Position numbers and translations under genes: made by a program. Under the pieces are notes generated by a model. It did no database searches. It was given only the letters and a program-made list of their open reading frames with translations, and was not told the DNA's origin. From Kushneria aurantia DSM 21353 (GTDB taxonomy: Bacteria; Pseudomonadota; Gammaproteobacteria; Pseudomonadales; Halomonadaceae), in contig NZ_KB907862.1 of assembly GCF_000382245.1 (NCBI RefSeq), forward strand, positions 62,001 through 126,000: DNA of 64,000 bases, given 5' to 3'. Shown here piece by piece: positions 1-64,000 of this stretch (positions are counted from its first letter, which is position 1; every line of letters starts with the position of its first letter).

Positions 1-105
1 GGATATTGTCGTTCGTTCTGCTCATGCTCGCCCCTGAATCCCGGTAACGCTGCTTTTATAGCGCGAAACGGGGGCGAGAAGAACTCCCTGGCCGGGCAGC
101 CTCTA

Positions 106-1665
106 TCAGGCGCGACGGCGTTCCGGTATGAGCCGCTGGGTATGCAGGGCGTTACCGCCGGTGTCCTTGAGGGTTACCGTCAGCGCCTCGCTTTCACCCT
201 CGAGGTCCACCTGACCGAAGAACTGATAGCCCGCTGTGGGCGGCAGGTTGCTCTGCCCCTCGGGAGGCGCCTTGTAGAACACCACTTCGGGACCAAAGGT
301 ACCATCAAGCTCATTGGGGCCGAAGGTGCCGGCGTGCAGCGGACCGCTGACGAACTCCCAGAAGGGTTTGAACGCCTTGAAGGCGGCACGCTCCGGGGCA
401 TAGTGGTGTGCGGCGGTGTAGTGCACATCGGCGGTAAACCACACCACGTTGTCGATGTCGTCGTCGCGGATCGCCTGCAACAGACGGGCAATTTCGATCT
501 CGCGCCCCAGCGGTGGACCGCCCTCGCCGTTGGCGACCGCTTCGAAGCGCTGTCCATCGGGCACCACCAGGCCGATCGGCATGTCGGCAGCGATGATCTT
601 CCAGGTGGCCGTGGAGTCGTTGAGCGCGCCGCGCAGCCAGCGGAACTGGTTGTCGCCCAGAAAGGCGCTCTCTTCGTTGCGCTGCGACTGGCGGTTGTCG
701 CTGTTGTCACCGCGGTAGCTGCGCATATCGAGCATGAAGACCTCGATACTCGGCCCCCAGCGAAAGCGGCGGTAGAGACGCTGTGGCGCCGCGGCCTCCA
801 TGCGGATCGGCATATAGTCGATAAAGGCGCGCCGGGCACGGGCGGAGAGCAGCGCCACGTTCTTTTCACTATAGCGGTCGTCGTCGAGAATCTCGCTCGG
901 GTACCAGTTGTTGACCGTTTCATGGTCATCCCACTGCGCCAGCATGGGCACCTCGGCGACGAAGCGGCGGAAGTGGGCATCAAGATGATTGTAGGCGTGC
1001 TGGCCGCGATACTCCGCCAGCGTCTCGGCCACCTTGCGCTTGGCCGGTGTGACGATGTTGCGCCAGACCCCGCCGCCGGGAAGTTCGACACGCTCCTGAA
1101 GCGGCCCGTCGGCGTAGACACTGTCGCCGGAGTGGATAAAGAAGTCGGGTTGCTGACGGCGCATGGTTTCCCAACCCAGCATGCCACCACGCGCCTCGTC
1201 GATGCCCCAGCCCTGACCGACCACGTCGCCGGACCACACAAACCGCACGTCGCGAGGGCCGTCCACCGGCATCGACAGCCGCCCACTGACCGGTGCACTG
1301 AGCGCGCGGTCGTCATCGAGGGCGGCGCAGCGCATGCGGTAGTGCACCTCCTGCATACCGCGCAGGCCCGTGGCGTCGATCCGGCCGATCAGGTCGGTGT
1401 CGGGCAGCACGTCCAGCGGCGCCAGCCGGCGCGCGCCGCGAAATTCCGGGTTATCCGCCACCTCGATCAGCATCCGCGCGGGCCTGTCGGTGCGCCCCCA
1501 CAGCATGGCGCGGTCGGCCAGTACATCGCCGCTCATCAGGCTCGTCACCTGCGGCCGGCGGTTGTCGGCCAGCACGATCGCCGGCGCGCCAAGCAGTCCA
1601 CTACCGGCCAGGCCCAGCCCGGTGCAGCTGCTCAGCGCCAGAAAATCGCGTCGTGAAATGCTCAT
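106..1665 (-). CDS. phoD: PhoD-family alkaline phosphatase/phosphodiesterase, Tat-exported
   Basis: Metal-dependent phosphatase of the PhoD family, expected to release phosphate from phosphoesters in the periplasm. The N-terminus has a twin-arginine signal (SRRDFLAL) followed by a hydrophobic stretch and an AxA-like cleavage region. An Ig-like N-terminal PhoD domain is followed by the metallophosphatase core, in which FIHSGDSVYADG, AQWDDHE and FTADVHYTA are the usual PhoD metal-binding signatures. Length 519 aa is normal for the family. I chose ATG at 1665 because GGAGGG lies 6 nt upstream; the in-frame GTG at 1671 would overlap that ribosome site. It is monocistronic as far as can be seen. 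No Pho box was recognised upstream. Confidence 0.9.
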   Translation of the reverse strand: MSISRRDFLALSSCTGLGLAGSGLLGAPAIVLADNRRPQVTSLMSGDVLADRAMLWGRTDRPARMLIEVADNPEFRGARRLAPLDVLPDTDLIGRIDATGLRGMQEVHYRMRCAALDDDRALSAPVSGRLSMPVDGPRDVRFVWSGDVVGQGWGIDEARGGMLGWETMRRQQPDFFIHSGDSVYADGPLQERVELPGGGVWRNIVTPAKRKVAETLAEYRGQHAYNHLDAHFRRFVAEVPMLAQWDDHETVNNWYPSEILDDDRYSEKNVALLSARARRAFIDYMPIRMEAAAPQRLYRRFRWGPSIEVFMLDMRSYRGDNSDNRQSQRNEESAFLGDNQFRWLRGALNDSTATWKIIAADMPIGLVVPDGQRFEAVANGEGGPPLGREIEIARLLQAIRDDDIDNVVWFTADVHYTAAHHYAPERAAFKAFKPFWEFVSGPLHAGTFGPNELDGTFGPEVVFYKAPPEGQSNLPPTAGYQFFGQVDLEGESEALTVTLKDTGGNALHTQRLIPERRRA

Positions 1666-1748
1666 TGTCACCCTCCATCAAGCGTTATGAATGCGGTGCA
1701 CAGCAACACCGCCCCGCCAGTCTGGAAAGTGCGCGTGACAGAAAGGAT

Positions 1749-1894
1749 TAACCACCATGACGTTCGCGTGAAGGCCCCGGCCCGGGCGGCATGAACGCCA
1801 CCCGGGACCTGTAAAAGAGCGCCCGTCGTTCGCTTACGTCGCGCGGGAAAGGCGATTGACCTGCACGCGCAGACGTTCACGCAGCGAGGGCGCG
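1749..1894. repeat. 146-bp direct repeat, copy A
   Basis: Bases 1749-1894 match 3369-3514 in the same orientation at an offset of exactly 1620, with three mismatches (1757, 1829, 1865). Copy B contains the 3' end of the small gene at 3454-3654 plus its downstream sequence; copy A has only that 3' part and runs into unrelated sequence at 1895. The interval holds a LysR remnant, a toxin-antitoxin pair and an IS end, so A is the duplicated or displaced copy. Confidence 0.95.
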
Positions 1895-1924
1895 CGACGT
1901 TTTTTTGCGTTATTCGCAAGCGAT

Positions 1925-2158
1925 TCAAACGAAAAATGGTCGGGTGAAATCGGCTGCTTCAGCCAGGCGAATCGCCATCGCTTCCAACAACTTGAGACGC
2001 GATCCTTCATGATAGAGAGCGAAGTAGCTTATAGAGGGAAGGGCAGGCACGGTATCGATCACCTCAATCTCCTCGCCTTGTGCAAGATAAGTTATGCAGC
2101 GGTAGGGAAGTACACTGATGGTCGTGTGCACGGCGAGCATGGTTTGGTGTCCTCTCAG
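1925..2158 (-). pseudogene. LysR-type regulator, C-terminal remnant
   Basis: The minus-strand reading frame ends in a segment typical of the last 75 residues of a LysR substrate-binding domain: ISVLPYRC, a leucine followed by xxGE, then ISYFALYHEGSRLKLLEA and a final amphipathic helix. The helix-turn-helix and most of the effector domain are absent; upstream of about 2158 the frame no longer looks like LysR. It lies inside the 1.6-kb block bounded by the 146-bp direct repeats, so it arrived as a fragment. It is non-functional as a regulator. The assignment is by motif only and could be confirmed by a profile search. Confidence 0.6.
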
Positions 2159-2253
2159 GGCGGGGATTTTCCTGGGGGCACCTGTGAGCCGAACGGTGCC
2201 CTCCTCTCCTGCCGGCAGGATTGCAGCTGAGGGTCGCAAGGTGTCACACTATG

Positions 2254-2262
2254 TGGTATACT
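2254..2262 (+). promoter_or_regulatory. Extended -10 promoter of the higBA-like pair
   Basis: TGG followed directly by TATACT (2257-2262) is an extended -10 element. No good -35 is visible, which is usual for this class. The implied start of transcription, near 2269, fits a GTG translation start at 2285 and not the ATG at 2267, which would leave no leader. Confidence 0.55.
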
Positions 2263-2284
2263 TTGAATGACAAGGACGCGACCG

Positions 2285-2659
2285 GTGAGGATCTTCAAGA
2301 ACGCCTGGTTTGAGCGCTTCGCCAGGAAACAGAAGCTCGATGACGCCGCGCTACGCGATGCTATCCAGCGAGCCGAGCAGGGCCTGGTTGATGCTGACTT
2401 GAGCGGAGGCGTTATCAAGCAGCGAGTGGCTCGCCCCGGGCAAGGTAAATCGGGTGGCTATCGCACGATCATCCTCTACCGTCAGGCACACCGCGCCTTT
2501 TTCGTATACGGATTCGCCAAGAGTCAGCAGAGTAACATCAGCGATGACGAGAAGGCTGCATTCAAGCAGGCCGCCCAGCACATTCTCGACCTATCAGAGG
2601 AACACCTGGTTGAGATGATTCGGAGAGGGCAGTTTTCGGAGGTGGAAGACGATGGCTAA
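2285..2659 (+). CDS. RelE/HigB-type toxin (mRNA interferase)
   Basis: Type II toxin of the RelE superfamily, in the branch that begins MRIFKNxWF. Visible signatures are RIFKNAWFERFARK at the start, GGVIKQRVARPGQGKSGGYRT in the middle and RAFFVYGFAKSQQSNI near the end, all typical of this branch. Family members are ribosome-dependent RNases; cleavage here is inferred. I prefer GTG at 2285 (124 aa), because AAGGA sits 8 nt upstream and the family start aligns there; an ATG at 2267 adds six residues. It overlaps the antitoxin gene by 8 bp and is translated first, the order seen in HigBA. It sits between 146-bp direct repeats. Confidence 0.85.
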   Translation: MRIFKNAWFERFARKQKLDDAALRDAIQRAEQGLVDADLSGGVIKQRVARPGQGKSGGYRTIILYRQAHRAFFVYGFAKSQQSNISDDEKAAFKQAAQHILDLSEEHLVEMIRRGQFSEVEDDG

Positions 2660-2972
2660 AAAATACCGTAGCGATGCAATGGCGGCGATCCATGAAACCA
2701 TGGAAGCACTGCATGAAGTCGGTGCCGTCAACAAGCAGACCATGCGTGGCTTCGATGAAGCCTGCCTGAGCCCCGTAGAGTCTATCCCGCCCGAAGCCAT
2801 CCGGGCGCTTCGTGAGCGCGAGCACCTTTCTCAGCCCGTGTTCGCCCGTTACCTCAACGTCAGCAAGAACCTGGTTTCAGACTGGGAGCGCGGCGTAAAG
2901 CGCCCTGGAGGGCCAGCATTGAGGCTCTTGGCTGTCATCCAGAAGAAAGGCATCCAGGCAATCGCTTGTTGA
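2652..2972 (+). CDS. HigA/NadS-type helix-turn-helix antitoxin
   Basis: A 106-aa protein with a C-terminal Cro/C1-type helix-turn-helix: IRALREREHLSQPVFARYLN, then VSKNLVSDWERGVKRPGGPAL. It should bind the toxin encoded just upstream and repress the shared promoter. Its start codon lies within the toxin gene, so the two are translationally coupled. Length and layout match antitoxins that accompany the RIFKN-type toxin. The last codons (2973 onward) run into a relic-rich, gene-free stretch. Confidence 0.85.
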   Translation: MAKKYRSDAMAAIHETMEALHEVGAVNKQTMRGFDEACLSPVESIPPEAIRALREREHLSQPVFARYLNVSKNLVSDWERGVKRPGGPALRLLAVIQKKGIQAIAC

Positions 2973-3453
2973 GCAAGCCCACCCAGAGCGCGCTGTGGTA
3001 GCTGTTGTAGAAGCGCACTCCACAACGCGCACTTGTCGCCCCCAGTATGTCGTGACATCACCCCAGGAGGCCCACTAGCCAATGTGAGGCCTTCTTATGC
3101 GGGACCGAATCGAGATCGTTTACCTCCTCCCTGGGCTCCTGAATGCCATCGTGGAGCTACTGCAGCGATTGGGGTGGCCACTGTGGGGGCTCTGAGCAAA
3201 GAAGCGGCCCAATGGAGGTGTCTATTGGCACAGCTTCACCATTGCCTGATCTTGCCCAGCAGAGGTGGACACCTCGTTATGACATAGGATCAACACCTTA
3301 CCGGTTTGATCAGGTGTTGCATTCAGAATTTGCGGCCAAGCAGTTCTTTACGAGAGCGGCATCTCGGCTAACCACCGTGACGTTCGCGTGAAGGCCCCGG
3401 CCCGGGCGGCATGAACGCCACCCGGGACCTGTAAAAGAGCGCCCGTCGGTCGC
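2973..3453. other. Gene-free stretch with mobile-element debris
   Basis: No intact gene. Around 2955-3015 the minus strand shows FYNSYHSAL in one frame and RALGGLAQQA in another, faintly like the C-terminus of an IS3-type transposase with a frameshift. An inverted repeat AGGTGTC/GACACCT occurs at 3217-3223 and 3267-3273. An IS30-like end lies at 3291-3340 and repeat copy B starts at 3369. I read this as scar tissue from several insertions. Confidence 0.45.
3291..3340. repeat. IS30-type element end, copy 1 (50 bp)
   Basis: Fifty bases identical to 54870-54919. At that second site the block lies directly upstream of an IS30-family transposase start, so it is the 5' end of that element. Here it has no transposase next to it, only a cat triplet (3283-3285) at the place of the start codon. 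It is therefore a solo element end, left by deletion or recombination. Confidence 0.75.
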
Positions 3454-3514
3454 TTACGTCGCGCGGGAAAGGCGATTGACCTGCCCGCGCAGACGTTCAC
3501 GCAGCGAGGGCGCG
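3369..3514. repeat. 146-bp direct repeat, copy B
   Basis: The partner of 1749-1894. This copy is continuous with the intact small gene at 3454-3654, whose 3' third lies inside the repeat, so it is the parental copy. Confidence 0.95.
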
Positions 3515-3654
3515 GCCAGTCGGTGCAGGTCGTGATGGCTGCAGAGAATGCGACGACCGTGCATCTCGATCAGGCAGTCACCGCCCTCGAGCCTGAGCGG
3601 ATGGATGTCGCGGCTTTTGAGACGTGCGATTTCCTGTGCCGTCAGATCGATCAT
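3454..3654 (-). CDS. Small conserved-looking hypothetical protein (66 aa)
   Basis: A 66-aa basic, soluble protein with a single cysteine pair region (GDCLIEMHGRRILCSHHDLHRL). I do not recognise the family. It is likely real because GGAGGTGAG sits at ideal distance before ATG 3654 and codon use matches the neighbours. Its 3' end was copied 1620 bp away. It precedes, but is 107 bp from, poxB on the same strand and may be transcribed with it. Confidence 0.6.
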   Translation of the reverse strand: MIDLTAQEIARLKSRDIHPLRLEGGDCLIEMHGRRILCSHHDLHRLAAPSLRERLRGQVNRLSRAT

Positions 3655-3761
3655 CTCTCACCTCCATGACAGTGGCGCTGCGGGGCAATGTGGCCGGCAG
3701 GGTCGGCGACCACTGCCGGCATCATGGCGCAGGCGCATGTCAGGGAAGTGACGCGGCCTGC

Positions 3762-5471
3762 CTATTTGAGGAAGTTGGTTTTCACCAGATCGACGACCTC
3801 GCTCATGCGGCCGTTGAGCACCGCCTTGCCGGAGTAGAGCGCGGTGGACAAGACCTGGCCGGCTTCGATTTTCGGCGGCATCACCAGTTCCATCCGATTG
3901 ACCTTCACATCCAGAATCGCCGGGCCGTCGTGGGCCAGCCACTCGGTGATCGCACCGGGCAGTTCATGATCCTGCTCGACCCGCCAGCCGCGAATGCCGA
4001 TCGCCTCACCGAGCTTCGCGAAGTTGGTCTCATCCAGATCGGTGTAGGCGTCCAGCAGTCCCTCGACCTTCTGCTCCAGCTCGACAAAGCCCAGCGAGTT
4101 GTTGTTGTAGACCACGATCTTGAGCGCGAGGTTTTCCTGTTTGAGGGTCAACAGGTCGCCCATCAGCATGGAGAGGCCGCCGTCGCCGCACATGGCGATC
4201 ACCTGGCGGTCGGGCAGCGCCTTCTTGATGCCGATCGCCTGGGGGTAGGCGTTGGCCATGGTGCCGTGCACCAGGCTCGTCAGGGTGCGGCGCCGGCCGT
4301 TGGTACGAATGTGACGCGACATCCACACCATGGGGCTGCCACCGTCGGCGGTGAAGATGGCATCGCCGGGCGCCAGGTCGTTGATCGCCAGGGTCAGCTC
4401 CTGGGGATGAATCAGGTTGTCATCCTTCGACTCGTGGGCGGCACTTGCAAGCGCCTCGTGGTAGAGCTTGCGGCAGTGCTCGAGCCAGCGGCTGTCTTCA
4501 TGGGGGTCGATCACCGCCGTCAGCGCCGCGCAGGTATCGCGCACGCTGCCCACCAGGCCGATATCCACCGGATGGCGCTTGCCGATCTGCTGCGGGTCGA
4601 TATCGACCTGGATGATGGTGGCGCTGTCGGGGTAGAACTGGCTCCAGGCGAAGCTGCAGCCCAACAGGATCAGGGTGTCGCACTCGGCCACCGCGTGATA
4701 GCCCCCGGCGAGGCCGAAGACGCCGGTCATGCCGACCTCGAACGCGTTATCCGGCTCGATGAAGTCCTTGGCACGCGAGGTCCAGGCCACCGGCGCCTTG
4801 AGCTTATCCGCCAGCGCCAGTACTTCCTCACGGGCATTTTCGCAGCCAAAACCGGCGTAGATGGAGATTTTACCGCCGCGGTTGAGCTGCTCGACTGCCG
4901 GCACGAACTCTTCGGCGCTGGGGCGTACGATGGGATTGAAGCGCCGCGCGCGCCAGGGCAGATCCTTCGAGGGCGTTTGGGTGAACAGATCGCCGGGGAC
5001 GATGATCACCGCCACGCCGTTCTCGGCCAGCGCCGCCTGAGCGGCCAGCGCCGTCATGCGCCGCGCCTGATCGGGGTTGGTCAGGGTTTCGCAGAAGACG
5101 CTGTACTGTTCGTAGATGGGCTTTTGATCGACATCCTGGGGAAAGCCGACGCCGGACTCGGCGGTCGCGACCTGAGAGGCGATGAACACCACCGGCGCGT
5201 TGCTGCGGTGGGACTCATACAGACCATTGACGAAGTGCAGGCTACCGGGGCCGCAGGTACCCGCACAGAGCGCCAGTTCGCGGGTGATGTAGGCCTCGCC
5301 GCCGGCGGCGAAACCGCCCACTTCCTCATGACGCACGTGCACCCATTCAAGATCGCTGCGGCGAATGGCATCGGTAAAGTGATTGATGGTATCGCCCACT
5401 ACACCGTAGCAGCGGCGTGCGCCGGCATCGGCAAGGGTATCGACGATAATCTCGGCCACGTTCTGACTCAT
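3762..5471 (-). CDS. poxB: Pyruvate dehydrogenase (quinone)/pyruvate oxidase PoxB
   Basis: Thiamine-diphosphate flavoenzyme that decarboxylates pyruvate to acetate and passes electrons to membrane quinone. The N-terminal TPP domain begins VAEIIVDTLADAGARRCYGVVGD and carries the catalytic glutamate in VRHEEVGGF. A central FAD-binding domain follows, then the C-terminal TPP motif GDGGLSMLMGDLLT ending in NNNSLGF. Length is 569 aa (E. coli PoxB 572). The ATG at 5471 has AGGAG upstream; the frame is open further upstream, but that region belongs to another gene. Acetolactate synthase is the main alternative family, but the sequence and C-terminal tail (a membrane-activation region in PoxB) favour PoxB. 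Confidence 0.9.
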   Translation of the reverse strand: MSQNVAEIIVDTLADAGARRCYGVVGDTINHFTDAIRRSDLEWVHVRHEEVGGFAAGGEAYITRELALCAGTCGPGSLHFVNGLYESHRSNAPVVFIASQVATAESGVGFPQDVDQKPIYEQYSVFCETLTNPDQARRMTALAAQAALAENGVAVIIVPGDLFTQTPSKDLPWRARRFNPIVRPSAEEFVPAVEQLNRGGKISIYAGFGCENAREEVLALADKLKAPVAWTSRAKDFIEPDNAFEVGMTGVFGLAGGYHAVAECDTLILLGCSFAWSQFYPDSATIIQVDIDPQQIGKRHPVDIGLVGSVRDTCAALTAVIDPHEDSRWLEHCRKLYHEALASAAHESKDDNLIHPQELTLAINDLAPGDAIFTADGGSPMVWMSRHIRTNGRRRTLTSLVHGTMANAYPQAIGIKKALPDRQVIAMCGDGGLSMLMGDLLTLKQENLALKIVVYNNNSLGFVELEQKVEGLLDAYTDLDETNFAKLGEAIGIRGWRVEQDHELPGAITEWLAHDGPAILDVKVNRMELVMPPKIEAGQVLSTALYSGKAVLNGRMSEVVDLVKTNFLK

Positions 5472-5575
5472 GATCAACGGCTCCTGAAAGGGGGCTTGCG
5501 GGGCGGGTACTACCAAAGCAGTAGTACGAGGCAAGTCTCCCTTGAGCGTAGCAGCGGATCGCAGCAACGTATCAA

Positions 5576-5722
5576 TTAACGCACGGCCCGATGGCGATTG
5601 CGCCGACAGCGTTCGGAGCAGTAGATCACGCTCTCCCAATGGCGTGCCCACTTCTTGCGCCAGCTGAACGGCCGGCCACATACCGGGCAGATTTTGGTCG
5701 GCAGGTCGGCCTTTTTCTGCAC
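5576..5722 (-). CDS. DUF2256 zinc-ribbon protein (48 aa)
   Basis: Forty-eight codons from GTG 5722 to TAA 5576. The product has the hallmark of DUF2256: [20 protein letters not shown], then W followed by a [12 protein letters not shown] tail. The four cysteines (CPVC...CSERC) form a zinc ribbon. The start codon follows the ubiX stop with no gap (TGA-GTG), and GGGAG lies 6-7 nt upstream inside ubiX, so translation is coupled. The function of the family is unknown; it commonly sits near cryptochrome/photolyase-like or flavin genes, and here it sits behind the flavin prenyltransferase. Easily missed because it is short and starts with GTG. Confidence 0.8.
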
Positions 5723-6322
5723 TCAGGGCTCCCGATCCTGTTCGCGGCCGGGCGGGTGCAGGTTCTCGCCCCAGCGCGGCATCCCGTCTATCTCGATATC
5801 GAACAGATCGAGCACCCGCGCCACGCTGTTGTCGACCATCGCCTCGATGCTCGCCGGTCGGGTATAGAAAGCCGGCACCGGCGGGAAGAGAATCGCGCCC
5901 ATTTCGGTCAACGCCGTCATGGTACGCAGATGGCCCAGGTGCAGCGGGGTTTCGCGCAGCATCAGCACCAGCCGGCGGCGCTCCTTGAGCACCACGTCCG
6001 CGGCACGTGAGATCAATCCGGTGGTGGTACCGGCAGCGATCTCCGACATGGTCTTCACCGAGCAGGGCGCCACCAGCATGCCCAGGGTGCGAAAGGAGCC
6101 GGAGGAGAGCGAGGCACCGATATCGCCGGCCGGATGCACCACGTCCGCAAGCTCATGCAACGCCTCGCGAGTGATGGCGGTCTCGTAGCGCCGCGTCAGA
6201 TCGGCGGATTTCGACAGGATCAGATGCGTCTCGATATCCAGCGGACGCAGCAACTCCAGCGCCCGGGCGCCGTAGACAAAGCCGGTGGCACCGGTAATGG
6301 CGACGATCAGGCGCCGAGGCAT
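5723..6322 (-). CDS. ubiX: Flavin prenyltransferase UbiX
   Basis: Transfers a dimethylallyl group to FMN to make the prenylated flavin used by UbiD decarboxylase in ubiquinone synthesis. Seen: the N-terminal nucleotide-binding motif ITGATGFVYGARALELL, the APCSVKTMSEIAAG loop and the RRRLVLMLRETPLH motif with its conserved RE. Length 199 aa is standard. ATG 6322 is preferred because the family starts at RLIVAITGATG; longer in-frame starts have no conserved sequence. ubiD is not in the window. Confidence 0.9.
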   Translation of the reverse strand: MPRRLIVAITGATGFVYGARALELLRPLDIETHLILSKSADLTRRYETAITREALHELADVVHPAGDIGASLSSGSFRTLGMLVAPCSVKTMSEIAAGTTTGLISRAADVVLKERRRLVLMLRETPLHLGHLRTMTALTEMGAILFPPVPAFYTRPASIEAMVDNSVARVLDLFDIEIDGMPRWGENLHPPGREQDREP

Positions 6323-6491
6323 GGCATTCTCCGCGGAAAAAATGGAAAGCAGGTCACGAAATTGTAGGCGACTGCCGCGGCGCTGACGATGGTCCACGCT
6401 GAAGGACCATGAAGGCCTGTGCCCAGCGGCTATACTGCGACACATGAGGGCATGACGCCTTTGCTACCACGGATCGAGCGCGGGGGAAGAG

Positions 6492-6941
6492 ATGACAAAA
6501 TGGTATAGCGCCGTCCTGTTGACGGCCGCGCTGGTGGGGATCGGCAATGCGGGCGCGGCGGATATCGACCCGGCCGCCAATCCGCTACTGGCCGATCAGG
6601 GCCGCTCGCGGCCGCTGGTGATCGTCACGCCGGACAACGAACGGCCCGACTATCAGCGCATGCGCGGCATCGTCGAAACCAGCCGGGGCGCCTTCAGCGA
6701 CCGCGACATGGTGCTTTACACCGTGGAGGCGGGCGCAGGGCGCAAGGAGGGCCAGCCCCTGACCGATGCCGAAACCCGCGCCCTGCTGGCGGCGCTGGGA
6801 ACAAGTGCCGATGGTCCGCTGACGACCGTGCTGGTCGGCAAGGATGGCGGCAAGAAAGTCGAGCAGCAGGGGTTTGTCGACCCGCGCCAGGTCTATGACA
6901 CCATCGACAACATGGCGCTGCGGCGTGCCGAGTCGCGTTGA
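6492..6941 (+). CDS. DUF4174-like secreted protein
   Basis: A 149-aa protein with a Sec signal peptide (TM-like residues 5-20, cleavage near NAGAAD). The mature part, with RPLVIVTPDNERPDYQRM and LTTVLVGKDGGKKVEQQGFVDPRQVYDTIDNMALRRAE, matches the DUF4174 pattern: a thioredoxin-like fold without a CxxC motif, in which a small periplasmic protein has a hydrophobic strand and KDGG turn. The role is unknown. The ribosome site GGGGAAGAG is clear. It is divergent from ubiX and stands alone. Confidence 0.7.
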   Translation: MTKWYSAVLLTAALVGIGNAGAADIDPAANPLLADQGRSRPLVIVTPDNERPDYQRMRGIVETSRGAFSDRDMVLYTVEAGAGRKEGQPLTDAETRALLAALGTSADGPLTTVLVGKDGGKKVEQQGFVDPRQVYDTIDNMALRRAESR

Positions 6942-6979
6942 GTCTCGCCAGGGCAACCACAATACTGGCCAGACAGCTC

Positions 6980-7912
6980 CTAACCGCCGATCGCCCGTAG
7001 CGCTGTCGCTGCAGCGGCAGCACGGGTCTCGACGCCGAGGAGGGGGAAGATATGTTCGAGATGCTTGTTCACGGTGCGCGGCTGCATGGCGAGAATTTCG
7101 GCGATATCGCGGTTTGTCTTGCCGCGCGACACCCACAGCAGCACCTCGGCCTGACGCCGTGTCAGACCAAACCGCTCCGCCAGATCGGTGACCGAGGCGT
7201 GATCATCGAACTCGACCAGCGTCAGAATCCAGCCCTCTTCGTCTGCCGGGCCAGCCATGCGGATCGATAGCCTTGACTGCTCGAGCACCACATCATGAGG
7301 CCGTGACGCGGGTTCGGCCTGCTGTATCCAGTGCATCACAGAAGAAGGCAGCCGCACACTCTCCTCGAGACCAAGGTAGCGTCGCAGATAAGCAGGCGCT
7401 CGCGAACTGTGCCAGCGGATACGCCCTTCACGATCGGCGATCAGGGCGGCGCGACCACCGGCATTGACCACCATATCGACCTGGCGCTGAGCACGTACGC
7501 GCTCAAGATGAACCTCAACACGCACCAGTATCTCATCGGGCTTGATCGGTTTAGTGACGTAGTCAGCCCCCCCGGCGCGAAAGCCGCGTACGATGTCTTC
7601 ACTCTCGGTGAGCCCGGTCATGAAAATAATGGGAACCCGGGACAGCGAAGGATCACTGCTCATTCGCAGGCAGACTTCGAAACCATCCATTCCCGGCATC
7701 AGTGCATCGAGCAGCACGATATCCGGCGTAATGATGCGCGCACGTTCCAGCGCCGCGCGGCCGCTGGCCGCCGCGATTACAGTGTACCCCTCATCGCCCA
7801 GCGTCTCGGCCAACAGTGCCAGCGCATCGGGCTGGTCATCGACAATCAGCACCACACCGGGAATCTTCCGAGCCGCAGATTCATGGGCTACTGCGTCAGA
7901 TTCAGGCGTCAT
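6980..7912 (-). CDS. LuxR-type response regulator of the permease-kinase
   Basis: A 310-aa regulator. Residues 20-130 are a receiver domain (VVLIVDDQPDA, phospho-Asp in DIVLLDALMPGMDGFE, TKPIKPDEI). A PAS-like linker follows (AALIADREGRIRW), then a C-terminal LuxR/GerE helix-turn-helix (FGLTRRQAEVLLWVSRGKTNRDIAEIL, MQPRTVNKHLEHIF). ATG 7912 overlaps the kinase stop by 11 bp, so kinase and regulator are made together. By position it should be phosphorylated by the fused kinase and control the divergent amide operon. The target site is unknown; the palindrome at 11466 is a candidate. Confidence 0.88.
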   Translation of the reverse strand: MTPESDAVAHESAARKIPGVVLIVDDQPDALALLAETLGDEGYTVIAAASGRAALERARIITPDIVLLDALMPGMDGFEVCLRMSSDPSLSRVPIIFMTGLTESEDIVRGFRAGGADYVTKPIKPDEILVRVEVHLERVRAQRQVDMVVNAGGRAALIADREGRIRWHSSRAPAYLRRYLGLEESVRLPSSVMHWIQQAEPASRPHDVVLEQSRLSIRMAGPADEEGWILTLVEFDDHASVTDLAERFGLTRRQAEVLLWVSRGKTNRDIAEILAMQPRTVNKHLEHIFPLLGVETRAAAAATALRAIGG

Positions 7913-10900
7913 CGTCTTCTCTCCTGGCGATAGGCATCGGCGGGGCGTCAAGTTTCCATGCGATCCTGACAAGATGGTCAAAGTCGAAACGGCGGGCGGC
8001 GGTACGCATCTCCTTTATGATCTCGCCCTTCGTTGGACAGGCCGTCTCGATTTCGCCGAGCACGGCTTCAATACCGGCAACAGCGCCGGCATCGGCGGCA
8101 GCCTGAAGCCGAGCCCGCAGGCCTGCGGCATTAGCCGATGCGGCCGGCTCGGAGCGTGGCAGCGGCGGCGCGTCCGAAGCCATCATGGCAGCGGGTCCAG
8201 CGCTGGCCTCTACGCGGGCCCGGGGGTGGGCTTGCGGCGCGTGCTGCAATAATGTCGCCAGTTTCTCCTCCAGCAGCTCCAGGTTGATCGGTTTGGAGAG
8301 GTAGGCATCGCAGCCGACAGCTTCGCTGCGCGCCACATCTTCGCCATAGGCGTTGGCGGAAACCACCAGGATCGGTGCGTCGGAAAGGCAACGTGCTCGA
8401 ATCAGGCGGCTGACCTCAAAGCCATCCATTGCCGGCATGCCAACGTCCATGACGATGAGATCGACACGCTCGGCAGCCAGAAAGCGCAGCGCGCTCGGCC
8501 CATCGGCACAGCTGGCCACCTCGAAGCCCTGCGGCTTCAGAACGTCGCCGAGCAGAGCGCGCTGATCCGGCATGTCATCTACCACCAGGGCTCGACGCTG
8601 TGGCGCCGGCATGTCAATGACATTCGGCGTGGTGCCGGCGTGCAGCGGCACTGGCATCACGCGAGCGAGGAAGACACGCAGCTTGAAATGGCTACCTATA
8701 CCTCCTGCCCCCGGACTTACCGTCAACTCGCCACCCATAAGCTGCGCCAGCAGTTGGCAGATGGTCAGCCCCAGTCCGGTGCCGGCGGTATCTGCGCTGG
8801 ACGGCACATCAAGCCTTTCGAAAGGCAGGAAAATCTCTTCCAGACGAGATGGATCGATGCCCGGCCCGGTATCGATCACATCAAAGGTCGCCACCTCCCA
8901 GGCATAAGCGATGCGCAGACGCACGCTCCCTTCGCTGGTGAAGCGGATCGCGTTGCTGAGCAGATTGATCAGAACCTGTCGCAGCCGCTGTTCGTCACCG
9001 CGCACTCGCTCCGGGATGCGGCTATGCCACTCGATGCGGAAATCCAATCCCCTGTCCTCGGCCTGCGGAGCGAACATGGCATCAAGCTGATTCATCAGCC
9101 CCTGCATATCGATCTCGCCGACCTCGAGGCTGAGTCGCCCCGCTTCGATACGGGCGATATCCAGCAGCCCATCGACGAGCGCCAGCAGATGCTCTCCGCT
9201 GCGCTGGATGATGTCGAGCCGGTCACGCTGTACAGCGTCGAAACGCTCATCGCGACGCAGTAGCTGGGTATAGCCGAGCACATTGTTCAGCGGTGTACGC
9301 AACTCATGGCTCAGACTCGAAACGTAGCGACTCTTGGCCCGATTGGCAGCCTCGGCTTCGCTCTTGGCACGCTGCAGTTCAGCATCGGTTTTCTCGTGGG
9401 CGCGAATCTCGTGCATGAGCAATTCGGTCTGACGCGAAGTCTCTTCCTGGGCTACCGCCCGCGCCTCACGTGTCAGCACGACCCACCAGGACAGCATCGC
9501 CGTTAGTGCGCTCAGAAGCAGGAAGGTGCGAACGAAGATATCGAAAAGTGCATCCGTGTCATCATCGACCAGCAGCGGCGCAACCTGGGCATACACTGTT
9601 ACCAGCACACCGGCCAGCACCAGACTCAGTGCGCCCAACACCAGCACATAGAAACTCAGGCGCGTATACAGGCCCGGAAAAACCGATTTTGGCAACAGAC
9701 GCAGAAGTAGCGCGCGACGCTGCGATGAGAAGTGTGCCTCCGGACGGCAGATATCATTGCAGCGCATATCGAGGCTACAGCACAGAGAACAGATGGTGCC
9801 GGCGTAGGCCGGACACATCGCCATGTCGTCAAGCTCGAAATTATTGTGGCAAAGCACGCATATGGCATGGCCCTCCCGATTCGAAGCGAGCATCTCCCGC
9901 GATACCGGTTTGCGAGCGAGATAAAAGCGACCGCGCGTCAATAGCGCGATAACAATGGCGCTGACAAAGGCACCGCCCAGCGCGATCGCCGGCGCCGCGG
10001 CACGTGCTGCCGGGCCAAACAGGCCGGCATAGGCGGCCAGGGCCGCTCCTCCCGCCAGTACCAGTGCGCCGATGCCGACTGGATTGATATCGTAGAGATG
10101 GCCGCGTTTGAACTCGATGCCGCGAGGTGACAACCCCAGCGGCTTATTGATCACCAGATCAGCAGCCAGCGCACCGATCCATGCAGCGGCCAGATTGGCA
10201 TAGAACCCCAATACACTCTCGATAGCGGTAAATATACCGACCTCGAGCAGAATCAGCGCAATCAATACGTTAAAAATCAGCCACACCACTCTCCCCGGAT
10301 GACTGCGCGTCACTCGCGAGAAAAAATTGGACCACGCCAACGAACCGGCATAGGCGTTGGTGACGTTGATCTTGATCTGCGAAAGAACCACAAAGAGCAC
10401 GGTCGCCGCCAGTACAAGCCCGGGTGAATCGAAAACATAGCCGAAAGCGACCTGATACAGATGCGTCGGCTCGACCGCCTGCGCCCAGGGCAACTCATGC
10501 TGCAGTGCCAAAAAGGCAAGCAGAGCGCCACCGAATATCTTGAGCCCACCCAGGACGACCCACCCCGGGCCGGCCATGACCACCGCCAGCCACCAGCGCA
10601 GGCGATTTCGGGCATGTTTTTCCGGCAAAAAGCGCAGATAGTCGACCTGCTCGCCTATCTGCGCCACCAGTGACAGTGCGACGCCGCAGGCAGCACCAAA
10701 GGCGGCCCAGGCAAAGCTGCCATCGTGCTGTCGCCCGGTGAAAGTGCTGAAATCGGTGAAAGTCTCCGGACGCTGCCAGGCAATGCAGAGATAGGGCAGC
10801 ACCAGCAGTATCAGCCACAGCGGCTGAGTCCAGGCTTGCAGGCGATTGATCGCCGTAACGCCATAAATCACCAGTGGAATGATCGCCACCGAGCTCAACA

Positions 10901-11369
10901 GATAGGCCAGTGACAACGGCATGCCGGAATACATAGTGATCGCCTGCCCCATGATGGCCGCTTCCAGGGCGAAAAAAAGAAAGGTGAAGCCGGCATAGAT
11001 CAGCGATGTAATCGTCGAACCCAGATAGCCGAATCCGGCGCCTCGTGTAAGTAGATCGATATCGACGCCATAGCGAGCGGCATAGTAGGCAATCGGCAGG
11101 CTCAGCGCGAAGATCATGCAGCAGACGGTCAGGATGGCAGTGGCGGCAGTGGCAAAGCCGTAACGCACCATCAAAACGGCACCGATCGCCTCCAGCGCCA
11201 GAAAAGAGATCCCTCCAAGGGCAGTATTGGCAATACAGGCCTCGCGCCATTTACGAAACGAACGGGCGGTGAAGCGCAGGGCATAGTCTTCCAGAGTTTC
11301 ATCACCGACCCAGCGATTATAGGCTCGGCGGATCTTGACGATGCGCTGCGGTGACGACCGGGGATCCAT
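7902..11369 (-). CDS. NCS1 permease - Cys-rich - hybrid histidine kinase fusion
   Basis: A 1155-aa sensor. Residues 30-480 form a complete NCS1 (cytosine/purine/allantoin permease-type) membrane domain of about 12 helices with LTRGAGFGYLGS and INVTNAYAGSLAWSNFF. Residues 504-541 hold eight cysteines (C504, C507, C519, C527, C530, C531, C537, C541), a probable metal site. Two more helices (570-630) lead to a coiled linker, HisKA with the phospho-His in SLSHELRTPLNN (H688), HATPase (LLSNAIRF, DTGPGID, GTGLGLTIC), a receiver domain (DLIVMDVGMP) and a C-terminal tail that may be a phosphotransfer-like helix bundle. The permease part probably binds or transports the cue. It is divergent from an amide importer. 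The architecture parallels CbrA (SSS permease plus kinase), with a different transporter family. Confidence 0.9.
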   Translation of the reverse strand: MDPRSSPQRIVKIRRAYNRWVGDETLEDYALRFTARSFRKWREACIANTALGGISFLALEAIGAVLMVRYGFATAATAILTVCCMIFALSLPIAYYAARYGVDIDLLTRGAGFGYLGSTITSLIYAGFTFLFFALEAAIMGQAITMYSGMPLSLAYLLSSVAIIPLVIYGVTAINRLQAWTQPLWLILLVLPYLCIAWQRPETFTDFSTFTGRQHDGSFAWAAFGAACGVALSLVAQIGEQVDYLRFLPEKHARNRLRWWLAVVMAGPGWVVLGGLKIFGGALLAFLALQHELPWAQAVEPTHLYQVAFGYVFDSPGLVLAATVLFVVLSQIKINVTNAYAGSLAWSNFFSRVTRSHPGRVVWLIFNVLIALILLEVGIFTAIESVLGFYANLAAAWIGALAADLVINKPLGLSPRGIEFKRGHLYDINPVGIGALVLAGGAALAAYAGLFGPAARAAAPAIALGGAFVSAIVIALLTRGRFYLARKPVSREMLASNREGHAICVLCHNNFELDDMAMCPAYAGTICSLCCSLDMRCNDICRPEAHFSSQRRALLLRLLPKSVFPGLYTRLSFYVLVLGALSLVLAGVLVTVYAQVAPLLVDDDTDALFDIFVRTFLLLSALTAMLSWWVVLTREARAVAQEETSRQTELLMHEIRAHEKTDAELQRAKSEAEAANRAKSRYVSSLSHELRTPLNNVLGYTQLLRRDERFDAVQRDRLDIIQRSGEHLLALVDGLLDIARIEAGRLSLEVGEIDMQGLMNQLDAMFAPQAEDRGLDFRIEWHSRIPERVRGDEQRLRQVLINLLSNAIRFTSEGSVRLRIAYAWEVATFDVIDTGPGIDPSRLEEIFLPFERLDVPSSADTAGTGLGLTICQLLAQLMGGELTVSPGAGGIGSHFKLRVFLARVMPVPLHAGTTPNVIDMPAPQRRALVVDDMPDQRALLGDVLKPQGFEVASCADGPSALRFLAAERVDLIVMDVGMPAMDGFEVSRLIRARCLSDAPILVVSANAYGEDVARSEAVGCDAYLSKPINLELLEEKLATLLQHAPQAHPRARVEASAGPAAMMASDAPPLPRSEPAASANAAGLRARLQAAADAGAVAGIEAVLGEIETACPTKGEIIKEMRTAARRFDFDHLVRIAWKLDAPPMPIARREDDDA

Positions 11370-11465
11370 GTCAGCCCCTCCTGGATGTCCGCTCAGCGAG
11401 TGGCGGCAATAAGCGATGAAAGGCTACATGCTTGCACGTCCTGCCGGCACCCTGCCGCTTTTCAA

Positions 11466-11483
11466 CTACGTCAAACGACGTAG
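11466..11483. promoter_or_regulatory. Inverted repeat in the permease-kinase / amide operon intergenic region
   Basis: CTACGTC (11466-11472), four bases AAAC, GACGTAG (11477-11483): perfect 7-bp arms. It lies 96 bp from the kinase start and 144 bp from the importer start. A short-spaced dyad of this kind is the form expected of a LuxR/GerE-type regulator site, so it may be the site of the response regulator at 6980-7912. No clear -35/-10 pair was recognised on either side. Confidence 0.5.
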
Positions 11484-11627
11484 GTCAGTGCGTTGATCAG
11501 CGTATGGGCGATCCGTGAGTGCCACGTCAGTGTAGATAGCGAAGAGAACCTCCCATGAGCAGACCGCCGTGCCACGGCAGCAACGGCGTTCGGCACTTTT
11601 TGCTTTCGCTATCCCACGGAGTACTTC

Positions 11628-12884
11628 ATGACACAACAAAAGACGAAGTTCTGCCCTTCCGGCCGGCAACTGCTGGCGGCACTCACTCTCACCGCCCTGG
11701 GCTGTAGCGCCATGCTGGACTCGGTGCAGGCCGGAGAAAAACCCTCTACCGAAGAGGTCAATACCACAGGGCTTGCCGTAACCGATGATACGGTCAGGGT
11801 CGGTATTCTGCATTCATTGACCGGTACCATGGCAATCAGTGAAACCGGCTCCGTACAGGCCGAGCAACTGGCCATCAAGCAGATCAACGAGCAGGGCGGC
11901 GTGCTGGGCCGTCAAATCGAGTATATCGTCGAGGATGGTGCCAGCGACTGGCCCACCTTCGCCGAAAAGGCGCGCAAGCTGCTGGAAGAAGATGACGTTG
12001 CCTCGGTATTCGGCGCCTGGACTTCGGCTTCACGCAAGGCGGTGCTGCCGGTCTTCGAGCAAAATAACGGCCTGCTCTACTATCCCACCTTCTACGAGGG
12101 TCTGGAACAGTCCGAAAACGTCATCTACACCGGCCAGGAAGCTACCCAGCAGATTCTTGCCGCCCTCGACTGGGTCGCCGAGACCCATGGCGCCGAGACC
12201 TTCTATCTGGTCGGCTCGGACTATATCTGGCCGCGCACCTCCATGAAGATCGCGCGAACGCACATCGAGCGTGATCTGGGCGGTGAAGTCGTCGGCGAGG
12301 ACTATTATCCGCTGGGTAACACTCAGTTCGGCTCACTGATCAACAAGATCAAGCTGCGCAAGCCTGACCTGGTATTCGCCGCCGTGGTCGGTGGCTCCAA
12401 CGTCGCCTGGTTCAAGCAGCTCAATGCCGCCGGCATGACCCCTGAGCGCATGCCGATGCTGACCATCTCGGTGACCGAGGACGAAGTGCTGGGTATCGGC
12501 AAGCAGAACGTAGCCGGTTTCTGGTCGTCGATGAAGTACTTCCAGAGCCTCGATATCCCTGCCAACAACGACTTCGTTGCCGCCTTCAGGGCCGAATACG
12601 GCGAGGATGCGGTCATCGGTGACGTGACCGAATCCGCCTACCTCGGCCCCTGGCTGTGGAAGCGTGCGGTCGAAAAGGCCGGCAGCTTCGACGTCAGCAG
12701 GGTGACCGCCGCCTCGGCCGGACTGGAGTGGCAGGAAGGTCTGCCGCACGGCTACACCAGACTCATGCCCAACCACCATCTGTCGATGCGCACTCGCATC
12801 GGGGAGTGGCAGCCGGATGGTCAGGCGAGGGTGATCTTCGAGTCGGAAATCATCGAGCCCAATCCCTTCCCGGAAGGCTACTGA
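11628..12884 (+). CDS. Amide/urea ABC transporter substrate-binding protein (FmdD/UrtA-like)
   Basis: Periplasmic binding protein of the branched-chain amino acid/urea superfamily, 418 aa. It has a signal peptide (hydrophobic residues 15-29, C26 too far inside a context that is not a good lipobox). The mature protein shows VRVGILHSLTGTMAISE, GGVLGRQIEYIVEDGASDWPTFAEKA and FGAWTSASRKAVLPVFE, all close to UrtA/FmdD. GGAG lies 6 nt before ATG 11628. It is first in an importer operon that ends in formamidase, so short amides such as formamide or acetamide, or urea, are the likely ligands; no urease genes are present here. Confidence 0.9.
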   Translation: MTQQKTKFCPSGRQLLAALTLTALGCSAMLDSVQAGEKPSTEEVNTTGLAVTDDTVRVGILHSLTGTMAISETGSVQAEQLAIKQINEQGGVLGRQIEYIVEDGASDWPTFAEKARKLLEEDDVASVFGAWTSASRKAVLPVFEQNNGLLYYPTFYEGLEQSENVIYTGQEATQQILAALDWVAETHGAETFYLVGSDYIWPRTSMKIARTHIERDLGGEVVGEDYYPLGNTQFGSLINKIKLRKPDLVFAAVVGGSNVAWFKQLNAAGMTPERMPMLTISVTEDEVLGIGKQNVAGFWSSMKYFQSLDIPANNDFVAAFRAEYGEDAVIGDVTESAYLGPWLWKRAVEKAGSFDVSRVTAASAGLEWQEGLPHGYTRLMPNHHLSMRTRIGEWQPDGQARVIFESEIIEPNPFPEGY

Positions 12885-12959
12885 TCTCCATTTCCCGCCC
12901 GCCAACAGTAACGGCGCAGTGGCATGGGTACTGCGCCGGTATCGCACAGGAGGTCTCTC

Positions 12960-13883
12960 ATGAGCGGTTTTACCACTCAGGAACTCTTCGCCATTTTCGC
13001 CATGCAGGGCTTCTCCGGCCTGAGCCTGTTCTGTGTCTTTTTGCTCATGGCACTGGGGCTCGCGATCATTTTCGGCCAGATGGGCGTCATCAACATGGCC
13101 CATGGTGAGTTCATGACGCTGGGCGCCTACCTCACCTATCTGGTATCGGTACAGGCCGCCACCCTGGGGGAGTGGGCGCTTGACGCCTACTTTCCGGTAG
13201 CCATTGCTGTCGCCTTCCTCGGTGCTTTCATGCTCGGCTACCTGGTCGAACGCTTCATGATTCGCCATCTCTATCAGCGACCACTGGACACCCTGCTCGC
13301 CACCTGGGGTCTGGGGTTGATCCTTCAGCAGCTGTTCCGCTCGATTTTCGGACCGCGAGAAAAAACCGTCACCATGCCGGACTGGCTGCTGGGCTCCTAT
13401 AGCGCCACCGACATGATCGATATCCCTCTCAACGGCCTGTTTATCCTTGCCATCACTATCCTGCTTAGCGTGGCGTTACTGGTATTGCTGTACCGCTCAC
13501 GCTGGGGCACAAAAGTACGCGCCACCACCCAGAATCGCACCATGGCCAACGCCGCCGGCATCAATACCGACCGGGTCGACCGGCTGACCTTCGCTCTGGG
13601 ATGCGGTACCGCAGGTGTGGCAGGAGCGGCATTCACCACCATCGCCTCTACCGGCCCGACATCAGGGGGCCAATACATTGTCGATACCTTCCTCGTAGTG
13701 GTCTTCGGCGGCGCAGCAAGCCTGTTTGGCACCATCGTATCGGCCTTCGGCATTGCCCAGTCGCAATCGATCCTGTCGTTTTTCTGGTCAGGCTCGATGG
13801 CCAAGGTATTCACCCTGCTGACGGTGGTCGTGATTCTCATGTTCCGCCCCCAGGGACTGTTCGCCAGTAAGGTGCGTCGCTGA
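12960..13883 (+). CDS. Amide/urea ABC permease 1 (FmdE/UrtB-like)
   Basis: A 307-aa inner-membrane permease of the LivH type with about eight helices. GQMGVINMAHGEFMTLGAY is the UrtB signature in which the first helix hairpin contacts the partner permease; the C-terminal FGGAASLFGTIVSAFGIAQSQSIL is also typical. ATG 12960 has a perfect AGGAGGT 5 nt upstream; an upstream in-frame ATG at 12924 is disregarded. It works as a heterodimer with the next gene product. Confidence 0.93.
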   Translation: MSGFTTQELFAIFAMQGFSGLSLFCVFLLMALGLAIIFGQMGVINMAHGEFMTLGAYLTYLVSVQAATLGEWALDAYFPVAIAVAFLGAFMLGYLVERFMIRHLYQRPLDTLLATWGLGLILQQLFRSIFGPREKTVTMPDWLLGSYSATDMIDIPLNGLFILAITILLSVALLVLLYRSRWGTKVRATTQNRTMANAAGINTDRVDRLTFALGCGTAGVAGAAFTTIASTGPTSGGQYIVDTFLVVVFGGAASLFGTIVSAFGIAQSQSILSFFWSGSMAKVFTLLTVVVILMFRPQGLFASKVRR

Positions 13884-13913
13884 CAGACGCGCCCCGCTTT
13901 CGGGAGAAATAAC

Positions 13914-15053
13914 ATGAAAGCCATGATTACGGCATTCGGCGGACGTATCACCTTCATCCAGCTGGCAGTAATAGCGGCGCTGCTGATGGTGCTGCTGCCG
14001 GCGATAACTGACATCTATCGCCTCAACCTCTTTGGTAAATATCTAACCTACGCCTTCGTGGCCGTCGGCCTTGTGCTGTGCTGGGGCCATGGCGGGATCC
14101 TCAGCCTCGGTCAGGGCATCTTCTTCGGTCTGGGAGGCTATTGCATGGCCATGTTTCTGAAGCTGGAGGCCTCCACGCCGGAAGCGACCGCCAGCCAGAC
14201 CACGCCCGGTATACCCGACTTCATGGACTGGAACCGGGTCACCGAGCTGCCATGGTTCTGGGAGCCCTTCAACAGCTTCACGCTGACGCTGATGGCGATC
14301 GTGGTGATACCGGCCGTATTCGCCTGGCTGATCGGCTACGCCATGTTTAAACGCCGCGTCGGTGGTGTCTACTTTGCCATCATCACTCAGGCAATCGCCG
14401 TGATCATGACGATCCTGATTGTCGGCCAGCAGGGCTATACCGGTGGCATTAACGGTATTACCGACCTGCGCACACTGCTTGGCTGGGATATTCGTACCGA
14501 CAGCGCCAGAACCATTCTCTACTACGCCTGCTGCGTCGCACTGCTGCTCTGCCTTCTGGCGAGTCGCTATCTGCTGGAGAGCCGGTTTGGCCGACTACTG
14601 ATCGCCATGCGCGATCAGGAAGACCGGGTGCGCTTCTCCGGCTATGACGTCGCCAATATGAAAGTGTTCGTATTCGTGGTGGCCTCGGTTTTTGCTGCTA
14701 TTGGCGGCGCGTTCTTTACACTTCAGGTGGGCTTCATGTCACCGACCTTTATCGGCGCCGTGGCCTCTATCGAGATGGTCGTGTTCTGCGCCGTGGGCGG
14801 CCGCCTCTCGGTAGTCGGTGCGGCAGTGGGCGCCTTCATGGTGAGCTGGTCAAAGACGACGCTTTCGGAAACCTTTCCGCAGCTGTGGCCGGTACTGCTG
14901 GGCGCGCTGTTCATTGCAGTGGTGATGTTTTTTCCGCGCGGCCTGGCGGGACTGGTCAGCGATTACGCCCCGCAGGCGCTCTCGAAATGGCGCCGACAAG
15001 CCGGGCGCACACCACCGTCCGGCGATCCAGCCGCCGAGGAGCCGAGCCGATGA
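13914..15053 (+). CDS. Amide/urea ABC permease 2 (FmdF/UrtC-like)
   Basis: A 379-aa LivM-type permease with about ten helices. CWGHGGILSLGQGIFFGLGGY and the EDRVRFSGYDVANMKVFVF segment, the EAA-like contact to the ATPase, match UrtC. It has an insertion rich in charged residues (KLEASTPEATA...) typical of urea/amide members and absent from LivM. GGGAGA precedes ATG 13914. Its stop overlaps the next start (ATGA). Confidence 0.93.
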   Translation: MKAMITAFGGRITFIQLAVIAALLMVLLPAITDIYRLNLFGKYLTYAFVAVGLVLCWGHGGILSLGQGIFFGLGGYCMAMFLKLEASTPEATASQTTPGIPDFMDWNRVTELPWFWEPFNSFTLTLMAIVVIPAVFAWLIGYAMFKRRVGGVYFAIITQAIAVIMTILIVGQQGYTGGINGITDLRTLLGWDIRTDSARTILYYACCVALLLCLLASRYLLESRFGRLLIAMRDQEDRVRFSGYDVANMKVFVFVVASVFAAIGGAFFTLQVGFMSPTFIGAVASIEMVVFCAVGGRLSVVGAAVGAFMVSWSKTTLSETFPQLWPVLLGALFIAVVMFFPRGLAGLVSDYAPQALSKWRRQAGRTPPSGDPAAEEPSR

Positions 15054-15790
15054 ACAACGCCATGTTGCTCGAGATCGAGGACCTCGAAGTCTCCTTCGAC
15101 GGCTTCAAGGCGATCGACGGGCTCAACTTCTACGTCGAGCGCCACGAGCTGCGAGTAGTGATCGGCCCCAATGGGGCCGGCAAGACCACGCTGCTCGATC
15201 TGATCTGCGGCAAGACCCGCGCCACCGGCGGCAGGATCACATTCAATAACAGGGAGCTGACACGTCTTGCGGAGCACCGGATCGTTCAAGCCGGCGTGGG
15301 GCGCAAGTTCCAGACACCCTCGGTCTATGAAAACCTGACGGTCTACCAGAACCTGGAACTCTCCTCGCCTGGCGCGCGCTCGGTGCTGTCGAGTCTGTTC
15401 TTTCGTCGCACGCCAGAGCTTCGGTCACGCATCGACGAGATTGCGCGAACCATCTATCTCAGCGATCAACTGACGATAAGCGCCGGACTTTTGAGCCACG
15501 GCCAGAAACAGTGGCTGGAGATCGGCATGCTGCTGATTCAGGACCCGCAACTGTTGATGCTCGACGAACCCGTGGCCGGCATGAGCGTGCCCGAACGCGA
15601 AGCCACCGCAGCCCTGCTCAACCGCATCAGAGAGAACCGTGCGGTAATCGTTATCGAACACGACATGGATTTCGTCAAGGAGATCGGGCGCAAGGTCACC
15701 GTACTCCATCAGGGTCGGATTATCGCTGAAGGGCCAGTAGAAAAGGTAGCCGCCGATGAGCGCGTCATAGAAGTCTATCTCGGCCACTAG
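15050..15790 (+). CDS. Amide/urea ABC ATPase 1 (UrtD-like)
   Basis: A 246-aa ATP-binding subunit of the LivG/UrtD class. Walker A GPNGAGKTTLLD, an LSHGQKQWLEIGMLL variant of the ABC signature (UrtD proteins have this SHGQKQWLEI form), Walker B LLMLDEPVAGM and the H-loop VIEHDMDFV. ATG 15050 overlaps the stop of the permease gene by 4 bp, giving coupled translation. Together with the next gene it powers the importer. Confidence 0.94.
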   Translation: MNNAMLLEIEDLEVSFDGFKAIDGLNFYVERHELRVVIGPNGAGKTTLLDLICGKTRATGGRITFNNRELTRLAEHRIVQAGVGRKFQTPSVYENLTVYQNLELSSPGARSVLSSLFFRRTPELRSRIDEIARTIYLSDQLTISAGLLSHGQKQWLEIGMLLIQDPQLLMLDEPVAGMSVPEREATAALLNRIRENRAVIVIEHDMDFVKEIGRKVTVLHQGRIIAEGPVEKVAADERVIEVYLGH

Positions 15791-15819
15791 CGGGCCGCTC
15801 AGCTGCAGGGGAAACCATT

Positions 15820-16506
15820 ATGCTTCATACCCGCGACATTCGCGTGAGCTACGGCATGAGCGAGGTCATTCACGGTCTTTCGTTCGGTGTCGGCAACAAT
15901 GAAACACTGGCCATCATGGGGCGCAACGGCATGGGCAAGACCACGCTGTTCAAGGCTCTCATCGGCATTTTGCCTGCCAGCGGCACCATTCAATTCGGCA
16001 CCGAGGAGATCATAAGGCGTCAGCCTTTCGAACGCGTCAAACGCGGGCTGGCCTATGTCCCCCAGGGGCGGTTGGTATTCGGCACGCTCAGCGTCGAAGA
16101 GAACATCAGCGCCGGGCTTGAGGCCACCGGTCGGCGCAGCGTGCCAACGGACATCTATGATCTCTTTCCGGTGCTCCATGACATGCGTCGACGCAAGGCG
16201 GGCAATCTCTCCGGCGGTCAGCAGCAGCAGCTTGCCATCGCCCGCGCACTGGCCACCGACCCGAAAGTGCTGCTGCTCGACGAACCCACCGAGGGAATTC
16301 AGCCTTCAATCATCAAGGACTTGGCGAGAACACTTAATGAGATCAAGAGGATACGAAAGATCAGCATTGTCGTATCGGAGCAGGTTTTGAGCTTCGCCAG
16401 CGATATTGCCGACCGCATGATCGTGCTCGACAAGGGCCATATCGCTTTCGAAACCGCCGGTGACGAAATCGATGCCGCTCGTATCAGCCGACATCTCACC
16501 GTCTGA
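15820..16506 (+). CDS. Amide/urea ABC ATPase 2 (UrtE-like)
   Basis: A 228-aa LivF/UrtE-type ATPase. Walker A GRNGMGKTTLFKAL, Q-loop AYVPQGRLVFGTLSVEEN, signature LSGGQQQQLAIARAL, Walker B LLLDEPTEGIQPSII. The EGIQPS ending is characteristic of UrtE. It is the last transporter gene; a 144-bp gap without a recognisable terminator precedes formamidase. Confidence 0.94.
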   Translation: MLHTRDIRVSYGMSEVIHGLSFGVGNNETLAIMGRNGMGKTTLFKALIGILPASGTIQFGTEEIIRRQPFERVKRGLAYVPQGRLVFGTLSVEENISAGLEATGRRSVPTDIYDLFPVLHDMRRRKAGNLSGGQQQQLAIARALATDPKVLLLDEPTEGIQPSIIKDLARTLNEIKRIRKISIVVSEQVLSFASDIADRMIVLDKGHIAFETAGDEIDAARISRHLTV

Positions 16507-16650
16507 TGGTTTGCAGCCGATCAGCGTTAAGTCCGACAGGCTGCCAGCTGCGTTATCCGACGTATTGCTGCACAGCACCCGGGGCTGAAGACTGAAGTTG
16601 ATGCTCGATATTCCGGCTCGTCTACAAGACACCGCTACAAGGAGAAAAAA

Positions 16651-17886
16651 ATGACTGATACGCTCATAAGGGTCGACCTTGACACGCCCGCCACCGCCAA
16701 CGAAAAGGTGCACAACCGCTGGCACCCCGATATCCCCATGGCCTGCTGGGTACAGCCCGGTGCCGACTTCATTCTCGAAACCTACGACTGGACCGCCGGT
16801 GCTGTCGCCAACAACGACGACGCTACCGACGTTCGCGATGTGGATCTGAGCACGGTTCATTATCTTTCAGGACCCGTCGGCGTCAAAGGTGCCGAACCGG
16901 GTGACCTGCTGGTAGTGGACATTCTCGATATAGGCGCGCTGAAGGGTGCCGAATGGGGCTTCAACGGTTTCTTCTCAAGGCAGAATGGCGGCGGCTTTCT
17001 CACCGAGCACTTTCCTCATGCTCAGAAATCAATCTGGGACTTTCACGGCCTCTACACCAGTTCGCGCCACATACCGGGAGTCAATTTCGCCGGACTGATC
17101 CATCCGGGACTGATCGGCTGTCTCCCCAGCCGCGACCTGCTCGGCACCTGGAACAGTCGCGAGAAGGAACTGATCGCCACTGATCCCGACCGCGTACCGC
17201 CGCTGGCCAATCCACCGGTTGCCGAGACCGCCCACATGGGAGCACTGACCGGTGACGATCGCAACCGGGCTGCCGCCGAAGGGGCGCGTACAGTGCCGCC
17301 ACGCGAACATGGCGGCAACTGCGATATCAAGGACCTGTCGCGGGGTTCGAAGGTCTACTTCCCGGTTTATGTCGACGGTGCCGGGCTGTCAGTGGGTGAC
17401 CTGCACTTCAGCCAGGGTGACGGCGAAATCACTTTCTGCGGTGCGATCGAAATGGCCGGTGGCTGGGTACATATGAAAGTCGAGCTGATCAAGGGCGGGA
17501 TGCAGAAATACGGCATCAAAAATCCGATCTTCAAACCCAGTCCGATCGTGCCGACCTACAACGACTATCTCATCTTTGAGGGAATATCAGTCGACGAGGC
17601 CGGCAAGCAACACTATCTCGACGTCAATGTCGCCTATCGCCAGGCCTGTCTGAACGCCATCGAGTACCTCAAAAAGTTCGGCTACTCCGGCGCTCAGGCC
17701 TACTCCCTGCTGGGCTGTGCCCCCGTGCAGGGGCATATCAGCGGCGTGGTCGATATCCCCAACTCCTGTGCGACGCTGTGGCTCCCCTGCGACATCTTCG
17801 ACTTCGATATCCAGCCGAATGCCAGCGGACCACAGCAGATCATTTCGTCAGGTGTCGACGTACCGATCGCCTACGACAAGGAGTAG
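16651..17886 (+). CDS. fmdA: Formamidase (acetamidase/formamidase family)
   Basis: Hydrolyses formamide to formate and ammonia. The 411-aa length and the segments HNRWHPDIPMACWVQPGADF, GPVGVKGAEPGDLLVVDILD, HPGLIGCLPSRDLL and EHGGNCDIKDLSRGSKVYFP match FmdA of the FmdA/AmdA family; the zinc/catalytic region around GGNCDIK is intact. The ribosome site AAGGAG lies before ATG 16651. It follows the importer, the same set as fmdDEF and fmdAB of Methylophilus methylotrophus though rearranged. It is cytoplasmic, consistent with import of the substrate first. Confidence 0.93.
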   Translation: MTDTLIRVDLDTPATANEKVHNRWHPDIPMACWVQPGADFILETYDWTAGAVANNDDATDVRDVDLSTVHYLSGPVGVKGAEPGDLLVVDILDIGALKGAEWGFNGFFSRQNGGGFLTEHFPHAQKSIWDFHGLYTSSRHIPGVNFAGLIHPGLIGCLPSRDLLGTWNSREKELIATDPDRVPPLANPPVAETAHMGALTGDDRNRAAAEGARTVPPREHGGNCDIKDLSRGSKVYFPVYVDGAGLSVGDLHFSQGDGEITFCGAIEMAGGWVHMKVELIKGGMQKYGIKNPIFKPSPIVPTYNDYLIFEGISVDEAGKQHYLDVNVAYRQACLNAIEYLKKFGYSGAQAYSLLGCAPVQGHISGVVDIPNSCATLWLPCDIFDFDIQPNASGPQQIISSGVDVPIAYDKE

Positions 17887-17890
17887 CCAC

Positions 17891-18223
17891 ATGCCCGTTT
17901 ACGAATACGACTGTGAGAACTGCGGCCTCTTCAACAGGCGGCGACCGATGCTGGAGTGCGCCCTGCCTGCCACATGTCCGAGCTGCGGCGTCAGTGCGCC
18001 GCGGTTGATTTCGCCGCCGCGACTGGCGCTGGTATCAACAGCCACGCGAACGGCTCACGATACCAATGAGCGCAGCGCCGAGCGGCCACACACCTCGAAC
18101 ACCTGGCAAGGCACCCATCCTGCCGGTTGCAGCTGCTGTTCGGGCAACAGCGGGAAAACCACAGATGTGCAGCCGGCATACAAGAGCAGAACCGGTGCCC
18201 GCCCCTGGATGATCAGCCACTAG
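17891..18223 (+). CDS. fmdB: FmdB-type zinc-ribbon regulatory protein
   Basis: A 110-aa protein with the N-terminal FmdB zinc ribbon: MPVYEYDCENCGLF, then ATCPSCGV. The middle is low in structure and the C-terminus carries a second cysteine cluster, GCSCCSG. FmdB has been described as a possible regulator of formamidase; a direct role in metal delivery is equally possible. It starts 4 bp after fmdA stops, so it is in the same transcript. Confidence 0.88.
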   Translation: MPVYEYDCENCGLFNRRRPMLECALPATCPSCGVSAPRLISPPRLALVSTATRTAHDTNERSAERPHTSNTWQGTHPAGCSCCSGNSGKTTDVQPAYKSRTGARPWMISH

Positions 18224-18244
18224 CAGCAGCCTTTCCATCGACAT

Positions 18245-18261
18245 GGCGGCCATGGGCCGCC
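18245..18261. terminator. Possible hairpin terminator after fmdB
   Basis: GGCGGCC-ATG-GGCCGCC forms a tight 7-bp stem 21 bp after the fmdB stop. No U-tract follows, so it may be only a hairpin that stabilises the mRNA 3' end. Confidence 0.3.
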
Positions 18262-18405
18262 AATAGAAAGCTATATGCGACATGCGGAGATCTCCCGGCA
18301 GCGCCTATGACGTTTATCCGCCATAAGCTGACGGCGAGCAGCGGTTCGATATCACTGTCTTCCGCTTTCAATCGCCGGGACTCCTCCTTTTCTCCTCTTT
18401 CAGCG

Positions 18406-18840
18406 CTACCCGGCCGGCTGCTCACCTTCGCCGGACGCCCTGCTCTTCGGCCCCTTGCGATAGCGCGGCGTGTCGTTGGCCAGCGCATAAAAGCCCGGCT
18501 TGTCGTCGATAAAGATCTGCGAAGTGAGCACCATCGGCCCCTGATCGTCGAAGCTGCCGGCGGTGAAGGCGTAAAAATTCTCGCCCCGATGGTGGAAATA
18601 GAGGCTGCTGCCGCACTGCTGGCAAAAGCCGCGTTCGCCCTGCTCGGAGGAGTGATAGACGCCCACCGGAGAACCCTCCTCGAACTGCGCCTCGCCGTCG
18701 CAGAGCACCGCGAACAGCGGTCCACCGGTGGCACGGCGACACATGCTGCAGTGACAAAGGCTCACCTCTCCGCCGTGACGCGCCCTGAAACGTACGGCGC
18801 CGCACAGGCATCCGCCGGCGCGTTCGACTATGTCGGTCAT
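18406..18840 (-). CDS. GFA/CENP-V family protein (glutathione-dependent formaldehyde-activating-like)
   Basis: A 144-aa zinc protein. The motifs GGCLCGAVRFRA, SLCHCSMCRRATG and GFCQQCGSSLYF supply the cysteines of the GFA fold. Family members bind zinc and some accelerate S-hydroxymethyl-glutathione formation, but most have no tested activity. ATG 18840 fits the family start. It stands alone, convergent with the amide operon. Formaldehyde handling near formate-producing formamidase is suggestive only. Confidence 0.85.
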   Translation of the reverse strand: MTDIVERAGGCLCGAVRFRARHGGEVSLCHCSMCRRATGGPLFAVLCDGEAQFEEGSPVGVYHSSEQGERGFCQQCGSSLYFHHRGENFYAFTAGSFDDQGPMVLTSQIFIDDKPGFYALANDTPRYRKGPKSRASGEGEQPAG

Positions 18841-19098
18841 CGGCTCTGCTCCACTAATGCAAATGTGTACAGGATTATAGCGGTCGTGTTCACCGCCTCC
18901 ACTCTCCAAAGGTCCAGCCCTTGAGGGCACCGCCGAGAACAAGCACTCGGCGCCGGAGCACAGGAAGACACATTGCCCGGGCTGTGGCTGAAAGGTATCT
19001 GCGCTCACCCGATTTTCAGAAAACACTGAATCAAGTATTTCTCAAGTACGCCGATACAGTAATTACGCCCTTCTTCCATCGCCTTCAAGAATCTCGCC

Positions 19099-20583
19099 AT
19101 GGCCTCTACTTCAAGTCGTATCGAGCTGTTGCTGGCGCCGGTCTATCAACGCGCCAGTCGTATGATGTCGTTTATGACGCTGCTGCTGATGGTTGCCAGT
19201 ATCGCGCTTGCCCCCTTCCACGACCGCTGGATAGCAGCGCTGGCAATCGGTCTGCCGACTACCGCTACGGTGATTCTCGCCGCCACACGATGGCCCACAG
19301 CGCTGGTGACGCGGCTACTCTTTGCCACTGCGCTCATGATCTTCGCAGCGCTGCAGATTCATCTGCTCAACGGCTTGATCGAGGCGCATTTCGTAATTTT
19401 CATCCTGCTGTCGCTACTGCTGCTCTACCGCGACTGGCGTCCGGTGGTGACGGCCGCCGGCGTTATCGCCGTGCATCATCTGTTGATGGGCTTTCTGCAG
19501 AGCCGCGGCGCGCCGATCTACGTGATGCCCGCCGATCATCTGAACCATCTCATGGCCATGGTGCTGGTACATGCGGCCTACGTGGTCATGGAAGCCACGA
19601 TGCTGGTGGCGATGACGAGGCTGATGCGCCGCGAGGCGATCGCTGCCAGCGAATTGAGCGCCATGAGCACCCATATCGGCCGTCAAGACGGTCATTTCGA
19701 TCTCGGCGTCGAGGAGCAGTCCATGTTCAGCACCCTCGGCGAAAGCTTCCGGCACACGCTGCAGGCGGTACGCAATACACTGCATCAGGTGGTCGAAAGC
19801 GTCGCCGCGCTCTCCGGCACCGGGCGGGATATCACCACCGGCAATGAGCGGCTCGCCGAGCGAACTCGAGACCAGGGGCAGGCGCTGGCGCGCGCCTCCG
19901 CCACCCTCGATCAGCTCGGCCAGCGGGTACAGGACAACCTGACCAGCGCCGATGCCGCCAGTGAGCGAACCCGTCATGCCGGCGCGCTGGTCGAGCAGGG
20001 CTGCGAGCGGGTCGCCCAGCTCGGCGAGGCAACCCGGCAGATGCGCGAAAGCTCGGGTCATATCACCGAGATCACCGCACTGATCGACAGCATCGCCTTT
20101 CAGACCAATATCCTGGCGCTCAACGCCTCGGTCGAGGCCGCTCGCGCCGGAGAAAGTGGCCGCGGCTTCGCAGTGGTCGCCCAGGAGGTGGGCACGCTGG
20201 CGCAGAAAAGTGCCGAGGCCTCGCGCCAGATTGCCGAGACGATCGCCTCGACGCGCCAGCACATGGAGACCAGCAGCGCCCGCGCCGATGAGGTCACCGA
20301 CACCATGGGCGAGATCGCCGAACAGACGCGGCGCATCAATGCTCTGATGGACGAGATTCGTCACGCCGGCAGCGAGCAGCGTGACAGCATCGGGCAGATC
20401 AGTCGTGATATCGCCGCCATCGGCGAAGGCACGCGCGAGAATGGAGCGCTGGCCGAAGAGCTGCGTGACGATGTGGGAGAACTGCAGGGTCAGGCGCAGC
20501 GACTGCATGAAGCGCTGGGGGTTTTTGTACTGGGCTCTCGCGGCTCACCTGCAGCAGCGCGCAACCTGTCGTTCGAAGGCTGA
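19099..20583 (+). CDS. Methyl-accepting chemotaxis protein with membrane-embedded sensor
   Basis: A 494-aa chemoreceptor. Residues 20-175 contain about six hydrophobic helices with short loops and no periplasmic ligand domain. A short linker leads to the signalling domain, whose hairpin tip [20 protein letters not shown] and following [20 protein letters not shown] are canonical. It should couple to CheA/CheW; no che genes are in the window. The membrane sensor might read a membrane-soluble cue or the energy state. Divergent from the GFA gene. No C-terminal CheR-docking pentapeptide was seen. Confidence 0.88.
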
Positions 20584-20686
20584 GTGTTGTGCGCGACACT
20601 GTGCCAGGCTCGAAGGGTTCGACCGGCCGCCGGAGGCGGGCATCGTCGTCCGAACGTCACTCACCACCATTACAGGGAACTGATCC

Positions 20687-21079
20687 ATGACGCTGGAGCT
20701 GCTACTGCTGAGCTGGACGCTGGTACTCGCCGTGGTACAGATCATGCTGCCCGCCGCCTTTCGCAATCGCGAAACCGGGCTCGCGTACAATGCCGGCCCC
20801 CGCGATGACGACGGTCCGCCCATGGGCCGCATTACCGCCCGCCTGTTTCGCGCTCAGCGTAATCTGTTCGAAACCCTGCCGCTGTTCATCGGCGCGATCC
20901 TGATCGCCCATGTCGGCAACCAGTTGGGGGCATTGACCGCCTGGGGCGCCTGGCTCTATCTGCTGGGGCGTATCGCCTATCTGCCACTCTATGCGCTGGG
21001 TGTCCCCTGGCTGCGCTCGATGGTTTGGGGGGTATCGCTGCTGGGTCTGGGGCTAGTGATACTGGCGATCATTTTCTGA
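20687..21079 (+). CDS. MAPEG-family membrane protein
   Basis: A 130-aa integral membrane protein with four helices. The signature RLFRAQRNLFETLPLFIGAIL and the GRIAYLPLYALGVPWLRS segment identify the MAPEG (eicosanoid/glutathione metabolism) superfamily. Bacterial members sometimes have glutathione transferase or peroxidase activity; the substrate is not known here. It is followed by a strong terminator at 21114. Confidence 0.87.
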   Translation: MTLELLLLSWTLVLAVVQIMLPAAFRNRETGLAYNAGPRDDDGPPMGRITARLFRAQRNLFETLPLFIGAILIAHVGNQLGALTAWGAWLYLLGRIAYLPLYALGVPWLRSMVWGVSLLGLGLVILAIIF

Positions 21080-21113
21080 GTGACGCATCGGATCATTGAC
21101 CGCCCGACACGAC

Positions 21114-21139
21114 AACGCCGCCTGATAAAGGCGGCGTTT
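21114..21139 (+). terminator. Intrinsic terminator of the MAPEG gene
   Basis: CGCCGCC (21116-21122), loop TGATAAA, GGCGGCG (21130-21136), then TTT. A-residues precede the stem, so it may also act on the convergent zinc-ribbon operon. Confidence 0.75.
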
Positions 21140-21191
21140 AAAAGATCGGGCGATATTTTACTGTCACCGCCGCCTGGCGGTGAACGCCACT

Positions 21192-21395
21192 TCAGGCAGA
21201 GAGAGCAGCTGGTGTCTGTCGTGCGGGGGCCGCGCGGTTGATCGCCTGAAATGCTTTTTCCAGATTGTGTGTATCGCACAGGAAAGCGTTACAGGAAGCG
21301 CAGTAGATGCCATGGCCCTCCATCCGCTGCACGGGCATATGAAACTGGTTATGGCCGCATTCATTACAGCGCAGATCAAGGGTGACGCGCATCAT
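21192..21395 (-). CDS. Small zinc-ribbon protein, paralog 1 (67 aa)
   Basis: A 67-aa protein with two CxxC knuckles: CNECGHNQ near the N-terminus and CASCNAF. Layout and spacing match the product of the next upstream gene, so the two look like an old duplication. Function unknown; a zinc-binding adaptor is possible. ATG 21395 overlaps the upstream stop (ATGA), so translation is coupled; ATG at 21401 or 21392 are alternatives. Confidence 0.7.
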   Translation of the reverse strand: MMRVTLDLRCNECGHNQFHMPVQRMEGHGIYCASCNAFLCDTHNLEKAFQAINRAAPARQTPAALSA

Positions 21396-21643
21396 GCCCA
21401 TTGCCTCCCGACGACCTGCTGATCGTTGATCGGCTGGCTTTCGCGGGCCAGCTGCAGGCTCAGCATCCTCGACATGTTGAGGGCGCGGATGGCGTAGCTG
21501 GCGCCCTGGCCGTCGCGCCAGTGGCCGACCGTGTTGAGAAACTCACCGCATTCGGTGCAGTTGATTTCGTCCCAGTCGTTATGAACGTCCAGCGGTGCAT
21601 CCTGAGTATTACCACAGCGGGTGCAGTCGACCTGATGAGTCAT
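21392..21643 (-). CDS. Small zinc-ribbon protein, paralog 2 (83 aa)
   Basis: An 83-aa protein with CTRCGNTQ and CTECGEFL knuckles, followed by an alpha-helical tail. The AGGGAAGGAGAACG stretch upstream of ATG 21643 is a good ribosome site. First gene of a two-gene operon driven by the promoter at 21841-21869. I do not recognise a named family. Confidence 0.72.
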   Translation of the reverse strand: MTHQVDCTRCGNTQDAPLDVHNDWDEINCTECGEFLNTVGHWRDGQGASYAIRALNMSRMLSLQLARESQPINDQQVVGRQWA

Positions 21644-21823
21644 GATACGTTCTCCTTCCCTGGTGTGAGCCGGCACTCCCTGCCGGCGTTGGGGCATCCT
21701 GCCCTGTCCTCGGTCTTCCTGACCGGATTCGCGGCGATCCTGCCGCATCGAGCCTGCATCCTGCCGGCTCCGGACAGCCTTCCCTGCTGTCCTTATGACC
21801 TTACAATGGCATAGTGGTTCCCG

Positions 21824-21842
21824 ATGTACAAGCTTTGTACAT
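21824..21842 (-). promoter_or_regulatory. Palindromic operator in front of the zinc-ribbon operon
   Basis: ATGTACAA-GCT-TTGTACAT: perfect 8-bp arms. Its upstream arm overlaps the last two bases of the -10 box at 21841-21846, so a bound repressor would cover the start of transcription. No repressor is encoded beside it. Confidence 0.65.
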
Positions 21843-21869
21843 TATATTTTGTTGACCCTTTAGTGACAG
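21841..21869 (-). promoter_or_regulatory. Sigma70 promoter of the zinc-ribbon operon
   Basis: Read on the minus strand: CTGTCA (complement of 21864-21869), 17-bp spacer, TATAAT (complement of 21841-21846). The -10 is a perfect consensus. The leader to ATG 21643 is about 190 nt long and holds no other gene. Confidence 0.65.
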
Positions 21870-21907
21870 CGTGACGGAAGTTATACCGCCGCCCTTGAAA
21901 GCCTCCT

Positions 21908-22357
21908 TCAACCGGCTGTACTCCGGTCAGGGCCAGCCGCCTCGAGGTTGCCGGGCCCGAAGGAGTCCGGCAGCAGGGTGGCGATGTCATAGCGCGCCAG
22001 CGCCACCCCCTGATGATCGAGCACCACGATTTCGGTTGCCGCCGTGGCGAACTCACGAATGCGCTGGCGGCAGTCGCCGCAGGGTGTACACAGCGCTTCA
22101 CCGGGTCCGATCACGTAAAGGGTGCGGATGCTGTGCTCGCCGCCGGCCACCATTGCCGCGATGGCGCCGGCTTCGGCGCACAGCCCCTTGTAGTGGGCGC
22201 TCTCGACGTTGCAGCCGGGGTAGCGGGCGCCGCTGTCGCTGATCAGCAGGGCGCCTACCGGGTGGTGGGAATAAGGCGCCCAGGCGCGATCGCGCACGGC
22301 GATAAGCTCAAGGCGCAGCGCTTCATCCAGCGTCGCCGCCGTTTGCGAGTCACTCAT
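21908..22357 (-). CDS. cdd: Cytidine deaminase
   Basis: Converts cytidine/deoxycytidine to uridine in pyrimidine salvage. The 149-aa chain has the zinc site CNVESAHYKGLCAEAGAI (the family's C/H-AE) and the PCGDCRQ motif that supplies the two other cysteine ligands. It is of the short, tetrameric class. Convergent with nothing; 38 bp of GC-rich sequence separate its stop from the operator region of the zinc-ribbon genes. Confidence 0.9.
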   Translation of the reverse strand: MSDSQTAATLDEALRLELIAVRDRAWAPYSHHPVGALLISDSGARYPGCNVESAHYKGLCAEAGAIAAMVAGGEHSIRTLYVIGPGEALCTPCGDCRQRIREFATAATEIVVLDHQGVALARYDIATLLPDSFGPGNLEAAGPDRSTAG

Positions 22358-22527
22358 GACAGGCTCCCGAGAAGTGAGATGACAACGTCATTGTCGCAGC
22401 CGCGGCACGGCGAGAACAGCTGTCCATGAAAGGTCAATGTTGCCGTGTATAGTGAGGGAAAATGTCGAACCGGCAGGCGCTTCGTGCGACGCTATGCACA
22501 AACCCTACCCACACGGGAGAACAATCA

Positions 22528-23406
22528 GTGACGAGCCGCAAACACCACGCCGAGAGAGACGTCGACTGCTGGCTGACCGACATGGATGGCGTGCTGATTC
22601 ATGAAAACCGCGCCATTCCGGGCGCCGCAGAGCTCATTCACCAGTGGCGCGAGCAGGGCAAACCCTTTCTGGTACTGACCAATAACTCGACCTATACGCC
22701 GCGGGATCTGAGTGCGCGGCTGGCGCGCAGCGGCATCGAGGTACCGGAGGATCAGCTGTGGACCTCGGCGTTGGCCACCGCCTCCTTTCTGGCCGATCAG
22801 TCGCCCGGCGGTTCGGCCTTCGTGATCGGCGAGGCGGGGCTGACCACCGCCATGCATGAGGCCGGCTTTATCATGACCGATGCCGACCCGGAGTACGTGG
22901 TGCTGGGCGAGACCCGCACCTACTCCTTCGAGGCGATCACCCGTGCGATTCGGCTGATCAACGGCGGCGCACGCTTTATCGCCACCAATCCCGACGTTAC
23001 CAGCCCCAGCCCGGAAGGCGTGCTGCCGGCCACCGGCGCAGTAGCGGCGCTGATCACCAGCGCCACCAAGCGCGAGCCCTATGTGGTGGGCAAGCCCAAT
23101 CCGATGATGTTTCGCTCGGCGCTCAACAAGCTGGGCGCGCACTCGCTGCGCACCGGCATGATCGGCGACCGCATGGATACCGATGTGGTCGCCGGCATCG
23201 AGGCGGGACTGCATACCGTTCTGGTGCTCACCGGTATCTCCGATCAGAAGGAGATCGAGCGCTACCCCTTCCGGCCCAAGGAGACGCTCAAGTCGGTGGC
23301 CGATCTACTGGACAGCAACCGCAGTTCGAAAGGCGCCTCCGGCAGCAGCGGCAAGAGCAGTGACGACAGTAAAAGCGGCGGTAAAACGTCGCAGGAAGAC
23401 GACTGA
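22528..23406 (+). CDS. HAD-IIA (NagD/p-nitrophenylphosphatase-like) hydrolase
   Basis: A 292-aa phosphatase of HAD subfamily IIA. Motif I is DCWLTDMDGVLI, motif II FLVLTNNSTYTPRDL, motif III near KPNPMMF and motif IV MIGDRMDTDVVAG. NagD-type enzymes dephosphorylate nucleotides or sugar phosphates. The C-terminal 30 residues are a Ser/Gly/Lys/Asp-rich tail that is probably disordered. GTG 22528 has GGGAG upstream; ATG 22462 would add 22 unconserved residues. Confidence 0.87.
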   Translation: MTSRKHHAERDVDCWLTDMDGVLIHENRAIPGAAELIHQWREQGKPFLVLTNNSTYTPRDLSARLARSGIEVPEDQLWTSALATASFLADQSPGGSAFVIGEAGLTTAMHEAGFIMTDADPEYVVLGETRTYSFEAITRAIRLINGGARFIATNPDVTSPSPEGVLPATGAVAALITSATKREPYVVGKPNPMMFRSALNKLGAHSLRTGMIGDRMDTDVVAGIEAGLHTVLVLTGISDQKEIERYPFRPKETLKSVADLLDSNRSSKGASGSSGKSSDDSKSGGKTSQEDD

Positions 23407-23537
23407 TCCGACGATCAAAGCCTCATGACAGGCGGCCCGGCGGTCTCGCCCCGTATCATCCGGGAGGGCGACAGGGTGACAGCCGGCCGCCGTCTGTTCG
23501 ATGATCAGTCCATTGACTCTACAGGACAGGAGTAAGC

Positions 23538-24470
23538 ATGGCGCCTTTCGCCCCTTCTTCCCCTACCGTTTACAACTTCGGCTCGATCAATATCGACCAC
23601 GTTTACCGAGTGCCACACCTGGTCAAACCGGGCGAAACGCTCTCCAGTACCGACTACCGGGTGGTACTGGGCGGCAAGGGCGCCAACCAGAGCCTTGCGC
23701 TGGCGCGCGGCGGCGGTCGAGTCGTGCACTGGGGGCAGCTGGGCAAGAGCGATCGCTGGGCGCTCGATACGCTGAGCCAAGGGGGCGTCGATACCGATAG
23801 CGTCCGCCTCGTCGATGGCCCCAGCGGCCATACCGTGATTCAGGTGGATGACAAGGGTGAAAACGCCATCGTGCTGTTCGGCGGCGCCAATCAGGCCTTC
23901 ACCGCCGAGCGTATCGACGGTCTGCTCGACGGCGCCGAATTCGGCGACTGGCTGCTTTTGCAAAACGAGTGCAATGCGGTGGACGAGATCATCGAACGCG
24001 CCCTGCAACACCGGCTGAAGATCGCTTTCAATCCGGCACCGATGACCCGGGCGGTCAAGGATCTGCCGCTGGATGAACTGTCGCTTCTGTTCGTCAATCG
24101 CGGCGAGGCGGCCGCGCTGGTGGGATGCGATGCAGAGAGCACCACCGAAGTGCTGACCCGGGCGCTGCACGAGCAGCTGCCGGAGACCGACATCGTGCTG
24201 ACGCTGGGCAGCGAAGGCGCCTGGTTCATTACCGCCAACAGCGGCGAGACGCACTACCAGCCGGCGCGGCCGGTTCAGGCGGTTGATACCACCGGCGCCG
24301 GCGACACCTTCATCGGCTACTACATGGCGGCCCTGCAGGAAGGCCGGGATGTCTCCACCTGCCTGCTGCGCGCCACTGCCGCCGCGGCACTTGCGGTGCA
24401 AAAACACGGCGCTACCGAGTCGATTCCCGACCGCGACGAGGTCGAGACCTTCCTGTCGATCGCCGGCTAG
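23538..24470 (+). CDS. Ribokinase (PfkB family)
   Basis: A 310-aa sugar kinase. Signature 1 GGKGANQSLALARGGG and signature 2 DTTGAGDTFIGYY with the catalytic aspartate are intact; FNPAPM is typical of ribokinases. It phosphorylates ribose, or a related sugar/nucleoside, with ATP. It follows the HAD phosphatase by 131 bp and precedes a strong hairpin. No ribose transporter is nearby, so the sugar could also come from nucleoside breakdown, in line with cdd close by. Confidence 0.85.
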   Translation: MAPFAPSSPTVYNFGSINIDHVYRVPHLVKPGETLSSTDYRVVLGGKGANQSLALARGGGRVVHWGQLGKSDRWALDTLSQGGVDTDSVRLVDGPSGHTVIQVDDKGENAIVLFGGANQAFTAERIDGLLDGAEFGDWLLLQNECNAVDEIIERALQHRLKIAFNPAPMTRAVKDLPLDELSLLFVNRGEAAALVGCDAESTTEVLTRALHEQLPETDIVLTLGSEGAWFITANSGETHYQPARPVQAVDTTGAGDTFIGYYMAALQEGRDVSTCLLRATAAAALAVQKHGATESIPDRDEVETFLSIAG

Positions 24471-24502
24471 CGTCGCCTGAAGACAACAGCCAGACCGTAA
24501 AA

Positions 24503-24530
24503 GGCCTCGCCGGGTTCTCCCGGCGGGGCC
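24503..24530 (-). terminator. Intrinsic terminator of gabT (possibly bidirectional)
   Basis: A long GC stem (GGCCTCGCCGGG / CCCGGCGGGGCC, loop TTCT). On the minus strand it is followed by TTTT, so it terminates gabT; ribokinase transcripts meet the same hairpin without a U-run. Confidence 0.75.
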
Positions 24531-24558
24531 TGGGGTCTCGCGAAGACAGGGCCTGCGA

Positions 24559-25851
24559 TCAGGCGCTGGCGGTCTCTTTTTGCTCGACCAGCTCACTCAT
24601 GATGCTCTCGATGATATCGAGGCCTTCATTGAGCACTTCATCGCTGATGGTAACCGGCATCAAAAAGCGGATGGTATTGCCGTACAGGCCGCAGGAGAGC
24701 AGGATCAGACCACGCTCGCGAGCGGTTTTGCAGAGCTTGCCGGCCAGCGCCGCATCCGGTTTGCCCTGACCATCGACCAGATCGAAAGCCGCCATGGCGC
24801 CGAGGTTACGGCTACCACGCAGCGCATCGAAGGACGCCTCCCAGCGGGTGAACCGGCCGGCCAGCTTCTCGCCCACCGCGCGGCTCTTGTCGAGAATGTT
24901 CTCCTCCTCGAATACCTCCAGCACCGCCAGCACCGCGGCGCAGGAGACCGGGCTGCCGGTGTAGGTACCGCCCAGCGAGTTGCCGCCGGAGGCGTCCATC
25001 AGGTGGTCGGTGCCCACCACCGCCGAGATCGGCATGCCATCGCCCATGCTCTTGGCCATGGTCATGATGTCCGGCTCGACGCCACTGTGTTCGATGGCGA
25101 ACATCTTGCCGGTACGGCCAAAGCCTGCCTGCACTTCATCGACGATCAGCAGAATGCCATGCTCGTCGCAGATTTCGCGCAGCTGACGCATGAACTCGGG
25201 CGAGGCGGTGTGAAAGCCGCCTTCACCCAGTACCGGTTCGATGACGATCGCCGCGGTATCCTGCGGATTGGCATCGGTCTTGAAGGTCATCTTCAAGCCC
25301 TCGATGGCGTCCTCGTCGCTGATGCCCAGCGACTTGACCGGATAGGGCGCGCGATAGACCTGACCCGGCATGGGACCGAAGTCGGTGCGATAAGGGGCGA
25401 CCTTGCCGTTCATCGCCATGGTCATGAAGGTTCGGCCGTGATAGCCACCGGAGAAGCAGATCACGCTGGAACGGCCGGTAGCGGCGCGCGCCACCTTGAC
25501 GGCGTTCTCCAGCGCCTCGGCACCGGAGTTGGCCAGCATCACCTTGCCATGGCCGCGCACCGGGGTAATCCGGCTGAGTTTCTCGGCGACCCGCACGTAG
25601 CCGTCGTAGGGCATCACCGTCTGACAGGTGTGCATGACGCGGTCAAGCTGCGCCTTGACCGCCTCGACCACCTTCGGATGGCGATGGCCGATATTGAGCA
25701 CACCGATACCGCCAGCGAAGTCGATGAAGCGATTGCCGTCAGCGTCCCACACTTCGGCGTTCTCGGCGCGGTCGGCAAAGTGTCCATCCGGACTGGCCGC
25801 GCCGCTGGCGACATAGCGCTGCTTGAGTTCGTTGAGCTCGGCGTTGGTCAT
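24559..25851 (-). CDS. gabT: 4-aminobutyrate aminotransferase
   Basis: Class III aminotransferase that converts GABA plus 2-oxoglutarate to succinate semialdehyde and glutamate. The 430-aa chain shows GGIGVLNIGHRHPKV, SGAEALENAVKVARAATGR, the PLP aspartate in LLIVDEVQAGFGRTG and the PLP lysine in MTMAKSMGDGMPISAV. ATG 25851 has GAGGAG upstream; a longer frame exists without support. gabD is not adjacent. 5-aminovalerate aminotransferase is a close alternative. Confidence 0.88.
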   Translation of the reverse strand: MTNAELNELKQRYVASGAASPDGHFADRAENAEVWDADGNRFIDFAGGIGVLNIGHRHPKVVEAVKAQLDRVMHTCQTVMPYDGYVRVAEKLSRITPVRGHGKVMLANSGAEALENAVKVARAATGRSSVICFSGGYHGRTFMTMAMNGKVAPYRTDFGPMPGQVYRAPYPVKSLGISDEDAIEGLKMTFKTDANPQDTAAIVIEPVLGEGGFHTASPEFMRQLREICDEHGILLIVDEVQAGFGRTGKMFAIEHSGVEPDIMTMAKSMGDGMPISAVVGTDHLMDASGGNSLGGTYTGSPVSCAAVLAVLEVFEEENILDKSRAVGEKLAGRFTRWEASFDALRGSRNLGAMAAFDLVDGQGKPDAALAGKLCKTARERGLILLSCGLYGNTIRFLMPVTISDEVLNEGLDIIESIMSELVEQKETASA

Positions 25852-26019
25852 GGTGCATATCTCCTCGGGGATGATCGACGGCCGCGCTCCGCCGCTGTGA
25901 CGCGCGGCCATTCAAGAGGGGCGGGCAGCAGCTGCCGCTCCTAAGGTCTCTCTGCCATCATGGCGCAAAGCGCCGGCAACGGCCAATGATCGGGCGCGAT
26001 TTTTCCCCGCCGGCGGGCG

Positions 26020-27414
26020 TCACTCGGCGCCGCCGCGAGCATCGGTGGCGACCGGCGAGGCCGGCAGCCACACCGCCACCGCCAGTCCGCCGGCCGCGGC
26101 GCGCTCCAGCACCAGACTGCCGCCGTAGAGGCTCACCAGGTCCTCGACAATAGCCAATCCCAGCCCCGAGCCGGCTGCTGCGCTGTCGAGCCGCTCACCG
26201 CGCTTCAGCGCCGCCTCGCACTGCGCGGCGGTCATGCCCGGGCCGTCATCCTCGATGCGCAGCCGAACGCCGCCCCCTTCGCGGACCACCTGCAGCCTCA
26301 CCCGGCTGTGCGCCCAGGCCAGCGCATTCTCCAAAAGGTTGCCGGTCAGCTCCTGCAGGTCCTGGGGGTCGATGCGGCCACCGGCGGTGGCATCAATGTG
26401 GCGCTCCAGCACGATAGCGCGACGCTCGGCCAGCCGTGCCAGCGCCGTCACCACCGGCTCGATGGCGGCACCCACGGCGACCCGGCCATGCAGCGTGCCG
26501 CCACCGGAGGCCGAGGCGCGCGCCAGATGATGACGCACGGCGTCGTCGATACGCGCCAGCTCCGTCTCCAGTGGCTGGCGACGTTCGGCGGGAAGCCGCT
26601 CGATGCGGGTTTTCAACACGCTCAGCGGCGTTTTCAGGGCGTGGGCAAGATTGCCGGCGGCGGCGCGACCGCGCTCGATCAACTGACGGTCGCGCTCCAG
26701 CACGCCGTTGATCGCCTGCGCCAACGCTGCCAGCTCGGTGGGCAAACGACGGCTGTCAAGGCGCGCCATTTCGCCGGCATGTACCGCCGCCAGGCTGGCC
26801 GAAAGCCGCCGCATGGGCGCCAGCCCCCAGCGCATCTGCAGCGCCAGGCCGATCAGCAGCAGCGCGCCAAAGGCGCTCAGCAACAGTGCCAGCAGCCGCT
26901 GGAAACGGTCGATATCCGCCTCCAGATCGGAAGTCACAATACCCAGCGAGACCTCCAGCGGCTGGCGCCGCGAACTCAGCTGAATCTCGCGGCTGATGAT
27001 GCGCAGCCGTTGACCGCGCGGCCCCTCGGCGCTGTAGATACGCGCCGCATCCTCGCCGGGCCGCTCGGGCAGGCGGCGGTCCCACAGCGAGCGTGAAGTC
27101 AGCAGCGTATCGGCGCCCTCGACCTGCCAGTACCAGCCGGAGTAGGGGCGCTCGAAGCGCGGGTCCCCCAGCGAGCCGGTGACCTGTACGGCGCCACTCA
27201 CCGGATTTTGCTCAACGCTGGCCAGCAGAGCGTTTTGCAGCGACTCGAGGCGATTGTCGAAGGCGGTGGTGGCGGAGAGGCGAAAGTTCCATGACAGGCC
27301 CAGCCCCGCCAGCGGCAGCAAAATCACCACCAGCAGCAGCGAGGCAAGCAGCAGCCGGCTACCCAGCGACAGCGGTCGGCGTCGCCACGCCAGCGTGAAA
27401 CGGCGCGCCGTCAC
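26020..27414 (-). CDS. Sensor histidine kinase, PhoQ-like
   Basis: A 464-aa membrane kinase: helix 1 at residues 19-42, a periplasmic domain of about 130 residues, helix 2 near 178-200, HAMP, then HisKA with NLAHALKTPLSVLKTRIE (the PhoQ-type H-box, where the His is in AHALKTPL) and HATPase (NLLENALAWAH, DDGPGM, GSGLGLAIVEDLV). The NLAHALKTPL form places it in the PhoQ/PirB-type kinases. It forms an operon with its regulator and a PepSY protein, each overlapping by 4 bp. Confidence 0.9.
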   Translation of the reverse strand: MTARRFTLAWRRRPLSLGSRLLLASLLLVVILLPLAGLGLSWNFRLSATTAFDNRLESLQNALLASVEQNPVSGAVQVTGSLGDPRFERPYSGWYWQVEGADTLLTSRSLWDRRLPERPGEDAARIYSAEGPRGQRLRIISREIQLSSRRQPLEVSLGIVTSDLEADIDRFQRLLALLLSAFGALLLIGLALQMRWGLAPMRRLSASLAAVHAGEMARLDSRRLPTELAALAQAINGVLERDRQLIERGRAAAGNLAHALKTPLSVLKTRIERLPAERRQPLETELARIDDAVRHHLARASASGGGTLHGRVAVGAAIEPVVTALARLAERRAIVLERHIDATAGGRIDPQDLQELTGNLLENALAWAHSRVRLQVVREGGGVRLRIEDDGPGMTAAQCEAALKRGERLDSAAAGSGLGLAIVEDLVSLYGGSLVLERAAAGGLAVAVWLPASPVATDARGGAE

Positions 27415-28079
27415 GACGACTCCTGCGCCACCAGCCGGTAGCCGCGCCCACGCAGGGTCTCGATCCGTTCACGACCGAACTTGCGCCGCAGGCGGCTGAT
27501 CTGCACGTCGATCACGTTGGAGTCGGGCTCCTGATCGCCCTGGTAGACGTGTTCGGCCAGTTCCGTGCGGCTCACTACCCGCGGCGCGGCGTGCATTAGA
27601 TAGGCCAGCAGGCGCGACTCCTGGGCGGTCATCGACACCGGCCGCCCGGCCAGGGTGACGGTGCCGGCGTGGGTATCAAGGCTCAGATCGCCGCTGCGGA
27701 TCACCGGATGGGCGTGACCATGGCTGCGCCGCACCAGGGCGCGCAGGCGAAAGATCACCTCGGCGGTTTCGAAGGGTTTGACCACATAGTCATCGGCGCC
27801 GGCAGAGAAACCGGCCGCCTTGTCCGACCAGCGCGAGCGCGCCGTCAGCACCAGCACCGGCAGTTCGATGCCGGCCTCGCGCCACTGCGACAGCCAGCGC
27901 GCGCCGTCGCCATCGGGCAGGCCCAGATCGAGTACGGCGGCATCGAAGCGCTCGGTAGAGAGCATAAAATCGGCGTCGCTGCCGTTGGCGGCCAGCTCCA
28001 CCAGCAGCCCCGCCTCGGTCAGCGACTCACACAGCGCCTGCGCCAGCGCCTGGTCATCCTCGATCAACAATACCTTCAA
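27411..28079 (-). CDS. OmpR/PhoP-type response regulator
   Basis: A 222-aa regulator. Receiver domain with the acidic pair in LLIEDD, phospho-Asp in FDAAVLDLGLPDGDG and VVKPFETAE; C-terminal winged helix with VVSRTELAEHVYQGDQEPDSNVIDVQISRLRRK. It should be phosphorylated by the kinase that starts 4 bp inside its end. Putative binding repeats lie at 28520-28535 between this operon and a divergent PepSY-like gene. Confidence 0.92.
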   Translation of the reverse strand: MKVLLIEDDQALAQALCESLTEAGLLVELAANGSDADFMLSTERFDAAVLDLGLPDGDGARWLSQWREAGIELPVLVLTARSRWSDKAAGFSAGADDYVVKPFETAEVIFRLRALVRRSHGHAHPVIRSGDLSLDTHAGTVTLAGRPVSMTAQESRLLAYLMHAAPRVVSRTELAEHVYQGDQEPDSNVIDVQISRLRRKFGRERIETLRGRGYRLVAQESS

Positions 28080-28459
28080 CGCGGCTCTCCTGCAGCTGCG
28101 CGCGCCGACGACAGCGGCTGGCGCTGCATGGCGCGCAGGTTGACCCCCTCGGCGCTCAACAGGCGGCCGTCGCTGGCATCGAATTCGAATTCGGCAATCT
28201 GACCGTCGGGGCTGATCATCTCGACCTCATAGCGTGGCGGGCTGGCGTTTTCCAGTTCGGCTTCCAGAATGCGTCCCTCGAAGTGCTGCTCCAGCCAGTC
28301 GAAAATGGTCGCCAGACTCACCAGCTCCCCCTGTTCGACCCGGCGCCGCAGTTCGTCGCGGTCGTCATCGGCCGCCAGCGGTGCGGCGCCCAACGCCGCA
28401 GTCAGCAGCGCGCCGGCAAGTATCACAGCCATAATAGTGTGCAGGATTTTCATGTTCAT
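28076..28459 (-). CDS. PepSY-domain periplasmic protein
   Basis: About 127 aa: a signal peptide (hydrophobic residues 5-27, ending near PLAADDD) followed by a single PepSY domain (GELVSLATIFDWLEQHFEGRILEAELE, then YEVEMISPDGQIAEFEFDASDGRLL). PepSY proteins beside PhoPQ-type pairs are common and may modulate the kinase in the periplasm; that role is inferred. The exact start is unsure (ATG 28459 or 28453); neither has a strong ribosome site. It overlaps the response-regulator gene by 4 bp. Confidence 0.85.
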   Translation of the reverse strand: MNMKILHTIMAVILAGALLTAALGAAPLAADDDRDELRRRVEQGELVSLATIFDWLEQHFEGRILEAELENASPPRYEVEMISPDGQIAEFEFDASDGRLLSAEGVNLRAMQRQPLSSARAAAGEPR

Positions 28460-28519
28460 AGTGTGGACCGAAGCGCATGAACCGCCAGTGAACGCCACCA
28501 CCACGGCAAAAGGCTAAAG

Positions 28520-28535
28520 ATGAACGAAATCTGAA
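28520..28535. promoter_or_regulatory. Direct repeat typical of an OmpR/PhoP-type binding site
   Basis: On the minus strand TTCAG and TTCAT start 11 nt apart (complement of 28520-28535), one helical turn, as in PhoP/OmpR boxes. It lies between the divergent PepSY genes and could let the adjacent regulator control both. Confidence 0.4.
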
Positions 28536-28565
28536 TGACAGGCTCACGCCAGGGCAAGGTGCGCT

Positions 28566-28580
28566 CACCTAGAGTAGGTG
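28566..28580. promoter_or_regulatory. Inverted repeat upstream of the exported PepSY-like gene
   Basis: CACCTA-GAG-TAGGTG, perfect 6-bp arms, about 75 bp before ATG 28655. Possible operator; the binding protein is not known. Confidence 0.35.
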
Positions 28581-28654
28581 CCATCGGACGTGATCGCCTC
28601 GCTTCGAGGCGCTCCGACAAACGAAGCGTTATTTCATTCGACCGGGAGACTCCC

Positions 28655-29143
28655 ATGCAAAAGACACCTATCGCCCTCGCTTTCGCCGCCGCTACCACGC
28701 TGGGCATGAGCGGCACCGCCATGGCCGATCGCAGCGACTATGAAGAGGCCATCGATCAGTCCACCTTCTCCAACATGATCGAGCAGGCCACTGCCGCCGG
28801 CATTACTTCCTTCCGCGACCTGCAGGTCGACGAGGAGCGCGGCAACCCCGAGTTTGAAGCCGACGGCTGGAACAGGGAAGGCTGGGAGCTGGAATTGACG
28901 CTGGACGGTCAGAGCGGAGACGTGATCCGCGAGTCGCGCAACCGCACCGTGGTCTCGCCCTGGGGCCTGAGCCCGCAGCAGCTCGACAGCCTGCTCGGCC
29001 GCGCCAACAGCGACGGCTTCGAGCGCTTTGACGACATCGAACTCGACCGTGACGGCACCATCGAGGTGAGCGGGTACGGCAGCAACCAGCGCGAGATGGA
29101 ACACCGCTACAGCATCGACGAATTCAACGGCAACGCACAGTAA
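28655..29143 (+). CDS. Exported PepSY-like protein
   Basis: A 162-aa periplasmic protein: Sec signal peptide with cleavage after GTAMA, then two PepSY-like halves (SNMIEQATAAGITSFRDLQVDEERGNPEFEADGW and QLDSLLGRANSDGFERFDDIELDRDGTIEVSGY), each a helix with a following beta pair. It is divergent from the PepSY-regulator-kinase operon, so it is a likely target of that system. GGGAGA precedes ATG 28655, and a strong terminator follows. Confidence 0.8.
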   Translation: MQKTPIALAFAAATTLGMSGTAMADRSDYEEAIDQSTFSNMIEQATAAGITSFRDLQVDEERGNPEFEADGWNREGWELELTLDGQSGDVIRESRNRTVVSPWGLSPQQLDSLLGRANSDGFERFDDIELDRDGTIEVSGYGSNQREMEHRYSIDEFNGNAQ

Positions 29144-29159
29144 CCGTTGCCTCCGCCAC

Positions 29160-29193
29160 GCCCCGCCGGGTTATCGCCCGGCGGGGCTTTTTT
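29160..29193 (+). terminator. Intrinsic terminator
   Basis: GCCCCGCCGGG (29160-29170), loop TTATCG, CCCGGCGGGGC, then TTTTTT (29188-29193). It ends the PepSY-like transcript. Confidence 0.92.
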
Positions 29194-29303
29194 GCGTTTG
29201 TACGTGCCCCCTGCACTGTGGCCTCGCGCGATGATACCCGGCAGCTATCGCTATACTGCGCTTTCCTACTCACGGCAACGCACCATTGATGCAGGAGCGC
29301 GCC

Positions 29304-30071
29304 ATGAAGGTCATGATCCACGACTTCGAGACCGCCGGCGGGCCGGCGCGCCGCTGCGGCGTGGTGCAGCTGGCGCTGCTGGGCGGCGACCTGGGCACGC
29401 ACGGCGTTTTCATCGAGCAGTGGCGCTCCAACCACCACTACCACCCCGGCGTGGCCATCGACCCCGCCACCACACGCGTGCACGGTCTGACGGACGCCGA
29501 CGTGGCCGACTGCCCCGACTACCGCCGCGCTATACCGGCCGTCTATCGCGAAGCGGCACAGCGCGGCTTCGACGCGCTGACCATTGGCTTTGGCAACAGC
29601 GGCTTCGACAATGTGATCGCCGCGCGGCTGGGCTATCGGCCCCGCGATGTGCTCGATCTCGCCATCCCGGCAAGGCGGCTCAAAATGGGCGACGGCCTGG
29701 CAAGCGGCTCACTGGGCAGCACCTTTCAGGAACTGACCGGTAAAGCCCCCACCGGTGCCCACGATGCGCTTTTCGACGTGCAGATGACCGCGGCGCTGCT
29801 CCCCGGGCTGATGGCCCGCTTCGGCTTTCATGACGTGACAGCTTTTATCGACTGGGCCACCACCGGCCAGCCACTACCCGGTCTCAAGCTGCGCTTCGGC
29901 CCCTGGCGAGGCAGCCGGGTAGAGGCACTCGACGATGACAGCCTGCGCCAATTGGTACAGCGCAAAACGGGCGATATCGATCTGAAAGCCTCACTGACGG
30001 CGGAGTATGAATATCGCGGGCTGGCGCCGCTGCCGGCGCAGGGCCAGCTTTTTCAAGGTGGCCATGACTGA
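29304..30071 (+). CDS. DnaQ-like 3'-5' exonuclease family protein
   Basis: A 255-aa protein of the DEDD exonuclease superfamily. Exo I is HDFETAGG (the DxE pair), Exo II is the region with GFGNSGFDNVIAARLG, and Exo III is GAHDALFDVQMTAALL (HxxxxxD). It resembles stand-alone exonuclease domains such as those of exodeoxyribonuclease I or RNase T relatives. AGGAG lies 8 nt before ATG 29304. The C-terminal 80 residues are not diagnostic. Its substrate (DNA or RNA) cannot be told from sequence. Confidence 0.78.
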   Translation: MKVMIHDFETAGGPARRCGVVQLALLGGDLGTHGVFIEQWRSNHHYHPGVAIDPATTRVHGLTDADVADCPDYRRAIPAVYREAAQRGFDALTIGFGNSGFDNVIAARLGYRPRDVLDLAIPARRLKMGDGLASGSLGSTFQELTGKAPTGAHDALFDVQMTAALLPGLMARFGFHDVTAFIDWATTGQPLPGLKLRFGPWRGSRVEALDDDSLRQLVQRKTGDIDLKASLTAEYEYRGLAPLPAQGQLFQGGHD

Positions 30072-30111
30072 ACGTGGCGGCGCGGGCGTTCACTGTCATC
30101 GTCCATCAGAA

Positions 30112-30127
30112 TGATACTATAGTGTCA
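30112..30127 (+). promoter_or_regulatory. Operator/promoter of the RelB/RelE-type pair
   Basis: TGATACTATAGTGTCA is a near-perfect palindrome (one mismatched pair), 27 bp before the antitoxin ATG. It includes GATACT as a possible -10 with TTCACT 18 bp upstream. Such a site is expected to bind the antitoxin or complex for autoregulation. Confidence 0.55.
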
Positions 30128-30153
30128 CTGACGATCCGGGGCGGGGTGAACCC

Positions 30154-30411
30154 ATGAAAGTTGAGCTTGTGACAAACCTCAAGCGCCAGGCGACAAAAAT
30201 CCTGGCAGACCTGCATCACTCCAGGGAGCCGGTACTGATCACTGAGCATGGCCAGCCGTCTGCTTATCTTGTTGATGTGCAGGATTATGAGTTCATGCAG
30301 CGTCGGCTTGAGCTGCTTGAGGGGCTCTCACGAGGAGAGCGTGCCGTACTCGAGGAAAGAACGCACTGCCAGCGTGAGGCCAGGGAAAAAATGAGTAAAT
30401 GGCTGAAGTAA
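30154..30411 (+). CDS. Phd/YefM-family antitoxin
   Basis: An 85-aa antitoxin with the Phd/YefM core NLKRQATKILADLHHSREPVLITEHGQPSAYLVDVQDYE. The N-terminal part is a DNA-binding dimer and the C-terminal helix binds the toxin. It starts 27 bp after the palindrome and overlaps the toxin gene by 13 bp, the normal arrangement for this family. Confidence 0.9.
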   Translation: MKVELVTNLKRQATKILADLHHSREPVLITEHGQPSAYLVDVQDYEFMQRRLELLEGLSRGERAVLEERTHCQREAREKMSKWLK

Positions 30412-30701
30412 TCTGGACCGAGCCGGCCCTGCAACAATTGGACGCCATTGCCGAGTACATTGCGCTCGATAATCCAGCCGCTGCCACTCGACTGGTCCAG
30501 GCGGTTTTCGACAGGATCGAGCGCCTGGAGGATTTTCCCCACTCCGGACGGCTTCCGCCAGAACTGCCTGATTCGGTATACAGGGAGGTAGTGGTTCCAC
30601 CCTGTCGCATTGTTTGTCGTGCGGATGAGGAGCGGGTTCTGGTTCTCTACGTCATGCGAGAGGAGCAGCAGCTTCGTGCCTACATGCTTTCAAACAGCTA
30701 A
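30399..30701 (+). CDS. RelE/ParE-family toxin
   Basis: A 100-aa toxin: EVIWTEPALQQLDAIAEYIA, then ERLEDFPHSGRLPPEL and VPPCRIVCRADEERVLVLYVMR. The ParE/RelE fold is clear. The ELPDSVYREVVVPPCRI segment favours ParE-like (gyrase-directed) or RelE-like (RNase) activity; sequence alone does not decide. The complete length argues for an intact module. Confidence 0.9.
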   Translation: MAEVIWTEPALQQLDAIAEYIALDNPAAATRLVQAVFDRIERLEDFPHSGRLPPELPDSVYREVVVPPCRIVCRADEERVLVLYVMREEQQLRAYMLSNS

Positions 30702-30722
30702 CGGCTGCTGGCTGTCGCGGGG

Positions 30723-31271
30723 CTAACGCTCCCGGGCGAGGGCCTCGTCGAACGCCTCCCGATAGCGCCTTTGGGCCCGCCTCAGGCGCACAATGGTGAT
30801 GGCGTTGGTAACGATCACCAGCGCCTCGGCGAGTGTGCCGCCTATTGAACCGGCCAACAGGTGGCTGAACATCCAGAAAAGCGCCGCCAGCCCCAGAAAG
30901 ACGCGCATGCCGATACCGCGCAGCAGAAACATGCCCAGCGTGCCGGTAACCATGGCGACAAGCGCCGGTAAATCCGCCCAGCTCTGCCAGGTGAGGCCGG
31001 CAACCACCGCGCTGACCAGCAGCACCGCTGCCATCACCACGGGATTGCCGGGGTAGCGCCGCGCCAGCGCGATGCGCGCAATCACCACTACCGACAGCGC
31101 CGCCGCGGTCCAGCTGCCGAAAAAGGCAAACTGCAACGCAAACGCGACGTTGGCGAGAATCAAAAGCAGCAGCAGGCGCTCATCGCGCCTGCTGGCGAAA
31201 CCGACAAGGCACAGGATCAGCGAAGCGAGGCCGAAGAACTGGCCGGCGAGGGTACTAAAGGTGTCGGGCAT
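30723..31271 (-). CDS. YgjV-family inner-membrane protein
   Basis: A 182-aa membrane protein with six hydrophobic helices and a basic C-terminal tail (RLRRAQRRYREAFDEAL). The pattern GQFFGLASLILCLVGFASRR fits the YgjV family of inner-membrane proteins of unknown function. ATG 31271 is chosen because upstream frame residues are not membrane-like; AAGGAA lies before it. Convergent with the toxin gene. Confidence 0.75.
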   Translation of the reverse strand: MPDTFSTLAGQFFGLASLILCLVGFASRRDERLLLLLILANVAFALQFAFFGSWTAAALSVVVIARIALARRYPGNPVVMAAVLLVSAVVAGLTWQSWADLPALVAMVTGTLGMFLLRGIGMRVFLGLAALFWMFSHLLAGSIGGTLAEALVIVTNAITIVRLRRAQRRYREAFDEALARER

Positions 31272-31618
31272 TAAATCGGATGTTTCCTTTGTCGAGAGGT
31301 CAGCGATGATGCCGACCTGGTACAACGCAAGGCAATGGGGCCACGGCCTGGTTTACAAGTCCCGGCGGGACCTGATCGACGATATTCGTGCCGGCCGTCC
31401 GGCAACTTCGAAGCTTTCTGACCCGGCATCTGACGGCGCTGGAAGCAGTGCCAAACGCCTGAGAACATACCGTCCACGCTGGTATTGTGATCACTTATTC
31501 GCTAAAAAGTGAGCAGTCTGTCACGGCACGATTCGCAGGCTGCCGTCGAAGAATCCATAATTCATGACACCAGCGGATCGACCATAAACCTGTTTCTTTA
31601 TACAAGGGAAAATATGTC
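31272..31618. other. Gene-free stretch between ygjV-like and pheC-like genes
   Basis: About 350 bp with no supported gene on either strand and no repeat or hairpin that I could recognise. AAGGGAA at 31604-31610 is the ribosome site of the next gene. Confidence 0.5.
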
Positions 31619-32386
31619 ATGTGGGTACGTGCTCTGGTCTCAATGGTATTGATCACTTTCAGTCTCGACGCTGCGGCACGCGATCTGGATGCCATTATGG
31701 AAAGTGGCACCCTGCGTGTCGGCACGACCGGTGACTACAAGCCCTTCAGCCATGAAGATAATGGCCGGTATCAGGGGTTCGATATCACAATGGCCGAGAA
31801 GATGGCCCATGCCATGGGGCTTGAGCTCGAGTTCGTCAAAACAACCTGGCCGACCCTGATCAAGGACCTGCAGGACGACGACTACGATATCGGCATGAGC
31901 GGCATCAGTCGTACTCTCGCCCGTCAGCTTCAGGCACGCTATTCCACACCCTATCTGACCTATGGCAAAACGCCGTTAGTCAGGGCCGAGGAAGCGTCAC
32001 GCTTTACGTCGTTACAAGATATCGACCAACCCAACGTGCGCATCGGGGTCAATCCGGGCGGTACCAATGAAGCTTTCGTCAAGGCCAACATTCATCAGGC
32101 CGAGGTCATCACCTTCAACAATAATCTCGACATTCCGCCAGCCGTGGCCAACCACCAGGTGGATGTCATGATTACGGATAGCCCCGAAGCTCTCTTTTAC
32201 GCCCATGACAACGAACAGCTCGCGGCTCCCATGGCCGCCAACCCCTTGACCCAAAGCCAGCTGGCCTATTTGATGCAGGCCGATGCCGAGCGCCTTCAGG
32301 ATACCGTCGATTTTTTCCTGCATCAGCTTTCACTGACAGGCGAGCTGGACGCCATGCGCACCAGATACGGGCTAACGCCTCCATAA
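31619..32386 (+). CDS. PheC-like periplasmic cyclohexadienyl dehydratase / solute-binding protein
   Basis: A 255-aa protein with a signal peptide (residues 5-20). It has the periplasmic solute-binding fold of Pseudomonas PheC: LRVGTTGDYKPFSHEDNG, FDITMAEKMAHAMG, TTWPTLIKDLQDDDYDIGMS and VNPGGTNEAFVKANI. The acidic residue of the PheC active site is kept in MITDSPEALF. PheC turns prephenate or arogenate into phenylpyruvate or phenylalanine in the periplasm. It may instead simply bind an amino acid. No ABC permease lies next to it, which favours an enzyme. Codons are less GC-rich than in the origin region. Confidence 0.75.
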   Translation: MWVRALVSMVLITFSLDAAARDLDAIMESGTLRVGTTGDYKPFSHEDNGRYQGFDITMAEKMAHAMGLELEFVKTTWPTLIKDLQDDDYDIGMSGISRTLARQLQARYSTPYLTYGKTPLVRAEEASRFTSLQDIDQPNVRIGVNPGGTNEAFVKANIHQAEVITFNNNLDIPPAVANHQVDVMITDSPEALFYAHDNEQLAAPMAANPLTQSQLAYLMQADAERLQDTVDFFLHQLSLTGELDAMRTRYGLTPP

Positions 32387-32491
32387 TCGTCGCGATCAAA
32401 AATAGCTGCCCGGGCGACACCTTTGGGACATCTCGGGGTTGAAATGCGTCGATGACAGGCTACCAAGGTGGCGCGCACCTGGTTGGTCAGG

Positions 32492-33967
32492 CTATGGTCG
32501 AGACGACATAAGCCATTTCTCCTGCTCATGTGAGAGATTGCTGCCTGTCAGTACTGCGCTCACCGAACGTCCTCGGTAACGCTCGGGCTCGTGAAGCAGC
32601 GCCGCCAACGCAAGCGCACCGGCCGGCTCCAGCAGTAACCCCATATCGCGTCTGGCAAGTGTCATCGCCGCCATTATCTCCTCTTCACTGACCGATACGA
32701 TGTCATCAACCCAGTCGTCGATATCACTCAACGCTTCGGGGATAGGCTCGCGAACGGCAACACCATCCGCCATGGTATTCACCCGTGCCGTAGTGATCCT
32801 GCGGCCCTCACACCAGCTTATTCGTGTAGCATCGGCGCCGAGCGCGCAAACGCCTACTATTTCTACCCAGGGCATTGATGACTTGATCCAGCACCCTATG
32901 CCACCGATCAGAGCACCGTTGCCCAGGGGGATCAGTACGACCTCCGAGCAGGCTCCTTTCGCCGTCAACTCACAGGCGACAGTACCCGCGCCTTCGCTTA
33001 TCTCGATCTGCCGACCATCCTCGACCATGGTCAGGCCCTGCGCCCTTGCATGCTTGATCGCGGCCGTTTTGGCCTCATCGAAATCCTCGCCTGCTACTCG
33101 GATATCAGCGCCAAATGACCGTATCGCCGCAACCTTGCGAGCATTGGCGTGCTTTGAGACGAAGACCTGTAGCGGCACACCCTGCTGATGACAGCTCCAG
33201 GCCATCGCCATTCCCCAGTTACCGGCACTGGCACAAACGATGCCCGCCGCTCCATGCCTGTCAGCATGCTGCGCCACAAGACATGAAGCTCCGCGCCCCT
33301 TGAAACTGCGTATCGGGTTAAGCGTTTCGAGCTTGCATGTCAGATCAATACCGTCCAGAGGCCCCATGGGCGGTGGTCGAAACTGTGGCGTTGCGAGAAA
33401 TATTGGATCAATCCATTGGTGCGCCATGTCAATCCGCTCGGCATGCAAACGCGGTCCATGATGACAGGGAAAGGCATCCGTCGAGGCGCTGTCCCGCCAT
33501 CGAATTTCTTCAGCGCGCGCTGTCATCAGAATGCCGTCAAGATGATCCACCTCATGCTGAACCAGTTCGGATAGATGCGCGGGTAGCCTTCGACATTCAC
33601 GCAAAAAGCCCTTACCGTCATAAAAACGCAGACCAATGTGACAATGTCGTTTTACCCTGGCAGCTCGTCCGGGAAGACTGAAGCAGTTATCCCATACCCA
33701 CCGCATCTCATCGCTGCGCCAGGTGATCACCGGATCGATCAGGGTCAGCGGTCTGCCGCCCAGCTGCATCACGATGATGCGCAAACCAATACCGACCTGA
33801 GGCGCCGCCAATGCCCGACCGCTGCCATGGTATCCGCGACATTCGGCCAGAGTGGCATGCATTGACTCGGCTACAGGCTGCTGCGCGCGCCAGCCATCGC
33901 CCACAGAGCGGGCCGGTTGACATAGTCTTGTATCGGTTTCGGCTATCAGTGGTAGAACATTCGTCAT
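32492..33967 (-). CDS. Peptide deformylase - PLP threonine/serine dehydratase fusion
   Basis: A 491-aa fusion. Residues 1-160 are a peptide deformylase: motif 1 GRALAAPQVG (50-59), motif 2 DNCFS (93-97, metal ligand C95) and motif 3 QHEVDH (H138, E139, H142). All metal ligands and the catalytic glutamate are present; motif 2 differs from EGCLS. After a linker (160-185), residues 190-491 are a fold-type II PLP enzyme with K223 in SFKGRGA, SAGNWG for substrate carboxylate and the loop GNGALIGGIG (350-358). Such dehydratases make 2-oxo acids plus ammonia. One start, one frame and no stop between domains. Divergent from an Lrp regulator. Deformylation of N-formyl amino acids followed by deamination is an inference. 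Confidence 0.88.
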   Translation of the reverse strand: MTNVLPLIAETDTRLCQPARSVGDGWRAQQPVAESMHATLAECRGYHGSGRALAAPQVGIGLRIIVMQLGGRPLTLIDPVITWRSDEMRWVWDNCFSLPGRAARVKRHCHIGLRFYDGKGFLRECRRLPAHLSELVQHEVDHLDGILMTARAEEIRWRDSASTDAFPCHHGPRLHAERIDMAHQWIDPIFLATPQFRPPPMGPLDGIDLTCKLETLNPIRSFKGRGASCLVAQHADRHGAAGIVCASAGNWGMAMAWSCHQQGVPLQVFVSKHANARKVAAIRSFGADIRVAGEDFDEAKTAAIKHARAQGLTMVEDGRQIEISEGAGTVACELTAKGACSEVVLIPLGNGALIGGIGCWIKSSMPWVEIVGVCALGADATRISWCEGRRITTARVNTMADGVAVREPIPEALSDIDDWVDDIVSVSEEEIMAAMTLARRDMGLLLEPAGALALAALLHEPERYRGRSVSAVLTGSNLSHEQEKWLMSSRP

Positions 33968-34004
33968 GGTGGGCCTCTACTCCACAGCGTGTTTGAGGCA
34001 TTCT

Positions 34005-34568
34005 ATGGAGAATCATGGCTTCAAAGGCCGCATTTTGGCTCATATGGCTGCGGGAAAACCTCGAATGTCGAAGCGCAATGCAGGCAAACCGCAAACACCG
34101 GTTGCAGACGAGCTGGACAGACGTATTCTGGCCCTTTATCAACACGATACCCGCCTGACAGGAGAATATATTGGTGCCCGCGTCGGGCTGTCAGCGGCTG
34201 CGGTGCAGAGGCGCCTGAAGCGCCTGCGAAAAAGCGGTGTGATCGAAGCGGAAGTGGCTCGCCTGAACGCCGAGGTACTGGGATTGCCGGTAACCTGTGT
34301 GGTGGGTGTCGATCTCGAGCAGGAACGTAGTCCCCAGATTGACGCCTTCAAGCAGCGTATGCGCCAGCATCCACAGGTTGAGCAGTGCTTTTACGTCACC
34401 GGCGAGTTCGAATTTGTGCTGGTAGTGACTACACCCAGCCTTGCTGACTATGAGTGCTTCACGCGCGAGATGCTGATGAATACCCCCTGTGTCAGAGCCT
34501 TTACCACTCTGGTGAGCATGGACCGGGTAAAGCGCGGACCTTCGCTGGCACTGGAGGCAATACCATGA
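34005..34568 (+). CDS. Lrp/AsnC-family regulator
   Basis: A regulator of 187 aa from ATG 34005 (GAGG 6 nt upstream) or 167 aa from ATG 34065. The helix-turn-helix is DELDRRILALYQHDTRLTGEY with VGLSAAAVQRRLKRLRKSG; the RAM effector domain follows (VEQCFYVTGEFEFVLVVTTPS). Lrp proteins respond to amino acids and often control a divergent catabolic gene, here the deformylase-dehydratase fusion. It overlaps the VOC gene by 4 bp. The long basic N-terminal extension is unusual and may be untranslated. Confidence 0.85.
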   Translation: MENHGFKGRILAHMAAGKPRMSKRNAGKPQTPVADELDRRILALYQHDTRLTGEYIGARVGLSAAAVQRRLKRLRKSGVIEAEVARLNAEVLGLPVTCVVGVDLEQERSPQIDAFKQRMRQHPQVEQCFYVTGEFEFVLVVTTPSLADYECFTREMLMNTPCVRAFTTLVSMDRVKRGPSLALEAIP

Positions 34569-34969
34569 AACCCAAAATCAGCATCATCACCCTCGGTGTC
34601 GACGACCTCGCACGCGCCACCCGTTTCTACCGCGATGGAATGGGCCTGCCGCAGCACGATTTCGACAGTAACGACATTACCTTTTTCAGCCTCGAAGGCA
34701 GCTGGCTGGCGCTCTACCCGCGCGAAAAACTGGCCGAGGATATCGGTATCGCCGATACCGCGACTGGCACATGGAGCGGGATGACGCTGGCACATAACGT
34801 CGCGTCGAAAGAGGACGTTGACGCAGTTTTAAAGCAAGCGGTGAGCGCCGGTGCCACCCTGGCCAAACCCGCGCAGGAAGTTTTCTGGGGTGGCTATTCG
34901 GGCTACTTTCGCGATACCGAAGGGTACTATTGGGAAGTGGCCTATAACCCCTTCGAGGATTTGAGCTGA
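34565..34969 (+). CDS. VOC (glyoxalase-fold) protein
   Basis: A 134-aa single-module vicinal-oxygen-chelate protein: IITLGVDDLARATRFYRDGMG, FSLEGSWLALYPREKLAED, and WGGYSGYFRDTEGYYWEVAYNP. Members include glyoxalases, dioxygenases and resistance proteins; dimers share metal sites. It starts within the stop of the Lrp gene (ATGA), so they are co-translated. The substrate is unknown. Confidence 0.85.
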   Translation: MKPKISIITLGVDDLARATRFYRDGMGLPQHDFDSNDITFFSLEGSWLALYPREKLAEDIGIADTATGTWSGMTLAHNVASKEDVDAVLKQAVSAGATLAKPAQEVFWGGYSGYFRDTEGYYWEVAYNPFEDLS

Positions 34970-34984
34970 CCGCCACAGACACCG

Positions 34985-35211
34985 ACTCCCGACAGCGCCA
35001 GGTGATGCCGGAATTCGCCGGCCGCACCCTGGCGGTCGATACCGCTGTCGCGCTGCGCTGTGCCGCACTTCATGTGCCCGACCCGGGCGCTGATCGGGAT
35101 TGCTGCATCGCTGCAACGGCGCTTGTTCACGGTATGACAGTAGTAACGCGCAACCTTGCCGACTTTGCCGATAAGCAGGTTCCCCTGCTAAACCCCTGGG
35201 CAAATGAATAA
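34985..35211 (+). pseudogene. VapC PIN-domain toxin, 5'-truncated remnant
   Basis: The frame gives MPEFAGRTLAVDTAVALRCA, then DRDCCIAATALVHGMTVVTRNLADF and a LLNPW end: the last 70 residues of a FitB/VapC-type PIN ribonuclease. The N-terminal half with the first catalytic aspartate is missing, and there is no antitoxin upstream, where the VOC gene ends at 34969. A dead toxin relic. Confidence 0.75.
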
Positions 35212-35297
35212 TATAAAAGCGCTATCGACCCGCCACCCTTCAGCTTCCTGCGGTAACATCGCGATAGCGCTTTTTCCACACAGCTGCCGGGCAACCT

Positions 35298-36503
35298 CTA
35301 CAGCCGCTGCTGGCTGCGCAGGTTGCGCATCACCTGGGCGACGTAGCGCATCTGCTCCGGCGTCCCCAGAGACGTTCGGCACCACTCCTGCGCCGGTGGA
35401 AAGGGGCGTCCCACCATCACGAAGTGCTCTTTCATCAACTGCTGGTATTGCGCCAGCGGTACCGGCGTACGGTGGAACACGAAGTTGGCCTCACTGGGCA
35501 GATAATCCATGCCCAGCTCCTCCAGCGCCCGGGTCAGAATGGCCCGGCTTTCGTCATTGCTCTGCTTGCTGCGCGCCAGGAAAGCATCATCGCGCATGGA
35601 GTGGCTCGCCGCTTCGACGCCGGGCCAGGAGAGGGTCATCCAGTCGCTTTCGATAAAGCCGGCGACATGCTCGACAAGCGGTGGCGCAGCCACCAGGTAG
35701 CCCACCCGTAGGCCCGCCATGGCGTGAATCTTGGAGAAGGTCTTGAGCAGTATGACGTTGTCCACACCGCGAGCGATCAGGCCATCGACCGAGCGGAAAG
35801 CGGGGTCGTTGACGAATTCACCGTAGGCTTCATCGACCACAAAGATGGTGTCGTCGGGCCGGCTCTCGATCCACGCCTCGATCTCGTCGGCGGGCGTAAT
35901 GGTGGCGGTAGGATTGTTGGGGTTGACCAGATAGACCACCGAGGCTCCATCGTGGTTGTCCACCAGGGCACGCATATCGGCCATCTCGAATGACCAGTCC
36001 TCCCGCGAGGAGGGGGCTCTGGCAATCGACATACCGTAGTTCGAGGCGTGATGCTCGCCGTCGCCGTAGGTCAGCTCCGGAATCACCAGCTGCGTATTCG
36101 AACCCCGGGCATGGGCGGCGATGGAGGCGCGAATGCCGGCCGAGGAGCCGGGCGTGAGCAGTAGCGACGCCGGCGCCACGCCGTGATGATCGGCCAGCTG
36201 CTGGCGAAATGGCGCCAGTCGCGAAAAGGGGTAGCGGTTGGCGCCGGAGATCGAGTCGATCGCCGCCAGCTGGGCGCGGGGCGACATGCCCAGCGCATTT
36301 TCGTTGTAGTTGATGCCGATGGGATGGGTTGCCGAAGGCGTTGCCATGCCGGCAGGCGCCGACGGTACGGCTTCACTCGCTCGGGTCGGTGTGCCGGGTA
36401 GCGCCAGCCCGCCCAGCCCGACACTCGCCAGGGCAGCGCCCGACATGCCAAGAAATTTGCGCCGGCTGGCGACCCGGCCTGAATCGGCTGGTGTCTCTTT
36501 CAT
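35298..36503 (-). CDS. Tat-exported aminotransferase (histidinol-phosphate aminotransferase-like)
   Basis: A 401-aa class I/II PLP aminotransferase with a twin-arginine signal: SRRKFLGMSGAALASVGLGG (RR at 14-15). The mature enzyme has INYNENALGMSPRA, VVYLVNPNNPTATITP, FVVDEAYGEFV and the PLP lysine in LLKTFSKIHAMAGLRVGY, close to HisC. Export of a folded cofactor enzyme fits the Tat route. Histidine synthesis is cytoplasmic, so the role must differ, perhaps amino-acid transamination in the periplasm. No his genes are nearby. Divergent from an arginase-family gene. Confidence 0.85.
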   Translation of the reverse strand: MKETPADSGRVASRRKFLGMSGAALASVGLGGLALPGTPTRASEAVPSAPAGMATPSATHPIGINYNENALGMSPRAQLAAIDSISGANRYPFSRLAPFRQQLADHHGVAPASLLLTPGSSAGIRASIAAHARGSNTQLVIPELTYGDGEHHASNYGMSIARAPSSREDWSFEMADMRALVDNHDGASVVYLVNPNNPTATITPADEIEAWIESRPDDTIFVVDEAYGEFVNDPAFRSVDGLIARGVDNVILLKTFSKIHAMAGLRVGYLVAAPPLVEHVAGFIESDWMTLSWPGVEAASHSMRDDAFLARSKQSNDESRAILTRALEELGMDYLPSEANFVFHRTPVPLAQYQQLMKEHFVMVGRPFPPAQEWCRTSLGTPEQMRYVAQVMRNLRSQQRL

Positions 36504-36650
36504 TTTGGCCCCTTCTTTTTTGGCGTTGTTGTGAGATAGCCTGCGGTTACAGACTGAGCGAATCGGCGCGTCGCTTCAAGGCCCGCTATTTTTGGAAAGC
36601 CTCGACACTCAGCCTGAACAGTGGGGGCACTACCGACGGGTTAAGCCGCA

Positions 36651-37454
36651 ATGATTCTTTTCCAGGGACGTAGCGCAGACCGCTCTCCACACGCCATGGC
36701 AGGCGCACAACGTCTTGCACAGACGCTTGCCGGGCGGCTCGACACCACTTTCACGAAAGTGGGAACACCCCGTACTCCGCTTGATGCCGACTGGCAGGCG
36801 CAGTTGGCAAGCGCCTTGCCGGAACTTCGCCAGCTCGCCGAGACGCTGACGCTGCGTCTGGTGGAGGGTCATAAACCTCTTGCCGTACTGCCGCGATGCG
36901 CTGCTGCGCTGGCCACACTACCGGTCATTGCACGCCATCATCCCGATGCCTGCCTGATCTGGCTCGATGCTCATGGTGATCTCAATACCCCCGCCAGCTC
37001 GGTCTCCGGCTATCTGGGCGGCATGGTGCTGACGGCCGCAGCCGAACTGTGGGACAGCGGTCTGGGTAGCGGCTGGCGCCTCGACCAGGTGGTGCTGGCC
37101 GATGGCCGCGAACTGGATCAAGCCGAACTTGCGTTGATCACGCAGTACGACATTCGGCACCTGACTTCTGAAAGCCTGACGCCAGAGGCGCTTTCGCAGG
37201 CCATCGGCAACCGTCCGGTCTATCTCCATCTCGACTGCGACCTGCTGGCTCCCGGTCTGATGCCCACCGAATACAGCGTTGCAGGGGGCCCCGATCTGGC
37301 ACAGCTATACGCGCTCTGCAGTGCCATCGGCCATCACGAATTGATCGGCCTTGAGGTCGCCGAATTCGAGGAGCAGCCTGATTTTGCCATGGCGGAAGCC
37401 GCCGAAGCGCTCTGCGATGCACTTGCGCCGGTTTATGAGCGACTGTATCGCTGA
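36651..37454 (+). CDS. Arginase/agmatinase-family protein lacking motif 1
   Basis: A 267-aa ureohydrolase-fold protein. The second and third metal motifs are present, WLDAHGDLN (D106, H108, D110) and HLDCDLLAPG (D195, D197). The first motif, normally GGDHS or GGDCS, reads VLPRCAAAL here (around 79-87), so one ligand position is changed. It may have one metal, a changed reaction, or no catalysis. The start and ribosome site are not strong; ATG 36651 is used. Arginase, agmatinase and formiminoglutamase activity are all possible. Confidence 0.75.
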   Translation: MILFQGRSADRSPHAMAGAQRLAQTLAGRLDTTFTKVGTPRTPLDADWQAQLASALPELRQLAETLTLRLVEGHKPLAVLPRCAAALATLPVIARHHPDACLIWLDAHGDLNTPASSVSGYLGGMVLTAAAELWDSGLGSGWRLDQVVLADGRELDQAELALITQYDIRHLTSESLTPEALSQAIGNRPVYLHLDCDLLAPGLMPTEYSVAGGPDLAQLYALCSAIGHHELIGLEVAEFEEQPDFAMAEAAEALCDALAPVYERLYR

Positions 37455-37679
37455 GGATATGGGCACCCCGAAAGAGACGGCGCCGGACGCAGCATGGCGG
37501 CGTGATCAACGGGCCCGGTAGCCACCTGCGTCCAGTCGTTCACATCTTTCAGATCGTCGATATCTTGATCGCCGCGGCCATAGCGCTGTCTCTCTGCTGC
37601 TGGCTTTCCGCTCGCTGATCGCACAAATTGAATCGCGTCATCCATCGTTTTCGCGACGATTGGCCAGGCCCGACAGGCG

Positions 37680-41208
<3,529 letters not shown>

Positions 41209-41289
41209 GAGGGGTCCAGCGAGGGAGGCACTGCCCGGCAGAAGGCCGGGCAGTGCAGAACGGTAGCGGCAAGAAAGGCAGCGCGCGAA

Positions 41290-42393
41290 TCAGAGGCGCA
41301 TCGGCATCACCACATACATCGCATCGCCGCCGCCCGGCGCTTCCAGCAGCGCACTGCTGTTGGGGTCGGAGAGGGTGAGCTGCACCTGGTCGGTATCCAG
41401 CACATTGAGCACGTCGATCAGATAGCCGACGTTGAAGCCGATCTCCAGCGTGCTGCCGGCGTAGTCGATGGCCACATTCTCCTCGGCTTCTTCCTGCTCG
41501 GGGTTGTTGGCCAGCACCCGCAGGTTGCCCTCTTCGAGGTTGAGGCGCACACCGCGATACTTCTCGTTGGAAAGAATAGCGGTGCGCGACAGCACCTGGC
41601 GCAGCTCGTTGCGCTCGGCCAGCACCTGCTTGTCGCCGCCTTTGGGGATAACCCGCTCGTAGTCGGGGAACTTGCCGTCCACCAGCCGCGAGGTGAAGGT
41701 GTAGGCGCCGGTGCGGGCGCGCAGGTGGCTGGCGCCGAGGCGCAGGGTGATCGGCTCGTCGCTGTCGTCGAGCAGCCTGGAGAGCTCGGTAACCCCCTTG
41801 CGCGGCAGAATCAGCCGCTGCGGCTCATCAAGGGCTACCTCGGTACTGCGCGAGGAGACTGCCAGCCGGTGGCCGTCGGTGGCCACGGTGCGCACCAGCT
41901 GGTCGCGCAGCTCGACCAGCATGCCGTTGAGATAGTAGCGCACGTCCTGCTGCGCCATGGCGAAGCCGGTGGCGTCGATCAGCTGCTTGAGGGTACGCCG
42001 CGGCAGGGTCAGTTCGGTCTCGCCCTGGCCCTCGTCGATGCTGGGAAACTCCGCCGCCGGCAGAGTGGCGAGGGTGAAGCGCGAGCGCCCGGCGCGCAGC
42101 AGCGCCCGCCCCTCTTCCAGCGCCAGGGTGATCTCCGACCCCTCGGGCAGCGACTTGCAGATATCCATCAGCTTGCGCGCCGGCACGGTCACGGCGCCAC
42201 TCTCCTCGACCTGCGAGGGTTCGACGCGGCCGATCAGTTCGACCTCCAGGTCGGTGCCGGTCAGCGACAGCTCGCTACCCTCGAGGGCGAGCAGTACGTT
42301 GGAGAGCACCGGCAGGGTCTGACGGCGCTCTACCACCCCGGCCACCAGGGTCAGCGGACGCAGCAGGGCTTCACGCGAAATGGAAAATTTCAT
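41290..42393 (-). CDS. dnaN: DNA polymerase III beta subunit (sliding clamp)
   Basis: A 367-aa ring subunit that tethers polymerase. It starts MKFSISREALLRPLTLVAGV and ends in the conserved YVVMPMRL C-terminus. Three clamp domains of about 120 residues each. It follows dnaA by 87 bp. Confidence 0.98.
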   Translation of the reverse strand: MKFSISREALLRPLTLVAGVVERRQTLPVLSNVLLALEGSELSLTGTDLEVELIGRVEPSQVEESGAVTVPARKLMDICKSLPEGSEITLALEEGRALLRAGRSRFTLATLPAAEFPSIDEGQGETELTLPRRTLKQLIDATGFAMAQQDVRYYLNGMLVELRDQLVRTVATDGHRLAVSSRSTEVALDEPQRLILPRKGVTELSRLLDDSDEPITLRLGASHLRARTGAYTFTSRLVDGKFPDYERVIPKGGDKQVLAERNELRQVLSRTAILSNEKYRGVRLNLEEGNLRVLANNPEQEEAEENVAIDYAGSTLEIGFNVGYLIDVLNVLDTDQVQLTLSDPNSSALLEAPGGGDAMYVVMPMRL

Positions 42394-42480
42394 GGGGGCT
42401 CACTCTGTCTGGGCTCTCGATGGTTGGATTGCCTGGCAGTGGCACGACCGCAATAGCCTTTAGTATAAAGCAGTGACGTG

Positions 42481-44001
42481 CTAGCTGGTCAGAATCCGCA
42501 GCAGATTCTTGTAGTCTTCGCGAATGTCGGCGTTCTCTTCACGCAGCTCTCCCACCTTGCGACAGGCGTGCAGCACGGTGGTGTGATCGCGACCACCAAA
42601 AGCGTCGCCGATCTCCGGCAGGCTGTGGTTGGTCAGCTCCTTGGCCAGCGACATCGCCACCTGACGCGGCCGGGCGATCGAGCGCGAGCGGCGCTTGGAG
42701 TGCAGGTCGGCCACCTTGATCTTGTAGTATTCCGCCACCGTGCGCTGGATGTTGTCGACGCTGACCTGCTTGTCCTGCAGCGCCAGCAGGTCCTTGAGCG
42801 ACTCGCGGATAAAGTCCTGAGTGATTGGCTGGCCCATGAAGTGGGAGTCGGCGATCACCTTCTTCAGCGCGCCTTCCAGCTCGCGGACGTTGGAGCGGAT
42901 CTTCTGGGCGATGAAGAAGGCGGCGTCATGCGGCAGATCGGCCTTCGCCTGTTCGGCCTTTTTCATCAGGATCGCCACCCGGGTCTCCAGCTCGGGCGGT
43001 TCGATCGCCACCGTCAGCCCCCAGCCGAAACGCGACTTGAGGCGCTCTTCGACGCCGCTGATCTCCTTGGGATAGCGGTCCGAGGTCAGAATCATCTGCT
43101 GACCGCCCTCCAGCAGGGCGTTGAAGGTGTGGAAGAACTCCTCCTGGGAGCGCTCCTTGCCGGCGAAAAACTGGATGTCGTCGATCAGCAACGCATCGAC
43201 GCTGCGATAAAAACGCTTGAAGTCATTGATGGCGTTGAGCTGCAGCGCCTTGACCATGTCGGCGACAAAGCGCTCGGAGTGCAGATAGACCACCCGGGCG
43301 TTCTCCCGCAGCCCCGCCAGGTGGTTGCCCACCGCGTGCATCAGGTGGGTCTTGCCCAACCCCACGCCGCCGTAGAGAAACAGCGGGTTATAGGCGCCGC
43401 CGGGGTTCTCCGCCACCTGCCGCGACGCGGCCCGCGCCAGCTGGTTGGACTTGCCCTCGACGAAGGTTTCGAAGGTAAAGCCGGGGTTGAGCCCGCTCTG
43501 GTGGCGGATACTGCCCTCGACCTGCACCTGGCGCTCGCCGCCCTCGGTACGGCGCGAACTCCCGGTCGCGCTGCCGCCGGAAGCGGCAGGAATCTCGCGC
43601 TCGTCCTGATACTCACCGCGCGGCGCGGTGGGCGACGGCGGCGGCATGGGCGCCTCTTTAACGGCCGCCATATCGGCCGCCGGCGGCGCGCTTTCGACGC
43701 CGGACGAAGCAGCCCCGTCGGCGCTTGCAGCGCGCGGATTGGATACCGTGCGCCGGCTGCCGATCCCCAGGCTGACGCGCGGGGCCCGCCCCTGGCCCAG
43801 CTCGCGCATCAGCTCGTTGATCCGTTTGAGGTATTTGTCGTTGACCCAGTCACGCACGAAGCGATTGGGCGCCAGCAGCGCAAGCTCGTGCTCGCTGTCG
43901 CCACCCTCGGCCTGCAGGGGGCGAATCCAGGTATTGAACTGCTGAGAACTCAACTCATCCTGCAGGTAGTCGAGACACTGCTGCCAAAGAGCGATGGACA
44001 C
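42481..44001 (-). CDS. dnaA: Chromosomal replication initiator DnaA
   Basis: A 506-aa initiator. Domain I begins [20 protein letters not shown]; domain II (about 85-165) is a variable Pro/Ala/Glu-rich linker; domain III has Walker [16 protein letters not shown] and Walker [14 protein letters not shown]; domain IV ends with [20 protein letters not shown] and [14 protein letters not shown], which bind DnaA boxes. The start is GTG 44001, with GAGGT 5 nt upstream; the frame is open to 44061 but the family starts at SIALWQQC. Confidence 0.97.
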
Positions 44002-44397
44002 ACGCGACCTCGTTGATGGTGAGTCTTGAAGGAGGGTGCACCGAGCCTTCGCACCGCGCATCGTGAGCGTGGCGGGCAGGGCCCTCCTGCTGCCAATGGC
44101 CGCTCAGTGTAACGTCCGCATCAGGGGTTATCCACACCTTTTCCCTGACGCGCAACGCCTGTGGACAACCGGATCGGAAGCAATAAAACAAGCCTTTCAG
44201 CGACCTGCGTTATCTGCCGGCAGGATATAGACCGCCTGTGCACAGTTTTATGCACAGGGGCTTGCAGATCGGTCGGGATAAAAATTGCACGTCCCGGTTG
44301 AATTCTCTAGAATCCCGGCTCTTGACCTCCGTGCGCCTAACGCCAGGGCGCGGGTCGACCGATCAATTTTCTCGTAGCCAATTCAGGAAGTGCCATC
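44002..44397. other. Probable replication origin (oriC) between dnaA and rpmH
   Basis: The dnaA-rpmH gap of 396 bp holds a perfect DnaA box, TTATCCACA, at 44128-44136. Variants are TGTGGACAA at 44160-44168 (reverse, one mismatch), TGTGCACAG at 44237-44245 and TTATGCACA at 44248-44256. AT-rich runs lie near 44175-44190 and 44276-44290. This is the expected place for oriC in many gammaproteobacteria. Functional proof (cumulative GC-skew switch here) cannot be had from a window. Confidence 0.7.
44285..44313 (+). promoter_or_regulatory. Sigma70 promoter of rpmH-rnpA
   Basis: TTGCAC (44285-44290), 17-bp spacer, TAGAAT (44308-44313), 85 bp before the rpmH start. It lies at the edge of the DnaA-box cluster. 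Confidence 0.75.
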
Positions 44398-44532
44398 ATG
44401 AAACGTACTTTTCAGCCCAGCGTGCTCAAGCGCAAGCGCGTCCACGGTTTTCGCGCCCGCATGGCGACCCAAAACGGCCGCAAGGTTCTTGCACGTCGCC
44501 GTGCCAAGGGCCGCAAGCGTCTGAGCGCCTGA
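44398..44532 (+). CDS. rpmH: Ribosomal protein bL34
   Basis: Forty-four residues, [20 protein letters not shown] followed by the usual [20 protein letters not shown] tail. Large-subunit protein, complete; the usual neighbour of dnaA on the divergent strand. Confidence 0.98.
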
Positions 44533-44555
44533 ATGGCGTCTGGAAGCTGCGCCCC

Positions 44556-44930
44556 ATGGCCTCACAGGGATTTCCCCGCGGTCTGCGCATTCTGACCGGC
44601 GGGGAATACCGTCACGTTTTCGACAACGCCAGCTTCAAGGTTCACGGCAAGGGGTTATTGGCCCTCGCCACGCCCAACGACCTGGGACATGTCCGCGTGG
44701 GGCTGGTTTTCAGCAAGAAGAATCTCAAGCGCGCCGTGGATCGTAACCGCCTCAAACGGCTGACCCGCGAGTCGATCCGGCTGCGCCAGCACTGGCTGCC
44801 GGCGGTGGATATTGTGGTGCTTTCTCGCCGCGGCGTGCACGAGCTGGAAGCACAAACCCTGGCCCGGCAGCTTCACGGCATGTGGCGGCGCCTTGAAAAG
44901 GATGTGCAGCGTCAGTCGAAACCTCAATAG
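44556..44930 (+). CDS. rnpA: Ribonuclease P protein component
   Basis: Protein subunit that helps the catalytic RNA trim tRNA 5' leaders. The 124-aa chain has the RNR motif RVGLVFSKKNLKRAVDRNRLKRLTRE in pieces of the expected spacing. ATG 44556 is used; it follows rpmH by 23 bp and GGAAG lies upstream. Confidence 0.95.
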   Translation: MASQGFPRGLRILTGGEYRHVFDNASFKVHGKGLLALATPNDLGHVRVGLVFSKKNLKRAVDRNRLKRLTRESIRLRQHWLPAVDIVVLSRRGVHELEAQTLARQLHGMWRRLEKDVQRQSKPQ

Positions 44931-45008
44931 CCGTACGAGGCGCGATCTCTTTTCCCGTGCCATCCGTGGTCTGCGCCGCGTCGACATTTTCCCCACCGGG
45001 CAATCCCA

Positions 45009-46691
45009 ATGGATTTGAAACGTCTTCTCTTCGTCATTCCGCTGGCCGTGCTTGCCTACCTGCTGGTGATCCAGTGGAGCAACGATTATGGCCAGCAACC
45101 GGCGGGCGTCGATGCGCCCCCCACCGTGGCCCAGCAGGAAGGCAGCGGCGAAAGCAGCGGCAGCGGCGGGCTCAACGCCCCCGCCAGCGGCAGCACCACC
45201 CCACAGCCGGGCGGCAGCCAGCCGGGCAGCGACGAGGCACCCGCTGAAGGCGCGCCGGAGCGGCTGATCAGCGTTGATACCGATGCCCTTGATCTGCGTA
45301 TCGACACCCGTGGTGGCGATATCGTCTACGCCGCCCTGCCGAAATATCAGCGCCAGCTCGGTGCCAGCGACCCCTATGTACTGCTCTCCGACAATCAGCA
45401 GCGCAGCTACATCGCCCGCTCCGGTCTGCAGCTCGAGGGGCATGAGGGACGCATCGACTTCAGCGCGGCGCAGAACAGCTATCAGCTCGGCGACGGCAAC
45501 CAGCTACAGGTCGATCTGAGCGCGACCGTCAACGGCGTGGATATCATCAAGCGCTTTACCTTCAAGCGCGACAGTTACGTCGTCGACGTGCAGTATCTGC
45601 TTGATAACACCGGTCAGACGCCGGTCACCGCGCGTTTTATCGGCCAGTTGGCGCGTGACAACAGCGCCGACCCGACCCAGGGCGCCGGTATTGGCATGAA
45701 ATCCTTCCTCGGTGCCGCTTTCTCCTCGCCGGAGGATCACTATCAGAAGGTGGGCTTTGACGATATCCAGAACGGCAGCTTCCCCAACCGTGATGTGAAC
45801 GGCGGCTGGGTGGCGATGCTGCAGCACTATTTCGTCTCCGCCTGGGTGCCCGGCCAGCAGCAGCAGAACCTCTACTACGCCGACGTCGACCGCCGCGGCC
45901 GTAACGTGGCGGCTTTTGCCGGCCCCACCGAGAGTGTCGCACCGGGGCAGAGCGCCGACCTCGAGGCGCGCCTTTATATCGGTCCCAAGGAGCACGACCG
46001 GCTCGACGCAGTGGCGCCCTATCTGCAGCTGACGGTTGATTTCGGCTGGCTGTGGTTCCTCGCCAACCCGCTGTTCTGGCTGCTGACCCAGATCCATGCG
46101 CTGGTGGGCAACTGGGGCGTGGCGATCATCCTGCTCACCGTACTGGTCAAGGCAGTGCTCTTCCCGCTCTCCGCCACCGCCTACAAGTCGATGGCGAAGA
46201 TGCGCAAGATGGGCCCCGAGATGCAGCGCATCAAGGAGCAGCACGGCGACGATCGCCAGAAGATGTCGCAGGAGATGATGAAGTTCTACCAGAAGGAGAA
46301 GATCAATCCGCTAGGGGGCTGTTTGCCGATCGTCGTTCAGATGCCGGTATTCATCGCCCTTTACTGGATGCTGATGGAGTCCATCGAGCTGCGCCATGCG
46401 CCCTTCTTTTTGTGGATTCATGACCTGTCGGCGCAGGACCCTTACTTCATCCTGCCCATCATCATGGGCCTGACGATGTTCTTGCAGCAGCAGCTCAACC
46501 CCACGCCGCCCGATCCCACTCAGGCGAAGATCATGAAGATGCTGCCGATCGTCTTCACCTTCTTCTTCCTGTGGTTCCCGGCGGGGCTGGTCATCTACTG
46601 GATTACCAACAACCTGCTGTCGATCGCCCAGCAGTACTACATTACGAGGAAGATCGAGAAAAACGACGAGATCAAGGCAACCTCGTCCTGA
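45009..46691 (+). CDS. yidC: Membrane protein insertase YidC
   Basis: A 560-aa Oxa1-type insertase. Helix 1 is at residues 5-20, a large periplasmic beta domain follows (residues 75-330), then five helices in which NWGVAIILLTVLVKAVLFPLS and GGCLPIVVQMPVFIALYWML are conserved, plus the cytoplasmic EINPLGG-type hairpin. The stretch 35-75 is Gly/Ser/Pro/Gln-rich. It begins 78 bp after rnpA; the yidD gene usual at this spot is not there. Confidence 0.96.
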   Translation: MDLKRLLFVIPLAVLAYLLVIQWSNDYGQQPAGVDAPPTVAQQEGSGESSGSGGLNAPASGSTTPQPGGSQPGSDEAPAEGAPERLISVDTDALDLRIDTRGGDIVYAALPKYQRQLGASDPYVLLSDNQQRSYIARSGLQLEGHEGRIDFSAAQNSYQLGDGNQLQVDLSATVNGVDIIKRFTFKRDSYVVDVQYLLDNTGQTPVTARFIGQLARDNSADPTQGAGIGMKSFLGAAFSSPEDHYQKVGFDDIQNGSFPNRDVNGGWVAMLQHYFVSAWVPGQQQQNLYYADVDRRGRNVAAFAGPTESVAPGQSADLEARLYIGPKEHDRLDAVAPYLQLTVDFGWLWFLANPLFWLLTQIHALVGNWGVAIILLTVLVKAVLFPLSATAYKSMAKMRKMGPEMQRIKEQHGDDRQKMSQEMMKFYQKEKINPLGGCLPIVVQMPVFIALYWMLMESIELRHAPFFLWIHDLSAQDPYFILPIIMGLTMFLQQQLNPTPPDPTQAKIMKMLPIVFTFFFLWFPAGLVIYWITNNLLSIAQQYYITRKIEKNDEIKATSS

Positions 46692-46714
46692 CCTCGTCAT
46701 AATCGCTCCTCCAG

Positions 46715-46738
46715 GCCCCTGCTCCGGCGGGGGCTTTT
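46715..46738 (+). terminator. Intrinsic terminator after yidC
   Basis: GCCCC ... GGGGC stem around CTCCGG loop bases with TTTT at 46735-46738. It ends the rpmH-rnpA-yidC transcript, so mnmE is not next as it is in E. coli-like orders. Confidence 0.7.
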
Positions 46739-46775
46739 CATGTCGCCCCGCTCCTGCGTCTTCCGGAGGCTGCCC

Positions 46776-47738
46776 ATGTCCGACAGCGCCGCCATCGCCA
46801 TCGACCTCTCCGCGGTCGTGATCGCCATGGAGGTCGCCTCGCCCACCGTGCTGGTCATCCGCACGGCGGACGGCATGAGCGCGCTGCCGGCCGGCGCCTT
46901 CGACCCGGTCAGCCACGCCACCTTCGAGCAGGGGCTGCGCGACTGGGTCGCCAGCCAGACCGGTTTCGAACTCGGCTACAGCGAGCAGCTCTATACCTTC
47001 GGCGACCTGGCACGCTCGCACGAGCTATTCGAGACGCCGGCGGCGCGCCATATTTCGATCGGCTATCTGGGCCTGACCGCTGCCCGCCATACGCCGGCGG
47101 GCATGGCCGCCCAGTGGCGCAGCTGGTATGACTTCTTTCCCTGGGAGGACTACCGCCAGGGGCGCCCGGCGCTGATCGACATGGCACTGGCCCCGGCGCT
47201 GGAGCGCTGGGCCGCGGCCGCCGACAGCGCAGCGACGCGCGAGGCGCGCCACCAGCGGGCCCGGCTCGCCTTCGCCCTGAACGGCGCGCGCTGGGTCGAC
47301 GCCCGGGTGCTGGAGCGCTACGAGCTGCTTTTCGAAGCCGGGCTGGTGCCCGAGGCGCAGCGCAACGCCGATAGCGCGGCGAACGAAGCACTGCCCGTCA
47401 CCGGCCTCGAGATGATGGTCGATCATCGCCGCATTCTGGCCACTGCCATGGACCGCCTGCGCGGCAAGCTGCGCTACCGTCCGGTGGTATTCGAACTGCT
47501 GCCGGAGCGCTTCACCCTCTCACGGCTACAACAGACGGTGGAGGCGATCATCGGCCTGGCGGTGCACAAGCAGAACTTTCGCCGCGCGCTGGAGCGCACC
47601 GGGCTGGTGGTCGCCACCGGCGACGTGGACACCGCCACCGGCGGCCGCCCCGCCGAGCGCTTTCGCTTCTGCCGCGAGCAGTGGCGCCAGCAGATGGCGC
47701 CGGGCGTGCAGACACCGCTGTCGCACGGGGAGTACTGA
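46776..47738 (+). CDS. NrtR-like NUDIX-domain transcription regulator
   Basis: A 320-aa protein. The N-terminal half resembles a NUDIX fold (VVIAMEVASPTVLVIRT, LYTFGDLARSH, ISIGYLGLTAA) but has no GX5EX7REUXEEXGU catalytic box, so it should bind but not hydrolyse. The C-terminal half (KLRYRPVVFELLPERFTLSRLQQTVEAI, FRRALERTGLV) is the winged helix of NrtR, the regulator of NAD metabolism that senses ADP-ribose. ATG 46776 has GGAGG upstream. nadA-nadC at 57678 are possible targets. Confidence 0.8.
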   Translation: MSDSAAIAIDLSAVVIAMEVASPTVLVIRTADGMSALPAGAFDPVSHATFEQGLRDWVASQTGFELGYSEQLYTFGDLARSHELFETPAARHISIGYLGLTAARHTPAGMAAQWRSWYDFFPWEDYRQGRPALIDMALAPALERWAAAADSAATREARHQRARLAFALNGARWVDARVLERYELLFEAGLVPEAQRNADSAANEALPVTGLEMMVDHRRILATAMDRLRGKLRYRPVVFELLPERFTLSRLQQTVEAIIGLAVHKQNFRRALERTGLVVATGDVDTATGGRPAERFRFCREQWRQQMAPGVQTPLSHGEY

Positions 47739-47803
47739 GGCTGTCATCCGTGGACCGATGATCGGCCAGCGCGGAGAGGCAGGACACTACCGGATATCGG
47801 CAG

Positions 47804-48934
47804 TTACGGACTGTGCATCCTTTCACTCCATAGCCCAGCCACGTCAGGAGCGTTATCGAACACGCTATCGGGACTACCGAGATTACTGACCACGCGATCG
47901 CGGCCATCGCGCTTGCCCCGATAGAGCAACGCATCGGCGCGCATCAACGGCGCCGATATATCGCTGTCATCCTGCTCGATTGGGGTCACTCCCATGGTCG
48001 CGGTGACCTTTATGCGCTGCCCGCCGATCTCGCAGCCGCCAGCGGCAATCCTGCCCCGCAGCCGCTCCGCGATCAGCAGCGCGACGCGCTCGTCGGCATC
48101 AGGCAGCAGCAGGGCGAACTCCTCGCCGCCAATCCGGCTGGCAGCATCCATCTCGCGCAGGCACTCATCGAACAGATCGGCCATCCATATCAGCACCCGG
48201 TCGCCGACAGCGTGGCCATATGAGTCGTTGATCGCCTTGAAGTGATCAAGATCGAGCAGAATCAGCGATCCCGGTCGCCGATGGCGGCGCAGAGAGGCAC
48301 GGTGATCGAAAAAGCGAGCACTCAGGCCGGCGCGATTGATCAGCCCGGTCAGCGGGTCAACAACGGCCGCTTCGGTCAACTGCCGATGGACCTGCTCGCG
48401 CGCCTTCTCATGAGCGTGGGTCATGGTGAAAATGCACAGCGAGCAGAGCACTACATTGAACACCGCAGTCAGCGAGTAGCCGATATCGGTCTGGCTGAAT
48501 TTGTAGACGGAAATCGCCAGTGCCAGTGTCATGAACACCGCGGTGTAGCGCAGCCCTCGGTAGCGCCCCAGCAGTAGATAGCTGACCACCGGCATCAGCA
48601 TGATCCAGAAGAAAACATTCTCCTCGACAGGCTTGCGCCAGAACACCAGCAGAATCACCGCGCCCAGCAGCATCGTCAGCGGCAGTGCCCAGCGTTCGGC
48701 CTCTTGATCGCTGCGGAATTTAATCAGCAGCAGTACGCCGCAGCACGCCATGCCGAATTCCGCCAGCGCGATCACCGGCCTGCCATCCAGGGCGTTGAAC
48801 AGGGCCAGCAGGCCGAAGCAGGCGCCAAGCAGCGCCAGCACGATGCGCATGACCCTCAGGCGATGCGAGGCAGCATCATCGGCGCAGCCCTTTCGACGCA
48901 GTGCAGCGCTTGCTGACGTCTTGATATCAGACAT
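47804..48934 (-). CDS. Membrane diguanylate cyclase (GGDEF)
   Basis: A 376-aa protein that should make cyclic di-GMP from two GTP. About six hydrophobic helices (residues 27-180) precede a short coiled linker and a GGDEF domain. The active site is GGEEF (an active form), and an RxxD inhibitory site (REMD) lies five residues before it. VDPLTGLINRAGL and LILLDLDHFKAINDSYGH are intact. ATG 48934 with AAGG upstream. Divergent from a two-component pair. Confidence 0.9.
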   Translation of the reverse strand: MSDIKTSASAALRRKGCADDAASHRLRVMRIVLALLGACFGLLALFNALDGRPVIALAEFGMACCGVLLLIKFRSDQEAERWALPLTMLLGAVILLVFWRKPVEENVFFWIMLMPVVSYLLLGRYRGLRYTAVFMTLALAISVYKFSQTDIGYSLTAVFNVVLCSLCIFTMTHAHEKAREQVHRQLTEAAVVDPLTGLINRAGLSARFFDHRASLRRHRRPGSLILLDLDHFKAINDSYGHAVGDRVLIWMADLFDECLREMDAASRIGGEEFALLLPDADERVALLIAERLRGRIAAGGCEIGGQRIKVTATMGVTPIEQDDSDISAPLMRADALLYRGKRDGRDRVVSNLGSPDSVFDNAPDVAGLWSERMHSP

Positions 48935-49180
48935 ACTGAGACCTTCTGTTCTGCCCGTGCCCAAAAGCCCCGGAGAAGCTGTGGGGTATGTCACGACAGA
49001 ACGCTGGAGACAATGTGATCGTCGGTAATCCTGACAGTAATGGACTGACTCCTTTATTGGCTTTTCGATTGTAATTTTTTGTCAAATTCCGTTATACGGT
49101 CAAAATTGACTCTTCTTGCCCGGACCGGGAAGAAGGCACCATGGCATTTGGTAGCATGAATCGAGACCTGCCCTGTTTTC

Positions 49181-49798
49181 ATGAGTGCAAGCCCCATGCC
49201 CCTACGCACCCTACTGCTGATCGACGATCATCCGCTCTTTCTTGGCGGTATCAGCCGCGTGCTGGCCGAGGGGCTTGAAAGGGTGGTGATTGTCGAGGCC
49301 GTCTCATTGACCGCGGCGCTTGCCCAGCGCCATCTCGACCCGGCGCTGGTGCTGCTGGATCAGCAGCTCGGCGGTGTCAGCGGTCTGGCCGGCGTCAGCG
49401 CGCTCAGGCGACGCTGGCCGGGCGCCAGCATCGTCATGCTCTCCGGTTTCGATATGACGAAAATTCGCGAGGAGGCACAGGCGCTGGGCGTGTGCGCCTT
49501 TATCTCCAAAAGCGACAAACCGCAGACACTCCTGCATCAGGTGAGCGCGCTCCTCGAGGGGGTAGCGGAGACCGCACCGACCTTGCCGGACGAGCCACCA
49601 CAGCGGCAACTGACGCCGCGCCAGCTCGAAGTGCTCGAACTACTCTGCCAAGGGCTCTCCAACAAGGCGATCGCTGCACGCCTTTATCTATCCGAATACA
49701 CCGTGCGCGGCCATGTGCAGGCGCTGCTGACGCTGCTCAACGCCTCCAGTCGCGCCGAGGCGGCCTTCGCCGCCCGGCGGCTGGGCTGGGTGACATGA
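49181..49798 (+). CDS. LuxR-type response regulator
   Basis: A 205-aa regulator: receiver domain (LLLIDDHPLFLGGI, phospho-Asp in LVLLDQQLGG, FISKSDKP) and LuxR helix-turn-helix (LTPRQLEVLELLCQGLSNKAI, LYLSEYTVRGHVQALLTLL). It overlaps the hybrid kinase by 4 bp, so the two form one signalling pair. Targets unknown. Confidence 0.9.
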   Translation: MSASPMPLRTLLLIDDHPLFLGGISRVLAEGLERVVIVEAVSLTAALAQRHLDPALVLLDQQLGGVSGLAGVSALRRRWPGASIVMLSGFDMTKIREEAQALGVCAFISKSDKPQTLLHQVSALLEGVAETAPTLPDEPPQRQLTPRQLEVLELLCQGLSNKAIAARLYLSEYTVRGHVQALLTLLNASSRAEAAFAARRLGWVT

Positions 49799-51603
49799 AT
49801 CTGCAGGAACGCTTCGAGCACGAGCGGCTGCGGCTTGTGCTCCAGGGTACGATCCGGCTGCTACCGGTAGCCATGATGGTGGCGACGCTGCTGGCCGTGG
49901 TTTTCTACGCTACCAGCGGCAGTACCCTGAAAGCAGTATCGGCGTTGGACGGAACGCCTATCGACATCTGCACCACGGAAGTCTCCCTGCCGGCGCTCGC
50001 ACTCTGGTGCCTGATAACCCTGGGCGTGCTGTGCGGACTGGCATGTTATTCATATCTCACCCTGCGGAAAGGGTTCGTTGCCGGCGAAATCCCCGCCATC
50101 CAGCAGCGGATGATCGTCGGCCTTGTGCTGGAAGGTATCTGCTGGGGCGGGTTGCTGTGGCTGGGCGTCGATCACAACACGTCGCCCGCCGCCACGGCCC
50201 TGCTGCTGGCGATGCTGGCCGCCAACAGCTCCATCGCCATGGCACTGTTCTCGCCCATTCAGTCCATCTATCTGGCGATGATGCTGCCCATGATGCTGAC
50301 CGCTATCCTCCGCTTCGTCGTCATGGACGTTTTCTACTATCAAATGCTGGCGGGCTTCTGCCTGCTGTTCGCCATTGGCCAGGCCGGTCAGGGACGGCTG
50401 ATGGGCCGCGACATCAGTGACTCGATCCGCTTGCGCTTTGAAAATCTCGACCTGATCGCGCGGCTGGAGGAGGAGAAACGGGAAGCCAGCGCCGCCCGTG
50501 AAGAGGCCGAACGCGCCAACCACGACAAGTCGCGCTTTCTGGCTGCCGCCAGTCACGATCTGCGCCAACCCGTACAGGCGCTGCAGCTGCTGCTGGAGAG
50601 CCTCTCCTGGAGCCGCCTCGACGCTATCCAGCGACAGACGCTCAAGAGCGCGCAAGCGGCCAGCGGCGCCTCTGCGGACATGCTCAACACTCTGCTTGAT
50701 TTTTCCCGCATCGAGGCTGGCGTGATTCACTCACAGCAACGCCCCTGCGCGCTTCAGGCGCTGTTTCACAAGCTGGAGATGGAGCTGGCGCCGCTGGCCG
50801 ATGACAGGACGCTGATCTATCGCAGCCGGGACAGCGAAGCGGTGGTGCACTCCGACCCGGCGCTGCTTGAGTTGATTCTGCGCAACCTGATCGCCAACGC
50901 CATCCGCTACACCGACAGCGGCGGCGTGCTCGTCGCCGCTCGCCGGCGTGGCGGGCAGTGCTCCATCGAGGTGTACGACACCGGGATTGGCATTGCCACC
51001 GATCAGCAGCGCGAGATTTTTCGCGAGTTCCACCAGTTGGGCAACCCGGAGCGGGACCGCCGCAAGGGGCTGGGACTGGGGCTGGCCACCGCCGAACGGC
51101 TGGCCCATACGTTGGGGCATGCGCTGTCGCTGGCCTCCATACCGGGGCGCGGCAGCGTGTTCCGCCTGCGCGTGCCGCTGGCTGAGGAGGCGCTGCCGAG
51201 CCATCAGACCTCCTCCTCACCCGCGTCTACCGAGGCATCGCTGGCGGGTCAACGACTACTGGTAATCGACGATGATGAGACGATTCTCGGCGCCATGCAG
51301 CAGTTGCTGACCGCCTGGGGCTGCGAGTGTGTCACCGCCGACTCCCTCGAAGGCGCGCTGAATCTGGACTGGTCGCAACCACCGCAGGCGATTCTCTGCG
51401 ACTACCGCCTGCGCGAGAACACCGGCGCCGAGACGATTCGCCATCTTCGCGCGCATTTCGGCACCGATCTGCCGTCGCTGCTGCTTACCGGCGATACGGC
51501 GCCGCAGCGGCTGCGCGAGGCGACCGCCAGCGGCATTCCGCTGCTGCATAAACCGGTCTCGGCCCTCGAGCTACGCCAAGCGCTGGTAAGCATCGGCGTA
51601 TAG
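49795..51603 (+). CDS. Hybrid sensor kinase with membrane N-terminus
   Basis: A 602-aa hybrid kinase. Residues 20-210 hold about six hydrophobic helices, with no known sensor domain. A coiled linker leads to HisKA (AAASHDLRQPVQALQLLLE, H in SHDLRQP), HATPase (NLIANAIRYTD, DTGIGI, KGLGLGLAT) and a C-terminal receiver (LVIDDDETILG, phospho-Asp in ILCDYRLRENTG). The SHDLRQP H-box places it with NahK/ErcS-type kinases. It is co-translated with the LuxR-type regulator. A two-gene relay with a c-di-GMP cyclase divergent is seen. Confidence 0.9.
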   Translation: MNLQERFEHERLRLVLQGTIRLLPVAMMVATLLAVVFYATSGSTLKAVSALDGTPIDICTTEVSLPALALWCLITLGVLCGLACYSYLTLRKGFVAGEIPAIQQRMIVGLVLEGICWGGLLWLGVDHNTSPAATALLLAMLAANSSIAMALFSPIQSIYLAMMLPMMLTAILRFVVMDVFYYQMLAGFCLLFAIGQAGQGRLMGRDISDSIRLRFENLDLIARLEEEKREASAAREEAERANHDKSRFLAAASHDLRQPVQALQLLLESLSWSRLDAIQRQTLKSAQAASGASADMLNTLLDFSRIEAGVIHSQQRPCALQALFHKLEMELAPLADDRTLIYRSRDSEAVVHSDPALLELILRNLIANAIRYTDSGGVLVAARRRGGQCSIEVYDTGIGIATDQQREIFREFHQLGNPERDRRKGLGLGLATAERLAHTLGHALSLASIPGRGSVFRLRVPLAEEALPSHQTSSSPASTEASLAGQRLLVIDDDETILGAMQQLLTAWGCECVTADSLEGALNLDWSQPPQAILCDYRLRENTGAETIRHLRAHFGTDLPSLLLTGDTAPQRLREATASGIPLLHKPVSALELRQALVSIGV

Positions 51604-51620
51604 GGCCTGTGGTCGGAAAA

Positions 51621-52784
51621 TCACTCCAGCAGCTGCTTGCCCAGGTGGTGCATAAAGTCCAGCCCCTGTTCGAGCTGCGTCTCGCTGATATATTCATCCG
51701 GCTTGTGCGCCTGCTCGATGCTGCCGGGGCCGCAGATGATCGCTTCCAGCCCGGCCTGCTGAAACTGACCGGCTTCGGTGGCATAGGCCACCGCCTCGGG
51801 CTGACGAGGGCCCAGCAGCTGCTCACACAGGGCTATCGCGGTAACGTTGCCACCGCCGTCGAGCCCCGGCACCGTCGGCGTCAACAGCGTTGTCTCGATC
51901 GCAAAATCCTTGTGGCGCGCCTGCAGCGTCTCTTCGAGCTGACGGCTGAAGCTTTCGAAGCGCTCGAAAACGGCGTTGAAACCCTCTTCCGGTAGATGGC
52001 GAATTTCCCACTCGAAGGTGCATTCGCGAGCCATGATGTTGATCGCGCTTCCCCCTTCGATACGACCAACATGCAGGCTTGAATGGGCCACATTGAACGC
52101 CGGGTTGCAGCACCTTTCAGCGACCAGATCTTCCATGATCGCTTCGATATGGCTGACCAGCCGAGCCGCCACATGGATCGCCGAAACGCCCGCGCCGATC
52201 TGACTGGAGTGCGCCTCGACGCCGCGGACCAGGGTTCTCAGCGAGGTGATGCCCTTCTGCCGAGTAACGGGCTGCATCAGGGTCGGTTCGCCCACGATCA
52301 CCGCCGCGGGCCGCGGGCAGTGCGCAACCATCTGCTCGATCATGCGGGGCGCGCCCAGACAGCCCACCTCCTCGTCGTAGGAGAGTGCCAGCCAGATCGG
52401 CCGATTCAGCCTGGCCGTGCGCCACTCGGGCAGCATCGCCAGTGCGCAGGCGATAAACCCCTTCATGTCGCAGCTGCCACGGCCGTAGAGGCGACCCTCG
52501 CGGGCACTGAGGGTAAAGGGATCGCTGTGCCATGTTTGACCATCCACCGGCACCACATCGGTGTGTCCTGAAAGGACTACGCCGCCCTCGACATCCGGGC
52601 CGATACGGGCCAGCAGGTTGGCCTTGCTGCCGTCATCGCTTTTGATACGTTGACTCTCCACGCCATGGTCGGCCAGATAGCGCTCGATCCAGTCCAGCAA
52701 TGCCAGGTTGGAGTGGCGCGATACGGTATCGAAACCGACCAGTTCAGTCAGAATGTGCTGCACAGTGGCTGTGTTCATGACCAT
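51621..52784 (-). CDS. argE: Acetylornithine deacetylase (ArgE-like, M20)
   Basis: Metal-dependent amidohydrolase that removes acetyl from N-acetylornithine. The 387-aa chain has VVLSGHTDVVPVDG (metal His and Asp), GRGSCDMKGF (bridging Asp), SYDEEVGCLGA (Glu), GEPT and the end GPGSIEQAHKPDEYI with the last His ligand. ATG 52784 has AGGAG 6 nt upstream and overlaps the regulator gene by one base (TAATG). In an operon with a GntR regulator and a transporter, catabolic use of acyl-ornithine or a related N-acyl amino acid is as likely as biosynthesis. Confidence 0.88.
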   Translation of the reverse strand: MVMNTATVQHILTELVGFDTVSRHSNLALLDWIERYLADHGVESQRIKSDDGSKANLLARIGPDVEGGVVLSGHTDVVPVDGQTWHSDPFTLSAREGRLYGRGSCDMKGFIACALAMLPEWRTARLNRPIWLALSYDEEVGCLGAPRMIEQMVAHCPRPAAVIVGEPTLMQPVTRQKGITSLRTLVRGVEAHSSQIGAGVSAIHVAARLVSHIEAIMEDLVAERCCNPAFNVAHSSLHVGRIEGGSAINIMARECTFEWEIRHLPEEGFNAVFERFESFSRQLEETLQARHKDFAIETTLLTPTVPGLDGGGNVTAIALCEQLLGPRQPEAVAYATEAGQFQQAGLEAIICGPGSIEQAHKPDEYISETQLEQGLDFMHHLGKQLLE

Positions 52785-53542
52785 TACGGCTCCTGACGGT
52801 GATCTTCGGATTGGGGGGCGGCCCGACGACGCGCCGCCTGCGTCGCGACTTCCTCCATATAATGCTGTGCGGCTTCCATATGCTCGAACATGAGCCGTTC
52901 GGCGCGCACCCCATCCCGCGCTCTGAAGGCGTCGATCAGCTCGAGGTGGTAGTCGCGGCCATGGTAGTTGAGATCGACGCCGGCCAGTGCCGGGTCGACG
53001 TTCTGGGCAGCGACTACCTTGAGCAACAGACCGTTGAGAAACTCGACCAGAAATCGCAGCAGCGGATTGGGGCAGGCACCGGCCAGCAGCACATGAAAGT
53101 TGAGTTCGTCCTCCCGCTCGGAGACGCCGCGGCCTTCGCTGCGATAGCTGCAGCATCGATGTGCCCTGTCGGCCAGAGCGTCCAGCGCCGCCTCATCGAG
53201 AAGCGGTGTCACCTGGCGCGCCAGTGCCGGCTCCAGCAGTTTGCGCAGCGCATAAATGTCCGACACGCTCAGATCGCGGCTGAAACAGAAATTCCAGAGC
53301 AGATCGGAAGCCGTATCGGCGCTCACCTCGGTCACACTGGCACCGCCGCCCGGTCCGCTGCGCACCCGTATCAGCCCCTGGGTTTCGAGTGACTTGAGCG
53401 CCTCTCGCAGTGTCCATTTACTGGTCACCAGACGATGGCTCAGGGTCGCTTCGCTCTCCAGCCGGGTGCCGGGGCCAAGCTCGCCATCCAGAATCCGGCG
53501 GCGCAGCTCAGCTGCGATCCGATCGGAACGCTTGTGGCTCAT
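52784..53542 (-). CDS. GntR/FadR-family regulator
   Basis: A 252-aa regulator. The N-terminal winged helix is RIAAELRRRILDGELGPGTRLESE with LREALKSLETQGLIRVRSGPGGG; the C-terminal FCD domain has DIYALRKLLEPALAR, DELNFHVLLAG and HLELIDAFRARDG, including metal-binding His positions. The start ATG 53542 overlaps the transporter stop (ATGA). It probably controls the operon it is part of, in response to an amino acid or carboxylate. Confidence 0.9.
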   Translation of the reverse strand: MSHKRSDRIAAELRRRILDGELGPGTRLESEATLSHRLVTSKWTLREALKSLETQGLIRVRSGPGGGASVTEVSADTASDLLWNFCFSRDLSVSDIYALRKLLEPALARQVTPLLDEAALDALADRAHRCCSYRSEGRGVSEREDELNFHVLLAGACPNPLLRFLVEFLNGLLLKVVAAQNVDPALAGVDLNYHGRDYHLELIDAFRARDGVRAERLMFEHMEAAQHYMEEVATQAARRRAAPQSEDHRQEP

Positions 53543-54864
53543 GCCGGCCCCCAACCGATCATCACCGCAAACGCCAGTATGACCCAGCTGAGCAGGAACA
53601 CCCTGATCAGCAGCGGGAAGAAAAAACGCACCCAGCGGTCGTAGGGGACTCTGGCAATGGCCAGCATCGCCAGGGTGCCGCCTGACGTGGGTACGATCAT
53701 GTTGGTCAATCCATCACCCACCTGAAAGGCCAGAATCGCGGTTTGTCGCGTCATGCCGATCAGGTCGGAAAGTGGAATCATGATCGGCATGGTGGCCATC
53801 GCCTGACCACTGCCGGAAGGAATGAACACATTGATGATCGCGTGCACCAGCGTCATCGCCCAGGTGGAAAACAGTACCGGCAGCCCCGCCAGCGGCGTGG
53901 CCAGAGCGTGCACGATGGTGTCACCGATGCTGCCCTGTTCGAGCATTACCTGCAGGGCGCGGGCCAGCCCCACCAGCAGCGCGCCGGTGGTCACCGTTGC
54001 CGCCCCCTCGAAGAAATAGCGATTGATTTTCGCCGGCGACAGCCTGGCCACGGCGCCGATCGCAATCGTCATGGCGATGAAAACGCCCGAAATCTCATTG
54101 ATATACCAGCCGTGGGCAAAAACGCCATACAGCATGATCACAAGGCCGAGGGCAAACGTCGCGATAACCGCCAGATCAGTACGCGACAGACTATAGGCTT
54201 GCAGCGGCTTGTCGAGACCGGCTTCCTCGTCATCGCGGTCAAGCAGTGACGCCCCGCTGTCGCGACGCAGCCGCCTCATGTAACGGCTGGTATGGTGCGC
54301 CAGCAGCGCCAGCGCCGCGACGCACAGCACGCTTCTGAGCCCGGCGCCGGAAAACATCGGCAGCTGCGCGATCTGATCCGAGACGCCTACGGTATAGACA
54401 TTGATCGGTGAGGTCGCAAAACCGATACCGACACCGCCGAGCGCAATTGCGGTTCCCACCAGACGATCGCCTCCCATGGCCAGCCCCAGCAGTACCGCCA
54501 GCGGAATCAGGGCGATATTGTTTTCATAGCCGACCGCCACACCCAGCAGACCGAACACGAAGGTCATGATCCAGATCAGCACCGCCGGGCGGTCACTGCC
54601 CAGCATGTGCTGAATCAGGGCGAATCGAGGGCTGCCTGGAAGCAGTTTGCGCCTGGGCCGACAACCGTCTCGACGGTCATGACGGTGCTGTTGCGCATGT
54701 GACGCGCGATACCGTCCATCGGACGACCCATTGCGCCGTATCTCTCGACTGATCGTCGCCGGAGACCGTTCAAGCAGAGCCGCTACCTTCCTGATGCTCA
54801 AGCCTTGTGCGAGGCTGACCTGGATAGTGGCACGTTCTTCGATGCAGAGTTCAGAATATGGCAT
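53539..54864 (-). pseudogene. YfcC-like transporter, 5' part replaced by an IS30 transposase start
   Basis: A 441-codon chimera. Codons 1-88 are the N-terminus of an IS30 transposase; from about codon 90 on (base 54600) the frame is a YfcC/DcuC-type carboxylate or amino-acid transporter: GYENNIALIPLAVLLGLAMG, then FIPSGSGQAMATMPIMIPLS and TNMIVPTSGGTLAMLAIARV. Normal YfcC members have roughly 100-130 more N-terminal residues with several helices, so part is deleted. The frame across the joint stays open. It overlaps the GntR gene (ATGA), so it was first in the argE operon. Probably inactive. Confidence 0.8.
54598..54864 (-). mobile_element. IS30-family transposase, N-terminal fragment
   Basis: About 88 codons from ATG 54864: YSELCIEERATIQVSLAQGL, then LLERSPATISREIRRNGSS and GCRPRRKLLPGSPRFALIQHML, the IS30 N-terminal helix-turn-helix. 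The DDE catalytic domain is missing. Its 5' end (54870-54919) has a solo copy at 3291-3340. Confidence 0.88.
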
Positions 54865-54869
54865 AGGGC

Positions 54870-54919
54870 CAACACCTTACCGGTTTGATCAGGTGTTGCA
54901 TTCAGAATTTGCGGCCAAG
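54870..54919. repeat. IS30-type element end, copy 2 (50 bp)
   Basis: Identical to 3291-3340 over 50 bases. It sits between the transposase start and the 3' end of the M24 peptidase gene. The last five codons and stop of the peptidase gene lie inside it, so the element inserted into that gene. Confidence 0.8.
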
Positions 54920-55642
54920 AAGTATTTCAAGCTTCCCATCGTCATCAAAATAATAAATATTTTCATGCTTGAAACCCCAGCGCCCATTAATATGGCGAAT
55001 ATGGGGCTCAAAGGTAAAAAAATTAACGTCTTCCAATCGGTGGTGATTATCTGCTTCAACAAAATGCCTGTCAGCCAACGCATTTTCGATGCTGTGGCCC
55101 AGGTTTTTCTGAAAATCGAGGTTCAAGTATTCGCTTTCCGTGATCAGGTTATTTCCAAACTGATACAGGGCGTCGAAGGTCGTACTCGGCTCAACAAAAG
55201 CCATCATTTCTGAATGTAGCATCGCCTGCAGCTTATACCCTTCAAGAAACTCGCTGCTTTCTGGTCTAAACGAACAACGTCCGCTCTCTATAAAGAAGGA
55301 TCTTGCATAGTCTCCCCAGGCACCTCGCCATACGGGGCTCAAGTCGATGGTAACAAGATTATTATCTCCAACTTTCTCACTGCTGGGCTCATAGTCTCGC
55401 CCCGAAATTGAAAGGCAACTTCTGGAGCCCAGCAATACCAGTGCAGGGCAGTCATGGTACCACGTCTCCGTTACGCCATTTGCCTCCGATAGACAAATAG
55501 CTTTACTGACAATGGATCGCTCCGAGTCCCCGGGCAATATCTCATGACACAGCTGCTCAAGTACAGCTCGCGCGACAGACTGAGCCTGGCAATGTTTTTG
55601 AAATAGCGACATTTTTTCTGCGAGATACGGCAATTTATTCAT
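54902..55642 (-). CDS. M24-family metallopeptidase (Xaa-Pro/creatinase-like), C-terminal tip altered by IS
   Basis: A 246-aa protein with the M24 fold. All five metal ligands are seen: D in TIDLSP, D in GDYARSFF, H in NLGHSIEN, E in FTFEPHI and E in KHENIYYF. Family members cleave Xaa-Pro bonds or act on creatine-like compounds. The final LLGRKF and stop come from the IS30 end, so the natural end is lost by a few residues; catalysis could survive. The DNA is clearly more AT-rich than its surroundings, a sign of transfer. It is coupled (ATGA) to the small frame upstream. Confidence 0.8.
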   Translation of the reverse strand: MNKLPYLAEKMSLFQKHCQAQSVARAVLEQLCHEILPGDSERSIVSKAICLSEANGVTETWYHDCPALVLLGSRSCLSISGRDYEPSSEKVGDNNLVTIDLSPVWRGAWGDYARSFFIESGRCSFRPESSEFLEGYKLQAMLHSEMMAFVEPSTTFDALYQFGNNLITESEYLNLDFQKNLGHSIENALADRHFVEADNHHRLEDVNFFTFEPHIRHINGRWGFKHENIYYFDDDGKLEILLGRKF

Positions 55643-55836
55643 ACATTGAACTCCAGCTCGAATTCTGGCCAGGTGGCTATCACATCTTCATGGGGCCAGA
55701 AAGTCAAAGCGCATCTTATCAGTGTCGATATTTCAAGATATCTATCTCCAGCGTCAAGCTCATCCGTTGTCGCAGGTTTAGTTATGGAAGCTTTACCCAC
55801 GCCCAACTTCGCTCGGCGCTCACCCGGACGCGGCAT
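55639..55836 (-). CDS. Small hypothetical protein or 3' tail of a lost gene
   Basis: Sixty-five codons on the minus strand, overlapping the M24 start by 4 bp (ATGA). The product ends CALTFWPHEDVIATWPEFEL plus five residues and I do not recognise it. The frame is open upstream of the ATG, so it may be the tail of a longer gene that came in with the AT-rich segment. Base composition resembles the M24 gene. Confidence 0.35.
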   Translation of the reverse strand: MPRPGERRAKLGVGKASITKPATTDELDAGDRYLEISTLIRCALTFWPHEDVIATWPEFELEFNV

Positions 55837-55936
55837 ACCATGATCGATCGGCTTTATCAGTACGGTAGGCGTCCTGGTGGTCGCGGCGGGACAGCTGCTG
55901 TCATGAAGGCCTGTTTCTGCCGGCCCACCGGGAAGC

Positions 55937-56578
55937 TTAACCGGCCATTCGCGCCGCCAGCGCCTTCACATCCTCAATGGCATGAGCGCGTGAGTCCTCA
56001 AAGCGCTGATCGCCGAACTCCTGATACTCGATACCGACATGGCAAAGATTATCAGCCCCCAGATATTTCGCAACGCTGCGCAGATGCGGCAGTAGATGGT
56101 CGGCCCCCTCGTTGGGTTCGCCCGCGCCGAAGCCGAATTCGCCGCTGGCGGTCAGCAGCACCAGTTGTTTGCCATCCAGCATCGGCGCCAACGGCCGGTC
56201 GCCGCGAGCGAGGTCGAAGCTGAAGGTGCGATCAAGGCGTATCACCTGATCAAGCCATGCCTTCAGTGCCGCCGGCATTCCGTAGTTGTACATCGGCGTG
56301 GCGATTACCAGCACATCAGCTTGCTCCAGCTCATGGATCAGTCGTTCCGAATCCGCCAGCACAGCGGTGTCTTCGGCGCTGCGCTGCGGCATTGGGGTGA
56401 AGGCCGCCGCGATCCAGGCGGCGGTAATAATGGCGGGAGGGTGACGCCCCACGTCACGGGTAATGAGCGCCACGCCGGGCTCGAGTTCCTGCCAGCGCTC
56501 AATGAAGAGATCGCCCAGCATGCGGGTCAGGGAGCGCTCGAAGCGAGCGCTGGCATCAATGCGCAGAAGAGTGGTCAC
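55937..56578 (-). CDS. azoR: FMN-dependent NADH-azoreductase
   Basis: A 213-aa flavodoxin-fold quinone/azo reductase. Seen: LLRIDASARFERSLTRML at the FMN phosphate loop, LVIATPMYNYGMPAALKAWLDQV (the MYNF/YG motif) and LLTASGEFGFGAGEP. It should reduce quinones with NADH and protect against electrophiles. The start is GTG 56578 with AAGGAG upstream. Divergent from a LysR regulator that is likely its activator. Confidence 0.88.
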   Translation of the reverse strand: MTTLLRIDASARFERSLTRMLGDLFIERWQELEPGVALITRDVGRHPPAIITAAWIAAAFTPMPQRSAEDTAVLADSERLIHELEQADVLVIATPMYNYGMPAALKAWLDQVIRLDRTFSFDLARGDRPLAPMLDGKQLVLLTASGEFGFGAGEPNEGADHLLPHLRSVAKYLGADNLCHVGIEYQEFGDQRFEDSRAHAIEDVKALAARMAG

Positions 56579-56698
56579 CAGTGACTCCTTGATATAAAGG
56601 ATGAGTGTCACTGCACTATCTGCTGTCGCGACAGGCGATGACAAAAGTAAAGAAAGCGTGTAGAGGTGAGTTTCTCTCACCTCACAGGAGCTACCGCC

Positions 56699-57583
56699 AT
56701 GCGCCTTCCCTCCCTGCCGGCACTGCGCGCTTTCGAGTCAGCCGCCCGGCTGGGCAGTTTCCGGGCGGCAGCCCAGACGCTGCACCTCTCTCCCACAGCG
56801 ATCTCCCATCACATACGCGGCCTGGAAACGCAGCTCGGCATTGCACTTTTCATTCGTGAGAGCCGTCGCGTGCGGCTCACCGAGGCGGGTCGTTTGCTGG
56901 CCGAAAGCGCGACGGAGGCCTTCGGACAGCTGGAAGTGACTCTCGACACCCTGAGCAAATCCGCTCGGCGTCTGACCATCTCGACCACCCCCGCTTTCGC
57001 TACCCTATGGCTGGCGCCTCGGCTGGATGACTTTCAGCGCCGTCACCCCGAACTTGAGGTAACACTGCTCTCTTCGACGCAGCGCATTGATATGCGCCGC
57101 GATCGCCACGTCGATCTGGCTCTGCGTTACGCCCCCACCGAGACCTCCATAGTGGGTGGCAGGCAGCTGATGCAGGAGTCCATTGCCGCCTTTGCCAGCC
57201 CCGAATATGCGGCGCGACTCACTACCGCGTCAGAGGCCGAGCTGATCACCACCCGCTGGGAGTCCGAGCGGCTTGCGCCGGTCGACTGGACAATGTGGTT
57301 GGCAGAGGCAGGTGAGCCGCGCTCATCTTCAATATCAATGTACAGTTTTACGCATGAGCCGGAGGTGGTGCAGGCCGGACTCGCCGGACGCGGCCTGATT
57401 CTGGTCAGCGAGCTTCTGGTACGCTCGATGATCGCGCGCGGCTGGCTGGTGCCCTGGCGGCCCGAAATACGTTTACCGGGCTATGCCTATCACGCCCTGC
57501 CCGGCCCGCTCGCCGCCGACCGTCCCATTGTGGCGCGCTTCATCGAGTGGTTGGACACCGACATGCAGAGCGCCGGTCGATAG
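56699..57583 (+). CDS. LysR-family regulator (GcvA-like), divergent from azoR
   Basis: A 294-aa LysR protein: helix-turn-helix LRAFESAARLGSFRAAAQTL with LSPTAISHHIRGLE, and the effector domain of the GcvA branch (RRLTISTTPAFATLWLAPRL, RDRHVDLALRYAP). AGGAG precedes ATG 56699. It shares the 120-bp intergenic space with azoR, as LysR regulators do with their targets. Confidence 0.9.
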   Translation: MRLPSLPALRAFESAARLGSFRAAAQTLHLSPTAISHHIRGLETQLGIALFIRESRRVRLTEAGRLLAESATEAFGQLEVTLDTLSKSARRLTISTTPAFATLWLAPRLDDFQRRHPELEVTLLSSTQRIDMRRDRHVDLALRYAPTETSIVGGRQLMQESIAAFASPEYAARLTTASEAELITTRWESERLAPVDWTMWLAEAGEPRSSSISMYSFTHEPEVVQAGLAGRGLILVSELLVRSMIARGWLVPWRPEIRLPGYAYHALPGPLAADRPIVARFIEWLDTDMQSAGR

Positions 57584-57643
57584 CTCTGGGCCCCGCCCTT
57601 TTTCTCAACTTGCTCAAAATCCGATCGCCCTTTAGCCTGTCCA

Positions 57644-57666
57644 TAATGCTCAATTTGACAACATTA
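57644..57666 (+). promoter_or_regulatory. Candidate operator upstream of nadA
   Basis: TAATG (57644-57648) and CATTA (57662-57666) are inverted arms 13 bp apart, directly before the nadA ribosome site; TCAATTTGA lies inside. It could be a site for a NAD regulator such as NrtR. No perfect -35/-10 pair was found. Confidence 0.35.
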
Positions 57667-57677
57667 CGGAGGGGCCG

Positions 57678-58781
57678 ATGAATGCCGAGGCTTTCAGCCC
57701 TGACATCGAAGCGCTGCTGCCCGCCTACGACAGGGCGGTCGCCCGCGCCACCGATGACCTTTATGCCCGCGTCGAGGGTCAGGTCGGCGCCGAGGCCTGG
57801 CCCGATATCGCCCGCCGCGTTTACGCCATCAGAGCGCTGCAGCAGGAACAGGACGCGGTGATCCTGGCGCACAACTACATGCCGCCGGAGGTCTATGCGC
57901 TGGTCGGCGATATTCGCGGTGACTCGCTGGCGCTGGCGCGCGAGGCGGCCCGCAGCGAGGCGCGCACCATCGTCCAGGCAGGGGTGCACTTCATGGCGGA
58001 GACGTCGAAGATTCTGTGCCCCGATAAACGCGTGTTGATTCCCGATACGCGGGCCGGCTGCTCCCTGGCCAGCTCGATCAGCGGGGCTCAGGTGCGCGAG
58101 CTGAAGCGTCGCTACCCGGGCCTGCCGGTGGTCACCTACGTCAACACCAGCGCGGCGGTGAAGGCCGAGTGCGATATCTGCTGCACCTCCTCCAACGCCC
58201 TCGATGTAGTGGAGGCGATCGCCGCTCAGTGGGGCGTCGACCGGGTCATCATGCTGCCCGACGAACACCTGGCGCGGAACGTGGCGGCACGTACCGATAT
58301 TGCGATTCTGGTCTGGCAGGGCAGCTGCGAGGTGCACGAGCAGTTCACCCCTGCCCAGGTGGGGGCGGTGCGCCGCCACCACCCGGGCGTGCGCGTGCTG
58401 GCTCACCCGGAGTGCCCCACCGGCGTGCTGGAGGCCGCCGACTTCTCCGGTTCCACCGCCGCGCTGGAGCGCTGGGTCGACGATCACCGCCCCGAGCAGG
58501 TGCTGCTGCTCACCGAGTGTTCGATGAGCGACAACCTGATCGCGCGCCACCCGGAGATCGCCTTCGTGCGCAGCTGCAACCTCTGCCCGCACATGCAGCG
58601 CATCAGCCTCGACGGTATTCTCGCCTCGCTCGCCTTCGGCCAGCATGACGTGCAGGTCGAGGAGCAGATTGCGATTCGCGCCCGGCGCGCCATCGAGGCG
58701 ATGCTGGCTCTGCCCGCGCCGAGCACGCCGGCCGATTTCACCCGTGCCCCGCACGACGCTCGTGTCGAGATGGTGTCATGA
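57678..58781 (+). CDS. nadA: Quinolinate synthase
   Basis: Condenses iminoaspartate with dihydroxyacetone phosphate to quinolinate in NAD synthesis. The 367-aa chain has the three [4Fe-4S] cysteine regions: KTSKILCPDK-type ILCPDKR, AECDICCTSSNA and RSCNLCPHMQRI, plus AHNYMPPEVYALVGDIRGDS. Four base pairs overlap nadC. nadB, which supplies iminoaspartate, is not in the window. Confidence 0.95.
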   Translation: MNAEAFSPDIEALLPAYDRAVARATDDLYARVEGQVGAEAWPDIARRVYAIRALQQEQDAVILAHNYMPPEVYALVGDIRGDSLALAREAARSEARTIVQAGVHFMAETSKILCPDKRVLIPDTRAGCSLASSISGAQVRELKRRYPGLPVVTYVNTSAAVKAECDICCTSSNALDVVEAIAAQWGVDRVIMLPDEHLARNVAARTDIAILVWQGSCEVHEQFTPAQVGAVRRHHPGVRVLAHPECPTGVLEAADFSGSTAALERWVDDHRPEQVLLLTECSMSDNLIARHPEIAFVRSCNLCPHMQRISLDGILASLAFGQHDVQVEEQIAIRARRAIEAMLALPAPSTPADFTRAPHDARVEMVS

Positions 58782-59644
58782 GCGGCGCCCTCCTCGACGT
58801 GGCCCCGCTGCCCCATGTCATTCTCGACCCCATCGTCACGACCGCGCTGGCGGAGGATCTGGGGCGCGGTGGCGATATTACCGGCGAGGCGCTGATCGGC
58901 GCCAACCATCGCAGCCGGCTGCAGCTGCGCTCGCGCGCCGACGGGGTGCTGGCCGGCATGGACGCGCTTGCGCGGGTGCTTTATCACGTCGACCCCATGA
59001 TTCGCCTCGATGCCGCCTGCCACGACGGCCGGCGCCTTGCGGCAGGCGACATCATTGCCACTCTGGAGGGTGCCACCCGCGCGCTGCTGATCGCCGAGCG
59101 CACCGCGCTCAACTTCCTCACCCGGCTCTCCGGTATCGCCACCCTCACCCGCCGGCTGGCGGATCAGCTCGAGGGCAGCCATGCGCGGCTGGCCTGCACG
59201 CGCAAGACCACCCCCGGCCTGCGCGCGCTGGAAAAACGCGCGGTACGCCTCGGCGGCGGCGTCAATCATCGCCTCGGACTGGACGACGCCATGCTGATCA
59301 AGGACAACCATATCGCCGCGCTGGGCGGCGTGCGCGAAGCCCTGGCGCTGGCTCGCGAACGGCTCGGCCATCTGCGCATGGTCGAGCTGGAGGTCGACAG
59401 CCTCGCGCAGCTCGAGGAGGCGCTAAAGACGCCGCCGCACTCGATTCTGCTCGACAACATGGGCCTCGACGACATGCGCCGCGCGGTCACCATGACCGCC
59501 GGGCGCTGCCTGCTCAACGCCTCCGGTGGGCTTGATCTCGAGAGGCTGCGCGCGGTGGCCGAAACCGGTGTCGATCTTGTCTCGGTGGGCGCGCTGACCC
59601 ACTCGGCGCCGCAGCTCGATATCGGCCTCGACGCGGTACAGTAG
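58778..59644 (+). CDS. nadC: Nicotinate-nucleotide pyrophosphorylase (carboxylating)
   Basis: Quinolinate phosphoribosyltransferase, 288 aa. It has ALAEDLGRGGDITGEALI, ERTALNFLTRLSGIATLTRR, RKTTPGLRALEKRAVRLGGG, the MLIKDNHIAALGG motif and ASGGLDLERLRAVAETGVD. It converts quinolinate plus PRPP to nicotinate mononucleotide. It starts within the nadA stop (ATGA), so the two steps are co-produced. Confidence 0.95.
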   Translation: MSGALLDVAPLPHVILDPIVTTALAEDLGRGGDITGEALIGANHRSRLQLRSRADGVLAGMDALARVLYHVDPMIRLDAACHDGRRLAAGDIIATLEGATRALLIAERTALNFLTRLSGIATLTRRLADQLEGSHARLACTRKTTPGLRALEKRAVRLGGGVNHRLGLDDAMLIKDNHIAALGGVREALALARERLGHLRMVELEVDSLAQLEEALKTPPHSILLDNMGLDDMRRAVTMTAGRCLLNASGGLDLERLRAVAETGVDLVSVGALTHSAPQLDIGLDAVQ

Positions 59645-59720
59645 GCAGGTACCGCTATCCGCGAGCCGGTGTTGGCGGCTATGCTGACCGCATTGTGGAC
59701 CACCCTGCCCCGGAGTTTTC

Positions 59721-61052
59721 ATGACCGCCGCCACCGCCCGCCGTCCCGGTACGCTTTCCGCCGCCTGGAGTCTCTGGACGCTACTGCTCGGCATGGGCCT
59801 TCTGATGATGGGCAACGGTCTGCAGACCTCGCTTCTGGGGGTGCGCGCTTCCGAGGCGGCGTTCGGTAACACCGTCACCGGCATGGTGATGTCGGCCTAC
59901 TTCGTCGGCTTTCTGGCCGGCTCGCTGATCACGCCGCGCAAGCTGCGTGAAGTGGGCCATATTCGCGTCTTCGCGGCGCTCGCCTCGGTCACGTCGGTGG
60001 CGATTCTGATCCACGCCCTGTTTGTCGATCCGCTGATCTGGGCCGCCATGCGCTTCGTCACCGGCTTTACCTACGCCGGCCTCTATGTGGTCGCCGAAAG
60101 CTGGCTCAACGGCTACGCCTCCAACCGCCTGCGCGGCCGGCTGCTGGGCGTCTACATGGTGATCAGCTATATCGGCATGGGCGGCGGCCAGCTGCTGCTG
60201 GGCAGCGGCGACCCGAGCGGCGTGGGGCTTTTCCTGCTGGTGTCGATTCTGGTATCGCTGTCGCTGGTACCGATCCTGATCAGCTATACCCCGCAGCCCG
60301 AGCTGAGCCACCCGGAACCCATGAACCTGCGCCGGCTTTACCGGCTCTCGCCGCTGGGGACGCTGGGCTGCTTCATGACCGGCATCACCAACGGCGCAAT
60401 ATTCGGCATGGGCGCGGTTTTTGCCCGCAACAGCGGCCTGGATGTGGGCCAGGTGTCGCTGTTCATGGGCGCTTTCATTTTCGGCGGCGCGCTGGCCCAG
60501 TGGCCGCTGGGCAAGCTCTCCGACCGCGTCGATCGCCAGTGGGTGATCGTGGTGGTGGCACTGATGGCGATGCTGTTGGCACTGGGCGGCGTCATTACCG
60601 GCGGCTGGTCGCCGCTGGCGCTGACCGGCCTGGCCGTACTGCTGGGCGCCACCATGCTGACGCTCTACTCCATCTTCCTGGCCTGCGCCAACGACTTCCT
60701 CAGCGAACAGCAGATCGTGGCGGCCAGTGCCAGCCTGGTACTGGCGCTGGGCATCGGCGCCGTCCTCGGCCCCTTCAGCGCCGGGCTGGTGATGGAGTGG
60801 CTGGGCGCCGACGGCTTTCTGTGGAACCTGGCCGTCATGCACCTGCTGATGGCGGCCTTCGGCCTCTACTGCATTCGCTTTCATCCCATACACGCCACCG
60901 GGGAGCAGAGCAGCCACTATGTGATGGTGGCCTCGGACACCACGCCCCTGGGCACTGCCTGGACCGAGGAGGCCGCCCACGAGCCCGGCCAGCTTGAGCT
61001 GGCGTTTGATGAAGAGCACGGCGCGCCGCACAGCGACGATAGCGCAGCGTAA
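59721..61052 (+). CDS. MFS transporter (YcaD/TsgA-like)
   Basis: A 443-aa, 12-helix major facilitator. Pairs of conserved motifs: GSLITPRKLREVGHIRVF (motif A type) after helix 2, VVAESWLNGYASNRLRGR typical of the YcaD branch, and ALAQWPLGKLSDRVDRQWV after helix 8. The final 60 residues are acidic and soluble. The substrate is unknown. It follows nadC by 76 bp and may be transcribed with it. Confidence 0.85.
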   Translation: MTAATARRPGTLSAAWSLWTLLLGMGLLMMGNGLQTSLLGVRASEAAFGNTVTGMVMSAYFVGFLAGSLITPRKLREVGHIRVFAALASVTSVAILIHALFVDPLIWAAMRFVTGFTYAGLYVVAESWLNGYASNRLRGRLLGVYMVISYIGMGGGQLLLGSGDPSGVGLFLLVSILVSLSLVPILISYTPQPELSHPEPMNLRRLYRLSPLGTLGCFMTGITNGAIFGMGAVFARNSGLDVGQVSLFMGAFIFGGALAQWPLGKLSDRVDRQWVIVVVALMAMLLALGGVITGGWSPLALTGLAVLLGATMLTLYSIFLACANDFLSEQQIVAASASLVLALGIGAVLGPFSAGLVMEWLGADGFLWNLAVMHLLMAAFGLYCIRFHPIHATGEQSSHYVMVASDTTPLGTAWTEEAAHEPGQLELAFDEEHGAPHSDDSAA

Positions 61053-61085
61053 AACGGATCGCCGTCAATTAACGAGGAGCCCATG

Positions 61086-61412
61086 ATGTCATCCCCGTTC
61101 AATCTGTTCGCTGATCTGCCCGATGCCTCTTGTGGGGAAGTCTTCACCGACCTGCTCGCCCGGCCGGGCTGTCGTATCGAACGTATTGTCTCCCACGGGC
61201 AGATCACGCCCGTCGATCAACCCTGGTGTCAGGCCCACGACGAGTGGGTGGTGGTGCTGAAAGGCGAGGCCGGCGTCGAGGTGTCGGGCGAGGTGAGTGA
61301 ACTTCAGCCCGGCGATACTCTCTTTATTCCCGCCCATGCCGAACATCGCGTGACCTTCACCGCCACTGACCAACCCACGCTGTGGCTGGCAGTGCATATG
61401 GAGGGGCAGTAG
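61086..61412 (+). CDS. Cupin-domain protein
   Basis: A 108-aa single-cupin protein: RIVSHGQITPVDQPWCQAHDEWVVVLKG, VSELQPGDTLFIPAHAEHRVTF. The motif has the usual HxxxE-like and H positions, so a metal site is likely. ATG 61086 is preferred to 61083 because AGGAG is then 6 nt away. Function unknown. Confidence 0.8.
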   Translation: MSSPFNLFADLPDASCGEVFTDLLARPGCRIERIVSHGQITPVDQPWCQAHDEWVVVLKGEAGVEVSGEVSELQPGDTLFIPAHAEHRVTFTATDQPTLWLAVHMEGQ

Positions 61413-61508
61413 CGCCGGCCGTGCCGGAACATCACACCGACGTCTCCGTCAATGCCTCCGCAGCCACTGTGTTAGACTGCCCCCAGCTCACTGATTCGGA
61501 GTCCGCCC

Positions 61509-61970
61509 ATGACCCTGACCGAAGAGGATATCGCCTACCTCAAGGCCCACCTTGGCGAGTGGCTGGCCGAGCAGAGTCTGGGCAAGCCGCCGGCTGTCTA
61601 CGAGATCGAACTACGCGAGCGCATGGTACGTGTCGAGGAGGAGCTCAGGCACCAGCGCGAACTGATGCGCGAGGGGTTTGCGCAGATGGACAGGCGCTTC
61701 GAAGAGCAGCGTCAGGATATGCTGGCCCGTTTCGAGCAGGTCGACAAACGCCTCGAAGAGCAGCGTCAGGATATGCTGGCCCGTTTCGAGCAGGTCGACA
61801 AGCGCTTCGAGCAGGTCGACAAACGCTTCGAGCAGGTCGAAAAGCGCTTCGAGCAGGTCGACAAACGCTTCGATGAGATGATGCGGCGCCACGACCGCCA
61901 TTTTCTGTGGCTGATCGGTTTTATCACTACCGTCGGTGGACTGGTGATTGCGGCGGGGCAGCTTTTATAG
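61509..61970 (+). CDS. Tandem-repeat coiled-coil membrane protein
   Basis: A 153-aa protein. Residues 35-120 are a heptad coiled coil: two 18-residue units (EEQRQDMLARFEQVDKR preceded by F or L), then FEQVDKR-type 7-residue units repeated without gaps, and a hydrophobic helix at the C-terminus (HFLWLIGFITTVGGLVIAAG). The repeats are also near-identical in DNA, so the copy number probably varies. Comparable proteins exist in many bacteria with DUF1640-like or CCDC90-like coils. It should be anchored in the inner membrane with the coil in the cytoplasm. Function unknown. Confidence 0.8.
   Translation: MTLTEEDIAYLKAHLGEWLAEQSLGKPPAVYEIELRERMVRVEEELRHQRELMREGFAQMDRRFEEQRQDMLARFEQVDKRLEEQRQDMLARFEQVDKRFEQVDKRFEQVEKRFEQVDKRFDEMMRRHDRHFLWLIGFITTVGGLVIAAGQLL
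61695..61802. repeat. 54-bp in-frame tandem repeat (2 units)
   Basis: Units 61695-61748 and 61749-61802; each codes for 18 residues and differ by about two bases. Confidence 0.9.
61782..61865. repeat. 21-bp in-frame tandem repeat (4 units)
   Basis: Four 21-bp units (61782, 61803, 61824, 61845), each one heptad of the coil; a further copy lies at 61728-61748 inside the first 54-bp unit. Slippage-prone. Confidence 0.92.
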
Positions 61971-62078
61971 GTCCTTCGCACTTCATGTGAACCTGGCCTG
62001 ATCGAACAGGCCGCCTGCAGATGGCTTTACACCGTTCCTGGCAATTGATGTGCCAGCTCTCCTGAGGGTGGGAACATC

Positions 62079-62415
62079 TCATTCGCGCCCTTCGCTGTGC
62101 GCTTTTATCGATGACAGCATGCGCCGACGCAGCAGGCCGCTGACGGGGCGAATCAACCACCAGTAAGGCGTGAACTGCCGCCGCGAGGCGCGATCCGGGC
62201 AGAAAACCCGCGTCTCGGTCGTCAACCGACGGGCTCCGTTTTCCATCCCCGCCACCTGAAAGCCGAGCACCAGCCTGGCGATGCCCTCTGACGGCATCGC
62301 TCTCCATGCGCCAGACCATCACGGCGTCGAGAATGGTCGCCGCACCCGCCGTCACGCGGCAGCTGTGTCGTTCACTGAACTGATAGACCGGCAGATACTC
62401 ATCGAGCAGTGACAT
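62079..62415 (-). pseudogene. SRPBCC-like protein gene with internal deletion and frameshift
   Basis: From ATG 62415 one frame reads SLLDEYLPVYQFSERHSCRV, the start of a known type of 170-190-aa protein; a second frame, from 62297 on, reads GIARLVLGFQVAGMENG, then LTTETRVFCPDRASRRQF and WWLIRPVSGLLRRRMLSSI, the end of the same type. The joint is near 62300, and about 70-90 middle residues are absent. So the gene lost an internal piece and its frame. The identity of the family is by recollection and is moderate. Confidence 0.6.
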
Positions 62416-62520
62416 TTTCTTCCTCAGGAAATGATGGCCGAAACCGTCCGCTTTTTGCCCCCTTCGCCCCCGTGAGACGCCCGGGAGGAGTATACGCTGA
62501 AGCCTCTCCTGCCACTCGAG

Positions 62521-62634
62521 ATGTTCACCATGGCCGCTACCGCCCTGCTGCTGATCGACGTTCAGGCCTCTTTTCCAGCCCGCGACTACCGGGACGAGGC
62601 GCCCGCCGTCTGGCGCCGCTCACAGTCACGCTGA
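62521..62634 (+). pseudogene. Isochorismatase-family hydrolase, N-terminal remnant
   Basis: Thirty-seven codons: TALLLIDVQASFPARDYRDEAP is the usual start of cysteine hydrolases with the catalytic Asp, and then the frame ends at WRRSQSR and a stop. Nothing else of the roughly 180-residue domain follows. The gene has been cut by a deletion. Confidence 0.7.
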
Positions 62635-62749
62635 AGAGAGTCCCTCTTTCACACCCACATGACCAGAACCCGCCCCTTCAACTTTTCGTCACACGCCTGT
62701 GGTCTCATGCCTTGCGTTCCCACCACGCTCCACCGCAAGGAGACATCGC

Positions 62750-62866
62750 GTGAAACTTTCATGGCGCGTTCAGGCATTGATCGTAATGGCCGTCGTCGTT
62801 TACGCGACGGCCCGGACGGTGCGTACCATGGCCATGAGCCTGGGCGTTCGAGCACGCCACTCCTGA
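62750..62866 (+). CDS. Tiny single-helix membrane peptide (38 aa)
   Basis: From GTG 62750 (AAGGAG 6 nt upstream): KLSWRVQALIVMAVVVYATA then RTVRTMAMSLGVRARHS and stop. One hydrophobic helix with a basic tail. The good ribosome site argues for expression; I know no family. It is convergent with mntH. Confidence 0.4.
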   Translation: MKLSWRVQALIVMAVVVYATARTVRTMAMSLGVRARHS

Positions 62867-62899
62867 CCCGCCCCGGGCGCCGGGCATGGCGGCCACTTC

Positions 62900-64000
62900 T
62901 CAGCCGCCGAACAACGTCTGATACAGCAGAAAAAGATTCAGCGCGATAATCGCCACGGCTATTACCCAGGCGACACCGGTCGTCACCCGATGATTGACCA
63001 GCGACCCCATAAGCTGGCGGTTCGAGCAGAAGATCACCAGCGGGATCAGGGCGAAGGGAATGCCGAATGACAGCACCACCTGGCTCATGATCAGCGCCGT
63101 GGTCGGGTCGACGCCCATGGCCAGAATCGCCAGTGCCGGCAGCATGGTGACAAGGCGCCGCAGAAACAGGGGAATGCTGCGGTTGATATAGCCCTGCATG
63201 ATGATCTGACCACTCAGGGTGCCGACCGACGAGCTGGACAGCCCGCTGGCCAGCAGGCCAACGCCGAACAGCACCGCCGCGAAGGTGCCGGCCTGATCGC
63301 CCAGCCGGGCGAAGGCGCCCTCCAGCGTCGAGACCGTCTCGCCGGTGGCGTAAAAAAGGCCGGCGGCCATCACCAGCATGGCGCCGTTGATGACTCCGGC
63401 GATCGCCATGGCGATGAGAATATCCACCAGCTCATAGCGAAAGATGCGTCGCCGTTCGGCATCGTTACGGCCCACCACGCGGCGCTGGGTGAGAGCCGAG
63501 TGGAGATAGATCACATGCGGCATGACCGTCGCCCCCAGAATGCCGGCGGCCAGCAGCACGCTGTCGGCGCCCTCGAAGCGGGGTACGAAAAGGCCGTGTG
63601 CCAGAGCACCGCCGTCGGGTGCGGCAATGGCAACTTCATAGGCGAAGGCCACCACGACCACTCCGACCATCGCGGTAATGCCGGCCTCCAGCCAGCGAAA
63701 GCCGCGCCGCTGCAGTTCCAGAATCACGAACGACGCTACCCCGGTCATCAGCGCCGCCGGAAACAGCGCAATACCAAACAGCAGATGCAGCCCCAGGGCG
63801 CCGCCGATGAACTCCGCCAGGTCGGTGGCAATGGCGACGATCTCGGCCTGAATCCACAGCCCTGCCGTCACCGCCCGGGGGAAGCGCTGACGGCTGACCT
63901 CGGGAAGATTGTAGCCGGTGGCAATGCCCAGCCTGGCCGACATGGACTGGATGATCACCGCCATGAGATTCGACAGCGCAATCACCCACAGCAGCATATA
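62900..64000 (-). CDS. mntH: Divalent metal transporter MntH/Nramp (5' end outside window)
   Basis: At least 366 residues of an Nramp proton-coupled manganese/iron importer. Seen: WVIALSNLMAVIIQSMSARLG, DLAEFIGGALGLHLLFG, the MPHVIYLHSALTQ motif of helix 6 (metal-binding MPH) and GLSSSSVGTLSGQIIMQG. The DPGN motif of helix 1 and the start lie past base 64000. No regulatory site can be judged. Confidence 0.92.
   Translation of the reverse strand, partial: YMLLWVIALSNLMAVIIQSMSARLGIATGYNLPEVSRQRFPRAVTAGLWIQAEIVAIATDLAEFIGGALGLHLLFGIALFPAALMTGVASFVILELQRRGFRWLEAGITAMVGVVVVAFAYEVAIAAPDGGALAHGLFVPRFEGADSVLLAAGILGATVMPHVIYLHSALTQRRVVGRNDAERRRIFRYELVDILIAMAIAGVINGAMLVMAAGLFYATGETVSTLEGAFARLGDQAGTFAAVLFGVGLLASGLSSSSVGTLSGQIIMQGYINRSIPLFLRRLVTMLPALAILAMGVDPTTALIMSQVVLSFGIPFALIPLVIFCSNRQLMGSLVNHRVTTGVAWVIAVAIIALNLFLLYQTLFGG

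Follow-up and report, generated by a model that had tools for sequence, protein, structure and literature searches.

What is a peptide deformylase (PDF), a textbook enzyme of translation and a target of antibiotics, doing at the head of an enzyme of amino-acid metabolism? The question is raised by one gene in the stretch of Kushneria aurantia DNA analysed here (the window, 64,000 nucleotides), in which an N-terminal deformylase domain is joined in frame to a fold-type II PLP domain (Table 1). We propose, tentatively and at somewhat under an even chance, that its product is a bifunctional catabolic enzyme that would deformylate a small N-formyl amino acid and then deaminate the product; the substrate, the order of the steps, the activity and the role of the adjacent Lrp regulator are those that we infer.

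Table 1. Features of the window, with their positions in it, and the fusions found in other assemblies.
Feature	Position	Strand	Basis or remark
PDF-PALP fusion gene	32492..33967	minus	ORF, 491 codons, ATG start
Deformylase domain, PF01327, residues 11-154	33506..33937	minus	Pfam, alignment, AlphaFold2, Foldseek
Linker, residues 155-191	33395..33505	minus	AlphaFold2
Fold-type II PLP domain, PF00291, residues 192-475	32543..33394	minus	Pfam, alignment, AlphaFold2, Foldseek
PLP lysine K223	33299-33301	minus	alignment
Lrp/AsnC-family regulator, divergent	34065..34568	plus	start chosen by homology
VOC/glyoxalase-fold protein	34565..34969	plus	ATG overlaps Lrp stop codon
SBP_bac_3 amino-acid-type solute-binding protein	31619..32386	plus	tail to tail with fusion gene
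Lower-GC block (SBP, fusion, Lrp, VOC)	31619..34969		56-58% GC, window 62.5%; ends approximate
Fusion L062			uncultured
Fusion L063			Polaromonas bin
Fusion L064			Betaproteobacteria bin
Fusion L065			Tahibacter aquaticus
Fusion L066			Planctomycetota bin
Fusion L067			Burkholderiaceae bacterium 16
Fusion L068			Bryobacteraceae (Acidobacteriota) bin
Fusion L069			Granulosicoccaceae bin
Fusion L070			Luteimonas saliphila
Fusion G901			new from search of 349 genomes, order of Polaromonas bin

The original prediction had described a single 491-codon frame joining a deformylase to a PLP enzyme, and this is borne out: the ORF translation is free of internal stops, and Pfam recognises both halves (PF01327 with 89.3 bits, cut-off 22.8; PF00291 with 220.8 bits, cut-off 35). 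An AlphaFold2 model of the whole fusion, based on 26 alignment rows, has a mean pLDDT of 91.2 and a pTM of 0.90, with low confidence around linker residues 161-170; a model of the deformylase half reaches 92.9 and 0.89. In Foldseek searches, the whole-fusion model matches threonine deaminases and serine racemases, and the top matches of the deformylase half are crystal structures of peptide deformylases. A profile of nine fusions gave 223 matches among PDB sequences, and each of the 60 listed covers one half only. Motif I of the window protein reads GRALAAPQ (residues 50-57), motif II DNC with C95, and motif III QHEVDH with H138, E139 and H142, while K223 of the PLP half sits in SFK. The five catalytic residues had been placed correctly in the original prediction, and together with R51 and Q57 they are invariant in an alignment of nine fusions (the window protein and eight others).

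An artefact of assembly or sequencing is rejected in view of the ten other fusions in other assemblies, as is the notion that the architecture is private to the window genome. These ten PDF-PALP proteins, the outcome of a search for like architectures suggested at the outset, have the same domain order and come mostly from Pseudomonadota, plus metagenome bins of Acidobacteriota and Planctomycetota; the spread beyond Pseudomonadota, resting on such bins, is provisional. Nine of them emerged from a scan of genome_contigs (84,980 species) with an alignment of the PDF half, of which the best 80 of 505 confirmed loci were kept: in the top nine loci the PDF frame runs on for 337-360 residues, and the extension is a PLP domain in 9/9. 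The tenth, G901, came from 349 genomes of the order of the Polaromonas bin, three of which hold the fusion and one a lone PLP half. No further full-length match was seen among 369 genomes of the class and 398 of the phylum, where, as in the order, the best 3-4 candidates per genome were scored. Among the 58 genomes of the relatives set the fusion occurs in the window genome only, and within the genus the gene is private to that genome, being carried by none of nine genus mates. The fusion, then, is rare.

Whole-protein scans of genome_contigs and viral_contigs gave no relative. Since the genome_contigs scan overlooked fusions that the PDF-half scan later found, such a miss proves little on carriage by phages. 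On plasmids there are separate PLP or PDF matches, none covering more than 80% of the query. A scan of viral contigs with the PDF clade (best 80 of 525 loci) gave top segments that are 31-42% identical, and among viral structures Foldseek found ten matches with an E of 0.001 or lower, of which those with a named function are PLP enzymes or deformylases.

In L062 and L064, the two most similar fusions, purifying selection acts on both halves (PDF half: dN 0.013, dS 0.177, dN/dS ~0.07; PLP half: dN 0.013, dS 0.141, dN/dS ~0.09). L064, near-identical to L062, was omitted from the fusion alignment, whose other eight members are 42-49% identical to the window protein. When L070 is dropped and eight fusions are compared, the window copy is the most divergent: it keeps 113 of the 136 columns that are invariant in the seven others (83%), against 87-96% when each of the rest is left out in turn, and it keeps the named catalytic residues despite this. 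In the Luteimonas saliphila fusion (L070:9887-11443), which was retained in the alignment and trees, a stretch of the PDF half reads like a shifted frame.

Is the fused deformylase a translation enzyme? On the NCBIfam peptide deformylase model (TIGR00079) it scores 60.7 bits, below the cut-off of 103.95, as do all three relatives tried (L054, L096 and L104), whereas the window genome's own Def, the yardstick proposed in the original prediction, passes with 191.6 bits; its canonical def adjoins fmt elsewhere in the genome (contig C15). Peptide deformylases read EGC in motif II and have a hydrophobic second residue in motif I, and the genome's own Def accordingly has EGCLS and GIGLAATQ, whereas the fusion has DNC and GRA. 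The metal ligands Cys, His and His and the catalytic Glu are all in place. Every fusion genome examined (9/9) has a further PDF that outscores the fused one in Pfam, and a canonical def-fmt pair is present in the window genome, so the fused deformylase is probably not required in translation.

It might still act on nascent or free formyl-Met peptides, the PLP partner being incidental or profiting from the released methionine. The fold is that of a PDF, and an accessory PDF of Vibrio cholerae is described, in the available text of a recent survey, as supporting growth without the canonical one (PMC12690207). Yet the score on the NCBIfam model and the better-scoring PDF in every fusion genome examined speak against such a role, and so does the model of the PDF half, which finishes in a short strand and lacks the C-terminal helix that, in the same text, binds the ribosome in E. 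coli (PMC12690207). Between the catalytic part and residue 168 of that model, the sole helix is 148-151. We consider a formyl-Met peptide substrate improbable.

Where, then, does the fused deformylase belong? A PDF tree of 76 rows (33 canonical PDFs, the 11 fusions, two aminotransferase fusions and 30 of 74 unfused non-canonical PDFs) splits canonical from non-canonical sequences with support of 100/100. The 11 fusion PDFs, with L076, form one clade (100/97), adjoined by L096, L084, L095, L051, L055 and L112, and two Burkholderia fusions of a PDF to an aminotransferase (L054 and L057), together with L056, lie in a neighbouring, separate branch. L076 (L076:33-782) is a deformylase whose branch falls inside the fusion clade; it retains some of the linker and stops ahead of any PLP domain, a possible secondary loss or bin error.

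The split is mirrored in the motifs. Motif II is D[DN]C in 87/87 non-canonical rows, and EGC in 32/33 and DGC in 1/33 canonical rows (34 loci tried, L272 unreadable), counts that are partly by construction: canonical rows were picked by GC followed by any residue and Ser, and one of two patterns in the scan that supplied most non-canonical rows contains WD[DN]C. Motif I was used for neither set, and it reads GR[AG] in 82 of the 87 non-canonical rows as against 0/32 readable canonical ones; among the other five, the Arg is kept in three (L067, L112 and L135) and replaced by Asn in L055. The original prediction had read motif II of the window protein correctly as DNCFS and had seen in it a possible shift in substrate choice; D[DN]C is, however, the usual form in related sequences. 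Canonical PDFs have Ile, Val, Ala, Cys or Leu in place of the motif I Arg. The window genome's own Def has Ile there, which we take to be Ile44 in E. coli numbering and which presumably lies beside the bound P1′ residue in E. coli structures. Judged from the sequence, the Arg could hold a free carboxylate, and it would suit that of the substrate proposed here.

Twenty-two genomes, picked from 71 loci with an unfused member of the clade, were searched for a further PDF match, and 19 have one; the remaining three are a Mizugakiibacter, an Ignavibacteria bin and a Theionarchaea bin. In the last, an archaeal bin, the sole PDF found (L104) has a motif II of D[DN]C form. Because archaea do not begin proteins with formyl-Met, this deformylase would point to a role outside translation, with the caution due to a metagenome bin.

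By its motifs, rather than by its place in a published tree, the fused deformylase may be likened to the type 3 PDFs, which in the available text of two accounts have the PDF fold, HExxH and substitutions in motifs I and II (PMC5591237, PMC12690207). The likeness extends to the whole clade, which, with an archaeal bin among its sources, shares with type 3 a broad, scattered distribution and, in most cases, the status of a second copy in genomes that keep a canonical PDF. The PLP partner sets the fusion apart: in that text neither such a fusion nor an amino-acid role appears for type 3. The same text credits most type 3 PDFs with weak activity or none (PMC5591237, PMC12690207), which counts against the catalytic reading that we prefer.

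The PLP half raises the complementary question of what is being deaminated. It had been called a complete threonine/serine dehydratase, and the fold type and the Schiff-base lysine in SFK agree with this, as do the top structural matches, all shared with IlvA, TdcB and other fold-type II PLP enzymes; the equivalog scores and the tree, however, set it apart from IlvA and TdcB, as does its N-terminal PDF. It misses the cut-offs of all 25 NCBIfam families listed of 43, the best being threonine dehydratase (193.1 against 317), and in a tree of 36 rows a split with support of 100/98 puts the 11 fusion halves together with 11 stand-alone relatives on one side and 14 comparison rows of dehydratase-like sequences on the other. 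Its nearest relatives are stand-alone frames, most of 317-385 residues, and two lone genes, L250 and L096, join the fusion halves in one branch (92/84, unstarred). The stand-alone genes L041, L042 and L044 and an Agrobacterium plasmid gene (L052) have a divergent Lrp gene, in a Deinococcus plasmid gene (L050) the divergent regulator is of the GntR type, and L043 shows no Lrp in the available stretch. In five genomes whose PLP gene stands alone there are 10 PDF matches, of which the seven readable ones are all of the EGC type (L322-L324 are unreadable); thus, the PLP reaction seems not to require a deformylase of the fused, D[DN]C type.

Given that the PLP domain stands alone in L041, L042 and L044, the PDF half is an add-on, and with its changed motif II it might serve, without turnover, as a sensor or regulatory domain, tuning the PLP enzyme in response to a bound amino acid or formyl compound, a service that ACT domains perform for the biosynthetic threonine dehydratase. 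However, neither the nine aligned fusions nor a 24-row PDF alignment shows any variation in the Cys, the two His and the catalytic Glu, and a pure binding domain would have no need of the Glu. A purely regulatory role is, in our view, unlikely.

The surroundings of the gene place it in an amino-acid context. The divergent Lrp regulator named in the original prediction is indeed there, its start lying 97 bases from that of the fusion. A related Lrp gene stands beside the fusion in L063 and L065, and in G901 one follows the fusion tail to tail, with mutual identities, that of the window Lrp included, of 51-55%, and a more distant one lies ~5 kb from the fusion in L067; near the other six fusions, several of whose contigs are short on one side, there is no Lrp match. 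On the far side of the window fusion, the neighbour that had been called PheC-like is in fact a solute-binding protein (SBP_bac_3). Its top NCBIfam matches, models of basic-amino-acid and of cystine binding proteins, all stay below cut-off, and PheC is not among the matches. VOC proteins occur near the window, L065 and L069 fusions, and blastp ruled them out as one conserved partner: the window protein has no match to the other two, which share an 18-residue match only.

Some unfused relatives of the deformylase half have similar company. In L096, a PLP frame comes first and the PDF frame 4 bases later, downstream of a frame for an Lrp ligand-binding domain, so that the pairing exists in the reverse order too. 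In L083, a threonine-dehydratase-like frame overlaps the PDF frame, its PLP product falling in the dehydratase branch and not in that of the fusions. In L056 (Paraburkholderia), the overlap between the PDF and a class IV aminotransferase gene is one of start and stop codon; in the vicinity are also Lrp, further PLP and ArgE-like genes, and a binding protein of the branched-chain type. A class IV aminotransferase is the divergent next-door neighbour of the PDF in L112, and in L051 (Ancylobacter) Lrp, PDF and an ArgE-like gene follow in succession, with a class IV aminotransferase, two genes from the PDF, and a glycine C-acetyltransferase on the opposite strand. Two replicons, of Burkholderia cenocepacia and B. 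arboris, carry an in-frame fusion of a deformylase with a class IV aminotransferase (L054:4995-6482 and L057:4875-6362), near Lrp and a branched-chain-type binding protein. These share with the window fusion the PDF clade, the N-terminal position of the PDF, a PLP-enzyme partner and a nearby Lrp, but the PLP fold and reaction differ and the PDF branch is a neighbouring, separate one.

How general is this company? PALP, class IV aminotransferase or Lrp queries match within 1.5 kb of 5/74 unfused non-canonical PDFs (L051, L056, L083, L096 and L112) as against 0/33 canonical ones, a small contrast, and some of the queries derive from L051 and L056, without which it becomes 3/72 against 0/33. Since 67/74 unfused members have none of the PLP-enzyme queries within 1.5 kb, the amino-acid link belongs to some members near the fusions and not to the whole clade. 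Clustering of the genes around the PDF-half scan loci revealed no shared partner across the wide clade, and its largest cluster comprises nine loci. Weak class III aminotransferase matches near L071 and L072 (E 9e-11 and 2e-12) were not counted as support.

The ArgE-like M20 deacylases in the L051 and L056 clusters, together with the changes in motifs I and II, would also fit a PDF half that removes some other small acyl group, such as acetyl or carbamoyl, from an amino acid, formyl not being its natural group. Yet ArgE-like frames lie within 1.5 kb of canonical PDFs too (2/33, against 2/74 non-canonical), and the PDF family strongly prefers formyl; we give this possibility little credence. 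Least probable of all is a detoxification route in which the PDF half would come last, hydrolysing an isonitrile-derived formamide or a related N-acyl toxin: the gene after the L063 (Polaromonas) fusion encodes a DJ-1/PfpI protein whose best PDB match is the isonitrile hydratase InhA (E 2.9e-23), and a DJ-1 frame lies beside the PDF of L084, but this superfamily is broad, the NCBIfam matches are regulators and deglycases below cut-off, DJ-1 adjoins 1/11 fusions (a second DJ-1 match, in a regulator-like frame, lies ~1.5 kb from the L070 fusion), and no isonitrile model matches the six window neighbours scanned.

We return to the consecutive deformylation and deamination proposed at the outset. 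Because the fusion recurs and some PDF relatives lie near, or are fused to, PLP enzymes, a link between deformylation and amino-acid breakdown is more than a guess, and the evidence suggests that the fused deformylase works in such breakdown. The N-terminal metal-dependent PDF domain would split formate off a small N-formyl amino acid, or off a formyl peptide of very few residues, and the C-terminal PLP domain would then eliminate ammonia from the freed amino acid, which probably carries a β-hydroxyl or similar leaving group, to give a 2-oxo acid. Both steps occurring consecutively on one chain would be the simplest reading, and the divergent Lrp probably senses an amino acid and controls the fusion gene. 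As first put forward, the idea drew on a real fusion, two intact catalytic sets and an amino-acid context, all of which stand, and on a motif II change that is not private to the gene. Weighing against it are the divergence of the window copy, the motif I Asn of L055, the many unfused members without a PLP-enzyme neighbour and the lone PLP genes in genomes whose readable PDFs are all of the EGC type.

It is tempting to go further and suppose that the whole GR[AG]/D[DN]C clade, from Bacteroidota to the archaeal bin, consists of metabolic N-formyl-amino-acid hydrolases, one branch of which became fused to two PLP folds in routes feeding on formylated amino acids, though this broader proposal we rate as rather unlikely. 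If the reading of the fusion is true, N-formyl amino acids are a nutrient or waste with a dedicated two-step enzyme in some bacteria. To our knowledge, the fusion is the first concrete, testable hint on the role of one branch of the motif-changed PDFs.

A survey of PDFs in 5,042 genomes, in which 48% of bacterial species carry more than one PDF, names in its available text a single fusion, the Def-Fmt of Exiguobacterium (PMC12690207). That protein, too, joins a PDF in frame to a second catalytic domain, but its partner is a translation enzyme and it complements E. coli, whereas the partner in the window fusion is a PLP enzyme of amino-acid metabolism (PMC12690207, same text). The words "dehydratase" and "aminotransferase" have zero occurrences in the main text of that survey, and among the papers listed in searches of open-licence PubMed Central, none describes a PDF-PALP or PDF-aminotransferase fusion in its title or the beginning of its abstract.

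How did the gene come to Kushneria aurantia? The four genes of the lower-GC block (Table 1) contrast with gyrB (64% GC) and the HisC-like gene (64.5%) in the flanks, where gene names were assigned partly by eye. By blastn, the window from ~32.1 to 36.9 kb has no match in 9/9 genus mates (30 of 68-138 candidates scored per genome), while the gyrB flank is found in 9/9 and the exonuclease-like and arginase-like stretches in 7/9; parts of the SBP gene match elsewhere at ~66%. The low-GC block and the unmatched stretch differ in their limits, so the ends are approximate. The fusion cassette was probably acquired by transfer.

Other features of the locus may be recorded here. A HisC-like aminotransferase (35298-36503), with a Tat-type signal by eye, and an arginase-like protein (36651-37454) both score below NCBIfam cut-offs. 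At 30154-30411 and 30399-30701 lie two overlapping small genes which we take, by eye, to encode a Phd/YefM-type antitoxin and a ParE-type toxin. Immediately beyond the gyrB stop, a 39-bp stretch (37640-37678) has copies of 87-90% identity at several other sites in the window genome.
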